From contig CM055108.1 of the NCBI GenBank assembly GCA_029204225.1, positions 18,943,779 to 19,007,778 of the forward strand: DNA of 64,000 bases, read 5' to 3'. The DNA is from Diphasiastrum complanatum. Lineage: Eukaryota > Streptophyta > Lycopodiopsida > Lycopodiales > Lycopodiaceae. Shown here one piece after another: positions 1-64,000 of the stretch (positions are counted from its first letter, which is position 1; every line of letters starts with the position of its first letter). The translations under genes and the position numbers were made by a program. A model generated the notes under the pieces. It saw only the letters and a list, made by a program, of their open reading frames with translations. It was not told where the DNA came from and searched no databases.

Positions 1-1525
1 TCACTCCATATGTGAAGGCTGTGTTATGGAGAAACATCATGGGGAGACGTTCAAGAAAGGTGGAGTTGCAAGAGCCAAGAAACCACTTGAACTCATTTAC
101 AGTTACTTGTGTGGCCCAATGAAGACCATGTCAATGAGGGGAGCCTATTATTTTATGACTTTCATAGATGATTACTCTAAGAGGACATGGATTTATTTCT
201 TGAAGAAGAAATCTGATGCTTTTGGTCACTTCAAGAAATTTAAGGCTTTAGTGGGGAACCAACTAGATGCACGAATCAAAGTGCTAAGATCAGTTAGAGG
301 GGGCAAATTCAAGTCAGATGATTTTGAAGACTTTTGCAAGAACATGGCATCAAAAGTCAATTCACTCAATCACTCACGCCGCATAGAAATGGTGTAGTAG
401 AAAGGAAGAATAAAACCATTATGGAGAGTGCATGCTCCATGATGAAGCAGATCGGCTTACCAGATTACTTTTGGTCGGAAGCATGCAATGCAGCAACGTT
501 ATTGCAAAATAGGAGTCCCATAGTTGCAGTTCCAAATGTGACTCCTGAAGAAGCTCTTACAGGAATGAAGCCTAAAATTGACAAGTTTCGAGTCTTTGGG
601 TGTAAGGCTTATGTACACGTGCCAAAGGAGGAGTGAAGCAAGCTTTATGCCAAAGCGATCAAGTGCATCTTTGTCGGCTATGATGAGAGGACAAAGCATA
701 CATGTGTTTTGATCTTGTGATGAACAAGATTCACATTAATATGGAAGCAAGAGACGATTCTTGGACACCCCTTGGGACACATACTCTCCAAGAAGTGTAT
801 CACCTAAATATAAGGTAACTAAATGGTACAAGAAAATCATGAAAGATGCAAAAATGAATCAACCTAGATCTAGTTTATAGGAAGAAGTGAGAAGATCAAC
901 GTGGGAAAGGAAACCCTCTGATCGTTATCTTGGGAACTATGCCCTAATGAGTGACATTTTGGAGTGTCAAGAGCCATCGACCTTTGATGAGGCAAAGGAT
1001 CTCAAAGAGTGGCAAAGGGCAATGGAAGAGGAGATGGAATCAATCCACAAACATGATACGTGGGAGTTGGTTGATATACCACATGGAAAAAAACCCTTTG
1101 ACAACAAATGAGTATATATAACAAAGTTTCATGTGGATGGCACGGTTGCAAAGCATAAGGCATGCCTAGTAGTAAAGGGCTATGAGCAAAGTAAGGGAAT
1201 TGACTATGAAGAGACATTTGCTCCAGTGGCTAAGTGGACTACGCTACGCCTTATCAGTGCCTTAGCATCCCATTTTGAGTGGAAGATCCATCAAATGGAG
1301 GTAAAATCCGCATTCTTGAATGGTGACTTGGAAGAGGAAGTATACATGCTCCAACCACAAGGCTTCATTGCGAAGGGACGGGAATAAAAGGTATGCAAGC
1401 TATGCAAAGCACTCTATGGTCTCAAGCAAGCGTCGCATGCATGGTATGGACGAATCGATCATTACTTTCTCTCTCATGAGTTTATGAGGACAAATTCAAA
1501 TCCAAATCTTTACGTTCTCTTAGGC
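1..1525 (+). pseudogene. Ty1/copia pol relic (integrase to early RT)
   Basis: Remains of a copia polyprotein, cut by the window edge. It begins in the integrase zinc region (CEGCV), then the integrase core, then changes frame near 334-397. It continues through the VVERKN motif and the integrase C-terminus to about 640, a pre-RT linker (887-1111), and the first third of reverse transcriptase (1133-1525, with motif SAFLNGDLEEEVYM and later ALYGLKQ). It stops before YVDD. Seen lesions: the first integrase catalytic Asp is Tyr (SYLCGPM), the second is Val (LRSVRGG), the RT motif-A Asp is Glu (MEVKSAF), and stops fall at 1109-1111 and 1385-1387. The integrase Glu is kept. It is certainly dead. Family assignment rests on motif order typical of Ty1/copia, with integrase before RT. 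Confidence 0.9.
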
Positions 1526-2182
1526 AACTTTTCTCTGTACTTGTGGATTAGTGTGAATATACAGTTGAGGGAGAGCAATCCTACCTTGTCTTGTCTTGAA
1601 GCACTTGATGGTATGTTGTGGTGATTGAATCGATCGGTTTTAGAGCGTATTGTCAACTCTTTGCACTCAATATAATGACTGCAAAATTATGGCAAAGTAG
1701 CTAGGCGCCGAGGCAAATTGAATGGTCATTGAATTGGGTGTAGAGGTCACTCACTAAAAAAAATCTTTTCCAAGTGTAACGAATGGACAAAAAGACCACC
1801 CCTTTATATGGCTGAAATTTTTTTCCTAGTCTTTGTGGATCTTAATCTATCTTCTCAAAAAATTTTCATGGTCCTTTTATGACCATAATATTCCTCTAAA
1901 CAAAAAACTATGGACTTTAGATTTCATGATATGCCAAGGGCCAGGTGAAGTGACTATCAAATTTTATAATATGCAAAGAAAAGAAAAAGGGTTATGTCAT
2001 TTTCAAAGTTCATAATGTAAGATTCAACCTTTTATGTGAAATTATGTATTCAAGCACTCCATGAACTCATAATCTCATGAAAATGGATAATATTTGCAAG
2101 ACTTTATCATTTTCGAGAACATGAAAGAATCTTTAGAGCAAATCTTTTATGTCTGCATATCATTAAGTCATTTGTGTTTGCA
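1526..2182. other. AT-rich stretch without a recognised gene
   Basis: No coding motif or clear repeat is visible between the end of the copia RT relic and the TATA-like box at 2183. It may hold the upstream part of the LTR whose 3' part starts near 2248, but no TG start could be fixed. Confidence 0.5.
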
Positions 2183-2509
2183 TATATAAATAAGGTCTAC
2201 TTAGTTGCATTGTGTGCTCATGGGGTTTGTGCAAAGGTTACATGTCGTAGAACTGGGCCTACCTCTTGTAAATCAAAAATAGAAAGGTATACTTAAGGGG
2301 TTTAGTAAAAATCCATGAATGAACTTGTAATTGTATCCATATAAGCTTCAAGTAGACCAATATTTTCCATTCCCTTGTACCAGCCCTTTTGTGGGTCAAA
2401 GAATGGTGGGTGGCTATGTCGCTGGGTGTGAGACCCCAATACACAACCCACACATGCTTGTGTGTGTATATGGCCAATGGGCCATTCTTCTTTAAATGGT
2501 ATCAAAGCC
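2183..2509 (+). repeat. Copia LTR-like repeat, copy 1, with TATA and primer site
   Basis: A TATA box (TATATAAATA, 2183-2192) is followed by a block (2248-2496) found again at 4388-4660. Both blocks end directly before a sequence resembling the copia primer-binding site: TGGTATCAAAGCC at 2497-2509, against the usual TGGTATCAGAGCC matching initiator tRNA-Met. This order (promoter, transcribed end, primer site) is that of a copia 5' LTR. No clean CA end precedes the primer site, so the LTR boundary is uncertain. Downstream lies unrelated gypsy sequence, so the copia body is missing. Confidence 0.6.
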
Positions 2510-2515
2510 TAGTTC

Positions 2516-3125
2516 AAGTAGCTCATCATCAGGTAGGGCCGCAGCTTCCTCTCCCTTGATTTGTGACACATGATCTGCCATGTAGTGTTGCTTTACCTTG
2601 CGAACCATTATCGGAAAGTCAAACTCCAACAACAGGAGTAACCAACAAGTGATTCTCCCTGTGTTTCAAGTTTTATTAACAAGATATAGCAAGGGTTGAT
2701 GGTCTGTATAAAAAGCAAAATGTGTGGCCATCAAATAATGTTGAAACTTCTTAACCGCGTAAATCATTGTCAGTGTCTCCCATTCTGTTGTCGAATAATC
2801 TATCTCTGATCAATCACTGAACTGACGACTTGCAAATCGGATTGAAAAATCTTTTTTGCATTCTCCTAGCTGGGTTAAGACAGCTCCCACTGCATACTTC
2901 GTAAGTCTGTATGCACATGAACTCTATGAACCAATTGGGTGGGCATAATATTGGCATTGAGACCAATGCATCTTTAAGCTTCTAGAAAGCCTGTAGGGCT
3001 TCCTCACTCCAATGTGGTTTCGTTGTGAGTTTGTAGATTGGTCGTGCTAACTTCGCAAAGTCTAGAATGAAGATCCTGTAATAGTTAGCATGACCCATGA
3101 AAATCTATACTTGATTCACACAGTG
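2516..3125 (-). pseudogene. Ty3/gypsy RT thumb and RNase H relic
   Basis: Read on the minus strand, the frames carry a Ty3/gypsy RT C-terminal motif (GHANYYRIFILDFAKLARP), then RNase H segments AVGAVLTQLGE, FASRQFSD, YSTTEWETLTMIYAVKKF, and FYTDHQPLLYLVNK. The order matches RT thumb, RNase H Asp-containing strand, the Glu helix and the TDHQ strand. Several frame changes and stops separate the pieces, so it is dead. No integrase follows. It was missed by simple open-frame scans because no single frame is long. Confidence 0.75.
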
Positions 3126-3552
3126 GATATTAATCTAATAGTTTGGATATTAGTCTAATAGTTTGCAACGTTCAGATCAAGATCAACTGATCAATCAAAT
3201 TTCTTTTCAAATTGTTTGATGACTTAGTAAAAGGAACTATGATTAATGAAAATTTAATTAAACAATGTGGATAGTTAATGGAGTGCAGTCAGAAAATCTG
3301 ATGAGAAGTTTGTTTCTTTTTCCTCCTCAAATTTGTGTGTTTTTAGGATATTCCAAGGTTTTTGGTTGGATGTCAAGCCCTTAGAGGCTGTTTAGGGCCT
3401 CCTCTACCCTCTCACACCTCCTCCGCTACTTGTGAACAGTCCAAGCACACAAAAATACAAAAAACAAGCTATCTCTACCCAAAAACCACCTCAAAACACT
3501 CTAAAAAACAAAAACAACTAAAAAGGCAGCTATACTAGTTAGAAAAAATCTA

Positions 3553-3570
3553 TCCCCGACAATGGTGCCA
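3553..3570 (-). other. Gypsy primer-binding site
   Basis: On the minus strand this reads TGGCACCATTGTCGGGGA. It differs by three bases from TGGCGCCGTTGCCGGGGA, the primer site common in plant Tat/Athila-type Ty3/gypsy elements. Its place directly after the LTR supports the call. Confidence 0.75.
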
Positions 3571-4383
3571 CTATAGGGATGTAGATATGGCCGGTGAGCA
3601 GCCAATCCGCCTGTCAAAGAGGGTTTGATCACTAGGATAGGCACCTAACTATGCAAAGATGCTACTTTTAGTTGGTATCCTACTTTCTCCCTTAACTCTT
3701 CTCACCTTTAACACTACCCCCACTAACTTTACTCCACTAAACTAGCATTCCACATGATTTTGAATGAAAGGGAAGAAAAGAATAGAAGAGATAGAGAGGA
3801 AAAGAGAGAAAGAGACAGAGAGAGTGGAGAGGGAGGTTAGCTCAAAAGCTCAAGATGCATGCCAATGGAGAAACCATAACTATTAAAACAACAACATAGA
3901 AATAGAAACACACAACAAAAGCATAACCATGAGTGCTTAGCAAATGAGGCTGTTGGGCTCTCCAATTTGGTAGAGTTTCCTCCTCCTCATTAAGCATCCA
4001 AATAGAGTACATGAGGTGCCGTTTTATAAATGGGGAAGACCTTTGCCCCAAAATACCAGTGGCTAATATGTACACTAATCCTATCCATCCATCTTGGACC
4101 CAACTTAATCCAAGGGTCCTAAAAAAGTACTTTGGATATCATAAGACTCATGTGAGTTCCAAATTGGACCTAACTCAAAAAAGTTTAACACTAAGTTCTA
4201 AACTTGACTTTGTGGCCTCTAGTTTTATTTAATTACAAAAAGGCCCAAGCCTATTATTCTATTTACAACTCAACTTGTGTGCTCATTGGGCCATGGGCTT
4301 ATACATGCAAGATGCCACGCCCTCACAACATATTTTATTATCCAATATTATTTATTTACAATATGTTGGGAATACCCCCAACA
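3571..4383 (-). repeat. Gypsy LTR (element K)
   Basis: Starts on the minus strand with TGTTGGGGGTATTCCCAACA, a short inverted repeat usual at plant LTR tips, and runs to the primer site at 3570. A TATA box (ATTTATAAAA on the minus strand, near 4020) and a CT-rich tract after it (GA-rich on the plus strand, about 3770-3836) suggest U3-R-U5 order. About 70 bases around 4270-4340 resemble 41330-41410 in LTR J. The inner end (CTATAG before the primer site) lacks a clear CA. Confidence 0.65.
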
Positions 4384-4387
4384 ATCA

Positions 4388-4673
4388 TAGAACTGAGCCT
4401 ACCTCTACTTGCAAATCAAAACATAGAAAGGTATACTTAAGGGGTTTAGTAAAAATCCATGAATGAGGATGTGGGCCAATTAATAATGAAGTCATGGACT
4501 TGTAATTGTCTCCATATAAGTTTCAAGTTTCTATCCCTTTGTACCAGCCCTTTTGTGGGTCCAACGATGGTGAGTGGCTAGGTCACTGGGTGTGAGACCC
4601 CAATGCATAACCCACACATGCTTGTGTGTGTATATGGCCAATGGGCCATTCTTATTTAAATGGTATCGAAGCC
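4388..4673 (+). repeat. Copia LTR-like repeat, copy 2, with primer site
   Basis: Direct copy of 2248-2509, with a roughly 30-base block absent from copy 1. It ends at a primer-like site TGGTATCGAAGCC (4661-4673). Shared landmarks are the segment TACTTAAGGGGTTTAG, a GTACCAGCCCTTTTGTGGGT segment and TGTGTGTATATGGCCAATGG. No copia coding follows before the next element begins at 4941. Confidence 0.65.
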
Positions 4674-4770
4674 TAGTGGGGGATCTTATGCTTGTTCTCT
4701 ATGCTTGCTTAAAGGGAGTGCTGACGAAATTACTTAATGAAGGCATGTGAAGTGTTTGATCAAGTAAGGG

Positions 4771-4856
4771 ACTTGTAGACCTACATATGTTGTCCCCTAG
4801 TACTAGCCCTTTTGGGGGGTCAAAGGACTGTGGGTAGCTATGCAGCTAGGTGTCGG
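4771..4856 (+). repeat. Diverged third copy of the LTR-like segment
   Basis: The run from ACTTGTAGACC through CTAGCCCTTTTGGGGGGTCAA to AGCTAGGTGTCGG parallels the middle of the two repeats at 2248-2496 and 4388-4660, with many substitutions. It is probably an older relative of the same LTR family, or a duplicated part of it. Confidence 0.5.
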
Positions 4857-4940
4857 CCTTACATTAGAGGAGTTCTAAATCTAAAAAAGACCCTTTGTAA
4901 AGATTCCTTTTATATTTTTTTCTCAATTTTTTCTTACACA

Positions 4941-5621
4941 TGGAATACCATTTTGCGTATTCATCAGTGAAGAAGTTAGTAAGAGAAAGAGAGAGAACGA
5001 AGAAGAGAAGCTTATCAGAGATAGACAAAAGTAGATGCTCTATGCATTGATTCTTTAATTTGTCAGCAATAAGGTTTCATTCCTTTACCGTTTGAATAAG
5101 CTTCGTAGGACACGCGGTTTCGTCCGCTACTGTCTTGTGCTCTACCGCATTATTGACATGTATACTTGATATACTTATTTTGATATAGTTCTTTGTTCTG
5201 CGTTCAGATTTATATTAATAATGCTATGCTTATTATTCATTCTGTCTGATCTTTCTAGTTACTCTTTCTGGTAATAGACGACTAACATTTAGTCTTGTCT
5301 TTTGCGAATGTTTTGCAATTAATTATCAGTCGAGCACTGTCTAGCTCTTCGTGAATCATTCGCGACACATAATTTGTCTAGCTAGTCGAGACAAATTATT
5401 CTTCTGGCACTTCGTTTATTAATGTTTGGCTACGTAATCAAGAACGACCGTGATTTTAATCACTAACATTCTGTTCGTTCTGATAGGTGTGGTCATGCTT
5501 TCGGAGAGAGTCGCATAGCTCGTTCTGCTGTGCACGAACAGTTTCTGTTCGAGTTCATTTCTCATTCGAGTTCCTTTCTCATTCGTGTTTCGTTTCTCAT
5601 TCGTGTTTGTCTTACCCCTCT
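4941..5621 (+). repeat. Element A 5' LTR, 5'-truncated
   Basis: Homology with the 3' LTR (9555-9679) starts at GAATACCATTTTGCG. The U3 region, including the TATA box, is missing. The right part matches the LTR of H (62130-63331 on the minus strand). The LTR end and the TGGTATCAGAGC site seen in H are deleted here, so the sequence passes straight from the CCCCTCT end into GAGCTAACTAG of the leader. Confidence 0.82.
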
Positions 5622-5731
5622 GAGCTAACTAGCCGATAGAGATATTGTTTTTTTGTTCTGTATTTTCAGTATCAGATTTTTATACTTAAGTCAGTGATAG
5701 TTTCTCCTATCACTTAGACTAATTCCTCCAC

Positions 5732-6561
5732 ATGGATTTTCAAGGAAAAGCCAGTTCTATCATGGACAAGCTTGATGGAGCCAATTACCATCTGTGGAAA
5801 TTTAAGATGAAAACTATACTAATGGCTAAAGAATTGTATGACGTTGTTACAGGTGCAGAAGGAAAATTCGATGCAGCAATCGCCAGATGGAAGCTGAAGG
5901 ATGGAAAGGCTTTTGCGCTGTTCATCCTCAACATCATGGATACGTAGATCGGCCATGTATCTGAGGCTCAGACATCGAAAGAAGTCGGGGACATCTTGAG
6001 CACACTATATGAAGTGCGAGATATAGCTTCCAAGCTACATCTCAGGAAGAAATTCTGCTCCCTCAAGAAGATGAATGGTGATTCTCTGCAGAATCACATT
6101 AATCAATTCAAGAACCTGCTAAGACAAATGGTCGCTATCGGATCTGTCATTGATGATCAAGACGCAGTGATGCAACTGCTTACAGGCTTGCCAAGCTCTT
6201 ATGATAGCTGGGTAATGATCATCACGACTCATTCAAAATTGACTCTCTCGAGAGTCATTACTATGTTGTTGCAGGAAGACACGCGAAGGAACGAAGCCTC
6301 GATTTCCTCAGCCGTTTCTCACGCCTTGTACAGCAACAAGAGCATGACAAAGTAGAAGAAGATAAAAGACCCAAAGCAATCAAAGCTAGATTAGAAACCA
6401 GCTCAGCACAAGGAACAGTCGAATCCGCAGACAGAGAAGAAGTTGTTCTGCAGATATTGCAAATGAAACAACCATGAAATACAAGACTGCCGAATACTTC
6501 AAGCGAAGAACAACAACAAGGGGCAGTCGAATCAAGCGGCAAATGCAGCTGTAGAAGCTCC
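5732..6561 (+). pseudogene. Element A gag with zinc knuckle
   Basis: Capsid-like gag beginning MDFQGKASSIMDKLDGANYH at the first ATG after the leader, with conserved YHLWKFKMKT and later SYDSWVMIITTH. A CCHC knuckle follows at 6449-6493: CRYCK, a stop, then NNHEIQDC. In-frame stops lie at 5945-5947 (TAG; element H has Gln), 6353-6355 (TAG) and 6464-6466 (TGA inside the knuckle). All pieces are in one frame, so only point mutations broke it. The coding then jumps at about 6561 into the integrase zinc region; protease is absent. Gag would form the virus-like particle in the cytoplasm. Confidence 0.9.
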
Positions 6562-7796
6562 ACAAATAAAGGTTTACTTTGGCATTATAGACTTGGTCAT
6601 TTAAATCATGCTGCTGTACAACAAATGTCTAGACAATCTATTGTTCTTAATCTCAACTATCCTTGCGAAAGAGTCGAGTTACCTGTCTGTCAAGATTGTC
6701 TAGTTGGTAAACAGACTAGGAAACCTTTTAAATCAAGCCATCAGCACATTACTAGAGGATTGCTAGATGTTGTACATTCAGATATTTGCGGCTCGATGAA
6801 AAATCCTTCGCTGAAGGATGCCAAGTATTTTATAACCTTTATTGATGAATTTTCCAGAAGGACCATGGTGTATTTTATAAAGAAGAAATCAGAAGCCTTT
6901 AACTTCTTCAGAATCTTCAAGGAGCGTGCAGAGAAGGAGACTGGAAGGACGATTAAGGCCCTCAGGTCAGACAACGATGGAGAATATATCTCTATCGAGT
7001 TTAAGAAATAATGCCAAAGCCAACGCATTGAGCAGATTCATCACTCCTTACAGTCCTTAGTCTAATGGCTTAGCCAAGAGGAAGAACTGCACTCTGGTTG
7101 AGTTTTCCAAAATGTATGCTATCGCATGCATTGTTGCCTAAGAGATTATGGGCTGAAGCTGTCTCCACTGCAGCTTATGTCCAGAACAGATGTTCGACCA
7201 AGGCCCTCTCAGACAAGACGCCCCACGAGGTGTGGACAGGCTCTAAGCCTTCTTTAAAGAACCTAAGAGTGTTTGGGTGCATTGCCTACGTGCAGATCCC
7301 AAAAGACACGAGGAAGAAATTGGACTTCCAAGGTCTCAAGACCATCATGATAAAATATACTTCATCTGATAATACTTATAAGTTGTATGATCCTGATACC
7401 CAGCAAATCTTGTATAGCTGGGATACAGTCTTCATCGAGGATCAATTCGTCGACCTCAAAGGCAAGGATGTTGCTCAAGAAGAACCCTCGTCACCTGTCA
7501 TTGACACGATAGTCCGAGCTTCTGGCTCAGGCGTGTCTATTGTCGACCCACTTCGAGACAACGAATCAGACGAAGATGTTGCTTCTACCCAGCAACAAAT
7601 CCCAGGAGCGGTTCTTCAGTCGAATCCTCCCAGAAGATCAAGCCGAGTGTGCACACAGCCCACAAGGTATACTCCTGAGTCTGCATGTCTCTTGATACAG
7701 GAACCAACGATAGTCAAAGAGGCACTTAGCCAACTAGACTTTGATCTCTGGAGAGAAGATATGGACATAGAGTATTCCTCTTTGATCAACAACTAG
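6562..7796 (+). pseudogene. Element A integrase
   Basis: Starts with the HHCC zinc region (LLWHYRLGHLNHAAVQQMS and CQDCLVGKQTRKPF), then the integrase core. The first Asp (HSDICG) and second Asp (LRSDNDGEY) are kept. The catalytic Glu is Lys (LAKRKN, GAG to AAG relative to H). A stop at 7009-7011 and a two-base loss near 7034 (relative to H) break the frame. A second part, 7098-7796, is open and ends in the integrase C-terminus and the acidic/Ser-rich linker to RT. It ends at a TAG where the family has Gln before TWSLV. Inactive on three independent grounds. Confidence 0.92.
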
Positions 7797-9288
7797 ACAT
7801 GGTCATTAGTTGAAGCTCCTATTGGCTGCAATATCATTGATTGCAAATGAATCTTTAAGATCAAATACAATGCCAATGGAGCAATTGACTGAAGGAAGGC
7901 AAGACTGGTAGCATGAGGATTTACCCAGATCCCAAATGTTGACTACAGTGAGACTTTTAGTCCAGTCGTCAAACATTCGTCAATCCGAATGCTCCTATCT
8001 TATGCTACAACTGCTGACCTTGAGGTGCATCAACTTGATGTACAAACAACCTATCTGAATGGAGTGATACAAGAAGATATCTACATGATTCAACCTGAAA
8101 GATACGTTCTGGAAGGTATGAAAAATCATGTCTGTAAACTCCACAAAGCACTATACGGCTTTGAACAGTATGCCAGAGCTTGGTTTCAGAGCATCAACAC
8201 ATTCCTCATTGAACAAGGATTCAAACCAAGCACTGCTGATTGCAATATCTATTCTAAGTCAGTACAACAATCCTTCATTATCATCATCTTGTACGTGGAT
8301 GATACGTTGCTCTTCAACAACAATACCAATATGGTCAAGGATTTGAAGCAGATGTTGTTCTCAGAGTTTGACATGACTAATCTGGGCGAAGCTCACTTCT
8401 GTCTGGGAATTCAAATCCACAAAGACAGAGAAAATCAACTGATTTACATCACTCAACAAAGGTATCTTCACAATGTTCTTAACAGATACAATTTGATGAA
8501 TTATAAATTAGCTCACTCACCAATGGATCCAGGCCTACATCTGTCAAAGGACCAATGTCCCCAGACCAAGCAGGAAGTGGAGCAAATGAGAGAATACCCT
8601 TATCAATCGATACTAGGATCTCTCATGTATGCAATGGTCTATACAAGACCTGATATCTCTTTTGTTGTAAGCTCACTCAGCCAATACATGGCTAATCCTG
8701 GCATTACCCATTGGAAGGCTCTTATACGAGTCATGAGATATATTCGAGCTACCATGGACCAGTGCATCTGCTATGGAGATGTTAGCAACGATAATCTCCA
8801 TCGGCTCAGTGGTTATTCTGATGCAAGCTGGGGAGGAGATGTAGACAATCATAAATCCACATCTAGATTTACATTCTTCTTTAACGACAGTCCTATCTCA
8901 TGGAACAGTCATAAGCAAACTTCTATCGCACTTTCTTCTACAGAAGCAGAGTATGTTGCTGCTTCTCAATCTATCAAAGAAGCATTTTGGTTGAGAAATT
9001 TATTGTCAGATATTAATCTGAATCAGTATAGTCCTACAATTTTATTTTGTGATAATCAGAGTGCTATTGCCTTATCGTCCAACCTTAGATTTCACTCTAG
9101 GAGTAAGCACATTGAAATCAGACATCACTACATCCGGGACAAGGTCTCAACAAGGAAGTGAGCTTAACGTATTGCAGAACACAAGACATGGTTGCAGAGA
9201 TATTCACAAAAGCACTCAGTGTTAATGCATACAACAAATTTTGTACATTGCTTAGTCTGAAGATCAAGGCATTCACGGATCCAGATTA
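7797..9288 (+). pseudogene. Element A reverse transcriptase-RNase H
   Basis: The first 190 bases carry several stops. Then 7989-9161 is one open frame of 390 codons: RT motif A (HQLDVQTTYLNG), ALYGFEQYARAW, the catalytic ILYVDDTLLF (8286-8315), GEAHFCLGIQI, then RNase H with [29 protein letters not shown] and RSKHIEIRHHYIRDK. Catalytic residues of both domains look intact. A small indel near 9145 shifts the last 45 codons, whose relics run to the TAA just before the polypurine tract. The long open frame suggests the element is not very old. Confidence 0.92.
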
Positions 9289-9296
9289 AGAGAGGG

Positions 9297-9679
9297 TGTT
9301 GGATTTATTTCTACTTGTCACCTACATCCCATTTTTAATCTGCCTCCATTCATGCTGCATATTTACTCGCGTTGTCGTGCAGTCTGCATATTCACATGCA
9401 AATTCTCACAAGAAAAAAATATGAAAAGCAAAGGCTGATGTCACACTCTCTTCATGCTCATGCAGCTGCGCTAACAGACTGGACGATGACTGTAGCCACC
9501 CACGATCTCCTACAGACAGCACACCTGTAATATTATGTATATATTGAATACCATTTTGCGTATTCATCAGTGAAGAAGTTTGTAAGTGAGAGAGAGAATG
9601 AAGAAGAGAAGCTTATCAGAGATAGACAAAAGTAAATGCTCTGTGCATTGATTTTTTAATTTGTCAGCAATAAGGTTTC
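9297..9679 (+). repeat. Element A 3' LTR, 3'-truncated
   Basis: Preceded by the polypurine tract AGAGAGGG (9289-9296). Starts TGTTGGATTTATTTC, as does the LTR of H on the other strand. It contains the TATA region (TGTATATATTG near 9536) and ends at 9679, where element B begins. Only about 125 bases overlap the 5' LTR copy, because the two LTRs lack opposite parts. Confidence 0.88.
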
Positions 9680-10143
9680 TTGAACAAAACCCTTTGCACA
9701 AATCCTTGCCTTGTACTTGTTGATTGTGCCATCTTGATTATATTTGACTCGACAAACCCATTTGCAACAAATGGTGTGCTTGTTGGATGGAAGATCCACA
9801 AGCTCCCATGTCTTGTTGGCCATCAAAGCATAATATTTCTCCTTCATGGCTAGAAACCATTCCTTCGAATTGAGTGCATCATATACATCCTTTGGATCCT
9901 CATGTGAAACAAAATAAGCATAATTAGTGGATTTCAGTTTCACTTGCTTGCCTTTATCTCCATATGTAAGCCTCTTAGGCTCAAATCTTTCTCTTTGTGA
10001 TCTCCTTGGTGAAAAGATTCGAGGTGACTCGTCCTCAATTCTCGGCCCCATCTCTCCACGATAGTCTTCAAGGGTGATGATAGGAGAATCCTTTTGAGAA
10101 TCGTTGATCTCGGCCTCCTCAAAGATGTATTTTTTATTCTCAT
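9680..10143 (-). pseudogene. Element B linker and RT start
   Basis: Linker motif SPRIFSPRRSQRERFEP followed by the pre-RT block DPKDVYDALNSKEWFLAMKE and RT start INKYKARICAKGFVQ. This is nearly the same as C at 46500-46855. The frame changes at the left edge of the linker. RT stops after about 20 residues, because the remaining sequence is element A LTR read backwards. The catalytic RT motifs are absent. Confidence 0.9.
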
Positions 10144-11048
10144 GAAATATTACATCCCTACTCTCAATTGTAGTTGAGGTAGAGGGAAATAAATTCTGTA
10201 AGCCTTCTTGTTGGATGAATATCCAACCATGATCTCTTTGATAGAATTAGGGTCATCTCTTTTCCTTGTTTCCAAGGGTACATGAACAAAGCAAGCACAT
10301 TCAAAAAATCTAAGGTGATCAACCTTAGGTTTCTTCTTAAATAAGACTTCATATGGTGATCTTCCTGCAAGTGCATTGTGAGGTAATATATTGCACAAAT
10401 AGTTTGCACAATCAATTGCTTCTTTCCAATATTCAATAGGCAAAGAAGCTTTAACTCGGATTGCTTTAGCACATTCACATAGAGATCGATTTTTTCTTTC
10501 AACAGCTCCATTTTGAGATGGAGAATAAGCACAAGAAAACTCTCTCTTGATTCCTTCACCCTCACAATATTCATAGAACTTGTTGGAGATGTATTCACCT
10601 CCTCCATCACATCTTAAAGCTTTAACTTTGAAAGAAAACTGTTTTTCAACATAAGCTTTGAAGACGAGGAAGTGACCAAATACCATAGCTTTTGAAGAAA
10701 GTAGATTCAACCAAGTATATCTTGTAAAATCATAATGACGGTGACAAAACAAGTTGCACCACCAATACTTTTAGAGGAAGAAAAATGAACATCCGAGTGG
10801 ATTAGTTCCAAAGGATGAGTAGTCTTGATAAAAGACTTTTGATATGGCTTTCGATGTGATTTTGAAATAGCACAAGCCTCACAAGGATTGATATCCTTGG
10901 AAAGTGATCTTGGAAGGCCAATAGCCTTATCATTCTTGATCATAGAAAACATAGACTTAAAGCTAGGATGCCCCAACCTTCTATGCCATAACTCCTCCTT
11001 AGATAAAAGAGCAACTTCACAAAAGTTTGCATTCTCATAAGAATTCAA
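10140..11048 (-). pseudogene. Element B integrase
   Basis: The zinc region (ELWHRRLGHPSFKSM, CEACAISKSH) leads into an integrase core in two overlapping frames (11048-10707 and 10752-10150), separated by a single-base type frameshift near 10740. All three catalytic acids can be seen: HSDVHF, LRCDGGGEY and GAVERKN. The C-terminal part continues with DHLRFFECACFVHVP and IMVGYSSNKKAYRIYF. This is the only copy in the B/C/D family here with a full integrase core. Confidence 0.9.
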
Positions 11049-11767
11049 TTTGAAGATTCAACCATATCTAGATCCATTAGCTAGGATCTCATCATTTTTC
11101 TTGATAAGGCAAGTATTGGAATTGAATTTTACATCACAACTACTATCAAGCAATTTTCCAACACTAATCAAGTTATTTTTAAGCTTAGGAACAAAAAGAA
11201 CATTGGAAAGTCATAGAACTTTAGAAGAAGCAAGTTTCAATGGAATGTTGCCAATTCCTTCAATAGAGCGCTCATGATCATTTATAGTATAAACAGATCT
11301 TTTAAGTCCTTTATAAGGTACAATAGAGTCAAAAGACTCATTTGAACAACACATATGTGAAGAAACTCCACTATTTATGTACCAAGCTCCATCTTTCTTG
11401 AAGGGTGATGAAGAAAAGCTTGACACCAAGAGTGATCCTTCTCCATCACTTGCAATAACCTTCAATCTCTTTGGAGAGATTTGCTTATTTAAGTTGGTTT
11501 TTCTTTTTGAAGCAATTGGAGGCATAGAGCCCCTTCTTGCCACAAAAGAAACACTTGACTTTCTTCTTTTTGGTCTACGAAGTAGAAAGATGAGATGAGT
11601 CATCCTCTTCACCATCTTTGTCTCTTTCCTTGGCTTTGTCTTTGTTGAATGCTTGAGAAAACTGGTTCTTGCTCCTTCCTTTATGCTTGTCCTTGACAAA
11701 GAAGGCTTTGTCACTTCCAATATGCTCGAGTTTGTTCATCCTAGAAAGTTTATAACTTTTCCTAGCT
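11049..11767 (-). pseudogene. Element B zinc knuckle and protease
   Basis: The knuckle at 11512-11556 reads CFFCGKKGLYASNC; its His is replaced by Leu. C keeps the His but lost the second Cys. The protease motif at about 11360-11390 reads WYINSGVSSHM: the catalytic Asp of the usual DSG is Asn (codon 11373-11375, GAT to AAT). The region is rich in Lys, Ser and Glu between gag and protease, as usual. Stops separate it from the integrase zinc region. Confidence 0.88.
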
Positions 11768-12327
11768 TCTTAAGAAATGAGAATTCCTTGAAGAGTTTCT
11801 AAATTAGGCAACTCCTCCTTAATGGCAAAGGATTGAACAAGATTATCATGGTCATCTTTTAAGCCATTTAGAATGACTTGTACTAGCTCATCTTGATTGA
11901 TTGTGACTCCAACACAAGCAAGCTCCCTATGAAGATCTTTTACTCTCAGAACATAGTTTGATGCACTCTCCTCACTTCTTTGAAAACTTTGGAAAATCTG
12001 ATTTCTAAGAGTGAGTATTCTAGAAGTGTTCTTAGCTTCATAGATGGACTTAAGTGCATCCCAAGCATCTTTGGAAGTGGTGCAAGATCCTATCTCTCTC
12101 AGAATTTCATTAGATACATTCATCTTAATGAAATGTAGAGCCATTCTAGCTCTCTTCTTGTACTTTGGTATTTCAAGTTGTACTTGAGGCTCCTCCTCAA
12201 TACCAAGTACTATGTCCATAACATCCTGGAGTATCAAGATAGACTCCATTCTTACCTTCCATATTGAGTAATTAGAAGTACTTAGTCTTTCACCCGCTTC
12301 TAGGAGATATCCTCCCACAAATGCCAT
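11768..12327 (-). pseudogene. Element B gag
   Basis: 185 open codons from MAFVGGYLLEAGERLSTSNY. It contains YSIWKVRMESILILQ, the block LREIGSCTTSKDAWDALKSI, RILTLRNQIFQSFQRSEES and LVQVILNGLKDDHDNLVQSF, all typical of the copia gag/UBN2 region. Close match to C at 44969-45506 and more distant match to D. It stops at TAA after GILIS. The start is chosen because C and D start at the same place (MAS or MAF). Confidence 0.92.
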
Positions 12328-13076
12328 AATGTGAAGACTTCTTAGTTATTGGACAATTATATGTTTGAGCTTGTTCCAATCAAACTTAATGTTGCTGCTC
12401 TCTTTCACTAAAGGTATTTTCAAGGATGTACCAACTTCCTATGTGAAAAAATTGCAACTGTATTTGAGATAGATCTCAAATATTCCACAAAACAAGATTT
12501 TCTAGATCAGTCTCTCAAAATGGATTGAGGCACTTAGACAAGTTTGAATTCTACTTTTGGCATGTGTTAGATGCTTAAAAAGAAAATGCTAATGATACTC
12601 AGAAGGCTCAAAGGTGTTCAATAACATCAAACTTAGTCTTGATCTTCAGTTTCTTGTGTAGGATACTCAAAACAATGGATTTAGAATCAAGCAAGATTGC
12701 ATCAAATAAAAAAGTGGTCACTCAGATTTTGGACCCCTCCCTACCCTCTTTAAGACCTTATAACTCTTGATAGACACATCAGATTGATTTGGGATCAGTT
12801 TCTATGGAAAGTACTCTTCATAAGCTTTCCATCAAGCTATAACACCACTATCTTTGGAAAGGAACTGAAAATCACTGATTTTCACACATGTGGAATTCCA
12901 AAATTCCGTACAATCACTGTTTTGACCTGAAAATTCAGTTTCTATCCACTTTGATTCAGACACTTTTCAAAGAAAGGTAAAGAAAAGTGATTAACTGCTT
13001 TTTTGCTTGAATTAGCTCACAAATCTTGAACAATCAGAGATAATAGCATGCAAAGCTTAAAATGGCTCTGATATTA
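12328..13076 (-). other. Element B primer site and leader
   Basis: The primer site at 13064-13076 reads TAATATCAGAGCC on the minus strand; the family form is TGGTATCATAGCC in C and TGGTATCAGAGC in D, so two Gs have become A. The 735-base leader has no gene. It carries a block at 12746-12767 that is conserved with C (44661-44683) and D (54861-54883), and a CACATGTG palindrome at about 12884. Confidence 0.78.
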
Positions 13077-13998
<922 letters not shown>

Positions 13999-13999
13999 C

Positions 14000-14966
14000 G
14001 TACCTCCAAGCCTGCCGAGCAGGAGCAGCCGCTGCCGCATCACCCCTGCAGCACTCAACGCATCTACCAACACTACTAGAGCAAGCACAGGCCCACCCTG
14101 ACTTGAGCAGTTTTCCCAACATGCGCTTAAGTCTAACATTCATCCATCATGCACTTAAGTAAAAGCCAACTCAGAAACGTATAAGCTTAACCATTCAGAC
14201 TTAAGAAAACTGGAATCCCAACCAACCCGAAAGCCAACTCAGAATCCGTCCCCAAAGGTAACCAAAGGCAAAGACACATGAAACCCAAGACATATTGGTC
14301 GCCAAACTGACCAATTGGCATAGCAGCAAGCCACACGTCGGTGACGTGGACCCTTAGGCGCCGACAACGCAAAAAGGTTGTAGTAAGGGTCCTTCCACTT
14401 GGACCGATCCCAGAGGCGAAACCGAAATGGTAATCATCCCCAAGGATCAACTTTATTTGATCTGGAAGAGGTTACATTCATACATAGACTGAGTGGTCTC
14501 GAGGCCACCAACACGTGCTGGGCATTGTGCCTGGCTCATGCTGGTAGAGGGAGCTGAGACCTGGCGACTGGATTCTTGGCGCTGGTTGAGCTGTCCAAGT
14601 TTCTGTCTGCCAGACTCCCCCCTTAGTTCTGCTGTGATTTGGCGCACCCCCTCTGTCCTGAAATATAGTGCTTTCTGGTAAAGCACGCTTTTTAGGACTT
14701 AGTTTTTATTTTGCCGATTAAGCCTGGCAAGCCTGGCAGAATCAGTCTGGCTCCCGAGAGCCGTCCCGGCGGCAAAATCAACTTGCTTCCTGACTAGGCC
14801 ATGATTCGAGCTCCAGAGCTAGCTCATGATTTGTGATTACTTGATTGGCTCACCACAGGTCGGAGGCTCAGTCCTTGATGTTCTAACTTGCTCTAGGACC
14901 TTAGAGAGTGTCACCCCTTAGAGTCTTACAGGGCACGCTAGGTGCACCCAAGTCAGCTTTACAACA
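14000..14966 (-). repeat. Element M 3' LTR (probable)
   Basis: A purine-rich tract with minus-strand sequence AAACGAGGGGAGGA lies just before TGTTGTAAAGC, the usual gypsy 3' LTR junction. The block is GC-richer than its neighbours, has an AATAAA near 14450 on the minus strand and a small direct repeat AGCCTGGCA near 14710-14730. The far end is not defined, because B abuts it at 13998/13999. Confidence 0.6.
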
Positions 14967-14980
14967 TCCTCCCCTCGTTT

Positions 14981-15345
14981 GAGAAAGCCGATGTCCTCAT
15001 CAGGGCCAAACTAGAACCTAAGACTCATGGCATAGGCTTAATTCACCGGCCAGACTTTATTCACATATACAAGGGCACGGGCTTGATTCACCGGCCAAAG
15101 GAGACCAACTGTAAAGAGAAGTAAAAATAGTGTGTTTGCACATGAAAAGTGTGGATCTAGTTCACTTACGTAAAACCTGTGTAAAGCTGCTGCACTTAGA
15201 CATTAGACTGAAGCTCACTCCTCGATGAGAAATGCGGCTTACTTTATTAACATGAAGAAAAAGGTACTTACGGTTCCCTTAAGCCTCAGATATGTCGCTT
15301 TTGTCGTACGTCTAGATGAGTCCCCTAGGACTCTAGATTTCTCGT
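14981..15345 (-). other. Degenerate end of M between protease and polypurine tract
   Basis: No catalytic motif seen. The last bases before the tract translate on the minus strand to a GFLKRGEDV-like tail, as often found at the end of plant gypsy polyproteins. A CACCGGCC-containing unit occurs twice (about 15040-15100). Confidence 0.45.
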
Positions 15346-15645
15346 TTGGTCACCCAGGTTGAGCTCTTTGAGCTCTACATCGGCACTTAGATTCACCTCT
15401 GATGTAGAAGATGCAAGTAATGTTGGCTCCAATTGACCTCACGTCAGCTGGTTTGTCACTATTGGATGTCCTTCGTTAAAGAGGTGAGCTTTCGCTTGGT
15501 CACACAAGTTGAGCTCCTTGAGCTCTGCATCGGCACTTGTATTCACCTTTGATGTAGAAATTGTAGGCAATGTTGGCTCCATTTGGTCCCGTGTCAGGTG
15601 GTTTGTCACTGCTGACTGCCCGTCGTTAAAGAGGTGAATGAGATT
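15346..15645 (-). repeat. 150-bp tandem duplication in M coding region
   Basis: Two adjacent copies, 15346-15495 and 15496-15645, each starting TTGGTCAC on the plus strand. The period is exactly 150 bases (50 codons), so the reading frame survives. Encoded units share LFNxG, VTNxLT, STSxVN and ELKELNL. Copies differ at many sites, so the event is not recent. Confidence 0.88.
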
Positions 15646-16313
15646 GGGAGGGATGGTTGGCTCAGGTTCATTTGTGTCATTCTTTTCTAGTTGGTCCCCT
15701 GGCACAGCTCTAACGACACAAGGTCTCCTGCCATTATATAATAACACAAGGTTAACCTCTTTTGCCAAGAAGGCCACCACGTGTTCGTTAAACCAGTTTA
15801 ATTCCAAAATAGCATCGAAGGCATCCATCTTCACGTTAGTCGATTCTTCCAGATTCCCAGGGAGATTGGTAAGTTGGTTGCCAATCTACAAGTGGTCATT
15901 GTACTTTTCGCGGTCTCCACACAAATAGAAGTTACATTTTCTTCACATTGGATGTCCAATTCCCCTGCCAATTTTTCTGACAAGTAGTTATGTGACGCTC
16001 CCAGGTCTACCATGAAGTAAATGATCATGTCTTGAATACAGCCTTTCAGGTACAATAACTTCGATCCTCTCGCAAGAGTCGCCATGAGATGTTCACGATA
16101 TGCCGCAAGTGCCCCTATCTGTTGTAAGGCATTTAGGTCGGACTCCGTCAAATCCATTTTTGGGTCTTCTTCGTCATCTTGTTCACCATCTTCTTGATTG
16201 AATGTCTCTCTCTCCATCCTATCAAATCCTTCGATGGCAGCCTGATTTGCTTGTTCAATGGTTTGGGGCATGACCTCCAAGAGTGACCTTGCTGATGACA
16301 GTTGAAGCAGCAC
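15439..16313 (-). pseudogene. Element M protease region
   Basis: Gypsy aspartic protease. The motif reads MVDLGASHNYLSEKLAGEL, where the family has D-S/T-G-A; Ser/Thr is replaced by Leu. It continues to FDAILELNWFNEH, the usual second protease motif (AILGLDWL-like). An acidic stretch (NQEDGEQDDEEDPKMD) sits before the protease. A CCHC knuckle precedes it in another frame (minus strand 16310-16268, CFNCHQQGHSWRSC), complete in all four metal ligands. Stops or shifts separate gag, knuckle and protease. Confidence 0.85.
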
Positions 16314-17490
16314 ATGGAACTGCCCACTGTTGGTGAGCTGTTGCTGTAACTAGTTGAAAGTCCAGCATTGTTTCTTCTCTTGTTCCCTCCATTTTGCCTT
16401 GGTTGCCAAACCCTATTTTTGTTGGAAATTTGTTCACGCTACTCGAGGCTTGGTTGCCATTTGAAGCTGAGTCCGCCCTTGAAAAGAAGCTCAGACTCGG
16501 TCTGGATCCACTAATTACTCTTGCTGAGGTTGACGGAGCAGCTGGTGCCAATGTGCTCTCATAATCACAAACCATTTCAGCCGCCCGAATAGTTGAATTG
16601 AAATCATGGGACATGTAGCTGTCTATTGCACGCCGGGTCCAAGACTGCATTCCAGACAAGAGGTAATGAGTTTTGTCCGCCTCGGACATATCTTCAATAA
16701 CCCATACACTCTGTCTGAATTTATTGAGGTAATCTCACAATGAACCTTTCTACTTGAGCCCTGATAATTCTGTCCTCAATCTCATGTGTGAATCCTTCGG
16801 TATGAACTCCTCTCATAACACGGTTTTGAACGCGTCCCATGTCTGGAAATGCATTCCTGCCATCCGGTACCAGTTTGTAGTGTAGCCCTCAAAATATGCT
16901 AATGCCAAGTCTGTTCTTTCTTCTTTAAGAGTGTTCATCAGACGGAAGTAATGGTCCATGTGAAACAACCAATCTTCCACAATTCGAATGTCACGCTCTC
17001 CTTTGAAAGTAGGTGGTGCTTTTATTTTGGCAGTCTTCTTTGGGCCTTCTGTGTTTTGCGCTCGTGGTTCTCTTGGTATTTGTGGAGGAGGCACCACTGC
17101 ATTCCCTCTAGTTGCCTCCAACTCTTCAAACCTGGCTTTGAGTTGTGTTAGCTCGTCTCTCATTTCTCTAGCAAGGTCGAATTGAGTAAGGTTCATGGCT
17201 AGTAGAGATGTTTGCCATTCTTTCCTTTCTGTTTCTCTATCGTTCTTCACCGCGCTAAGCATAGCCGTCATTGCAGTTGATAAGTATTGCCGCATCTTCA
17301 CTTCAAAGAGGTCTTGTTGCGCCTCTGGCATGGGTTCGTCTCTTGGTGTAGGTTTAGAAGGGCCACCCATCTCTTCTTGGAGAGGTGCCACTGTGGAGTG
17401 CATACGCTCTTTCTTTCTTGACTTGGACCTAGTGCCATCTCGATGCATGCGGGAGCCGTATTCTCGAACCTGCTCCTCTTCGGCCGTCAA
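16255..17490 (-). pseudogene. Element M gag
   Basis: Two frames, 17490-16813 and 16689-16255. The N-terminal part is charged and coiled-coil-like (ERKEWQTSLLAMN, EMRDELTQLKARFEELEA). Then comes the retrotransposon gag core: PPTFKGERDIRIVEDWLFHM, YFEGYTTNWYRM, MHFQTWDAF, then LSGMQSWTRRAID. This domain order (coiled coil, gag core, knuckle, protease) is that of plant Ty3/gypsy. A stop after FKTVL and a frame change between 16813 and 16689 break it. Confidence 0.88.
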
Positions 17491-17575
17491 TGCTTGTAAC
17501 TCATCAAGGTGGTCGTCCAGTATAGTAAGAGGTGTACTTCCAACAAATTATCATCTCTATCCTTTTTATTTTTGA

Positions 17576-17787
17576 AAACTCTCCCTTCTGTCGGTCGGGC
17601 CCCACAGCTCTCTTTTCTTCTTTATTAAATTAGCTTCAATGAAAATATCCCCTCCTCAAACTAGCACGCTCACAGGTACCTCTTAATGTCTCAGTACTTG
17701 GTTCCCAGGCTCTGGACAAAGGCTTCTTTCTCATTACTCTTGGTAGTGCTTCTGAGGTAAATACAATGCTTGCAAGTGGACCTTGTT
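17576..17787. other. Short stretch without a recognised gene
   Basis: Lies between the gag start of M and the LTR tip of G. It may be M leader or the edge of a lost LTR; a purine-rich run GAGGAGGGGA (minus strand, about 17650) is the only feature noticed. Confidence 0.4.
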
Positions 17788-18229
17788 GGGATATCCAACA
17801 AGATGAAAACAATAACAAAAGAACAGTAATAACGGTGTTAATAGGATCATGGATTACTTAGAGAACGGGGATTGCGAGCTGTTCTATTATGTTGAATAAG
17901 ATTATCAGTGTAGGAGTCTTAGACTGCCATGAAAGAGAGATTGCAGAAATGATTAGGCATCTGAGACAGCCATGCAATCCTCTAATGCTGATAACCTGAT
18001 ATGAAGAAAATGTAAAAATAATTTAGGCATCAGAGACAACCATACATTTTCTTATAATGATGTTTACATAAGAGGAGTGAGAGTTAGCTTCATTCAACAA
18101 GAATGCAAAGATGTAGAGCAGTAGCGAATCTAGATAATAAAGTTGTAGAAACAACGATCAGACCACAATACAATTGCGCTGATAAGCGCGTGGTCCTACT
18201 TACAAACTCAAATCAATTGCTAAGGTTTG

Positions 18230-18307
<78 letters not shown>

Positions 18308-18885
18308 ACCACTAACTCTGAAGAGTCAGCTACTAGAAGACCCATTCTGGTCGTTTGACCTCTACTTGAGTATCTTTTCTAAACATCCTATTTTAATCTC
18401 TTCTTTGGATCTCGCTCAGGCCTTCAATCGCTCAATTACTTATATAGCAACTGGAAGATCTTATGCTATCTTAACTTCAGTTAACAGCTATAAATACTCT
18501 CTTTTGGAGATCTAGAAGCTCATTTTGTGTTCATATTGGTGGAGAGTTTGTCTTCTCCTAGGTGATCAAATCTTTATAAGCACAATATCTTAGTGAGAAG
18601 AATCACAACTTTTGATTTTGAATTTCATTCCAACTCTTAAGAGGTAGAGTGAAGTTGAGAATACAGTTTAAAAATCCGACCGAATCAATCACCACAGCAA
18701 AACGTCAAGTGCAATAAGACAAGACAACAGAATTGCTCTCCCACAAACTGTATTTCCACACTAATTAGCAAGTACAAGGATAAAAGGGCTTGTAAAAGAA
18801 AGATGGCCCGATAATTCTAGAACTAAGCACACGTGGTGCCATCGAAATTAGAAAGTACTATATAAGTCAATCATTGCTATTTTAA
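17788..18885 (-). repeat. Copia element G 3' LTR
   Basis: The plus strand starts TGTTGGGATATCCAACA, an inverted-repeat tip often seen at plant LTR ends. On the minus strand the LTR runs from 18885, just after a polypurine tract GAGGGAGAGAG, to CAACA at 17788. The first bases (TTAAAATAGC) lack the expected TG, so the boundary may have decayed. It contains a CT microsatellite at 18232-18304. Confidence 0.68.
18232..18304. repeat. (TC)n microsatellite, 73 bp
   Basis: Uninterrupted TC dinucleotide within the LTR of element G. Confidence 0.99.
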
Positions 18886-19330
18886 CTCTCTCCCTCAATG
18901 ATCAACGTCTCTCTTTATTTTAAAGTTTACTCTTTTCATGGAACATACCTCCATGATAGTAACATAAGTAAAGACTTTTTACATAATCAGATCTAAGCCA
19001 AGTTTGGCTCTAAAAGTTTCAAACTTCTCTTTACTTAAAGCTTTCGTAAATATATCAACAACTTGCAACAATGTAGAACAATGTTATATCTTCAAATTGT
19101 AGCTTTTCATGCACAAAGTGATATTTTACCTCAATATGTTTTGTCCTCACGTGAAAGACATGATTCTTAGCCAACTGTATTCCACTTTGGCTGTCACAGA
19201 AAATAACAGTAGGATTTACCTGCTTCATGCCAATTCGACGTAACAACTTACGCAGCCAAATAGCTTCGTGAGTGGTAGAACTTAACGCGACTGTAACCAA
19301 CAAGGGTTTGAATGGGAGAAAAAATGGGTG
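18886..19330 (-). pseudogene. Copia element G RNase H end
   Basis: On the minus strand VALSSTTHEAIWLRKLL, then VIFCDSQSGIQLAKN and RTKHIEVKYHFVHEKL: the C-terminal half of copia RNase H, with the CDxQS Asp and the final HIEVKYHFV block. The catalytic Glu helix (usually STEAEY) is lost by a deletion of about eight residues before EAIWLRK. Degenerate codons continue to the polypurine tract near 18890. RT and the rest of the element are absent; the upstream part (19331-19496) does not look like copia. Confidence 0.8.
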
Positions 19331-21067
19331 GAATGGCCTGGCAAGAGGGATCACGGTGCCATGGAGACCCCATAGGGGGCGTGGGTACCGAAGAAGAAAA
19401 AATGTGAGGATAGACTGTGGGGGTGTCAAGATAATCAGGTGTGACAGATGCAGGAGCCAAAGTATCATGCGCCATCCACGTTGCTTCTTGAGTTAGGTTT
19501 TCTCAAAGTAAGGATGACCTACGATGGGGCCTGCTAGATGGATGTGCTAAACTCGAGGCCGCATAAAACATGACATCATCAGCGTCACCGCCACAACAAG
19601 AGCCGCCGCTGAGGCAACTCCTCCTACGGCTGGAATGTCTGGAAGAGGCACGAGCCTTAGAGTGCACGGGGGAGGGACTCCTGCCGGATAGACCCTCGTG
19701 GAAGGGGAGAACACCTCAATCGAAGGGTTGTGGGGACTAGATCTCTAAAATGAGATGTATATCGAGGCTCAGATAGATTTCTGACATTTTTCGTGGCATT
19801 TTCAAAGAGGGAAGAGGAGCCGGTGATGGAATCAAGGGATGTACCTGCTACCTTTGTCCTCTCCCTTGTTTGATGATCCTTGCTCACCCACTTTATCCTC
19901 CTTGCTCTTCTTATTCTCCTCTCATTTGAGTGCTCCACCTGCTTCTCTTGCTATTGCTCTTTGCTTTCTCCTCTTGCATTTTGCTTGTTCTTCTTGCTCT
20001 TCCTCTTAGCTTACTCCTTGCAAAATCAAATGTGGGGAGGTCAAGAAAGAAAGGGAAAGTGGAGGATGGAGGCTTTTTGATTTGTCGGATGCAAGATAAT
20101 CTCCTTTCTCACTCTCTCTTTCTCTAGCATCATAGTATCCATCTCAATGTGATCTCAGTTTGGTTTTATTGACACCACATTTTTTATGTAGGCTTATTTT
20201 TGAGGCAAAGGAGTCGGCAGATGCAATTTTTTAACAAATAGGTCGGAAAGGCCGTCGAAATAGGCGGATCTGCAGTATTTGCTATTCCGAAGGCTATTCC
20301 AAGTGAGAGTGCTGGATGAGGCCGATGCAGATCCATAGTTGAGGGTGCTGCTGGTCCAAACTTCTAGAGAGTCAGAATACCCATCGGAATATACGAATCT
20401 GTTAGATTTGTTAGATCAGAGCCTATTCCGATGGCTAATCCGATGCCAGAACTTGTTGGCGATCCAATTTTTTTGGTGGATATGCTGGATTTCATATGGA
20501 TGTTTGTTGCTCTTTTTGTAAAATGAATTTGTTACAATTATTTTTTGTGATACTAAACTTAACAAACTGCAATATGGTTTTTTGTTTTGCAGATTTCATT
20601 ATTGGATACTGGACCGATATTCATCATAGCATTTCAGGCAGATCATCATCATAGCAGCTCTTTGAGGTACTTTATGGTCGTCATACGGTTCAGGAGTTTT
20701 GATTAGCACTCTACTATGTTCTTTCTTTTTTTTCTCCTCATGTGTGTTTAGGGTTTAGGGTTTAGGGTGTGCCTGTGAGCATGCACGTGTGTGTGTGTGC
20801 GTGATGCCATTCGTTTATGTTTCATGATTTGTTAGATCTTAATTTATTCATGTGTGTGTGTGTGCGTGTGAGGTTCCCATATCATAGTCCAAACTATTAT
20901 AGGTATTTAGACTAGTTTTTGAACTGTTTCTTCAGAGTGAAGAAACTTCAATTTTCACTTGTGAAGGAACCGAACTCCAATTTCAGTATGAAAATTTTTA
21001 ATGAAGTTGAAGTGCCTTATGCTCTTCAGGCCCCTTCAATTGAAGTTCATGTGAATTTTAAGACAAT
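19331..21067. other. Region without a recognised gene
   Basis: Contains a GC-rich patch (19560-19700), repeated TTCCGATGG-like words at 20270-20450, two GT-rich tracts (20790-20805, 20850-20870) and three telomere-type units (20747-20767). A 77-base open segment (20592-20667) lies between a CAG acceptor-like and a GAG/GTAC donor-like site, but no partner exon was found. Confidence 0.45.
20747..20767 (+). repeat. Interstitial telomere-type repeat (TTTAGGG)3
   Basis: Three exact copies of the common plant telomere unit. Such short arrays occur inside chromosomes and as telo-boxes in promoters of growth-related plant genes; this one is followed by GT-rich DNA. Confidence 0.9.
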
Positions 21068-21345
21068 CCAATGGCTTATTCGGATCCAATGGTCCACATA
21101 GATTTAATCTCAATCGTCCATCTAGATGCCACGAGATCCGATGGCCTTGCACATTCTTGTGCACCAATCCAGATTCCTCCTGTCGCGACCACCTTCAAAG
21201 CACTACGTGCTTCTCCTCCTCACCGCGTGCGAGCTGTCCGCATCCCTCTCTCGGCCTCCTTCTACACAAGCTTAAAGCTATGGTGGCCAGGGTTTTTACA
21301 CCTATATAGAATCTACTCCAGCACCTCCAGTGATCTGCGGCCATC
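21068..21345 (+). promoter_or_regulatory. Promoter-like stretch, owner unknown
   Basis: Has AGGGTTTT (about 21288) just upstream of a TATA box (TATATA, 21303-21308), then a CT-rich leader and an ATG at 21347 in the context CCATCCATGG. The upstream words AATCCAATGG and AATCTCAATCGTCCATC resemble upstream regions I have seen in plant housekeeping genes. This is inference; no known gene follows. Confidence 0.35.
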
Positions 21346-21346
21346 C

Positions 21347-21472
21347 ATGGCCCTCATCCAACTATCTGTTTTTAGTAGGGTGCCCACACTCAACCTCTTA
21401 CAGTGCTTGAATTGGTTTTATGTGATGAAAGATCTAGCACTTTGCTCTTGCAAACCCTTGCTCAAAAAATAG
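21347..21472 (+). CDS. Short unrecognised reading frame after a promoter-like stretch
   Basis: 41 codons beginning MALIQLSVFSRVPTLNLL, ending TAG. The frame is open 92 codons upstream of this ATG as well, but that part overlaps the TATA box and is more likely not translated. I do not recognise the product. It could be a first exon of a lost or truncated gene, or chance. Confidence 0.2.
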   Translation: MALIQLSVFSRVPTLNLLQCLNWFYVMKDLALCSCKPLLKK

Positions 21473-21779
21473 CTTTTGTTCAAAGCCGATTCTTGACACT
21501 ACTCTGGGCTTTTTCTTGCAGTTTCTCACCTCCCTAAGGTCGCCCTACTATAGGCAAACTTTTGTTTCAGACTCTTCGTCAAACGATGTCCGTTTGGATG
21601 CACATCGATTGCAAACATCAAGCAGCTACTTTACAAAATTTTTAGAATTTTGTTTCTCCAACTGATAGGCCTTGTCTGTGAATCCTCACACGGTTTCACG
21701 CCTAGCAAACCTCTGTATGCTATAAACCATGCAGAGTGCTTCACTTTCCATCTCTAGCCCACCGTAAACCCCGAACTCT

Positions 21780-22197
21780 CAGAAGACTATTCTTCTCCCG
21801 AAGCTCTCTTCAATGACGACACTGTATTGTGTACACTCCATGTATGGACTTAGAATTTGCTTCGAACAAGAACACAGATCATGCTACACAGTAACACAAA
21901 CTAAAAAGCACTCTTTACACCAAGCTCACATAGCAACTGTATTTCTCAAAATGAAATTACACTGTACATATAGTTATTCACTTAGGCAACCCATGCATGA
22001 CCCAGGTTGTCGTTGACAGGACGCATGTCTCGTCGACTCGCCTCGTATCGAGGCCAATTGATCCTTATCGACTGATAGGGCCCACAGTACAATAAAACAG
22101 TGATTTTACTTTAATTCTAACTATCATGGCCCACTTGGCCGGTTGTCCTTGTAAACTACAACATCCCCCCTTGGCTAAGTATAAAGAAGGGGCACCT
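21780..22197 (-). repeat. Gypsy 3' LTR start with polypurine tract
   Basis: On the minus strand GGGGGGA directly precedes TGTTGTAGTTTACAAGG (LTR start at 22163). The few codons before it (LAKGGML-like) resemble the end of gypsy polyproteins. The LTR extends left to about 21780, end not defined. The tract abuts the first recognisable CACTA codons at 22198. Confidence 0.55.
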
Positions 22198-24672
22198 AAT
22201 GCTCGTCCTTCTTATCCCCAAAAAATACAAGGCAAAAAATATGGACGTGTATATGACTCCCTTGATAGATGAGCTAAAGATTCTATGGCAAGGAGTTCAA
22301 GTGAGTGATATATCAAGACCACTGAGACAAAGAGATTTTGTCGTAAAGAGGATCTTGATGTGGACGATGCACGACATTCCTGGCTATGGGGAATATTCAG
22401 GTGAGATATCCTTGCTATTGGTTTGAATCATGGTATTATATTAAATTTTATGTGCATTCAAAAATTTTCTTTCAAATCAAACATTGGACTCATGATTAAG
22501 TTGGTTGTTTTGTCTCAATGTAGGGCTCCAAACTAGTGGTTACACTGCATGTCCCGTTGTGGTGAGTATTTGCAAGCACGTTAGTCACAACATCTGTGAA
22601 AGATGGTTTATGAGGGCCACATTCGATACCTTCCACCCGATCACCCTATGCGTGATGGGCTTGTTGGCCAACGTCCTCATTCCATGAAGGTACACGACAT
22701 ATTTGGCCAATTATTGGTACATGTCATTTATTTATTTTATGATTACTCTCTTTATGTTTCTTCTAACTATATATAATCTGCATTAAATGTGTGAGCTTGT
22801 TTGTTAATACTAACACGTATGTCATTGTTATTCTCTTTCTTATGAAGATACATTTCATCCAAAGAGATACCGCTGGCATCCATTGAGGCGACAAGACAAA
22901 GCTCCATCAAGGCAGCGTGTTTGATCGAAAAGCACATTCCCACATCCATTCTCACCATTCAAATGCATCTCATTGTGCATTTGGTAGATGAGGTGGCCAT
23001 TGTAGGTACATCATCTACTTGTGTCAATTGCCTATTCTTAGTCTATCCTAGACTATTGCTATTGTGGCGTCACTAACATTGATTCATTTTTTTTAATTCG
23101 AGCACTGTCCATAGCCGTTGGATGTTTTTCTTGGCACGATTCATGAAAACATTGAAGTCCTTCGTAAGACAAAGAGCAAGGCCTGAGGGTAGCATGGCGG
23201 AAGGATGGCTAGTGCAAGAGTCCATGGTTTACATCACGGAGTTCCTTGCTCATAACGATCCTTCTATTCCTCGTCTTTGGGATAAGAAGTACGATGAGCG
23301 TGTTGTTGGGAAGGTTCCTCATGTAAAAGGAGCGATCATTAGAATGAGTGAGTCCTTCAGAGAGAAGGTAAATAAGTTTTGCATTCTTAATAGCGAGGAA
23401 ATGCAAAAGTGGATTTCACTATACAAAGGCTCGTAGACAATCCGTTCGAGCCACTTTCAAGAGAGGACATAGAAGACAACCATATCCACCTAACCTTGCC
23501 CTTCTACCCAAGGACATGATGGTTGATTGGTTGGATGATGCACTTAGAGAAGCCTCGGCAAACAACCGGGAAGTAACAGAGAGAGAGCGGGAATATGCAA
23601 GGGGGTGCAATTTACATATAAGCTATGATGATCAACATTCACATGTTTATTAATACGTGCAATTTTATACATGTTTTTTGTATTCCTAACACATTTAGTT
23701 CCATTTCATTCAATACAAAAAATACAATGCACTGTGGACACATGGACGACACTTTCGTACGGAGCACATTGACAAAAATAGAAACACGTACGATTGTGGA
23801 GTCATGGCAAATTTTACCCAAGAGAGTCGAGCAAGCACGACGGACACCAATTTACTCTCTTCTCAGCTTGATTATTGTGGGACAATCAATGACATCCTCA
23901 AAGTTGGATTTAGGCAATTTAGCTTTTTCATATTTGATGTCAAATGGTTCAAAGTTATTTGCAATGGTGCGAATGCAACTGTCAGGAAAGATGAGAGTGG
24001 TTATTTTGCCATTGACTCTACCAAGTTTTGGATAGATCAAAGCGACACATTTGTTTTTCCGCAACAATGTGAGCAGGTACATTTCTTCTATGTCTTCAAG
24101 ATGTCTATGTTCTTTTGTTGTCCATCAATCGATTTTCAGTGTACTGCAAAAAATGTATACTGTGTATAGTAATACGCAAGCAACTGTAACATAGCCATGA
24201 ACACTAACTACAAGTCAACGTTTATGGTAACATCGATCACTTGCAGGTGGTCTTTCACCCCGATCGTTTAGATCCTAGATGGTGGTACGTGATTCAAGTC
24301 GCTCCTCGAAGTAAAATTATTTTTGAAGATAGAGATGTCGTGGAGGACATGGCGCTGCCAGTTGATGCACCTCATGAACAAGATCGTGATGACGGATTCA
24401 ATGACACAATTTCGGTGGATGTTCATGTGCAAGCTTCAGAAGCTAATGATGACGTTGAGCGTGATGCATCATCGTCGGATGGTTCGACGACAAACGACAC
24501 ACTTTCACGATCTCACTCGTCGTCACTATCGCCATTAGCTTTTGAAGATCAGCTTATTAATGATGAAGCTATAGGAGATATTTGGGTAGAATTAGAGATA
24601 GACTCATTTGGTTTGGCAGATTTGTCGCATGATGATGTGGCAAATGATAACGATGAACCACCAAATGAATGA
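22198..24672 (+). pseudogene. CACTA transposase (TNP2, DUF4218, DUF4216 domains)
   Basis: Spliced relic. Exon 22198-22400 holds the TNP2 motif NMDVYMTPLIDELKILW; intron 22401-22523 (GT-AG) joins to exon 22524-22689, making the classic GEYSGLQTSGYTACP across the junction, then KMVYEGHIRYLP after a frameshift. Exon about 22848-23005 encodes IQMHLIVHLVDE and exon 23104-23610 encodes RWMFFLARFMKTLK and ARPEGSMAEGWLVQES (DUF4218). Exon about 23755-24076 (CGVMANFTQ, DYCGTINDIL) joins by intron 24077-24246, phase 0, to 24247-24672 (WWYVIQVAPR, DUF4216) with an acidic tail and stop at 24672. Frameshifts near 22595 and 23427 and a weak acceptor at 23102 indicate a dead gene. TNP2 cuts the element at its tips in active relatives. 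Confidence 0.87.
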
Positions 24673-24967
24673 GTGAGATAGTACGATGTATTTCAATTCA
24701 TTGCAATATTAACCATATTGCTCACAGATGCAATTACACTTTATTAACTGACTAGTTGACATCAAACAAGAAGTTGATGCATGTGAGTACACAGTTTGTG
24801 ATCATCATTTTTTTGTGATACATAAATTTCTTTATTCACTTGTGCATATGGCAACCAAAGTTGATAGAAAATGGAATTCAATGTGTTGATAGGTAACAAA
24901 TTCCAAAAGTGAGATCCATTTACATTCTATTTTATACGTGGTTTATACCAAGGGGCCCTTTTTTTCA

Positions 24968-25220
24968 CCAGTCTCGGTATTCCCCTCAGTTAGCAGAGTA
25001 ACCTGGAATGCCTCTGGCCACCTGGACCCTCTTTATAGCCCTCTCTATAAATGTCTCAAAAACAAGTGCAAATTTGGTAGGCTTATACCAACGTCAACCT
25101 CGGTATACCCCTCAAATTAGCTTCAATATTCCGATGTATGTTCCGAGGCCTTCTACTGGATATCCCTCTCTATAAATGTTTCAAAACCAAGTTCAAAGTT
25201 GGTAGGCTTATTCCAAGGCC
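24968..25220 (+). repeat. CACTA subterminal tandem duplication
   Basis: Two related blocks of about 125-130 bases, each with CTCGGTAT.CCCCTCA, then CCCTCTCTATAAATGT.TC, then TTGGTAGGCTTAT.CCAA. CACTA elements usually carry short repeated transposase-binding words here; GTTCCGAGGC and ATTCCG words occur between 25130 and 25250. Confidence 0.75.
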
Positions 25221-25319
25221 AAATACCGGACCCGAGGCTTGAGCATTCCGCACCTCCCACGACTCATTTAAAAACTATCTTTCAAAGAAACGCTAAAAAA
25301 AAGCCTTGGAAATCGCCCG

Positions 25320-25332
25320 TCCTCTTGTAGTG
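25320..25332 (+). repeat. CACTA 3' terminal inverted repeat
   Basis: Reads TCCTCTTGTAGTG, the complement of CACTACAAGAGGA. Matches the conserved CACTACAA-type terminus. The partner at the 5' end is absent from the window. Confidence 0.85.
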
Positions 25333-25819
25333 TCAACATTGGATGCTGATTCTAAGGAAGATATGCCAGTTGACTCTGATGAAGAAGACGTGTCTTGCAT
25401 GTCATTAGCTGAAAATGAGTGTGTTTAGAATATGTCAAGTTATGAATTGAGAGGCATTAGTGAAAAATCCTTAGAAAATGTACTTTGAAAAAAGAATATG
25501 TAATCATAATTTAAGCCCTTTTCTATTTTACTAGGATTTGGAGTTTCAAAAATCATGTGTTGTCTTGAATGTTATTTCATTTCTAATTATGATGGTTTTA
25601 TGAAGTTTGTGAAAAAAAAATTGTAGTGCTTTATTAAAAATATGCATTTTTGAAAAAAAATAATATAGAGATCAAATAAGAAAAAACGATGATTTTGGTG
25701 CCTAAAATTAGGTAATCTAAAAAATACCAAAAAAGCTTGTTCTTTTTTAGGTCAAAGTTCCAAAACAAATGTCATCGCGTTAATTAGGAACAAAATGATG
25801 TGAAATCCATCAATCATAA
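25333..25819. other. AT-rich region without a recognised gene
   Basis: The first 90 bases read openly as an acidic peptide (KEDMPVDSDEEDVSCMSLAE) resembling acidic spacers in copia gag, but it is too short to assign. The rest is AT-rich with A runs. Confidence 0.4.
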
Positions 25820-26297
25820 AGTATAGAGAATGATCATATTCACTTTCAATGAATTCAAACTAATAATAGTTTTCTTAGTAGAAAAAAGACACTTTATATG
25901 CTTTAATCTTCTCACTATATCCAACAAATATGTATTTCTCTAATTTAGAATCTTCCTTAGATCTATTTTTCAAAGGAACATAAGCATAGCAAGTACATTA
26001 AAATACTTTCACATCATATGCTTCTTATCATAAAGAACCTCATAAGGTGACTTACCATCAAGTGGATCTACTTTAATGATAGTTAGCATAATTGATTGCC
26101 TCACCCCAAATGTCAAAGGAACAAATGCATCCAATCTAAAGAGCTTTAGCACACTGACAAAGTGTTTAATTATTCCTTTCATCCACTCCATGTTTTTGAG
26201 GTGTCCTTTACAAGAACGTTTCCTTAGAATCCCATTTGCTTCACAAAATGCAATAAGATCTTTGAAAATATATTCATCTCATTATCCTATATGACAT
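25820..26297 (-). pseudogene. Element L integrase C-terminal relic
   Basis: On the minus strand, fragments include FDIWGEAINYANYH, DGKSPYEVLYDKK, CTCYAYVPLKNRSKED and KYIFVGYSEKIKAYKV, matching the region after the catalytic Glu and the integrase C-terminus. Several stops and frame changes. The upstream part (26298-26660) has only weak copia-like words. Confidence 0.75.
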
Positions 26298-26683
26298 GAC
26301 TATCCCTGAAGGTAGTGCTAGTTATCTAGACCCTTCAGTCAAAAAGAGGCCCAAGAAAGAGTCATGACTAAATTATTATAGGAGTCTAGTAAGCTTTGCA
26401 AAAAAGTCATAATGAGATCTTCATGATTTTGTTTTTTGGAGATCCAATTATCGACAGTTAATCTAGAAGTGAGCAAATGTACTTTAGAATTATGTTTATG
26501 CTTCATTTGTTTTCATCTTTTTTTTTTTAATCTAATAAATGGTCTCATAGTGACATCTTGGGTCTTAAGAACATTTACTATTTTCCGCATGTCAAAATCC
26601 TCTCCATGAATCTATCAATGAGTCTTATTAGATATATATTGAACTCTAAAGTCTCCTAGTATTGTAGACTTGCTCTGATATCG

Positions 26684-27165
26684 TAGGGTAGTAGGTAATT
26701 GGTGTAAAATAGATTTATGGCAATCAAGATCATACAACGATGGAATCCTCTATATAGAAAGCAAGATAGCAAGACTAAATAAACTTAAAGCACATTCACG
26801 ATCAATTCAGTTTTCAACTGCATAGGTACACCCACCAAGTGTTAGACATTTGCTTTTTATATTGCATAGTGCAAACCGTTAACGAAAATTTCATGACAAT
26901 AAAGAATCTAGAATAGTGTAAACATCATTCGCACGGATAGCTACCAAGAAGAACTAATCTAATCTCAATTTTATAACTTATGATACTAAACAATGAATAC
27001 TCCAAGCATTCTTCAAGTAGCTACGTAATTCTCTTACTCCTACTAGGACCCTAGTTTCCACTTTAGTCGGCTAGCTAGTAGTGCTCTAAACCTTGTGGGA
27101 CTAACCACTCCTCTAGTCATGCTTTTGATTGAACTATGGTGTTTGGATTATGTTGATTTTCAACA
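26684..27165 (-). repeat. Element L 5' LTR
   Basis: About 480 bases, starting with the tip TGTTGAAAATCAACA on the minus strand and followed by a primer-like site CGATATCAGAGC at 26672-26683, against TGGTATCAGAGC. The inner end before this site lacks a clear CA. Confidence 0.62.
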
Positions 27166-27540
27166 AATGCAGGCGATATTATCATAGTTAGTCACATTGC
27201 TCGGCAAAGTTGCTCTTTCTATGAGTTAGTAACATTTCATGCTCCAAGTTCAGAAATGTATTCAAAGAATATCTTTCTGTTGTGCTGAAATACAATATGA
27301 CATACACCCATTGAGAATAAAGATTCTATTCGTGACCATCGTAGAAGTTTCTCTAAGAACACGATCTAGTAAAAACACCGGCACTTAGAACATCAGAGTA
27401 ATTCCTAAAACTTTGCATTTGTTTATTAATGCCTCTAACAAAGTTCCACGGCTTCAATATTATGATCATGGGTATAAAGATCACTAGTAAATTGAAAGCG
27501 AGAGCGGTAGACTTCTGCACTTTTCATAGAGTACTATTAG
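27166..27540. other. Downstream flank of the host gene
   Basis: No gene or repeat recognised. It follows the stop codon of the minus-strand gene and so should include its 3' untranslated region, up to the LTR of element L. Confidence 0.45.
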
Positions 27541-28325
27541 TCAGTTGGAAAAATCCACCATTTGTACTTTGTTGATGAGAGATTGAGCATTGAGAAGACG
27601 GTAATTAATATCTTCATTGAGGGAGTCAATGTTGCGGACTGATTGAATCTCCTCTTCCCACTTTTCGATCTGTTTCTGATGCAACCTGTGGAGTCTGCAG
27701 TTAAGTAGCAACTGTTTAAACTAATTTTTTCATCCATAGCAAATGACGACAAGATTTGAATGACATATGGTATACCTCCATGTGTCACCAGGTCACATGA
27801 TATTTTATGAAGTACATCAAGTTACAACAAATGCATGCTTCTCAAGTTGAGAAAACTCTAAAGCCAGATATCGTGTAAAAACGAGGAAGAGGAATAGAAA
27901 TAAAAAGTCAGATTGTTACTGGATCTAAAAATTCACCAACTAGACCGTTTACAGGGAATAAGGTATGAATCATTGTTAAGGGAAACACGAAAGCGCCTAC
28001 CAACTAAAGAACTTATGTGATTGGTATGTTTGTCTAATTATTACAATATATTCCTTATTTTCGTGGTAGTTTCTTCTCGTCCTTATTCTTAACTTATTTT
28101 CAAGATCAATTTATGAAAGCTAAAGTCGCTCGATTGGATACTGTACAATAGACTCCTCGAAACCATTTGCTATCTCCAAAAAGAAGCTTTTTCCTGCTTC
28201 AAGCAAGCCTGAAACCTGCAACCAGTCACCAGGGTAATCTAAGATTATATAGAACCCGAAATGCCATTCACTAAGAAGACATGATACCTTAATAAAATGA
28301 GCACATCCTTGGGTCCTGTTGCACC

Positions 28326-28415
<90 letters not shown>

Positions 28416-29426
28416 TTTTGCTTGTTGAGAATCCTTTTATGCAAGGTAACGCATATCCTACATACTACAACAAGTCATGAATATTATCTTATAAAAACTG
28501 CAAACTATAACTTGCATGAGCAAAAGCATGAGTGATAATTTGGAATTCGCTTGGTTTCTAAATATTCATATTTTTGACCAATATCTATTCTTATTTCCAT
28601 GGCAAGAAAGCTAGCTTTTCATGTGATGGACAATCACAAGAGCACCATGTACATGTCATGTACAGTTATACTTGCTTACTATATGCCAAACTTACACTTA
28701 ATTAAACTATTGGTACTTTTCAGTGGCACCAAGATAAAAGCTGTAATGTTACAATATGTTTCTAAATTCTGGCTACACATCATACAATATACTTATCTTT
28801 CATGTCTATTCACCTGCTGAGTGAAATTGTCTATTTTTTGTCTGATCAGTTGAATGCTGCCTTCTATAGCATCCGATCCAACCCTATGTTCTTCATGCCC
28901 TTCATTTTGCGCTTCGTCATCCTCGCTGCAAGTATATTTCGCTGTTTGTTGTGTATCTTGATCGTTTGAATGACCATGGTTCTGTCTTGTTCTATAATCC
29001 AACATCGGATTTTCCATCTCCTTTCCTCCAGACTCAATTGTAGTTTTCATTCGCGACCATGGTTCCCCTTCTGCCTGAAACCCATGTCGCTACAAGAGAA
29101 AAAGAAACAAAAGTCCAGAACGATAAAGGCCGTGCGGTGCATCAACAAGAATAATTCAACCTTTCACGAGAAGCTCATGTTTTTCGCTGAAAAGTTTGCA
29201 AAGTTTGTTACAGTCAGACATATCATGAAAATGTAAGCGCTGCTTGACAAGAAATTTAAACACTCTACGTCTAAGGATAAGAGACCAGTACGCCTGAGAT
29301 AAAGGTAGAATGTTTAAAAAAAAAAATCTCATAAATGTTTTTAGCTTACAACCTGTTTCCTTCGCTTCAGTGTCGAATCGAATGATGTTCCTTCAGTTCC
29401 CTCTTCCATTATTTCCAGATATGTAA
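27541..29426 (-). CDS. Spliced host gene, 3' part, unknown coiled-coil protein
   Basis: Four exons with GT-AG borders and matching phases: 29426-29353 (74 nt), 29089-28814 (276 nt), 28215-28142 (74 nt), 27685-27541 (145 nt, TGA stop). They encode TYLEIMEEGTEG...KRRKQ, an acidic, Gln-rich middle (NDQDTQQTAKYTCSEDDEA, IRQKIDNFTQQ), VSGLLEAGKSFFLEIANGFE, then LHQKQIEKWEEEIQ and NYRLLNAQSLINK. The last junction is phase 2 and joins FEESIVQ to LHQKQ without a gap. No stop or shift interrupts the 569 coding bases, unlike every transposon nearby. The FxxELANxFEE...HKxQIEKWxEEI pattern seems familiar from conserved plant proteins, but I cannot name it. The first exon listed begins with two bases of a split codon, so 5' exons lie further right and were not found. 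Confidence 0.7.
28327..28412. repeat. (TC)43 microsatellite
   Basis: 86 bases of pure TC in the intron between the second and third listed exons of the host gene. On the gene strand this is GA-rich and not part of the splice sites. Confidence 0.98.
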
Positions 29427-30528
29427 CTGATATCTAGCTGGTACACGGGAAAGCATTAGCTTTATACATTATAAATAATCAGTCACTGACACTTGGAAAA
29501 CCATTCTGAGGATCTTAGCACGTTTCTGGAAAAACATTGTAAGCATTGAAGTCCTGGGGACGTATTCAGAAAAACGAACGTCTCGGGACACTTTCTACTT
29601 ATCCTTCTGTCGAAAATGCTTCATCAAGATTAAACTTCATATGAAAAAGTCCTTGAGTTTTTTTAACGATATGGAAGAAGAGCCGCATAATGAAAATAAA
29701 CTCAAAAGAATCACTAAACTGCTCAAAAGCCATGAAAATAAAGTCAAAAGAATAACTAAACTGCTCAAAAACCATGAAATCGAGAGAACAAGGACTAAAT
29801 AGCAGTCATTTGCACAGGGAATGCCAAATTTGTCGACCACGACTCCCTGTGCCATACATTGCGTAACTGGTCAATCCATTGTATACCTTTTACTTATGAT
29901 CAACTTGCAAATCAAACTGTTTGACGACCTTCCGAACACCTTTAGCACCGAAATAAATGAATCATTGCTAAGCTACGGTTTACATTTGTGAGAGAATCCT
30001 ACGTTGAAATTTCACAAAATATTACGAATTCGGTATCCTATTCCTCTTGCGAATGTATCTTTTATCTTCAATCGGTGACTTCACGATTACCATCTTCTAG
30101 TGACACGTTTATTGATCCAATCCCCTCGCACCTCCAGCCCGTTCACACTATAAAAGAAAAGAAATTTCCTGTTTTTATTAATAAAAGATGAATAAAAGAT
30201 GGGGAAACTCATAGGAGTACAAAGTGTAAAGGCCATAAAGCAAACTAAGAAGCATCATAGTTCCGGAACGCGAAAGGAACGACGGTTCCGGAATGAATGA
30301 CATTTTTTGAAAAAAAAAATTGCGGAACCATATAAAAACATCTTTTTCTTTTTTCATGTTGTTTTTTTATTTTGGACCGGGGGGGGGGGAATAAAGTACT
30401 ACATTAAAGCTCTTTTGAATAGGACAACTTAAGGTCCTCAAGCAAATACTCTGAGATCTTCATGAGATATGTTGCCCACTATGTTGTTTGCTGGCTGCTT
30501 GATAGTTTTGGAATATATTTGAGGTGTT
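29427..30528. other. Upstream part of host gene, exons not resolved
   Basis: Should contain 5' exons or promoter of the minus-strand gene. One candidate exon on the minus strand (about 30149-30093) follows TTTCTTTTATAG and reads VNGLEVRGDWINKRVTRR before a GTAATC donor, but its phase does not fit the 29426 exon. An 11-base G run lies at 30379-30389, and two TTCCGGAA palindromes occur at about 30260-30300. Confidence 0.35.
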
Positions 30529-31432
30529 GAGTATACAAATTGGGCTGAGAAGCAGACAGGCAATAAGTTGAAGCAAATTCGCACATATCGTGGAGGTGAG
30601 TACATTTCCAATGAACTCAAAGCTTACTGTACCGATCGAGGTGTTATGCATACGAAGACTGCATCTTACACACCTCAGCGCAATGGAATAGTTGAACGAA
30701 GAAATCGTACACTTATGGAAGCTGCTAGGTGCCATATGTATCAGGTAGGACTTTGATACCCCGTCAGGACAGGGATTTGGAACTCAATTGCCTTGAAAAA
30801 TGACTCTGCCTGCTGGTACCAGGTCTGCATCTCTGTAATATCTAATTTGCACAACTGGATGTTGAGCTTATTAGCATCAGGGTCGTAAGAACTGGAACTG
30901 GGGTTGGATGACATGGTGATGGCTCATGCGAAAGCACCAAAATAGTTGTGGGCGGAAGCAATGGCCACATCGAATTCTAAAATCTCGAATACCGGATAAA
31001 ACTCCTCATGAGATATGGTGGAAGTCGAAGCCAAATCTTGCACATGTTTGGATATTTGGATGCACAGTTTATATGCACATACCAGATAAATTGAGAAAGA
31101 AACTCGATGAAAAGATAGAACAAGGTTTTCTGGTAGGATTCGAATTACATTTGTCATATTATCGAGTCTATGTACCCGAAATTGGCAAAATAAAAGTTGT
31201 TCGAGATGTCAAATTCGATGAGTCAAAATACATAGCAGACAGTGATTTAGTCGGCTATGAAATTCTCAAAAATTATTATGAGCTACCAACGATAGAAGTA
31301 AAACAAGCAGAAGATGAACGAGAATTACCAGATTCAAAGGGAGTTCAAGATCAAGTACTTGACAACTCGAATCACCAGTTCGAATTCCAACAGAAATGGT
31401 CGTATCCGAAATCGACTCAAAACCACCTGTGA
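30529..31432 (+). pseudogene. Element E integrase
   Basis: Starts at EYTNWAEKQTGNK in the core. The second catalytic Asp is Tyr (IRTYRGGEY, 30580-30606), while the Glu is kept (GIVERRNRT). After HMYQVGL the frame is interrupted by an inserted block (30757-30925), then resumes with WAEAMA and DKTPHEIWWKSKPNLAHVWI to the C-terminus (GFLVGFELHLSYYRVYVP). It ends at a TGA (31430-31432) in the Glu-rich linker. Confidence 0.88.
30757..30925 (-). other. Foreign open fragment inserted in element E
   Basis: Splits the integrase frame of E. On the minus strand it is open from ATG at 30914 and reads MSSNPSSSSYDPDANKLNIQ, then ITEMQTWYQQAESFFKAIEF, with no stop to the insert edge. It looks like the N-terminus of a gag-type or other protein, but I do not recognise it. 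No target duplication was seen. Confidence 0.5.
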
Positions 31433-33020
31433 GAAGATTTGACAGACAATGAACACCACTAAAAAGGTTTGGTCAGGATGTTTTAACAAATGTAGCCATC
31501 GAATTTTGTGGTTTCTCAGACGAACCTCAAACATTCGAGGAAGCTATTGATGGACCAGATAAAGATCACTGGATTCAAGCAATGGAGGACGAAATGTCAT
31601 CTATGTATAAGAACAATGTATGGACACTTGCACCTATACCTAATGGAAGAAAACCAATCAAATGCAAGTGGATCTACAAGATCAAAATAGGTCCTGATGG
31701 AGAAAACATCAGATACAAAGCTAGGTTGGTTGCTAAAGGTTTTTCACAAAAATATGAAATCGACTACACTGATACTTTCTCATCGGTAGTCAAACATACA
31801 TCAATTTGCTTGTTATTCGCTTATGTAGTGGCTCATGATCTGAAAATCCATATGGTGGATGAGAAAATTGCTTTTCTGCATGCAGAATTGGAAGAAGACT
31901 TATTCATGGACCAGCCACTTGGTTTTATAAGCCAGGAATATCTAGAATATGGATGTCACATGAATAAAAGCATGTATGGTCTGAAACAAACAACCAAACA
32001 ATGGTATAGAAAGATTGACGAGGCACTACGTTCCTTAGGCTTCAAGCCTCTATTCGTTGAATCGAATGTCTATATCAAGCATGTCCAAAATGAAATAACC
32101 ATTCTAGCTATTTATGTTGATGACACACTTATCTTCTCAAGAAAAGATACGTTAATTTCAAATGTTAGACATTTCTGAAATATTTGAGATCGCTGACCTA
32201 GGAGAAGCAAAAATCTATCTAGGCTTGCAGATTGAGAGAGACTTTGAAAGTGGTAAGTTGTATCTTCACCAACAAAAGTACACTCGGAAGATCATTGAAG
32301 ACTTCAACATGCTTGAATGCAAAGGTGTGCATACTCCCATGATATTTGGAACAATATTGAGCAAGGCAAATTGTCCACAGACTCTCGAGGAAGAGGAGCG
32401 AATGGCCAATACACTCTATCGTAGGCTGATTGGATCATTGTTGTATCTAGCAGACAACACCATACCTGATATAGCATTTGCAGTATATAGGCTGATCCAA
32501 TTTAATCAGAACAAAGAGAGTACTACAATATCTCCAGGAAACAAAAGACTATGGACTATGTTATTCAAAGGAAGCTGGATTTTGGATCGAATCTTACAGT
32601 GACACAAGCTAGGCATCCATGAAGGATGATAGCAAAAGTATTTCAGGAGCTTGTACTCTAGTATCGGCCATACTCTGGATAAGCAAGAAGCAATCAGTAG
32701 TAGCTCAATCTTCCTGTGAAGCGGAATATGTAGCAGCAGCCAAGATGGCAAACGAGTTGATCTGGATCAAACGAATGTTGGAAGGATTTGATGAATTTAT
32801 TTATGAACCTTATGTCTTGTTAATGGATAACACTTCAACAATCTATCTTCCGAAAGATCCTATATTTCATTCGAAAACAAAGCACATAGCTATCAAGTAT
32901 CATGTTATTCGGGACTTAGTCAAGAAGAAGATATTGAAGACAGTCTTCATACCTATAGAGGAAATGACAGCTGATATCTTTACAAAGCCACTCAATATAT
33001 CTTTGTTCGAGAAGCAGTGA
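31433..33020 (+). pseudogene. Element E reverse transcriptase-RNase H
   Basis: RT 31582-32178: CKWIYKIKIGPDGE, ARLVAKGFSQKYEIDYT, motif A decayed to MVDEKIAFLHAELEED, MYGLKQTTKQWY and the catalytic AIYVDDTLIF. The frame shifts by one base near 32165, and 32162-32602 continues with GEAKIYLGLQIERD and LIGSLLYLADNTIPDIAF. A second shift leads to RNase H (32608-33020): VVAQSSCEAEYVAAAK, LLMDNTSTIYLPKD, HSKTKHIAIKYHVIRD and ADIFTKPLN. Catalytic YVDD, CEAEY and MDNTS are present. Confidence 0.9.
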
Positions 33021-33062
33021 AGAAGATTGGGGTTAATCCAACTGCCCACTTTGAGAGGGAGC

Positions 33063-33971
33063 TGTAGAACACCTAATCAGACAGATCTTGATTCTACTAA
33101 CAAAGTGCACAGTTTACTTGACAAAGGATGAGAAATGAACTCGAACTTGAAACATTTCTATTCCTGATCAACCTTGAAAGATTTGCAAAATTTATCTTGC
33201 TTAAAACTTGAAGGATTCGTGAAAAATTCACAAAACAGTGTCTTGTTGAAGCTCGAAAGATTCACGAACAAAATCTTGTCGCGAAATATCCTGTTTTTTG
33301 TTCAAACCTCACATGTCGTGAAATTGTCGCCTGTCGTGAACAATTTGTGAAATATTCTAGATTCTTCTTCAAGCTCAAATCTGTCAACTGTCGTGAACAA
33401 TTTGCGAAATACGAAGATGTCGCAAAGAGACAAGTGTTGCGAACAATTCGCGAAACACGAAGCTGTGATGAAGAGACAGATTGTCGCAAAATATTCGCGA
33501 GCAGAAATTATTTGAGCCTAGAAACAAAGTGTTTATTTGAATATCAACCGTCGTAAACGATTAGATCTATTGTTACAGAATTAAAAGGCCAAAAGACCTA
33601 TAATTAAAAAGGCCAAAAGACATGTCCTGTAGCAATATAAATACATGTGCACTACTCGTTGTAACTACTCTCTCCAACTCAAGAGACTCTCTCCAACTCA
33701 ATCAGAGACACAACAACAAGATAAGACAACAAGAGATGTATATTGATGATTCAATTTAGAGTTATAAGAATTTGCTTTTTGATCAATAGTTTCTGTTTGT
33801 CTAAAATTGTCTTAAGTTGTCTCTTAATTCCGCACACTTATTCAATCAAGGTAAATACTGTTCATAGTACATAGACTAGAAATAGACCCGATTGAAGACC
33901 TAATATTAGTTTGATTTACTCAAACTTTTATCATGTTCTTTGAGGAAGAATTATAACCTTTTTTTCCTACA
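33063..33971 (+). repeat. Element E 3' LTR
   Basis: 909 bases from TGTAGAACACC to TTCCTACA; the five-base ends are inverted complements. Promoter-like TATAAATA at about 33635-33642 is followed by CTCTCTCCAACTC repeats. Contains repeated TTCGCGAA/TTCACGAA-like words (33180-33500). Confidence 0.75.
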
Positions 33972-33984
33972 TACTCTCACAACA

Positions 33985-34335
33985 CCAAAATCAAAGTACC
34001 TTCTTTTCGGAGACTCAATTTCACATAAATTTGAAGGACGTTCGACTTCAGTTTCTAGATGGCGTCACTAAACAGTTAGACGGTGTACTCTATGTAACCA
34101 AATTAACAAAGAACTTATTGTCTATAAGCAAGATCACTGATAAAGCCTATAGAGCTTTGTTTACTATAACTGTTTGAATTCCTTTTTTACTGATAGTCGA
34201 TGTCAATTTGTTGCTCTACTTTCCGCAGCTAAAATATACTTTCGCAAAGCTAAATCTAATATCGAGTTAATTCGTGCATGGCTATGGAATCAATTATATC
34301 AATCTAGTGACTTCGAAGCTGTGATCAAGTGAAAG
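33985..34335 (+). pseudogene. Copia protease-to-zinc-region fragment
   Basis: A short + strand relic directly after the LTR of E: FLDGVTKQLDGVLYVTKLTKNLLSISKITDK. LDGVLYVPxLxxNLLSVxKL is the conserved block between copia protease and the integrase zinc region. Stops follow. It may be the interior of a different copia element. Confidence 0.65.
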
Positions 34336-34369
34336 ATACAAATCAGATTGGATCTCAACAAAGCATAAT

Positions 34370-35597
34370 TGATTAATCTCTCCAATCCAACTCAATGCAT
34401 CAGCAACATAGTTCGACGTACCTTTACCATACTTAATGTCGAACACAAACTCCTGAATGGGTTCCAACCATCTAGCCTTATGTCCTCAAAGGTCCTCACA
34501 AATGTACTTAAGAGATTGGTGATCAGTCATCACGAGAGGTCGCAGCCATTCTCGTACCTTACGGACTTTTTCATAATCAATTTCAAGACCTTTGTCAGAT
34601 ATAACATGGCCCAAGTATTTGAGTTTAGTTTGAAAGAACTCACATTTCGAGTCTTTAGCTTGAGATTTTCTTGTCTTAGAAGATCAAAGACAATACAAAG
34701 ATTCTCTTCATGCTCCTCAAGGGTCCGCGACTATAAATTAATATGTCATCCAAATACACCACCACAAACTTCCCCAGATATGGACGAAGAATATCATTCA
34801 TCATTTGCTGGAAAGTGGTAGGCACATTTGTGAGTCCAAAAGGTAACATCAAAAACTCATAATGGTTGTACCTAGATCGAAATCCAGTCTTAGGAACGTC
34901 TTCGTTCCTAATCCTTATCTAATGGTATCCTGATCTAAGATCAATCTTGGAGAAATACTTAACTCCATTAAGATGGTCCATAAAATCATCCATCCTAGAT
35001 AAGTGATAATGGTTAAATCATTTAACTTTTTAAAGTCACCACACAAACTTGTGCCGCCATCCTTTTTATTAACTAGAAGGATTGGTGCTCCCCAAGGGGA
35101 CTTACTAGGTCGTATATGGCCCATCCTAAGAAGTTCTTGTAACTGTCTAGAAATCTCATCCTCTTCCTTGATGATAATCATGTATGGAAAAAGAGATACA
35201 TGTTGAATTCCAGGAAGCAACTCTATCGGATAGTCAAGACTCCTTTAGGAGGTAGGCCATCAGGAGGTTTATTAGGAAAGACATTGCTATACTCTTGCCT
35301 AAGTTTGTTAAATATTCTTCCTTCAGGTGAATTAACAATTAAGGGATTATTTATAGACACATTCAAAGGCAAATGCAATTAATCAATATTTAGACTCTAA
35401 ACTACATGGTCATTCACATACATTTTATCTTTTAAAAAGCAAAGATAAACTTTATTACCAGAGTCTTTTAAATATTTAACTTCTAACGGAGAAACCTTAT
35501 GATCAAAATCACCTTTTAGTTCAAGCAATGAGCCATTATGAAAAAAAGAAATACCAAATGTGAGAATCCCCAATTCAGTCATTGCTAAAGCACAAAT
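34370..35597 (-). pseudogene. Ty3/gypsy reverse transcriptase relic
   Basis: Minus strand. The pre-RT block SNVFPNKPPDGLPPKG (about 35270) leads to RT 35220-34915 with GHIRPSKSPWGAPILLVNKKDG and LCGDFKKLNDLTI. It then runs, after frame changes, through [34 protein letters not shown] and the catalytic [12 protein letters not shown] (about 34720-34760), to LKYLGHVIS and an RNase H tail (MTDHQSLKYI, GTSNYVADALS). Integrase and LTRs are missing. The RT catalytic Asps look kept, but the frame is broken several times. Confidence 0.85.
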
Positions 35598-36412
35598 AGG
35601 TGACGAACGCTACATTACCGCCCAACCATAGAGCTACTGCCAATTCACCCTTGTGAACTAGAGCTATAGACCGCCATCAAGCAAGCTCGGATCTCCAAAA
35701 AGCCATGGTGTCACGTACCACTATACCTTACCCTCGACCCTCGCCTAGCTACATCATGAGGCCTAGATATGTTAGATTTCTTATGCTCAGCCTTAAACAA
35801 ATTGTTCAAGTAATGAGCATCCTGGAAAACTCGAAGGTCGACAACATATTTTTTGAGGCCTTCACATTTTTTCCCTTTGAGATTTTTTATGACTTAGAAA
35901 TCATTTTTAAAGGCATCTTCGTCTTTTTCGCTCCTTAGCGAAAAATGCGACACTCTGGCCAAGTCGCCAGAATACCTTAGAAATCATTTTTAAGGCATCT
36001 TCGTCTATTTCGCATTTTTGCCGACCAACTTTGCCAATGGATGAGTAACCCTAAAAACAGCTGGACAAACAAATATCCCAAAGGCGGTTGACGGTTGCCA
36101 ACTTTTGTACATATGCAAAGACTGTCATAAATAGCCTTAAAGACTTGTAAGATATTCCTCTCTTGTAAATCTCTATATTAGCTGAAACAAGCTATGTAAG
36201 TACTAATCTTCTGAAATTCTCTTTTAATCAGAGTTATCTATAGCCAGCGTTATCACGCTCAGCAAGTTGAAGTTATTACTCCTAGCCATTGTACTCATTG
36301 TTGATATTTTTATCAGAGTGCAATTTTTGTCTCACTACTGTGTCATTCATTTGCGCAAACTGTATGAATTCTTCTACTTGAATATTTCTACTGCTAACTA
36401 TTGTGTTTCCGT
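35598..36412. other. Unassigned region with a small tandem duplication
   Basis: No gene recognised. A block with CTTAGAAATCATTTTTAA and GGCATCTTCGTCT occurs twice, near 35891-35930 and 35977-36015, about 85 bases apart. The stretch 36100-36240 (TCTTGTAAATCTCTATATTA and similar) resembles the transcribed end of a copia LTR but has no partner. Confidence 0.4.
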
Positions 36413-36487
36413 TCCTACACGCCTACACTCTGAGCAACCCAAGGGGTGGTATGATGCCATGAAGCAAGAGTACGATGCATTGATCTA
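36413..36487 (+). pseudogene. Copia pre-RT scrap
   Basis: RLHSEQPKGWYDAMKQEYDALI, the conserved block just before copia RT (EPKxxxxAMxxEYxAL). It stops where the LTR-like sequence starts at 36488. Confidence 0.6.
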
Positions 36488-37182
36488 TGTTAGATATAGG
36501 GGTCTTATGTTTTTATATCAAGCATCTAGGTGTAGGATGTTGATAGGAACAAATTTGGCATAGATGGCAAATTATCCATTTCCACTTGTAATGCCACTAT
36601 TGAGCCAAAATAGAGTAAGAGGCTAAATTCGTGCCAATTAGAGTGTAGACAAGTGTAATGCTTTTGTTTGATGAATTCTAAGAGGTCCAATAGGATTTAG
36701 AGGTGGAACCATGAGAGGTCCACTAGAATTTGAGGCTTGCTTGAAAATGGTCCAATAGAATTTAGAGGTGCATGGATCAATGGTCCAATAGAATTAAGAG
36801 GTGGCAAAGTGTGGTCCAATCATAGTTAAGCATAGTGGTAGCTCATGGATCTACTAGTATCATTTTTTCTCATTTGGATCTAATGGATTTTGAGACTAAG
36901 TGGATTTTGAGTGTAATTGGATTTCTAGCTTTCTCTCTCTACCCGAGAGCTCATGATGATTTTCTCTCTCTACCCGAGGAGAGCAGCTTGTTTTTACTTA
37001 GAATAATTTTTTAATACTTCCTACAAGTGTGAGTGAGAGTTGGAAGTGATTGAATGCATGTAGTAGTGTGTTTTTGCCATAGAATCAAAGATAGATCTTG
37101 AATCTCAATCTAATCTTGATCTTGGTGCATCTACACATCTTAGGAGATCACAAGTACATGTGGTGGACAGTCCACACGTGTG
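36488..37182 (+). repeat. LTR-like sequence with internal minisatellite
   Basis: Starts TGTTAGATATAGG right after copia coding and ends near CCACACGTGTGAAATCA, a tail shared with the LTR ends of C and D. Contains CT-rich words (TTTCTCTCTCTACCCGAG twice, about 36930-36980). No primer site follows and no 5-bp duplication was seen, so a solo or truncated LTR is only likely, not shown. Confidence 0.45.
36684..36835 (+). repeat. 32-bp minisatellite, five units
   Basis: GGTCCAATAGAATTTAGAGG-type units begin at 36684, 36717, 36749, 36782 and 36813, a spacing of 31-33 bases. Units differ by a few bases. Confidence 0.85.
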
Positions 37183-38127
37183 AAATCAACAAAAAAAGTG
37201 GATCTTGAATGGATCCAAACTCCCAAAATACTTGGTTAAGATCTTTGCACAACAAGCTACAAAAGCTAGAAATGGCAAAGCATCCTAATGCTACCTTTGA
37301 TACACATGAACTTGACAAAGCATTCAAGAGACAAAAGAAACTAATAAAAGGTACTGATGGCAGCCAAAAATAGCAGCAAAAGGGCTCCCAACAGCAGACT
37401 ATTACTTTTGAAAACCTCTTAAGATCATACACAATAGCTTGAAGACAATACACAAAGCAATGCTCTCAATGGAGGAAGAAACAATGACAATGATCTATTG
37501 ATCTCAATGAACCATACAATAGGTTTCTCCAACCTATTCTCCATGAGTTTCAGCCTAATATAGGTGAGAGAGATGACTCTCTCTCCTCTCTCTAGAACTT
37601 AGGACCCAATTTTAGGACACCAGTAGCCTAAAATAGCCAATTTTGGCCTATATGTCCAAATAACATGATTTTTGTGTCATTTTGAAGGTCTTGAAGTTTG
37701 AGACTTCTTCAATATGAAATATATACTAAAATAAAAGTATCTATGCCTCTTCCACACGTGTGAAAGGTTAGATCCAAAACTATGTGCCAAAAATACCAAA
37801 TTTGGCCTAAAACTAGCTAGGAAATGTTGACAATTTTCACACAAAACATAATGACAAGAGTCACATTCAATTTTTTAGCAACTAACTTTAAAATTATCAG
37901 AGCTAAAGTGATTACGTAGCCAAACAATGAAGAATTGAATAATCAGACAAAAGCAATATGAGATCACAAAGATTTTGACATGATACTAAATGCAATAAAG
38001 GATAGATTGATTCAACAAAATGATGAGCACAAGACAATTGCAGATAGAAACCGCATACTCTAAGCTCTAAAAACTCTATCTGATTTGCACTTCCGCTGAT
38101 AAGCAGTAAGCGAAATCGATCCATCAC
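37183..38127. other. Region without a recognised gene
   Basis: Contains a CCACACGTGTGAA word (about 37755) like those in C and D leaders, and a GAGAGAG-rich spot at 37566-37600. It may be degenerate LTR or leader sequence of a C/D-like copia element, not assignable. Confidence 0.4.
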
Positions 38128-40227
38128 TAAGGCCTTGAATGGCAAGACACCCTATGAGACGTAGACTAGATCGAAGCCATCACTCAAACATATTCGAGTG
38201 TTTGGTTGCATTTTGTATACTCAAATCTCTGAAGATCTAAGAAAGAAACTGGATGACAAGAGTAGAAAATCAATTTTCATTGGCTACTCCCTAGATCACA
38301 AGGCATAGAAGCCTTACAACTTGAACACTCGGAAGACATTCACGAGCAAAGATGTCATATTCATAGAAGACCAATTTTTCGACCACAAGGGAAAAGCTCC
38401 AGAAAAATCCGACCCAAAGATCGAAAAGTCAAAATTCAATCCAAGGGCCAAAAGTTCAAAATACAATCCAAGGGTCAAAAACTCAAAATCTGATCCAAGG
38501 GTCGAACAACAGAAAACTAATACTGACTCAGACAGTGAGTCAGAACCTCAACAAATTGAATAGCATGAAAGGGTCGAAATTCAACCCAGAAGATCAAATC
38601 GACCCAGATAGCCTTCATCCCGATTCATGGATGATCTGACCTGCTATTTTGTGCAGGAACCAAACATAGTTCATGAGGCAATGTCAACACCTGATTTCGA
38701 CAAGTGAAAAGTTTCCATGGATGCAGAATTAGATTCTCTCATTGAGAATCAAACATGGACTGTAATTGAGCTTCCAAAGGATCAAAATCTGATTCCATGA
38801 AAGTGGGTATTCAAAGTGAAGTATGATGTTGAAGGTAAAATAAATCGATACAAGGAAAGATTGGGAGCCAAAGGCTTCTCTCAAATTCTAGATCTAGGTT
38901 ATTCCAAAACCTTCATGTGATAAAGCATGATTCAATTCATTTACTTCTTTCCTATGCAACTGCAGCCGACCTTGAAGCTCACCAAATGGATGTCCAAACT
39001 GCCTTCCTAAATGGCACCATTGAAGAGGAAATCTATCAACCAGAAGGATATGACCTAAAGGATAAGGAGCACCTAGTGTGCAAACTTCACAAAGCTCTAT
39101 ATGGACTGAAACAGTCTCCAAGAGCATGGTTTTAGAAAATTAATACATTTTTAATCGAAAATGGTTTCATTCCAAACTCGACAGACTCAAATGTTTATTT
39201 TAAGTCTATATCAGATTCCTTCATCATCATTACTCTTTATGTAGATGATACTTTACTGTTCAATAATAATCTAAATTTGTTGAAGGATACCAAATGCATG
39301 TTAGCACAGGAATACAAGATGACTGACATGAGTCCAGCACACTACTTTCTCAGAATTTAGATCTGAATTCGACCCAACAAACAGATTTTCATCAATCAAC
39401 AGAGATACCTCACCCATGTGCTGATAAAATTTGGAATAGTAGAGTGCAAACTTAACCACTTCCCACGCGACCCTGGTTTGAAGTTGTCAAAGGAGCAATG
39501 TCCAAAATCCGAGTCAGAGAAGGAGGAAATGAAGCAGTATCTATTTCACTCCATAATCGAATCATTGATGTATGCTATATGCTCTGCACTCGACCCGACC
39601 TTGCTTATTCAATAAGCTCTCTCAGCCAATTTCTTTCAAATCCAAGTCCAATTCATTGGAAGGCTCTCATAAAGGTCATGAAGTATATGCAAGCTACAAA
39701 ACACCTTAGCATCTACTATAGAGATAGCCAACCTGCCAACATTCTAGAGGGCTACACAGATGCAGATTGGATAGGAGATATTGGTTCAAGAAAGTCAACC
39801 TCTGGATTTGTGTTCTTGTTCAATCAAGGCCCAATTTCATGGAACAATCAGAAACAGACCTCAATAATATTGTCTTCAACAGAATCAGAATAAATAACTG
39901 CCACAAATGCTACCAAGGAGGTGATTTGACTGAGAAACTTGCTTGCAGATATCAAAATTATGTAGTCACATCCAACGACCCTCTACTATGACAATCAAAG
40001 TGCCATTGCACTATCTCTGAATCTAAGATTTCACTCTCGAAGTAAGCATATCAAAATCAGGTATCACTATCTTAGAGAAAAAGTGTAAAACAAAGAAATA
40101 TTTTGGTTTATTGTAGAACAGAATTATAGACAGCAGATTACTTCACCAAAGCACTGACACCATCTCAGATTTAACAATCTGCTAAATCTGAAGATCAAAA
40201 AATTTCATGATCCACATTAAGGAGGAG
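38128..40227 (+). pseudogene. Copia element F, integrase C-terminus to RNase H
   Basis: Starts at LNGKTPYE and SLKHIRVFGCILY, then a long linker with tandem repeats, the pre-RT block, RT (LEAHQMDVQTAFLNGTIEEE, ALYGLKQSPRAWF, ITLYVDDTLLF) and RNase H ([37 protein letters not shown]). Stops or shifts fall at several places, for example 38561-38563, 39133-39135 and 39357-39359. A polypurine tract AAGGAGGAG (40219-40227) ends it. Gag, protease and the integrase core are absent. The RNase H motif ESE where others have EAEY and YDNQS for CDNQS are substitutions. Confidence 0.88.
38429..38509 (+). repeat. 27-bp coding tandem repeat (three units) in F
   Basis: Units begin at 38429, 38456 and 38483 with TCAAAAT...AATCCAAGGG or TGATCCAAGGG. 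Each encodes a nine-residue SK-x-N/D-PR-A/V-x-x motif in the integrase-RT linker. Confidence 0.88.
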
Positions 40228-40660
40228 TGTTATGATCAAGCTCATTTCCATTAGGTAATGAGCATCTTGAAACTTGTTCATGGTTATTCTGAAAAACTAC
40301 ACAAAACTATGAAGACTTGAAGTTTTAGCAAATGATCAAAAAAATACAAGATCAAATTTTTTTGACCCAAGACCTTTTTTGACCCAATGTCAATCCCATC
40401 AATGAGAGATTTTTTGACCCTGGATCGGATTGGATCAAGGCAAAAAATATTCGAGCGTCTTCGGCCCTGGATCAAATCTATTTAATCCGGACGTCTTTGA
40501 CCCTGGATTGTCGTATTGGATCAGGTCTAATTTATCCGACCTCGTTTCATAGTGCATAAATCTGACCCTTTGTATATTTTACGACACTTTGTACTATCAA
40601 CTCGAAAATCCAATCCACGTCGCGACGTTGACAATCCGCCTACTCACGTACGTAAATTCA
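40228..40660 (+). repeat. Element F 3' LTR (right end uncertain)
   Basis: Begins TGTTATGATCAAGCTC after the polypurine tract. It contains repeated TTTTTTGACCC and TCTTCGGCCCTGGATC / TCTTTGACCCTGGATTG words (40370-40510). A possible CA end is at about 40660. No second copy in the window. Confidence 0.6.
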
Positions 40661-41096
40661 CAATAAAATGATGGGTACCTACTACAGGATGGATGTAGTT
40701 AATTAAGTAGATTAATGTCATTTTCAATGTACTGATCATCTGACTTCCAATCATCAAGGAAGATTTGCATTGGAGTCAATGCACTGATCAAGTTATCATC
40801 CTACAAACATTACTTAGTTTTTATAGAGTTGTCATTTTTCAGTTAGCTATCAACGAACTTAGCTGAAGACTGATTGCGCCAACTGATTTGCGCCCAGCTT
40901 CAAATATTGTACTCACGTTTTGATAATGATCATAGTGTAGTTTTTGTCTACGTTGTTCTATTACACATTGTAATTTGTAATCCATCTTGAACATTTCTTG
41001 TTGGTAACTGACGCACTTCCGATCCATCACCACCTGCTCCACTTCCGCTACATCACGTTTCCACCAAAATCCGACAGATTTGCCTAATACCAGTTA
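40661..41096 (-). other. Leader of LTR element J with a weak reading frame
   Basis: On the minus strand the sequence after the LTR of J starts with a primer-like TGGTATTAGGC (41092-41082), then a 67-codon frame (41042-40839: VMDRKCVSYQQEMFKMDYKL). Not recognised; Gln/Lys content resembles retroelement gag N-termini, but this is weak. Confidence 0.35.
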
Positions 41097-41514
41097 TGGA
41101 GTCATTCCATAAATAATTCGTCAAACATGAATTCATTTAGTTGAATTCATAGATATCTTATAGGACCCTGAAAATGACCGTAAATTTTAATATAATTTGG
41201 AAAACCAAGAGAGTTTTATCAGAATGAAAATGGAAGATGATACAATACAAAAGAAATGGCTCCCTCTTATAGAGTTTAGAGGTGAGCCTCCTTCACTCTC
41301 ATTGCACCTAGGGCCCAAGTCACTAAAACACAACTTAATCTATTTAGCTAGTGTGCTCATTGGGTTGGGCTTACACACGTAAGATGCCAATGCCCTTGCA
41401 CTTATTATTCTATTGTACACTGTACTATGGCAGGGCCCACTAGTTAAGGCTTGGCCAATAGTATTTTAAGGTGGGACCCACTTGTTTATTATTGTGCAGG
41501 AAATTCCCACAACA
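41097..41514 (-). repeat. LTR J, inserted in a hAT relic
   Basis: Minus strand from TGTTGTGGGAATTTCC (41514) to CA near 41097, followed by a primer-like site. TATA-like CTCTATAAGAGG (about 41265-41276). A segment near 41330-41410 (TGTGCTCATTGGG, AAGATGCCAATGCCC) is shared with gypsy LTR K. Its left neighbour on the minus strand is hAT transposase coding. Confidence 0.55.
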
Positions 41515-41655
41515 ATGAGCTATGGAGGTAATGTCTACCACCCAAGGGAGGCCACCTATGTCCTGCATCAACAGACCAATACATTGTGCAGCACATGGTG
41601 TCCACACTATACCAGGAAACTTTGCCTCTATTAGACTGCCCATACACTTAAAGAA
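41515..41655 (-). pseudogene. hAT/DUF659 transposase relic, third segment
   Basis: CMGSLIEAKFPGIVWTPCAAQCIGLL followed by MQDIGGLPWV. The WTPCAAHCLDLMLxDIG block is diagnostic for the DUF659 part of plant hAT transposases. It is cut at 41515 by LTR J. It continues the protein from 43366 after a gap in which the expected VTDNA block is missing. Confidence 0.82.
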
Positions 41656-43365
41656 AGTGATGAATTTGACTCCTTCATAGACAATGCAAACAATGTATAA
41701 TAATTTATCTAACAAAGACATAGGCATAGAACTTTTGATCTCTAAAAATTGATGACTCGAATGAATTACCTCAATTGTCAAGCTAATTGCAAGACATCTG
41801 TCCCTATTGTTCTAACTTTTCATGTAATACATATGGGATTTTTTGTGATAAGCTACAACAAATATATGTTCTCCTTTGTTATGGACATTTCTATAGACAA
41901 CTGGCAATGGAAAGAAATCTCAAGTTCACTCTTTCACTTGGCTAACTTTGATGAGCGAAGATATACATGCCAACATTCATTCCTAGGTGTAAGGCCTACA
42001 CTATGCAATGAGTATGTGAATTTTCCAATGCTAACATGAGACATCTATGGGTTATGGGAAGCCATGTCTATTTCTTTAAAAAATGACCTATAATGTTCTA
42101 TGGAATATCACATAACTCCACGGTGAGCATGTCTTTGAAACATGGTTGGATTTGATAAGAATATGAGCATGTATTTGCATTTATGGTTGGACTTTTATAA
42201 TTGCTATGTCTTTATCATAATTGTTCTTTACTCAAATGAGTTCATGTAAGGATCATGATCAATCCATTCTAGTGGTATTATAGTTGTTTCACATGAAGGT
42301 GATCCAAGAAGTACTAGTGAGGATAATTATATTCCCAATTTAAGCATGATAATAAAAGTACCACAATTGTGACGAAGATTCATGAACACTAATCTTGAAA
42401 GTATCACATGCACAAGTTCAACTTTGAATCACAATGGCTTGAGTAGCTAAAACAATCTACAAGAAGTTTAATTATGCTAGCTATATATCGTGCTTGATAC
42501 AATGAGCAAAGTATGACATAGAGACAAATAATCTAGTGGTAATTGATGTTAATATGGTGAATAATCAATTAATTAAGATGAGAATCCTAAACTTTATGTA
42601 TAGTCTTACGTATGTATGCTCTATTTATGAGTAACAATCACAGTTTGATTGTAAGGAAACCTATTTGTTGTTGGTAGCAAAGATGCACGCAAGATAGCAA
42701 AGACAAGGCTCTTAATATAATACCCCCATTAGCAACTCTTGATGTTACTATCGTTCAATCTATTTGCATCATTTTATAAAAACCAATGACAAATCTTGGA
42801 GTAGTGTTCTATCGGTTTTGTTGGATTCTCTGTACTCTTTCAATCATGAAATAACACAATACAACATGCACAAAATTTTCAAAGCAATGGGCTTGCTTGT
42901 ATGTCATTGTCTAGGCATTGATGCATGTCAAAATCTTTTGAATGATACAACAAAGACAAATTAATTCCTCGAACCCAAAGTCCATGCATGATAAAAATAA
43001 ATAAACTTAATGAATTGTCGAGTTCTGTTAATTGATGGTAACTCAAAATAGAATAATCTGCATCAATATTGATTTGGAGGTAATTACAAGAGCCACCAAG
43101 GAGCCAACAATACATAATTATTTACAAGAGGCGATAATTATCATACAGATCAACTTACAACTTTGATAAAATCAAGACTTAGAATCCAAACATCAAAGCT
43201 TTTTGTAGAATTTATTGCAAACTATTAAACCTTACTACAATTGCACATAGAAGAATAAATAACATAAGCTAAAAAAGATAGCAGTGCACCTCACTGTTAC
43301 GAACTACACAACATTTTCTTACATTTTAAATGTGCTTGATTGTAAAAGCATATACCATAAAATAC
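41656..43365. other. Gap inside the hAT relic, AT-rich
   Basis: 1.7 kb between two adjoining parts of the hAT protein. A GTACGT word (minus strand, about 43362) could be a donor site and TTTAAG (about 41652) an acceptor, but the missing protein block argues for deletion plus insertion. No element recognised. Confidence 0.4.
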
Positions 43366-43542
43366 GTACCAGAAAAACATGCTCTACCCCAACCTCATCC
43401 ACGGCCAATCGTATTTGCTCATATATCCATTGTGCCGACTCTAGATTACCACCTCAAAAGGCATCCACCCCTCGAAGGAACATCGTGCCCATGCAACATG
43501 ATACCATAATATTCACTATCGGTGTGTGATGCATGTCGGTCT
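43366..43542 (-). pseudogene. hAT/DUF659 transposase relic, second segment
   Basis: DMHHTPIVNIMVSCCMGTMF, then LRGVDAF, a TGA stop, GGNLESAQWIYEQIRLAVDE and VGVEH. It matches the DUF659 pattern (NFLVxxxxGTxFLxSVDAS...VxxxVGxENV). It directly continues the segment at 53077-53335 if copia element C and one copy of its 5-bp duplication are removed. Confidence 0.86.
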
Positions 43543-44333
43543 TGTTAAAATTGGAAAAACAAATCATATTGATTTCTTGGCTTGCTACAAATGTTGTACC
43601 ATGCAAGTATGTAGCTTATAAATGGAAAATGCCAAGTTTGGCCTACATAGAACTCAAGCTACATGGTTATGTAATGTCTAGATTGAAGAATACAACTTGC
43701 ACATAGTTTGTAAACATAGAATTGGCAAATTCATGCTTGTAGAAACTCGTGGCAATTCACATGCATTAATTGTAAGTGATCCATAGTGACATGCAAGGCA
43801 TGCACAAAGTATAATGGACACATGCATGATGATTTGTACTTTGTTAGTTAGAACTAGTACACTTATAAAAAGTTGGTAGAATCTCATGCGTGGCAAGTGA
43901 CAAATGTCACATAGACTCTAGATGTCACTTTAGTTGTCGTTTTGGAATGGATAGATGTGGTTCTACCTCAAGCTACCTCAAACTCCATAAATATGTGTAG
44001 CTCTCCTCACAATCAATGATGAAGAACCAAAGTTTTGTAGCTACCTCATGCCATTTTGGATCTAAACTATTTTGCTTGATATCTCTCTAGCTTTCTCTCT
44101 CTAACTCGTGTTGAAGCTAATGCTAATACACTGAAATCTTGTACTTTTGTTCATTCTTTGATTCATTGCTATCATATTCTGTTGCATGCTAGATTGTGGT
44201 TAAGCCGTTTCTTCTGAACTAGATCTTGCTAAACAATCTAAAATCAAGTAATTGTGCTAATCACAAAGCTTAATCAAGATTAATCATACTTGTGGACATT
44301 CTCCACATGTGTGAATTATGGAAATTTTGTCAT
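43543..44333 (+). repeat. Element C 5' LTR
   Basis: 791 bases, TGTTAAAATTGG to AAATTTTGTCA. By eye it differs from the 3' LTR at about a dozen sites in the first 370 bases, mostly transitions. Rich in CATGCA words (RY motif). A CT-rich tract near 44090-44105 marks the place where B and D carry long CT microsatellites. Confidence 0.95.
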
Positions 44334-44346
44334 GGTATCATAGCCA
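44334..44346 (+). other. Element C primer-binding site
   Basis: TGGTATCATAGCC, one change from the copia initiator tRNA-Met site TGGTATCAGAGCC, directly after the CA end of the LTR. Confidence 0.92.
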
Positions 44347-44968
44347 AATTAAGCTTTGCATGCTAACATCTCTGAGTGTACAAGAAACTGAGAGCTAAAT
44401 CAAGCAAAAAAGTAGTTTTGCACTTTTCTCACCTTTCTCTGAAGTGTATTTGGATCAAATCGGATTGGAACTGAATTTTCAGACCTGAAAAGTGGTAGTA
44501 CGGAATTCTGAAATTTCGCACGTGTGAAAATCAAAGATTTTTAGTCCTTTTGTTCTCCTTGCTGATAGATCCAAAGATAGCAGTGTTATAGCTTTATGGA
44601 AAGCTTATGATTTGTACTTTCCATAGAAATTGAAACCTAATCAATTTCATGTATCTAGCAAGAGTTATAAGCTCTTAAAGAGGATAGGGATAGGTCCAAA
44701 ATCCGAATGACAACATTTTGATTTGATTCAATCTTGGTTTGTTCTGAATCCATTGTTTTGAGCATCCTACACAAGAATCAAGATTGAGTTTGAAGTAATG
44801 AACACCTTTTGAGCCTTCTGAGAGTCAATTGTGTTTTGTTTTGAAGCATTTCACACGTGCCAAAAGTAGGATTCGAACTAGCCAAAGTGTCTCAATCCAC
44901 TTTGTGTGTCTGATCTAGATAACTTGTTTTGTGGAATATTTGGGAGTTATGTCGAAGTCTTCATTAAA
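44347..44968 (+). other. Element C leader
   Basis: Untranslated region between primer site and gag. Contains GCACGTGTGAAAATC (about 44519) echoing the LTR end, and the block AGAGTTATAAGCTCTTAAAG (44661-44680) shared with B and D. Confidence 0.75.
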
Positions 44969-46471
44969 ATGGCATCTCAGGGAGGATATCTTCTAGAATC
45001 CAGTGAAAGACTAAACACTTCTAATTACTCAATTTGGAAGTTCAGAATGGAGTCTATCTTGATACTCCAGGGTGTTATGGATATTGTGCTTGGTGTTGAG
45101 GAGGAGCCTCAAGCACAGGCTGAAATTCTTAAGTATAAGGAGAGCTAGAATGGCTCTACATTTCATTAAGATGAATGTATCTAATGAAATTTTGAGAGAG
45201 ATAGGATCTTGCACTACAGCCAAAGAAGCTTGGGATGCACTAAAGACCATCTATGAAGCAAAGTTTACTTCTAGAATACTCACTCTTAGGAATCAAATTT
45301 TCCAAAGTTTCCAAAGAAGTGAAGAGAGTGCATCTAACTATGTTCTAAGAGTTAAAGATTTACATAGAGAGCTTTCTTGTGTTGGTGTTACTATTAACCA
45401 AGATGAGCTAGTTCAAGTCATATTGAATGGCTTGAGAGATGACTATGATAACCTTGTTCAGTCTTTTGCTATTAAAGAGGAGTTGCCTAATCTAGAAACT
45501 CTCTAGGGAATTCTTATTTATGAAGAATCTAGACAAAGCTATAAACTCTCCAGGATGAACAAACTCGAGCATGGTGGAAGTGACAAATCCCTCTTTGTCA
45601 AAGGCAAGCAGAAAGGAAGGAGTAAGAATCAGTTCTCTCAAGCATCCAACAAAGACAAAGCCAAAGATCAAGACAAAGATGGTGAAGAGGATGATACATC
45701 TCATCCTTCTAACTCAAAGACCAAGAAGAAAAAAGTGAAGTGTTTCTTCTATGGCAAAAAGGGGCACTATGCCTCTAATTGCTTCAAGAAGAAAAACCAA
45801 CTCAAGCAAGCTAATCTCTCCAAAGAGATTGAAGAAGATTTTGTTGCAAGTGACGGAGAAGGATCACTTATGGTGTCCAATTTTTCTTCATCACCTTTCA
45901 AGAAAAATGGAGCTTGGTACATAGATAGTGGAGCCTCTTCACATATGTGTTGTTCAAAAGAGTCATTTGACTCAATCTTACCTTTCAAAGGACTCAAGAG
46001 ATCTATTTACACAGCTAATGATCATGAGTGCCCAATAGAAGGAATTGGCAACATTCCATTGAAACTTTCTTCTTCAAAAGTTCTTGCACTTTCTAATGTT
46101 CTTTTCATTCCAAAACTCACAAAAAACTTAATTAGTGTGGAAAAGTTGCTTGATAATGGTTGTGATTTTAAGTTCAACTCCAATACTTGTTGTATCAAGA
46201 GAAAAGATGAGATCCTTGCTGATGGAACTAGATGTGGTGGAATTTTTAAGTTGAATTCTTATGAGAATGCAAACCTTTGTGAAGTTGCTTTGTTATCTAA
46301 GGAGGAGCTGTGGCATAGGAGGTTGGGTCATCCTAACTTTAAATCTATGTCTTCTATGGGGAAGGTAAAGGCTATTGGTCTTCCAAAATCTCTTTCTAAA
46401 GATTTCAAGCCTTGTGAGGCTTGTGCCATTGCAAAGTCACACAGAAATCCATATCAACAGTCTTTTATATA
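44969..46471 (+). pseudogene. Element C gag-protease-integrase zinc region
   Basis: Gag from MASQGGYLLESSERLNTSNY; a frameshift near 45140, then open to a TAG at 45504-45506 where B has Gln. 45555-46472 is open: Lys-rich spacer, knuckle CFFYGKKGHYASNC (second Cys is Tyr), protease WYIDSGASSHM with intact DSG, LSNVLFIPKLTKNLISVEKL, and the zinc region ELWHRRLGHPNFKSM...CEACAIAKSH. It ends at a TAG where the integrase core has been deleted. The mature protease and zinc region look intact. Confidence 0.92.
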
Positions 46472-47128
46472 GATTATCATGGAGAGATGGGGTCGATAAT
46501 TGAGGAGGAGTCACCTCGAATCTTTTCACCAAGGAGATCTCAAAGAGAAAGATCTGAGCCTGGAAGGCTTACCTATGAAGATAGAGGCAAGCAAGTGGAA
46601 ATCCACTAATTATGGTTATTTTATTTCTCATGAGGCGCCGAAGGATGTATATGATGCACTCAACTCAAAGGAATGGTACCTTGCCATGAAGGAGGAATAT
46701 GAAGCTTTGATGGCCAATAAGACATGGGAGCTTGTGGATCTTCCATCCAACAAGCACATCATTGGTTGCAAGTGGGTTTTTCGAGTCAAGTATAATCAAG
46801 ATGGCACAATCAACAAGTACAAGGCTAGGCTTTGTGCTAAAGGTTTTGCTCAAGTTTATGGACTTGATTATGAGGAGAGCTTTGCCCAAGTTGCAAAGAT
46901 GGTATCAATTAGAATCATAATTTCTCTTGCTTGTTTTTTCAATTGGCAAGTTCTTCAACTAGATGTCTCTAATGCATTTCTAAATGGGTATCTAGAAGAA
47001 GAGATTATATGGATCAGCCTATTGGGTTCATCCATGATAAAGAAAAAGTTTGCTTGCTCTTCAAAAGTTTATATGGATTGAAGCAAGCTCCAAGGTCATG
47101 GTATTCTCGACTTAACACCTTTCTTGAG
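46472..47128 (+). pseudogene. Element C linker and RT, left part
   Basis: After the deletion the sequence enters the linker (EEESPRIFSPRRSQRERSEP), then the pre-RT block APKDVYDALNSKEWYLAMKE and RT ([32 protein letters not shown]). The RT motif-A Asp is present. A frameshift near 47008 breaks it before [10 protein letters not shown]. It ends where the insert begins. Confidence 0.9.
47000..47128 (+). repeat. 129-bp duplicated RT segment, left copy
   Basis: From AGAGATTATATGGATCAGCC to CACCTTTCTTGAG. Right copy at 51091-51219 has the same length and differs at five sites, all transitions. The two copies bracket the insert exactly. Confidence 0.95.
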
Positions 47129-48368
47129 TGTTGACAGATCCTCTGCCTAGGAGAATCTGTTTACTATTTTTTGTTCTTCTTACTTCTTCTTCTACCTATC
47201 AGCAGAGACAGTGGGCTCTTGCTTAAGTTATTCTTTCTTGTTTAAAGCCCAAAATCAGGCAGAAGGGACTGATCTACGTTGTAGTATTAATGTTCTGCCT
47301 GTCAGAGGAAAATCCAGGGATGTCACTCTTGAGCTAATGCACATGCATAAACAGCCACTCATACATGCCAAAACGTTCAACCATAAAATCAGTGTGCAGA
47401 TCCATTGAACAAACAATGAAATCCTACTCTAATGTTGCAATATCAAGTGAACAGATCCTTAAAAGGCTGAAACTACTCTACACATGCATTTTCCTACAAA
47501 CTAGAAACAAGAACTAAATAGATAGCTTCTTGAAATCTGAAAACTAGACTAGCATACACATTACCAATGCAAGAACAAGCAAGAAACTAAACTAACTAGA
47601 CTAGACAGCATTTTAGAAGTCCAAGAATCAAGAAACACTCATTTCTTGATTCTTGGACACCCCAAGAACATCAAGAACTGGAATGTCTAGGATAAGCAAG
47701 ATCTACTCCACAAATCCAGCCTATTTAGTTTACCTGAATGTTGATTCCTACATTAATCCACAAGAAAACGTGAAATTTAATCCACTCTACAAAACCAAGG
47801 GAACTAATCCACTCTAAGATCCAAAACCACACACAAAGGAGATGGAGGGGCAAGATCATTAATGCATCACTCAAGAAACAAGAATGAATAAGGGGCTCAA
47901 GAATGCATCAAAACTGATGGAAGTTCTTCCCATTTCAGCATGGAGTAGATACATTTACAAAAGCCTCCCTTCTACAAAGGAGGAGTCTCTTAAATAAGCA
48001 AGAGAGCTTCTTAGGTGGCTTCCTAGTGGCATTTCCACATTACACAAATTACAAGTGGAATTATGCCCTCCACTAGATGTCACTTTCTTCAAAAGGTGGC
48101 TCACTCTACTTTTCTAAGAGGGGCCTACTTGCATTTATTACCTTGCCTAGAAATACTAGTTCCTACATGGTCATTCCATCTTTTGGGATTCACCATGAGG
48201 CTTACACAGTTTCTACTTGACAGTATTAACTAGTATTCCTCAGCTCTCCTACTTGGCTCTCAGTCTTCGTTCATTTCGTTTCCTCACAGACCTCCTCAGT
48301 CTAAGATGAGACGTGCTCGTGGGTAGCTCTGGTTGAGTATGTTGGGGATTCGTCAGAATCAGCCAACA
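47129..48368 (-). repeat. Probable 3' LTR of the insert
   Basis: On the minus strand TGTTGGCTGATTC (48368) to GGATCTGTCAACA (47129), so TGTTG and CAACA ends. A purine tract AGGGGTGGGATGA lies just before it. A TATA-like TTATTTAAGAG (minus strand, about 47993) precedes GACTCCTCC. Confidence 0.6.
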
Positions 48369-48381
48369 TCATCCCACCCCT

Positions 48382-50040
48382 AATGTGTTGTAGGACCCAC
48401 TGCATATTGGATGATATTGCTCCACTTTGCATTGGCATCTTCGATCATCACTTGGAAAAGAGTAGATCCTCATTCTCTTGCGTAAAACCAAGTGCTTATT
48501 TTTGCCATTCTTCATAAAAAACTGGTAGCCGCAATTTAACCAAAATGTCTTATTACCACAGATGATTAACATCTTCGAAATTGGAGAGCTCCCAACAGCT
48601 TCACAACTTTGCATGCTTGAGTGCTTTCCGTGTGTCTTTTTATCACTTGTATCTGTCATTGACAGATTCATCTTGGATTTATTGGCATGTACTAGCTTTT
48701 GGGAGGTCTGTATCCTCCATTTTGCTTCTGGGTGTTTCCGTAGTTCTTCTTTCAATCGAAGTTCCAGTCGTGTTGATGCTCTTGCCTTGACAAGAAGAGG
48801 AAGGTCCTTGATCGAAAGGTTGCACAAACTTTGGTTATCAGTCTCAAGGGGATGGACTCATCAACAAATTGGTGGTAGAAACAAATTTGGATGGATGGGT
48901 AGGTGACGGTGGGAAAATCTGTTGAAGGCTTGGTGGAAGGGTGAAGGAATTGATAGTTCTACAGTTGCAGCTTGGAACCTTGCAATGTTGAGCTTTGACC
49001 ACCACTTGCTAGGTGAGGAGCTCATTTTATTCTACAGGCTCACTGTTGTCTTCATCATTTTGCTTTTATGTAGCTTCTTCCTTTGATCCATTACTTTTGG
49101 ATCTCTTTGGGCTTCATAGGAGGGGATTCAACTATCATTGCTCTAGAGAGTTTCTTTTGATCTAGATTGATCTAACTCAATTGTTGCTTACGTTTTGTCC
49201 TTTCCTCCTCAGCTTCTTTGTTTTATCTTTCTTTTGTTGCCTCGCCTGCTTCCTTAGGTCTTCTTTTCTGGCTGGCCAACCGATGTATGTGGTAGTTGGT
49301 CTCCGCAAGACATTTGCAATGATCTCTTAGCCGCTTCAGTAAGACTATCAATGATCTAAAAAGATTGAAAATTTCTTAGATGAATAGTGGAACAGTAGAA
49401 AACATAGAGATGGAGGATAGGATGGTGGTGGTGACACTGGTAGATGGTGTGGGCGATAGGCATGAGAGTAGATGTAGATGTTGTGGCAAGAGGGTTGGAG
49501 AAGGAGACTGATTTTCCAATGTTTGTACTTCCATCTTCTGAAGGATCTTCATCGTGACTGGGGTTCTTCTTCTGATTGAATCGCTTTGGATTGCCCATCT
49601 GTCTTCTTAGCCTTGTCATTGTCGTTTTTGGTTTCCTGACCTTGGTTGTTGATCTTGCTGATGATGTTGCTGGCTCCAGTGGATGCAAGCAAATCCACTC
49701 TCTTCCCCATCCTAAAATCTGTTGGTGGAGATGTTATTACTATCAATCTGCATGCTCAAGGTTGGAGACTAATATGACAATGAGGTGCAGGAAATCAACT
49801 CTGAAGTGACATGGATTTTAAATTTGGAATATGCTAAAAAATCCTAAACCCTGTATAAGATGATCTGAGGATTGATAAATGAATGACAAGTTATTCTTGA
49901 GATACACTACATGACGTCTCTTTTTCAATGGCTACCCTTGATGAACTAAAAACAAATCTAGAAAAAGAGATGCAATCAGAAGAAAACTAGCAAAGCAAAA
50001 ATGACCAAATAAACAAGGAAGATATCATCTTTATAGAGAG
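48382..50040 (-). other. Insert body, unrecognised
   Basis: Minus-strand frames 48827-48369 and 49746-49356 are Lys/Ser/Gln-rich (for example SPPTDFRMGKRVDLLAS, ISKINNQGQETKNDNDKA). They could be decayed gag, but no diagnostic motif is present. No RT, integrase or protease was seen. Confidence 0.35.
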
Positions 50041-50054
50041 AATGAGGTATCGAA

Positions 50055-50540
50055 AAAGTATTGAAAAATGTGGTAATGGAAAAGTGATGGAAAAGGAAAA
50101 CTGGTGGGTCGAAAAAATGATGGGTCAAAAAATGAGGTATCAAAAAATTTGATGTGGGTCAAAAAAATGGATGGTATGGAAAAATTGGATGGATCGAAAA
50201 AATGTGGTAGATCGAAAAAAAATGATGCATCGGAAAGTGAAAGATCAAAAACTAGATGGTTCAAAAATGACATGGATCAAAAAATGAACTGGATTGAAAA
50301 AATTATGAATGGCTGAAAGGAAACAAAGGAGCAGAAAAATTTAACGAAAGAGTGAAAAAAATTTAACAAAGGAACGAAAATTCTTTAGCAAAGGAGCGAA
50401 AAAATTTAACTACGGATCGAAATTTTAACGAAGGATCGAAAAAATTTAACGAATGATGAAAAAATTAACGATCGGCCGAGAAAGTAGGAAGGGTTGAAAA
50501 GAGTTTGAAGGGTCAAAAGAAATTAACAAAGTTTCGAAAA
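50055..50540 (+). repeat. Degenerate GGATCGAAAAAATG-type repeat field
   Basis: Units resembling GGRTCRAAAAAATGATG and, further right, GGAGCGAAAAAATTTAACGAA recur every 15-30 bases. The minus strand therefore encodes FFDPSFF-like runs. Strongly A-rich on the plus strand. Confidence 0.8.
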
Positions 50541-50720
50541 GTTAATGAAACATTTTTGTATCCGGTCGAGATGGAATGACTTCAGGCCCAGTTGAGATTG
50601 ACGTATGAGAGTCGGTTGAAAATTGATAAAGGGGAGTTCAGTCGAGAAGATAACGAGGGTGGAAGGCTTGGTCAGGAGTGGCAATGGGTGGACTTGGACG
50701 AAGCTGGAAGTAGAGGGACT

Positions 50721-50846
50721 CGGTCAAAGTTAGTAAGTAGATGACTTGGTCAAAGTTAGTTCATTAGTGCTCGGTCGAAATTAGTTCTGGATCGCTCGGT
50801 CGAAGTTTGATGTAGAAGGCTCTGTCAAAGTTAGCTTGTGGGGATG
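50721..50846 (+). repeat. 25-bp tandem repeat, five units
   Basis: CGGTCAAAGTTAGT-type units start at 50721, 50747, 50772, 50797 and 50822, a spacing of 25-26 bases. More diverged TCGGTTGA / AGTCGAGA words extend left to about 50560. Confidence 0.85.
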
Positions 50847-51090
50847 GGGATGAAATGCGAGAGATTTGGGTGAGGTGCATGGAGGGACTCAAAAATGTTT
50901 TTTGTGCTGGTAGGGCCTCTTTTCCTAAAATTTGTGTCTAATGGTAGGGTTGGTAAAATCTTTTGGTAACCCTCGTTAGGTTTCAAGGCAGCTAACTCCA
51001 GCAGCGGCCTCCTGCAAATGAATCAACTATTGTTTCTAGCTCTGGTGTTTTGGCATAGGTCGTCGGTTTGTTGCAGGTCCGTTTGTTTTC

Positions 51091-51727
51091 AGAGATTATA
51101 TGGATCAACCTATTGGGTTCATCCATGATGAGGGAAAAGTTTGCTTGCTCTTCAAAAGTTTATATGGATTGAAGCAAGCTCCAAGGTCATGGCATTCTCG
51201 ACTTAACACCTTTCTTGAGTCACTAGGATTTAATCTTAGTAACTATGATCCTTCCTTTATATGTCAAGTTTTTTGATAAAGATATTGTCATCCTTCTTAT
51301 TTATGTTGATGATATCATTCTGACAGGAAGTAGTATCAAGTTAGTTGAGGAAACCAAGATGGCACTTGGAAAAGAGTTCAAGATGCAAGATCTTGAAAAA
51401 ATTCACTATAATCTAGGATTAGAGATTGACTTTCTTAAAGATAAAGCTTTTGTATGTCAATCCAAGTATGCTCTTTCAATGTTAAAGAAGTTCAATATGT
51501 TGAATTGTAAGAGTATAGAAACACCTATGGAGCAAAATGTAAAGGTTTCTAACAAAGATGATGAAAGATCCTTCGTGGACATCACACTTTTTAGAAGTCT
51601 TATAGGCTCCTTAATTTGGCTCACAATAACTAGACCTGATATAAGCTTTAGTGTTCATAAGTTAAAACAGGCTATGCAAAATCCTACTATCTATCATTGG
51701 AAAATGGCCAAGAGAGTGCTTAGATAA
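51091..51727 (+). pseudogene. Element C RT, right part
   Basis: Resumes with the second copy of the 129-base segment ([19 protein letters not shown]), then KDIVILLIYVDDIILTGSS with intact YVDD, LGLEIDFLKDKAF, and RSLIGSLIWLTITRPDISF. A frameshift lies near 51240-51265 and a TAA at 51725-51727 ends the frame before RNase H. Confidence 0.92.
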
Positions 51728-52281
51728 ATATCTTCAACTTTTGATTTTGGTTTATTGTATAAAAGTGAAGATCTTTCTATTATTGGTTATTTTGACTCGG
51801 ATTTTGCATGTGATAGAGCAGATTGAAAATCTACAAGTGTTTATGTCATATATCTTGGAGGAAACTTGATATCTTGGCTTTCCAAAAAGCAAGATATTGT
51901 ATCGCTCTCATCATGTGAAGCTGCATACAAGGCACTCACTACAACAACAAAGGAAGTGCTTTGGATCAAGAGGTTACTAGTGGAACTAAAGATAATCTTG
52001 GAAGAAGATCAACCTATGATCATGTGTGACAACATTTCAGCCCAAGCCCTTCCCAACAACCCGATATTCCATGCAAGGAGCAAGCATATCGAAGTTGCAC
52101 ATCACTTCGTGAGAGAGAAGCTCATTGGAGGGGAAATCAATTTGGAGCACATCGACACATCATCTTGCATTGCTGATTTGCTCACCAAACCTTTGAGCAA
52201 AATTTCCTTCATCAAGCATAGAGCCAATCTTGGAGTTATACCAAGATCCATGCTCAAATCAATATAGATTATTTTAAGGAG
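51728..52281 (+). pseudogene. Element C RNase H and polypurine tract
   Basis: FDSDFACD (first Asp region), a stop, then the open frame 51866-52267: ISWLSKKQDIVSLSSCEAAY, IMCDNISAQALPNNPIFHAR, SKHIEVAHHFVREK and ADLLTKPLSK, ending TAG. EAAY replaces the common EAEY. The tract ATTTTAAGGAG (52271-52281) is a weak polypurine tract in front of the LTR. Confidence 0.9.
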
Positions 52282-53076
52282 TGTTAAAATTGGAAAAACA
52301 AATCATATTGATTTCTTGGCTTGCTACAAATGTTGTATCATGCAAGTACGTAGCTCATAAATGCAAAATGCCAAGTTTGGCCTACATAGAACTCGAGCTA
52401 CATGGTTATGTAATGTCTAGATTGAAGAATACAACTTGCATATAGTTTGTAGACATAGAATTGGAAAATTCATGCTTGTAGAAACTCGTGGCAATTCACA
52501 TGCATTAATTGTAAGTGATCCATAGTGACATGCAAGGCATGCACAAAGTATAATGGACACATGCATGATGATTTGTACTTTGTTAGTTAGAACTAGTACA
52601 CTTGTAAAAAGTTGGTAGAATTTCATGTATGGCAAGTGACAAATGTCACATAGACTCTAGATGTCACTTTAGTTGTCATTTTGGAATGGATAGATGTGGT
52701 TCTACCTCAAGCTACCTCAAACTCCATAAATATGTGTAGCTCTCCTCACAATCAATGATGAAGAACCAAAGTTTTGTAGCTACCTCATGCCATTTTGGAT
52801 CTAAACTATTTTGCTTGTTATCTCTCTAGCTTTTTCTCTCGAACTCGTGTTGAAGCTAATGCTAATACACTAAAATCTTGTACTTTTGTTCATTCTTTGA
52901 TTCGTTGCTATCATATTCTGATGCTTAGCATGCTAGATTGTGGTTAAGCCATTTCTTCTGAACTAGATTTTGCTAAACAATCTAGAATCAGGTTACTGTG
53001 CTAATCACAAAGCTTAATCAAGATTAATCATACTTGTGGACATTCCCCACATGTGTGAATTATGGAAATTTTGTCA
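52282..53076 (+). repeat. Element C 3' LTR
   Basis: 795 bases, TGTTAAAATTGG to AAATTTTGTCA, partner of 43543-44333. Followed by the target duplication GGTCC. Confidence 0.95.
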
Positions 53077-53335
53077 GGTCCTCCCATATGACATAATAGA
53101 GCACCCGTACATAGACCATGCAAGCCAAACTAGACTGAGTTCCTTTTTGATGCATTTGACCTCCTCTCTCAAGTGATGAGTACGCAATGCCTCTCTAGTG
53201 GGGGGGGGGCTCCAAGAAATGTCACATGCTGCTATTGATGCCATCATATCTCTAAATATCATGGTGTCAGCTAATGCAAACGCTAACTATCCACTGTAGA
53301 AAAATTGTCATGTGTTCCTAGTAGTAGCATCATGA
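53077..53335 (-). pseudogene. hAT/DUF659 transposase relic, first segment
   Basis: QFFYSG, a TAG stop, LAFALADTMIFRDMMASIAA, CDISWSPPPTREALRTHHLR, then WSMYGCSIMSYGRT. The FFYxxGLAFxxAxxPxFxxMM...YxPPSxxxLRxxLL...W..xGCxIMSDGWTD order is that of plant hAT transposases before the DUF659 core. The Asp of the usual SDGWTD is Tyr and Trp is Arg, and the frame ends at the insertion point of element C, to resume at 43542. Confidence 0.86.
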
Positions 53336-53684
53336 TGTGTCTTCTACCACAAACCTGAAACCGTGTCTGCCCAGCCTCTGCCCCCTCTCTGTTGTGACTG
53401 TAGAATCAATGGTTGTGGTCTCACTATACTGTGTGCTCTCTCAACATGCCTATATGGTTCGACAGCAGTATCTATTGCATCAGGACAAGAAGGGCTTGCA
53501 CTGACTGTATCTACCCTAACTGTCATAGTACTTGCCACATTAGGCCTAGAAGATCTTACAACTAGTGTATTTGGATGAGAAGGTGCCGCATCACCAAATC
53601 CTGATGTCTCTAATGTAGATGCCCCTATGCCCAATGAGGAGGCCTAGAAAGTGTTAAAAATTATAAAACATATCTATCATATGT
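53336..53684 (-). other. Region upstream of the hAT relic with an unrecognised frame
   Basis: A 96-codon minus-strand frame (53634-53344, MGIGASTLETSGFGD...) rich in Ser, Thr, Pro and Arg lies just before the hAT coding and may be its low-complexity N-terminal linker. Not recognised. Element D starts at 53685. Confidence 0.35.
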
Positions 53685-54262
53685 TGTTGATGTTTGGGGG
53701 GTCCTACCCATGTAAATATTTTGTACATATTCAAGGTATGTGAATTGAGCACATATCCTTGTAGAATAGGGCGAGTTTGGGTTAGGTAGATCAAATTCCA
53801 ATGGCATGCATAAATTCTAGTTGGTCCAGTGTGACATGCAATGATGTTGACAATGTTTAGTTTGACATGCATATAGAAATTCACATGGAATCGGTCAATT
53901 ATGACCTTGTAGAAACTCAAGCCACAATAAATGCATTATGTCCTAAGTTTCCATTGTGACATGCAAGGCATGCAAACACTCTAATGGACACATGCATGTA
54001 GTTTTGTACATGGCTAGTTGAGAAATTGCCATTTGGAGAAAGTAGGTGGAAGTTAGGTGCAATCTGTGCATGCAAGCAATTAGGTGTCAAGATAATAGTA
54101 GTTTGCACTTGAATAGGTGTAGGATATGCATTGAATGCGAGTACCACGAATTTTGGCTCTCCTATATATGTACATATCATTCTCATTCATTTTTAATGAA
54201 GAATCAAACATTGGTAATGTCATAATGTCAAATTTGGATCTCATTCTATTTTGCTTGTAATT

Positions 54263-54298
<36 letters not shown>

Positions 54299-54531
54299 AC
54301 TCGGATTTTGTGTCTTCTCCATACATGATCAAGCTTGTGTACTTTCCCTATTTGTGAGAAATTAATGTAGCTTTGATCTGTAGCATTCTAGATTGTGCTC
54401 TAGCCATAGATCTGTTGGTAGATTGCAGGATTGCTCTACAGGTGATCTGTGTGCCACCACAAAGCATGGTAAAGATCATTCACACATTTTTTGTGGTTTG
54501 CCACACGTGTGAATTTTCTAGATTTTCATCA
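53685..54531 (+). repeat. Element D 5' LTR
   Basis: 847 bases from TGTTGATGTTTGGGGGG to TTTTCATCA, ending directly before TGGTATCAGAGC. Contains many CATGCA words, a CT microsatellite (54264-54297) and CCACACGTGTGAATTTT near its end. TATA-like CTATATATG at 54162-54170. Confidence 0.93.
54264..54297. repeat. (CT)17 microsatellite
   Basis: 34 bases in the LTR of D, at the place corresponding to the GA/CT array in B and the short CT tract in C. Confidence 0.97.
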
Positions 54532-55652
54532 TGGTATCAGAGCTATACCATGCTTTGAATGCTACTAACATCAGGCGTATGAAGAATTCTGTAACAATTC
54601 AAGCTAGGAAGCTGTTTAGAGTGTTTTGCTGTCTATTCTTGAACAGTTTTTTGATGAATGAGGTTAGAACTAAAATTTTCAGTCCAAAACAGAGGATGTA
54701 TGGAATTCTGACTTTTCACATGTGTGAAAACCAGAATAATTTATTTGACTCTATTTCCTTTGTGCTAGGTCCAAAGGTACTGACATTATAACTTGTTGGA
54801 AAGCTAGAAGAGCCCTCCTTCCTTTGCAATTGGTGTCAATTCATTCTGGTGACCCTAGTAGGAGTTATAAGCTTTTAAAGAAGGGTAGGGAGAGACCCAA
54901 AACCCGAGTGGACACTTTTTTATTTGATTATATTGCATGCATAATTGTTCATTCATAGTTTTTTGTAATCAATTTGAGATAGAATTGGATAAGACATGCT
55001 TCTTTTGTCATAGTCACATATTCTCACACAAAGGGTTGTGTTTGAGTTGAATGTGTGTTTCTAAAGTGTTTTTCATTCATTTGAAACTCATGGAAAAATT
55101 TGACATTAGAATTGTAAGTGCTTCATCAGAAGATAGAGGCTAGAACCAAATTCAAAGTGATAGATTTTTTGTTGCAAGCATGGTCTCACATAACTGTTGC
55201 AAGTTTTTGCATAGGATTTGGTGGAATACCCAATTGTTTTTGGTTCCTATTGTAAAAGAGAAGCAACATATTCAAATCCATTTTTATGTATACTAATTCA
55301 ATAAACTCGAGATCTAGACAAAATTTTGAGTCATGTAACACATTGTTTCATACAATTTGAGTGTATCTGAGTCAACAGTGTTGTCTTTAAGCATTTTACA
55401 TGTGCCAAAAGAAGAAAGAGCCAAAATTTGTCTATACTCCAATTCACTTTGAGAGGTTGATCTAGTTTATCTTGTTTTGGTGGAATATTTGAAATCTATC
55501 TCAAATTCAGTTGCAAGATTTCACATAAAATTTGATAGTTCACCTTTGAAAACTCCTATAGTGAGAGAGAGTAGCAACATCTAGCTTGTTAGAAACAAGC
55601 TCAAACATATTCAATTCCATTTGTCGTCCATTTATAAGAAGTGTTCACATTC
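54532..55652 (+). other. Element D primer site and leader
   Basis: TGGTATCAGAGC (54532-54543) is an exact copia initiator tRNA-Met site. The 1.1-kb leader has no gene; it holds CACATGTGTGAAAACC (about 54718) and the conserved block GGAGTTATAAGCTTTTAAAG (54861-54880). Confidence 0.85.
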
Positions 55653-57152
55653 ATGGCATCTATAGGAGATTTTCTCTTTGAAACTAGTGAGAGACTAGAT
55701 ACCTCCAACTATTCAGTTTGGAAGGATAGGATAGAATCTTTGTTGGTTCTATATGGTGTAATGGACATAGTATTAGGAATTGAAGTTAAACCTGAAGGTT
55801 ATGATGAGGCTCAGAGATTCAAGAAGAGAGCAATAATTGCTCTTCATATCATCAAATTGAACATCTCTGATGAGATGTTGAGAGAAATAAGTTCATGTAC
55901 CTCAGCCAAGTAGACTTGGAAAACTCTTAAGAACAATTGTGAAGCAAAGATCACATTAAGACTACTTACTCTTAGAAATTAGATCTTTTCTAGTTTCCAA
56001 AGACTTGATGAAAGTGCTTCCAGTTTTGTAATGAGAGTTAAAGACCTTCACAAAGAGATAGCATGCATAGGAGATACTCTAGAGAATAGTCAACTTGTTC
56101 AAGATGGACTTAGAGAAGAGTATGCAAATGTTGTGCAAACTTATGCTATCAAGGAGGAGCTACCATCTATGGAGGCTCTACATGACATTCTTATTACTGA
56201 AGAATGCAGGCAAAAGAACAAGCTGTCGAAGAAGGATGGTGGTTGTGGCAAAGCTCACTTTGCCAAGATCAAGTCAAGAGGGAGGAGCAAGAACAAATTT
56301 TCTCAAGCCTTCACCAAGGACAAATCAAAGGACAAAGCAAAGGAAAAAGACCAAGGAGGAGTAGAAGATGATTCAACTCATTCTTCTATCTTCAAGAAGA
56401 AGACTCAAGAAGATCAGGCCATTTTTATCACAGAAGATTCACATGCAAGTTGTGGAGAGGCATCTCTCATGATGACTAGTTTCTCCTCTTTACCCTTTAA
56501 TGATGTATCTTGGTATATTGATAGTGGTGCTACATCTCACATGAGTTACACCAAAGATTTTTTTGATTCTATTGAATCTATTCTAGATCCTAAGAAATCA
56601 ATATACACAACTGTTGGTGATGCATGCTCAATTGAAGGAGTTGGAATTTGTTCCTTGAATCTTGCATCTTCTATGAGTTTTACACTTTCCAATGTACTTT
56701 ATGTTAACAATCTCACAAAGAACATGATTAGTGTTGGAAATCTATTTGATGATGGTTTTGAAGTGGAATTCAATGTCAATAATTGTTTCATAAAGAAATG
56801 TGAGGAGATCCTAGCAAGTGGATCTAGATATGGAGGCATTTTCAAGTTAGATGTGCATGAAAATGCAAGTGAATGCGATGTTGCATTGATGACTTGTGTT
56901 TCCAAGAAGGAAGTGTGGCATAGGAAGTTGCATGTTTTCAATTTCAGACCTATGTCTTCAATAGTCAAGGAAATCAAGCCAAGAGTGGCTTATTCTATGG
57001 CAAAATCACATATGGATCCATATTTGATGTCTTCTACCAAGACAAAACATCATATGGAGTTGGAACACTCGGATGTTGACCTTTCTTCATCTATAAGCAA
57101 GGAAGTTGCTTTTCTACTCTTATTGATGGTTTCACAAGTAACCAATGGCTAA
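55653..57152 (+). pseudogene. Element D gag-protease-integrase zinc region
   Basis: Gag from MASIGDFLFETSERLDTSNY with stops at 55911-55913 and 55981-55983, then open from about 56031 to 57152. The CCHC knuckle present in B and C is deleted (FKKKTQEDQ spans the site). Protease WYIDSGATSHM is intact. In the zinc region the CxxC is lost (KPRVAYSMAKSH, where C has KPCEACAIAKSH). The integrase core begins at ELEHSDVDLSSS with its first Asp kept, then ends at TAA (57150-57152). Confidence 0.9.
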
Positions 57153-57690
57153 GTCTTGTCTCTTCAAGTTTTATGGTGCATGTGTATTTTCCATTATGCA
57201 AAGTTTTTTGGAGTTATGAAGCTATTGGAAAGATTGCACTATATGGAGTCTTGTTCAACTATAAGCCTAAGTTTATGTACCTTAGTGTTCTTGAAGGTTA
57301 TTGCTTTGCATGTGGTTTCTTGGAAGGAAAGAAGGATGGAGATCCAAGTCTATGGATCATGGTTGGATGTTTATCCACCAAGGAAGACTACATAGCCTTT
57401 ACACTCTCTATCTCGAAGGTGTTTGAGCATGGAGATGTTATTGATCGTGAAGATCCCTTTTCTGTCTTGGAAGGGGCTAAGAGCACAGTGTCTCTTATTG
57501 CATCAAAAGTTCATTCTATTGAGAAAAGCCAACTTATGATGTGGTCGAGGTTTGAGGAGGAGTATTCTCAACATGCATATCCAAGAAGATCTTCATTGTA
57601 CAAGGCCGAGTCCTTGTGGTTCTTATTTCATGGAAAAGAAAGGATAAATAAAGGTGGTATTCATCCTATTCTACTCACCTATGATTCTCT
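57153..57690 (+). pseudogene. Element D integrase C-terminus and linker
   Basis: Resumes after loss of the middle of the integrase core. FWSYEAIGKIALYGVLF, GYCFACGFLEGKKDGDP and MVGCLSTKEDYIAF correspond to the region after the catalytic Glu and the C-terminal block in B (CACFVHVPLETRKRDDP, IMVGYSSNKKAYRIYF). The linker SRFEEEYSQHAYPRRSS parallels SRIEEESPRIFSPRRSQ of B/C. Open in one frame to 57976. Confidence 0.78.
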
Positions 57691-58203
57691 TTCTTTGATT
57701 GATGTTTTATCTTGCTTAGTTGAGATTTGTTCATCTCAAAGATCAAGTAAGACTATTCTAGTTTTGAATAAAGTTTTTAGTTTGGAATTAGTTCTTGTCA
57801 TTGGTGACTTGATTATGTTTCCAAAACATCTAGAAATCAAGATATTGTACCATCATTTGAATGCCCTTAAATTGAGTAAGAGCAAGAATAAGAACAAGCT
57901 CAAACATATTGGAAAGTATGTTCCTTCATTCAAAGAAGCATGTTGTAAACTTCTTGTGAGGTTAAGTGAATTGTGAGGTTAAGTGAAGCATCCACTAAGG
58001 ACACTTACACCCTCAAGAAAGTACTTAGCCTCAATTTGATCAAGTTAGAGTACGGTTTCAAGATTAGATCCATTTTGGATGGGGTTCATAGAGTTTGGAC
58101 TAATAAAGCTAGTGTGCTTAATCTTGAATATTACTCATGGCATAATCTTGATCTATATGATCTTTGTGGTCATGTTGAGGCATGCAAGCCTCTGATTTTT
58201 TAG
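57690..58203 (+). pseudogene. Unrecognised frame in place of RT in element D
   Basis: Open from the linker to 57976, then in the next frame to a TAG at 58201-58203. The shift is caused by a 17-base tandem duplication (57954-57970 and 57971-57987). Encodes Lys- and Leu-rich sequence (LKLSKSKNKNKLKHIGKYVP, FKEACCKLLVRLSE, WHNLDLYDLCGHVEACKPLI). No RT, RNase H or known domain seen. It could be captured host sequence or a family-specific extension. Confidence 0.5.
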
Positions 58204-58468
58204 ATTCTTATGCAACCCTCTTCATGCAAAGGAACTTTGGAAACCCAGAATCTACATCAGGCATGGAGGAGGCATATTGACATAGTGGCAAATTGGTGGA
58301 AAATTTCTCAAAGGCATTTGGAAAAGATTTCTATCAAAGAGATCTTATCATGGATTTGGTAATCATGCTGCTATGATGGATTCTTTGTTCATCCTCACTT
58401 CAAATGCAAAGCAAAGAATCCACACTCAAAGGATCTTCACCAACATCAGATAGATATATTTTGAGGAG
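58204..58468 (+). other. Element D 3' untranslated region and polypurine tract
   Basis: No gene recognised. Ends with TTTTGAGGAG directly before the LTR start TGTTACGTTTGGGGGG at 58469. Confidence 0.6.
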
Positions 58469-58831
58469 TGTTACGTTTGGGGGGTCCTACCCATGTAAAT
58501 ATTTTGTACATATCCAAGGTATGTAAATTGAGCACATATCCTTGTAGAATAGGACGAGTTTGGGTTAGGTAGATCAAATTCCAATGACATGCATAAAGTC
58601 TAGTTGGTCTAGTATGACATGCAATGATGTTGACAAGGTCTAGTTTGACATGCATATAGAAATTCACATGGAATTGGTCAATTATGACCTTGTAGAAACT
58701 CGAGCCACAATAAATGCATTATGTCCTAAGTTTCCATTGTGACATGCAAGGCATGCAAACACTCTAATGGACACATGCATGTAGTTTTGTACATGGCTAG
58801 TTGAGAAATTGCCATTTGGAGAAAGTAGGTG
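58469..58831 (+). repeat. Element D 3' LTR, truncated
   Basis: Matches the first 360 bases of the 5' LTR, then stops at GAGAAAGTAGGTG, where unrelated sequence begins. The CT microsatellite and the LTR end are missing. Confidence 0.93.
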
Positions 58832-58837
58832 CATTAG

Positions 58838-58863
58838 GGCCCTTTTTGGACTCAAAAAGGGCC
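58838..58863. other. Hairpin, 11-bp stem and 4-base loop
   Basis: GGCCCTTTTTG, GACT, CAAAAAGGGCC: a perfect inverted repeat just right of the truncated D LTR. Confidence 0.8.
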
Positions 58864-58984
58864 TCTTCCTTGCCTAAACAGGTTTGTTAATCATAATTAG
58901 TTTAGTGTTAATCAATCCTACATGGCACTTTTACCTTGGGTTACCACATAGGGTGAGCAAGAGTTAAGGGCTAAATATAGGTCC

Positions 58985-60392
58985 CATCATCCATAGACTT
59001 CCTCGATAAAGACTGTATCCCGGCTATACAAGATTTGCTGGGTATCAGGATCATACAGCTTGTATGTATTATCAGATGAAGTATATCCGATCAGGATGGT
59101 CTTGAGACCTTGGAAGTCCAATTTCTTCCTCGTGTCTTTTGGGATCTGCGCATAGGCAATGCACCCAAACACTCTTAGGTTCTTCATAGAAGGCTTAGAG
59201 CTTGTCCACACCTCGTGGGGTGTCTTGCCTGAGAGGGCCTTGGTCGAACATCTGTTCTGGACGTAAGTTGCAGTGGAGACAACTTCAGCCCAGAATCTCT
59301 TGGGCAGCGATGCATGCGCTAGCATACATTTGGCTGATTCAAGCAGGGTACAGTTCTTCCTCTCGGCTAAGCCATTAGACTGAGGACTGTAAGGAGTGAT
59401 GAATTGCTGCTCAATGCCTTGGCTTTGGCAGTACTCCTTAAATTCAATAGAGATATATTCTCCATCGTTGTCTGACCTTAGAGCCTTGATCGTTCGTCCA
59501 ATCTCCTTCTCTACATGCTCCTTGAAGATTCTGAAGCAGTTGAAGGCTTCTGATTTCTTCTTTATAAAGTACACCATAGTCCTTCTGGAAATTTCATCAA
59601 TAAAAGCTATAAAATATTTTGCATCCTTCAGCGAAGGATTTTTCATCGGGCCACAAATGTTTGAATGTACAATGTCTAACAATCCTCTAGCAATATGTTG
59701 ATGGCTTGATTTAAATGGTTTCCTAGTCTGTTTAACAACTAGACAGTCTTGACAGAAAAGTAACCCGACTTTATCGTGAGGATAGTCGAGATCAAGAACA
59801 ATAGATTGTTTAGACATTTGTTGTACAGTAGCATGATTCAAGTGACCAAGTCTATAATGCCAAAGTAAAGCTTTATGTGCATGAATAGAAGTATTGAGCG
59901 CCTAACTAGAGGTAGAAAAGCAATGACTTAATCTATACAAGTATCTATGTATCTTTCCGAGTGCTAGGATCTTACCTGTCCTATCAACTACTTTGCACTG
60001 ATCACATTCAAATTCTACTCTATGTCCTAGATATGTGATTCTGCTTACAAAGAGCAGATTTGTAGATAAATTTGGTACATACAGGACTTTAGAAAGTAGC
60101 TTAGATTGATCATTTGCAAAGCTCAATCTTATAGTACCTTCACCTTTAATAGCTTGTGTGCTATTGTCTCCAAGGTGAACATATTTTTGGGCACTGTAAG
60201 GTGCATAGGACTCGAAATAGCCAATGAGGCTAGTCATGTGCTGAGTGGCTCCGGAATCCAGGAACCAAGAACTGTCGCCGGATGCTCCTTGATGGCTGGT
60301 CATGAAGGCACTATGATCCGCTTCTTGAATAGGCTGTGGGACTTCTACAACTGCACTTGCCACTTGATTCCACTGCCCCTTGTTGTTGTTCT
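58985..60392 (-). pseudogene. Element H, protease-integrase (second, downstream set)
   Basis: Almost fully open on the minus strand from about 60390 to 58987, with one TAG at 59899-59901. Protease SWFLDSGATQHMTS with intact DSG, LSKVLYVPNLSTNLLFVSRI, zinc region LLWHYRLGHLNHATVQQMS and CQDCLVVKQTRKPF, integrase core and C-terminus (YVQNRCSTKALSGKTPHEVW, GYTSSDNTYKLYDPDTQQIL). The first integrase Asp is Asn (VHSNICGPM), second Asp (LRSDNDGEY) and Glu (LAERKN) are kept. It is cut at 58985 after TVFIEE. Best preserved pol stretch of this family in the window. Confidence 0.92.
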
Positions 60393-61200
60393 GATTTTTT
60401 CTTTATAAAGTACACCATAGTCCTTCTGGAAAATTCATCAATAAAAGTTATAAAATACTTTGCACCCCCAGTGAAGGATTTTCATCGAGCCACAAATGTC
60501 TGAATGTACAATGTCTAACAATCCTCTAGCAGTATGCTGATGGCTTGATCTAAATGGTTTCCTAGTCTGTTTACCAACTAGACAGTCTTGATAGACATGT
60601 AACTCGACTTTATCTCTAGAATAGTCTAGATCAAGAATAATAGAATGTTTAGACATCTGTTGTACAACATCATGATTCAGATGACCAAGTCTATAATGCC
60701 AAAGTAGACTTTTATTTGCATGAATAGAAGTATTGAGTGAGGCAGAAAAGCAATGACTTAATTTATACAAGTATCCATGCCTCTTTCTAAGCCTCTAGGA
60801 TCTTGCCTGTCCTATCAACTACTTTGCACTAATCACATTCAAATTCTACTTTATGTCCTAGATTTGTGATTATGCTTATAGAGAGCAAATTCTTAGATAA
60901 ATTGGGTACATATAGAACTTTAGAAAGTAGCTTAGACTAATCATTTGCAAAGCTTAATCTTAAAGTACCTTCACCTTTAATAGCTTGTGTGCTATTATCG
61001 CCAAGGTGAACATATTAATTGGTACCGTCGGGTGTATAGGACTCGAAACGGCCAAGGAGGCTGGTCATATGCTGAGTGGTACCGGAATCCAGAAACCAAG
61101 AATTGTCACTGGATGCTCCTTGATGGCAGGTCATGAAGGCCTCATGATCCGCTTCTTGAATGGGTTGTGGAGTTTCTATAGCTGCATTTGCCACTTGATT
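60393..61200 (-). pseudogene. Element H, first protease-integrase set, partial
   Basis: Protease SWFLDSGTTQHMTS, then decayed sequence, then zinc region LLWHYRLGHLNHDVVQQMS and integrase start VHSDICGSMK (first Asp intact). It ends at the VYFIKKK-like block, which joins the second set. Protein identity to the second set is clearly below 100 percent (roughly one residue in ten differs over the protease), so this is not a recent simple duplication. Confidence 0.85.
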
Positions 61201-61974
61201 CGACTGTCCCTTGTTGTCGTTCTTTGCTTGCAGTATCCGACAGTCTTGAATTTTGTGGTTGTTTTGCTTGCAGTATCTGCAGAATAGCTTCTTCTTTGTT
61301 TGCAGATTCAACTATTCTTTGTGCTATGCTGGTTTCTGGTCTGGCTTTGATTGCTTCGGGTCTTTCTTCTTTTTCTACTTAGTCGTGCTCTTATTGGTGT
61401 ATAAAGCATGAGAATCAGTTGAGGAACTTGAGGCTTTGTTCCTCCACGTCTTCCTGCAACAACATAGTAATGACTCTCGAAAGAGTCAGTTTTGGATGTG
61501 TCGTGATGATCATCACCCAGCTGTCATATGAGCTTGGCAAGCTTGTAAGCAGTTGCATTACTGCGTCTTGATCATCTATGACAGATCCGACAACGACCAT
61601 TTGCCTTAGCAGGTTCTTGAATTGATTGATGTGATTCTGCAAGGAATCACCATTCGCCATCTTGAGGAAGTAAAATTTCTTTATGAGATGTAGCTTGAAA
61701 GCTATATCTCGCACTTCATATATGTCTGGGCCTCGCATACATGGCCGATCTGGGTATCCATTATGTTGAGGATGATCAACGCAAAAGCCTTTCCATCCTT
61801 CAGCTTCCATCTGGCGATTGCTGCGTCGTCTGCTTTGGGTTTCCCTTCTAAACTTGTAACAACGTCATACAATTCTTTAGCCATTAGTACAGTTTTCATC
61901 TGAAATTTTCACAAATGGTAATTGGCTCCATCAAGCTTGTCCATGATGAGATTGGCTTTCCCTTGGGAATCCAT
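61201..61974 (-). pseudogene. Element H gag with intact zinc knuckle
   Basis: Starts at ATG 61974 (MDSQGKANLIMDKLDGANYH), followed by MKTVLMAKELYDVVTSLEG, a frameshift near 61730, then SYDSWVMIITTHPKLTLSRV. The knuckle (CRYCKQNNHKIQDC, about 61271-61230) has all four metal ligands and no stop, unlike element A. Stops occur before the knuckle. Confidence 0.87.
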
Positions 61975-62116
61975 GTGGAAGATTAGTCTGAGTGATAGGA
62001 AAAACTATCAGTGACTTAAGTATGAAAATTTGGTACATAATTATAGAACAAGAAGATAATTACTCTATCGACTAGTAACGTCTTGTACTGTGGAAGCTTA
62101 TCAGGCTATGAAAATA

Positions 62117-62129
62117 GCTCTGATACCAT
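62117..62129 (-). other. Element H primer-binding site
   Basis: TGGTATCAGAGC on the minus strand (62128-62117), one base after the LTR end CCACA. Exact copia initiator tRNA-Met site; the corresponding bases are deleted in A. Confidence 0.92.
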
Positions 62130-63331
62130 TGTGGCGAAAGAGGGTGTGTGAGTGTGAGAAACGAAAATAGCTCAAAAAGAAAACGAACACGAAAAAGAAA
62201 CGAACTCGAACCTCGAACAAGAAACGAACTCGAACAGAAAGTGTTCGTGCGTAGTGGAATGAGCAATATGACTCTTTAACTAAGCATGACTATGTCTATC
62301 AGAAACGAACAGAACATTAGTGATAGAAATCATGGTCATTTTGATTACACAGCCAAACGTTAATAAAACACCAGAATAATAATTTGTCACGAGCAGCTAG
62401 ACAAAGTATTTGTCGCAAATGATTCGCAAAGAGCTGGACTGAACTTGACTGATAATCAGTCGCGAATGATTCATGAAAGACAAGACCAAAGATTAGTCGT
62501 CAACATCTAGACTAATAATAACTCACTAAAAAATGATTACCAGATTGAGCAACAAGAAAGTTAGACAAAATGAAAAATAAGCATAACAAGATTGACACAA
62601 AATCTGAATGCAGAACGAAAGAGCTGTTATCAGATTAAGTATAGCAAAATATACATGTCAATAATGCGATAGAGCACAAAACAATAGCAGGCGAAATCTC
62701 ATGCTCTACAAAGCTAATTCAATCTGTAAAGGAATGAACCTATTACTGACAATAAAGAATCAATGCGCAAGGCATCTACTTCATCTATCTCTGATAAGCT
62801 TCTATTGCTATTATATTACACACACTTCTTCTTGGTTTCTCTCAATCAACCAATGCTGAATACGCAAGTGGTATTCAATATATATACACAAAATATTACA
62901 AGTGTGCAGATGAAGAAAGTACAAGTGGATGTGCTGTCTGTAGGAGATCGTGGCTGGCTGCAGTCGTTGTCAAATCTGTTAGCACAGTTGTATGGGATGA
63001 GCGTGAAAAGGTCGCGATGTCAGCCTTCGCTAAAGTGAACGTTGGTGAAGATGCGAAAAATGCGTCACTCTGATGGAATGCCTTAGGATTTGATTTACAG
63101 AGTGCCTTCGCTTTCCCTAGGACACCTTTGGTAATTTGTAAGGCAATGTTGACTTTTTTGCTTGTCACAAAACACATGTAAAAACACAGTGTCGCGATTC
63201 TTTCGCCTTTTCTTCGCCTGTGATAATTTACATGTAAATATGCAGACTGTGCGACAACGTGAGTAAAAATGCAGCATGAATGGAGGCAGATTAAAATGGG
63301 ATTTAGGAGAGTAGAGGAGATAAATCCAACA
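62130..63331 (-). repeat. Element H 5' LTR
   Basis: 1202 bases on the minus strand from TGTTGGATTTATC to TTTCGCCACA. A TATA box (TGTATATATATTG, minus strand, about 62885) matches the one in the 3' LTR of A. Many TTCGTTT and ATTCGCGA words in the downstream half. This is the only complete LTR of family A/H here. Confidence 0.92.
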
Positions 63332-63810
63332 AAAACAATTCTATTTTGGTCCCTATCGCTTGACATAGCCCATTGAGTAATCATAAATAACCAACATCAC
63401 ATGAGATAGCTCAAACTTGATGTCTATCAATGTAAAAAGTCCCATTTTGGCACTTCTCACTTGAGGCTCCTCATAGAGTGATCAACTTTGAGGGATTTTA
63501 TCCAAATAGATTAAATTTGTTGCCTATTGTTTGGGAGTGCCAAAATTTGATGCCCAATGTGTAATTTTTTTTCTTATCACCCAACATGGCTCATCAAGAA
63601 TTAGTTTCAAATCTAGTATATTTTGTTGCACCAATTATTGTTGACATTTGATCCCTATAACATCAGATAGCTCAAATTTGATATCTACCATTAAAGATAG
63701 TTGTATTTTTGGCCTTTATCACTCAAGATTGTCCTTTGAGTGAAGAAACCAATAGAATAGTGACTTCAAGACATTGAAATAGCTTGAATTTGGTACCTAT
63801 CACTTGGGAT
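63332..63810 (+). repeat. Diverged tandem repeat field
   Basis: A module with TTTGGTCCCTATCGCTTGA, CCCATTGAGTAATCA and AGATAGCTCAAACTTGATG recurs in decayed form. Related blocks start near 63351, 63450, 63575 and 63710, and the word ATAGCTCAAA/ATAGCTTGAA is at about 63404, 63665 and 63779. Spacing about 100-140 bases. No gene. Confidence 0.65.
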
Positions 63811-64000
63811 AGAAGAACCTTCATCACCTGCCATTGACAGGATTGTACCCCACAAGGTATACTCCTGAGTCTGTCTGTCCCTTAATGTAGGAACCGACAA
63901 CAGTCGAAGAGGCACTCAGCCAACCAGACTTTGATCTCTGGAGAGAAGCTATGGACAGAGAGTATTCCTCTCTGATCAAGAACTAGACATGGTCACTAGT
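63811..64000 (+). pseudogene. Copia family-A linker/pre-RT fragment
   Basis: Matches element A from 7478: EEPSSPAIDRIV, a deletion of about 150 bases, then RYTPESVCPLM, a stop, EPTTVEEALSQPDFDLWREA and MDREYSSLIKN, stop, TWSLV. Continues past the window edge. Opposite orientation to H and starting 36 family-positions after H stops. Confidence 0.85.

Follow-up and report, generated by a model that had tools for sequence, protein, structure and literature searches.

The four short minus-strand blocks in the window, by which we mean the whole 64,000-nucleotide stretch of Diphasiastrum complanatum DNA analysed here, very probably represent exons of a genuine small plant gene that is present in two copies. 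The account in which we place high confidence is that of a low-copy nuclear gene in which three introns separate four coding exons; it is predicted to encode an acidic protein of 183–184 amino acids, and its third intron is probably of the U12 class. An initial annotation had described the four blocks as having GT-AG borders, matching phases and one stop-free frame, and its coordinates and joined reading frame are confirmed: the blocks measure 74, 276, 74 and 145 nt (569 nt in sum), the inner borders are all GT...AG, and a single joined frame is open as far as the TGA that ends at 27541. The joined open reading frame extends from an ATG at 29409 to this TGA, and whether it holds 183 or 184 codons is set by the choice of donor for exon 1.

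All features of the gene model lie on the minus strand. The coding part of exon 1 (29353–29409) ends at the donor CAG/GTTGTA after 29353 (the slash marks the exon border), with an alternative donor after 29350; intron 1 (29090–29349) is 260 nt long with the latter donor and 263 nt with the former. Exon 2 (28814–29089) contributes 92 codons of polar and acidic character, and its U2-type acceptor and donor score well. Intron 2 (28216–28813) is followed by exon 3 (28142–28215; 74 nt), in which the presumed helical C-terminal part of the protein begins and which ends at a GTATCC donor. Intron 3 (27686–28141; 456 nt), the candidate U12-type intron, opens with GTATCCAATC and carries the branch-like CTACTTAAC before its acceptor, and exon 4 (27541–27685) supplies the remainder of the C-terminal part and the stop codon, with an alternative acceptor at 27694, 9 nt upstream. 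Stops are present in both of the other frames of the coding part of exon 1 (one in each), of exon 2 (four and six) and of exon 3 (one in each), and exon 4, which in the true frame has only its final TGA, contains three stops in one of the other frames and none in the third. The initial annotation began the first block at 29426, but the acceptor proposed there scores low with our splice matrices (0.96), and an in-frame TAG lies upstream of the ATG at 29409; as such, exon 1 has no obligatory preceding intron, is probably the first exon, and further 5' exons are probably not needed. Introns 1 and 2 would be removed by the ordinary spliceosome. Intron 2 contains a (GA)43 microsatellite (28327–28412), one of the long perfect GA/TC runs of the window, others being found at 13306–13459 and 18232–18304.

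We regard a second copy of the gene as the decisive evidence for the predicted structure. The window lies on contig C17 of a genome of 1.74 Gb, assembled as 5176 contigs, and exon 2 has one other match in that genome, 93% identical, on contig C14. The paralog found there (G000:C14:3879025-3880937; L003 4226-6138) has four exons and 184 codons, with the ATG, the intron positions and the stop as in the window gene, and the two proteins are identical in 168 of 185 aligned columns. Exons 1–4 are 96.7, 95.2, 97.3 and 95.2% identical between the copies, and introns 1–3 are 90.4, 89.0 and 88.4% identical. When gap-free aligned sites are counted, with exon 1 ending at 29350 and the GA repeat (28320–28420) excluded, 25 of 549 exonic sites (4.6%) have diverged versus 125 of 1146 intronic sites (10.9%; Fisher p = 9.4e-6). 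The exons differ in length by one gap of +3 and one of −3, both in exon 2, exon 4 being gap-free; gaps in the introns vary widely in length. This comparison is independent of any gene-finder model, and by it the gene structure and the second copy are demonstrated, along with constraint upon the predicted exons. The proposal of the initial annotation, that a spliced host gene lies among transposon remains, is thus borne out by two loci, by the contrast of exon with intron divergence, and by exon gaps that keep the frame.

The paralog also informs the borders of the gene. The two donors after exon 1 lie 3 nt apart and are nearly equal in score (3.26 and 3.16), but the paralog reads GCAAGC in place of the GTAAGC after 29350 and keeps the donor after 29353 as CAG/GTTGCA, and the latter is therefore favoured. 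A TATAAA at 29461–29466, 57 nt before the ATG, and an AATAAA downstream of the stop (27422–27427) could be taken for a TATA box and a poly(A) signal, respectively; neither is conserved in the paralog, and we rejected them as support for the gene on that account.

At the level of codons, the evidence for constraint is less pronounced. Fifteen codon changes between the copies alter the amino acid and ten are synonymous, the NG86 estimates being dN 0.035 and dS 0.097 (dN/dS approximately 0.36). A neutral simulation predicts 18.7 changed residues against the 15 observed (P = 0.064), and 71% of its runs acquire one or more stops, where the real copies have none. The strength of the evidence lies in the exon-intron contrast, dN/dS being marginal by itself. 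This proportion of amino-acid changes is what might be expected of a recent pseudogene pair, in which the exons were constrained until lately and at least one of the copies has since fallen silent, and the C14 copy carries an 86-nt insert (L003 4129-4214) directly before its start codon. Both copies are nonetheless fully open with the ATG kept, and the insert is flanked on either side by GACATCTAATAATG, so that the repeated target takes in the ATG itself; we consider such a pair unlikely. The insert resembles a tRNA-derived SINE by eye, reading GGCTCAGTTGG...GGTTCGAGC on the reverse strand, and together with the different contig and the GCAAGC after exon 1 it distinguishes the paralog from the window gene.

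The two copies share a block of 2.9 kb comprising the gene and its flanks (26775–29704 in the window). As the introns were kept, the pair did not arise by reverse transcription, and genome doubling or a small duplication may have been its origin. A comparison of 264 kb of C17 with 90 kb of C14 gave 70 matches of at least 100 nt, of which 14 passed a repeat filter and three of these were the gene. The longest of the other 11 blocks (91%, 3.4 kb) contains Ty3/gypsy-like pol reading frames by eye, and the remainder include one 76% block in collinear order; no collinear neighbour of the gene was proven in the stretches compared. At the upstream edge of the duplicated block, a 42-bp unit is present in two copies, 93% alike (29690–29773).

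Coding signal was also assessed with a small home-made Viterbi gene finder, whose codon scores were trained on the transposon reading frames of the window and whose splice matrices are approximate. The joined frame has a codon score of 20.5 versus 4.2 and 10.6 in the other two frames. In a first run (25700–30500, GA repeat unmasked) the program returned exons 1 and 2 and then a different third exon, 28464–28120, which crosses the GA repeat. With simple repeats masked, the donor threshold lowered and GTATCC donors favoured (a change made after intron 3 had been noticed), it returned all four exons, the last acceptor being placed 9 nt further upstream at 27694, with a score of 11.8; under the same setting the highest score was 5.7 among 300 one-strand shuffles and 4.3 among 26 tiles of the window that had been reversed or complemented. 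Further controls comprised 1000 two-strand shuffles for each setting of the splice prior. At a prior of −5.5 none of the 1000 equalled the score of the real sequence, whether or not the GTATCC bonus was applied, and without the bonus the predicted chain stops in exon 3 at 28120. None did so at −7 either, but there the best chain was a lone piece of exon 2. The codon score of exon 4 is ordinary, being matched or beaten by 4541 of 14106 open placements of the same length. The shuffle statistics favour a gene around exons 1–3, and the call of exon 4 hinges on the type of the intron before it.

That intron is probably of the U12 type, as judged from its sequence elements. Its GTATCC donor is poor as a U2 site (0.32) and agrees with RTATCC in both the window gene and the paralog, although it is without the usual T at +7 and +8, having A at +7. 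The U12 branch consensus is TTCCTTAAC, usually about 10–16 nt before the acceptor, and CTACTTAAC, which matches it at seven of nine bases, stands 14 nt before the acceptor of intron 3. Over its first 22 bases the intron is identical in the paralog, where ACTTAAC is found 11 nt before the same CACAG even though the surrounding bases have shifted. The window shows no excess of the full U12 signature, with three such donors in its 128 kb (both strands) versus 3.4 in shuffles, and the shuffle expectation of 0.0026 per 96-nt exon is a guide only, having been computed for a signature looked for after intron 3 was seen. Among known plant introns, those of the U12 type listed in PMC7367187 start with GTATCC, and Table 1 there gives a rice intron of this type as TCAACA/GTATCCATCA...TTTTTCTTAACT; since that intron begins GTATCCATCA, there is precedent in the class for an A at +7. 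Intron 3 is thus like plant U12-type introns in its GTATCC donor with A at +7, in its CTTAAC branch element and in a phase other than 0, and it departs from the consensus in two of the nine branch bases, the likeness being one of sequence. It would probably be removed by the minor spliceosome.

The same element bears on the end of the intron, where tandem acceptors, TGCAG and CACAG, lie 9 nt apart (27686–27694), both in frame and both with AG in the paralog. The gene finder chose 27694, and the paralog, having AG there also, favours neither. The distance from the branch element is 14 nt in the window and 11 nt in the paralog for 27685, and 5 and 2 nt for 27694, which is too near for a U12 branch given the usual range; this spacing, and only this, favours the predicted acceptor at 27685, and the upstream AG could still serve otherwise.

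It is conceivable that a real gene ends in exon 3, at the stop at 28120, and that block 4 is a neighbouring or alternative exon. This is the structure preferred at a prior of −5.5 in the absence of the GTATCC bonus, the ending is intact in the paralog too, and the unexceptional codon score of exon 4 accords with it. Exon 4 is, however, 95.2% identical and gap-free between the copies, where intron 3 is 88.4% identical, and the paralog retains the U12-like donor together with the branch element and the acceptor, such that we hold the shorter gene to be improbable and retain the four-exon structure.

The surroundings of the gene are rich in transposons. Pfam was applied to 20 of the 40 long reading frames listed for the window, and 11 gave a family match at E <= 0.001, these being domains of copia type and related ones (reverse transcriptase, integrase and gag among them), an aspartyl protease (RVP_2) and DUF659, the last below its own cut-off. 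At about 30755–30910, some 150 nt that read MSSNPSSSSYDPDANKLNIQLCKLDITEMQTWYQQAESFFKAIEFQIPVLTG on the other strand break up the remnant of a copia integrase on the minus strand; the interruption is perhaps a captured exon, and Pfam gave no match to it. At 23622–25628, reading frames resemble by eye the DUF4216-type end of a CACTA element, for which Pfam gave no confirmation, and they are followed by a 63-nt direct repeat (25035–25222) and two TTGTAGTG motifs (25325–25332 and 25621–25628). The count of this motif in the window is unexceptional, being equalled in 15 of 100 shuffles, and the four-exon gene lies outside the ends of this CACTA-like element.

A search of the whole 1.74-Gb genome with the protein, in which all 25 of 25 first-look candidates were scored and from which very divergent copies could escape, gave nine matches at E <= 10. 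Eight are the four exons at each of two loci, and the ninth, on contig C3 (E = 1.1, 30%), we took as chance; a TAG within both exon 2 matches is the last codon of the preceding intron. Given that only two loci were matched, we assign the gene to the host and not to a transposon, a two-copy gene being unlike the usual gene of a transposon. The competing proposition is that the gene serves a DNA transposon as an accessory, or was captured by such an element (CACTA, MULE or Helitron). The CACTA-like frames and the two TTGTAGTG motifs (the former recognised by eye, the latter not enriched) lie some 2 kb away, and a duplicated block of just 2.9 kb with no proven collinear neighbour is what would be expected of a gene that moves by itself. 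Against this stand the count of two loci genome-wide, inverted repeats around the gene that are short and 72–80% alike, duplicated block ends in which no terminal motif was seen by eye, and an open reading frame that is complete and not a fragment; around the gene we found neither flanking terminal inverted repeats nor high copy number, and we judge a transposon origin to be quite improbable.

Strongly disfavoured, and in our estimation highly improbable, is a chance chain of open GT-AG-bordered blocks in AT-rich non-coding DNA, for although a lenient prior of −4 allows 12 of 1000 shuffles with the GTATCC bonus and 52 without it to reach the real score (the best chain there overran the gene), and the amino-acid changes taken alone are compatible with neutrality, the zero of 1000 shuffles at −5.5, the exon-intron divergence contrast, and a paralog that keeps the start, borders and stop with frame-preserving gaps all argue against it.

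The protein predicted from the four-exon gene has a basic start containing KRRK, a polar middle and a more hydrophobic C-terminal part, with hydrophobic residues at 36 of the 88 positions from 93 to 180 and at 17 of the 92 before them. The C-terminal part is probably helical. The initial annotation had remarked on its coiled-coil look, and this stands locally, the best heptad contrast over 28 residues being equalled by 44 of 2000 shuffles, but not as a single register over residues 93–180, which 1400 of 2000 shuffles equalled. The KRRK-containing start suggests a nuclear location, and we infer that the product is most likely a small nuclear coiled-coil protein working by pairing with partners; the gene would be transcribed, and the C-terminal helices would mediate the pairing.

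Relatives of the protein were sought in several ways. Pfam searches with the joined protein, its parts and the paralog gave only matches below the cut-offs, to THOC7, Tup_N, DUF3306 and MAJIN, and a search of PDB sequences at E up to 10 gave two weak matches, the best with E = 0.27. Pattern scans matched four times in viral contigs and 34 times in genome contigs, with a relative confirmed in none of them, and peptide words from the protein matched nothing in the papers searched. The likeness to THOC7 (PF05615) is weak (E = 0.084 for the whole protein and 0.026 for the C-terminal part), and with 13.6 and 15.3 bits, respectively, versus a curated cut-off of 28.7 we rejected this assignment. No homologue was found beyond this genome in these searches of Pfam, the PDB and the viral and genome contigs.

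One tentative and rather doubtful reading of the product is that of a small nuclear coiled-coil protein of the plant lineage for which no curated family exists, perhaps a rapidly evolving protein of meiotic chromosomes of the type of SCEP1/SCEP2, with its C-terminal exon joined by a minor-spliceosome intron. SCEP1 and SCEP2 are described (PMC12283363) as small coiled-coil proteins of the plant synaptonemal complex. The likeness is general, to small plant coiled-coil proteins by description only, and serves as no more than a lead. If this reading were true, the full-length protein would depend on U12 splicing.

Without invoking any such role, the gene is of an ordinary kind: small, low-copy, given no family by Pfam or the PDB, and with a likely minor-class intron. 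A true four-exon gene could be recognised from the letters alone in transposon-rich plant DNA, including the exon that lies behind an atypical intron, and that same exon was dropped at one setting by a simple gene finder of the U2 type. As such, the gene serves as an example of how conventional splice models may truncate a conserved C-terminus.
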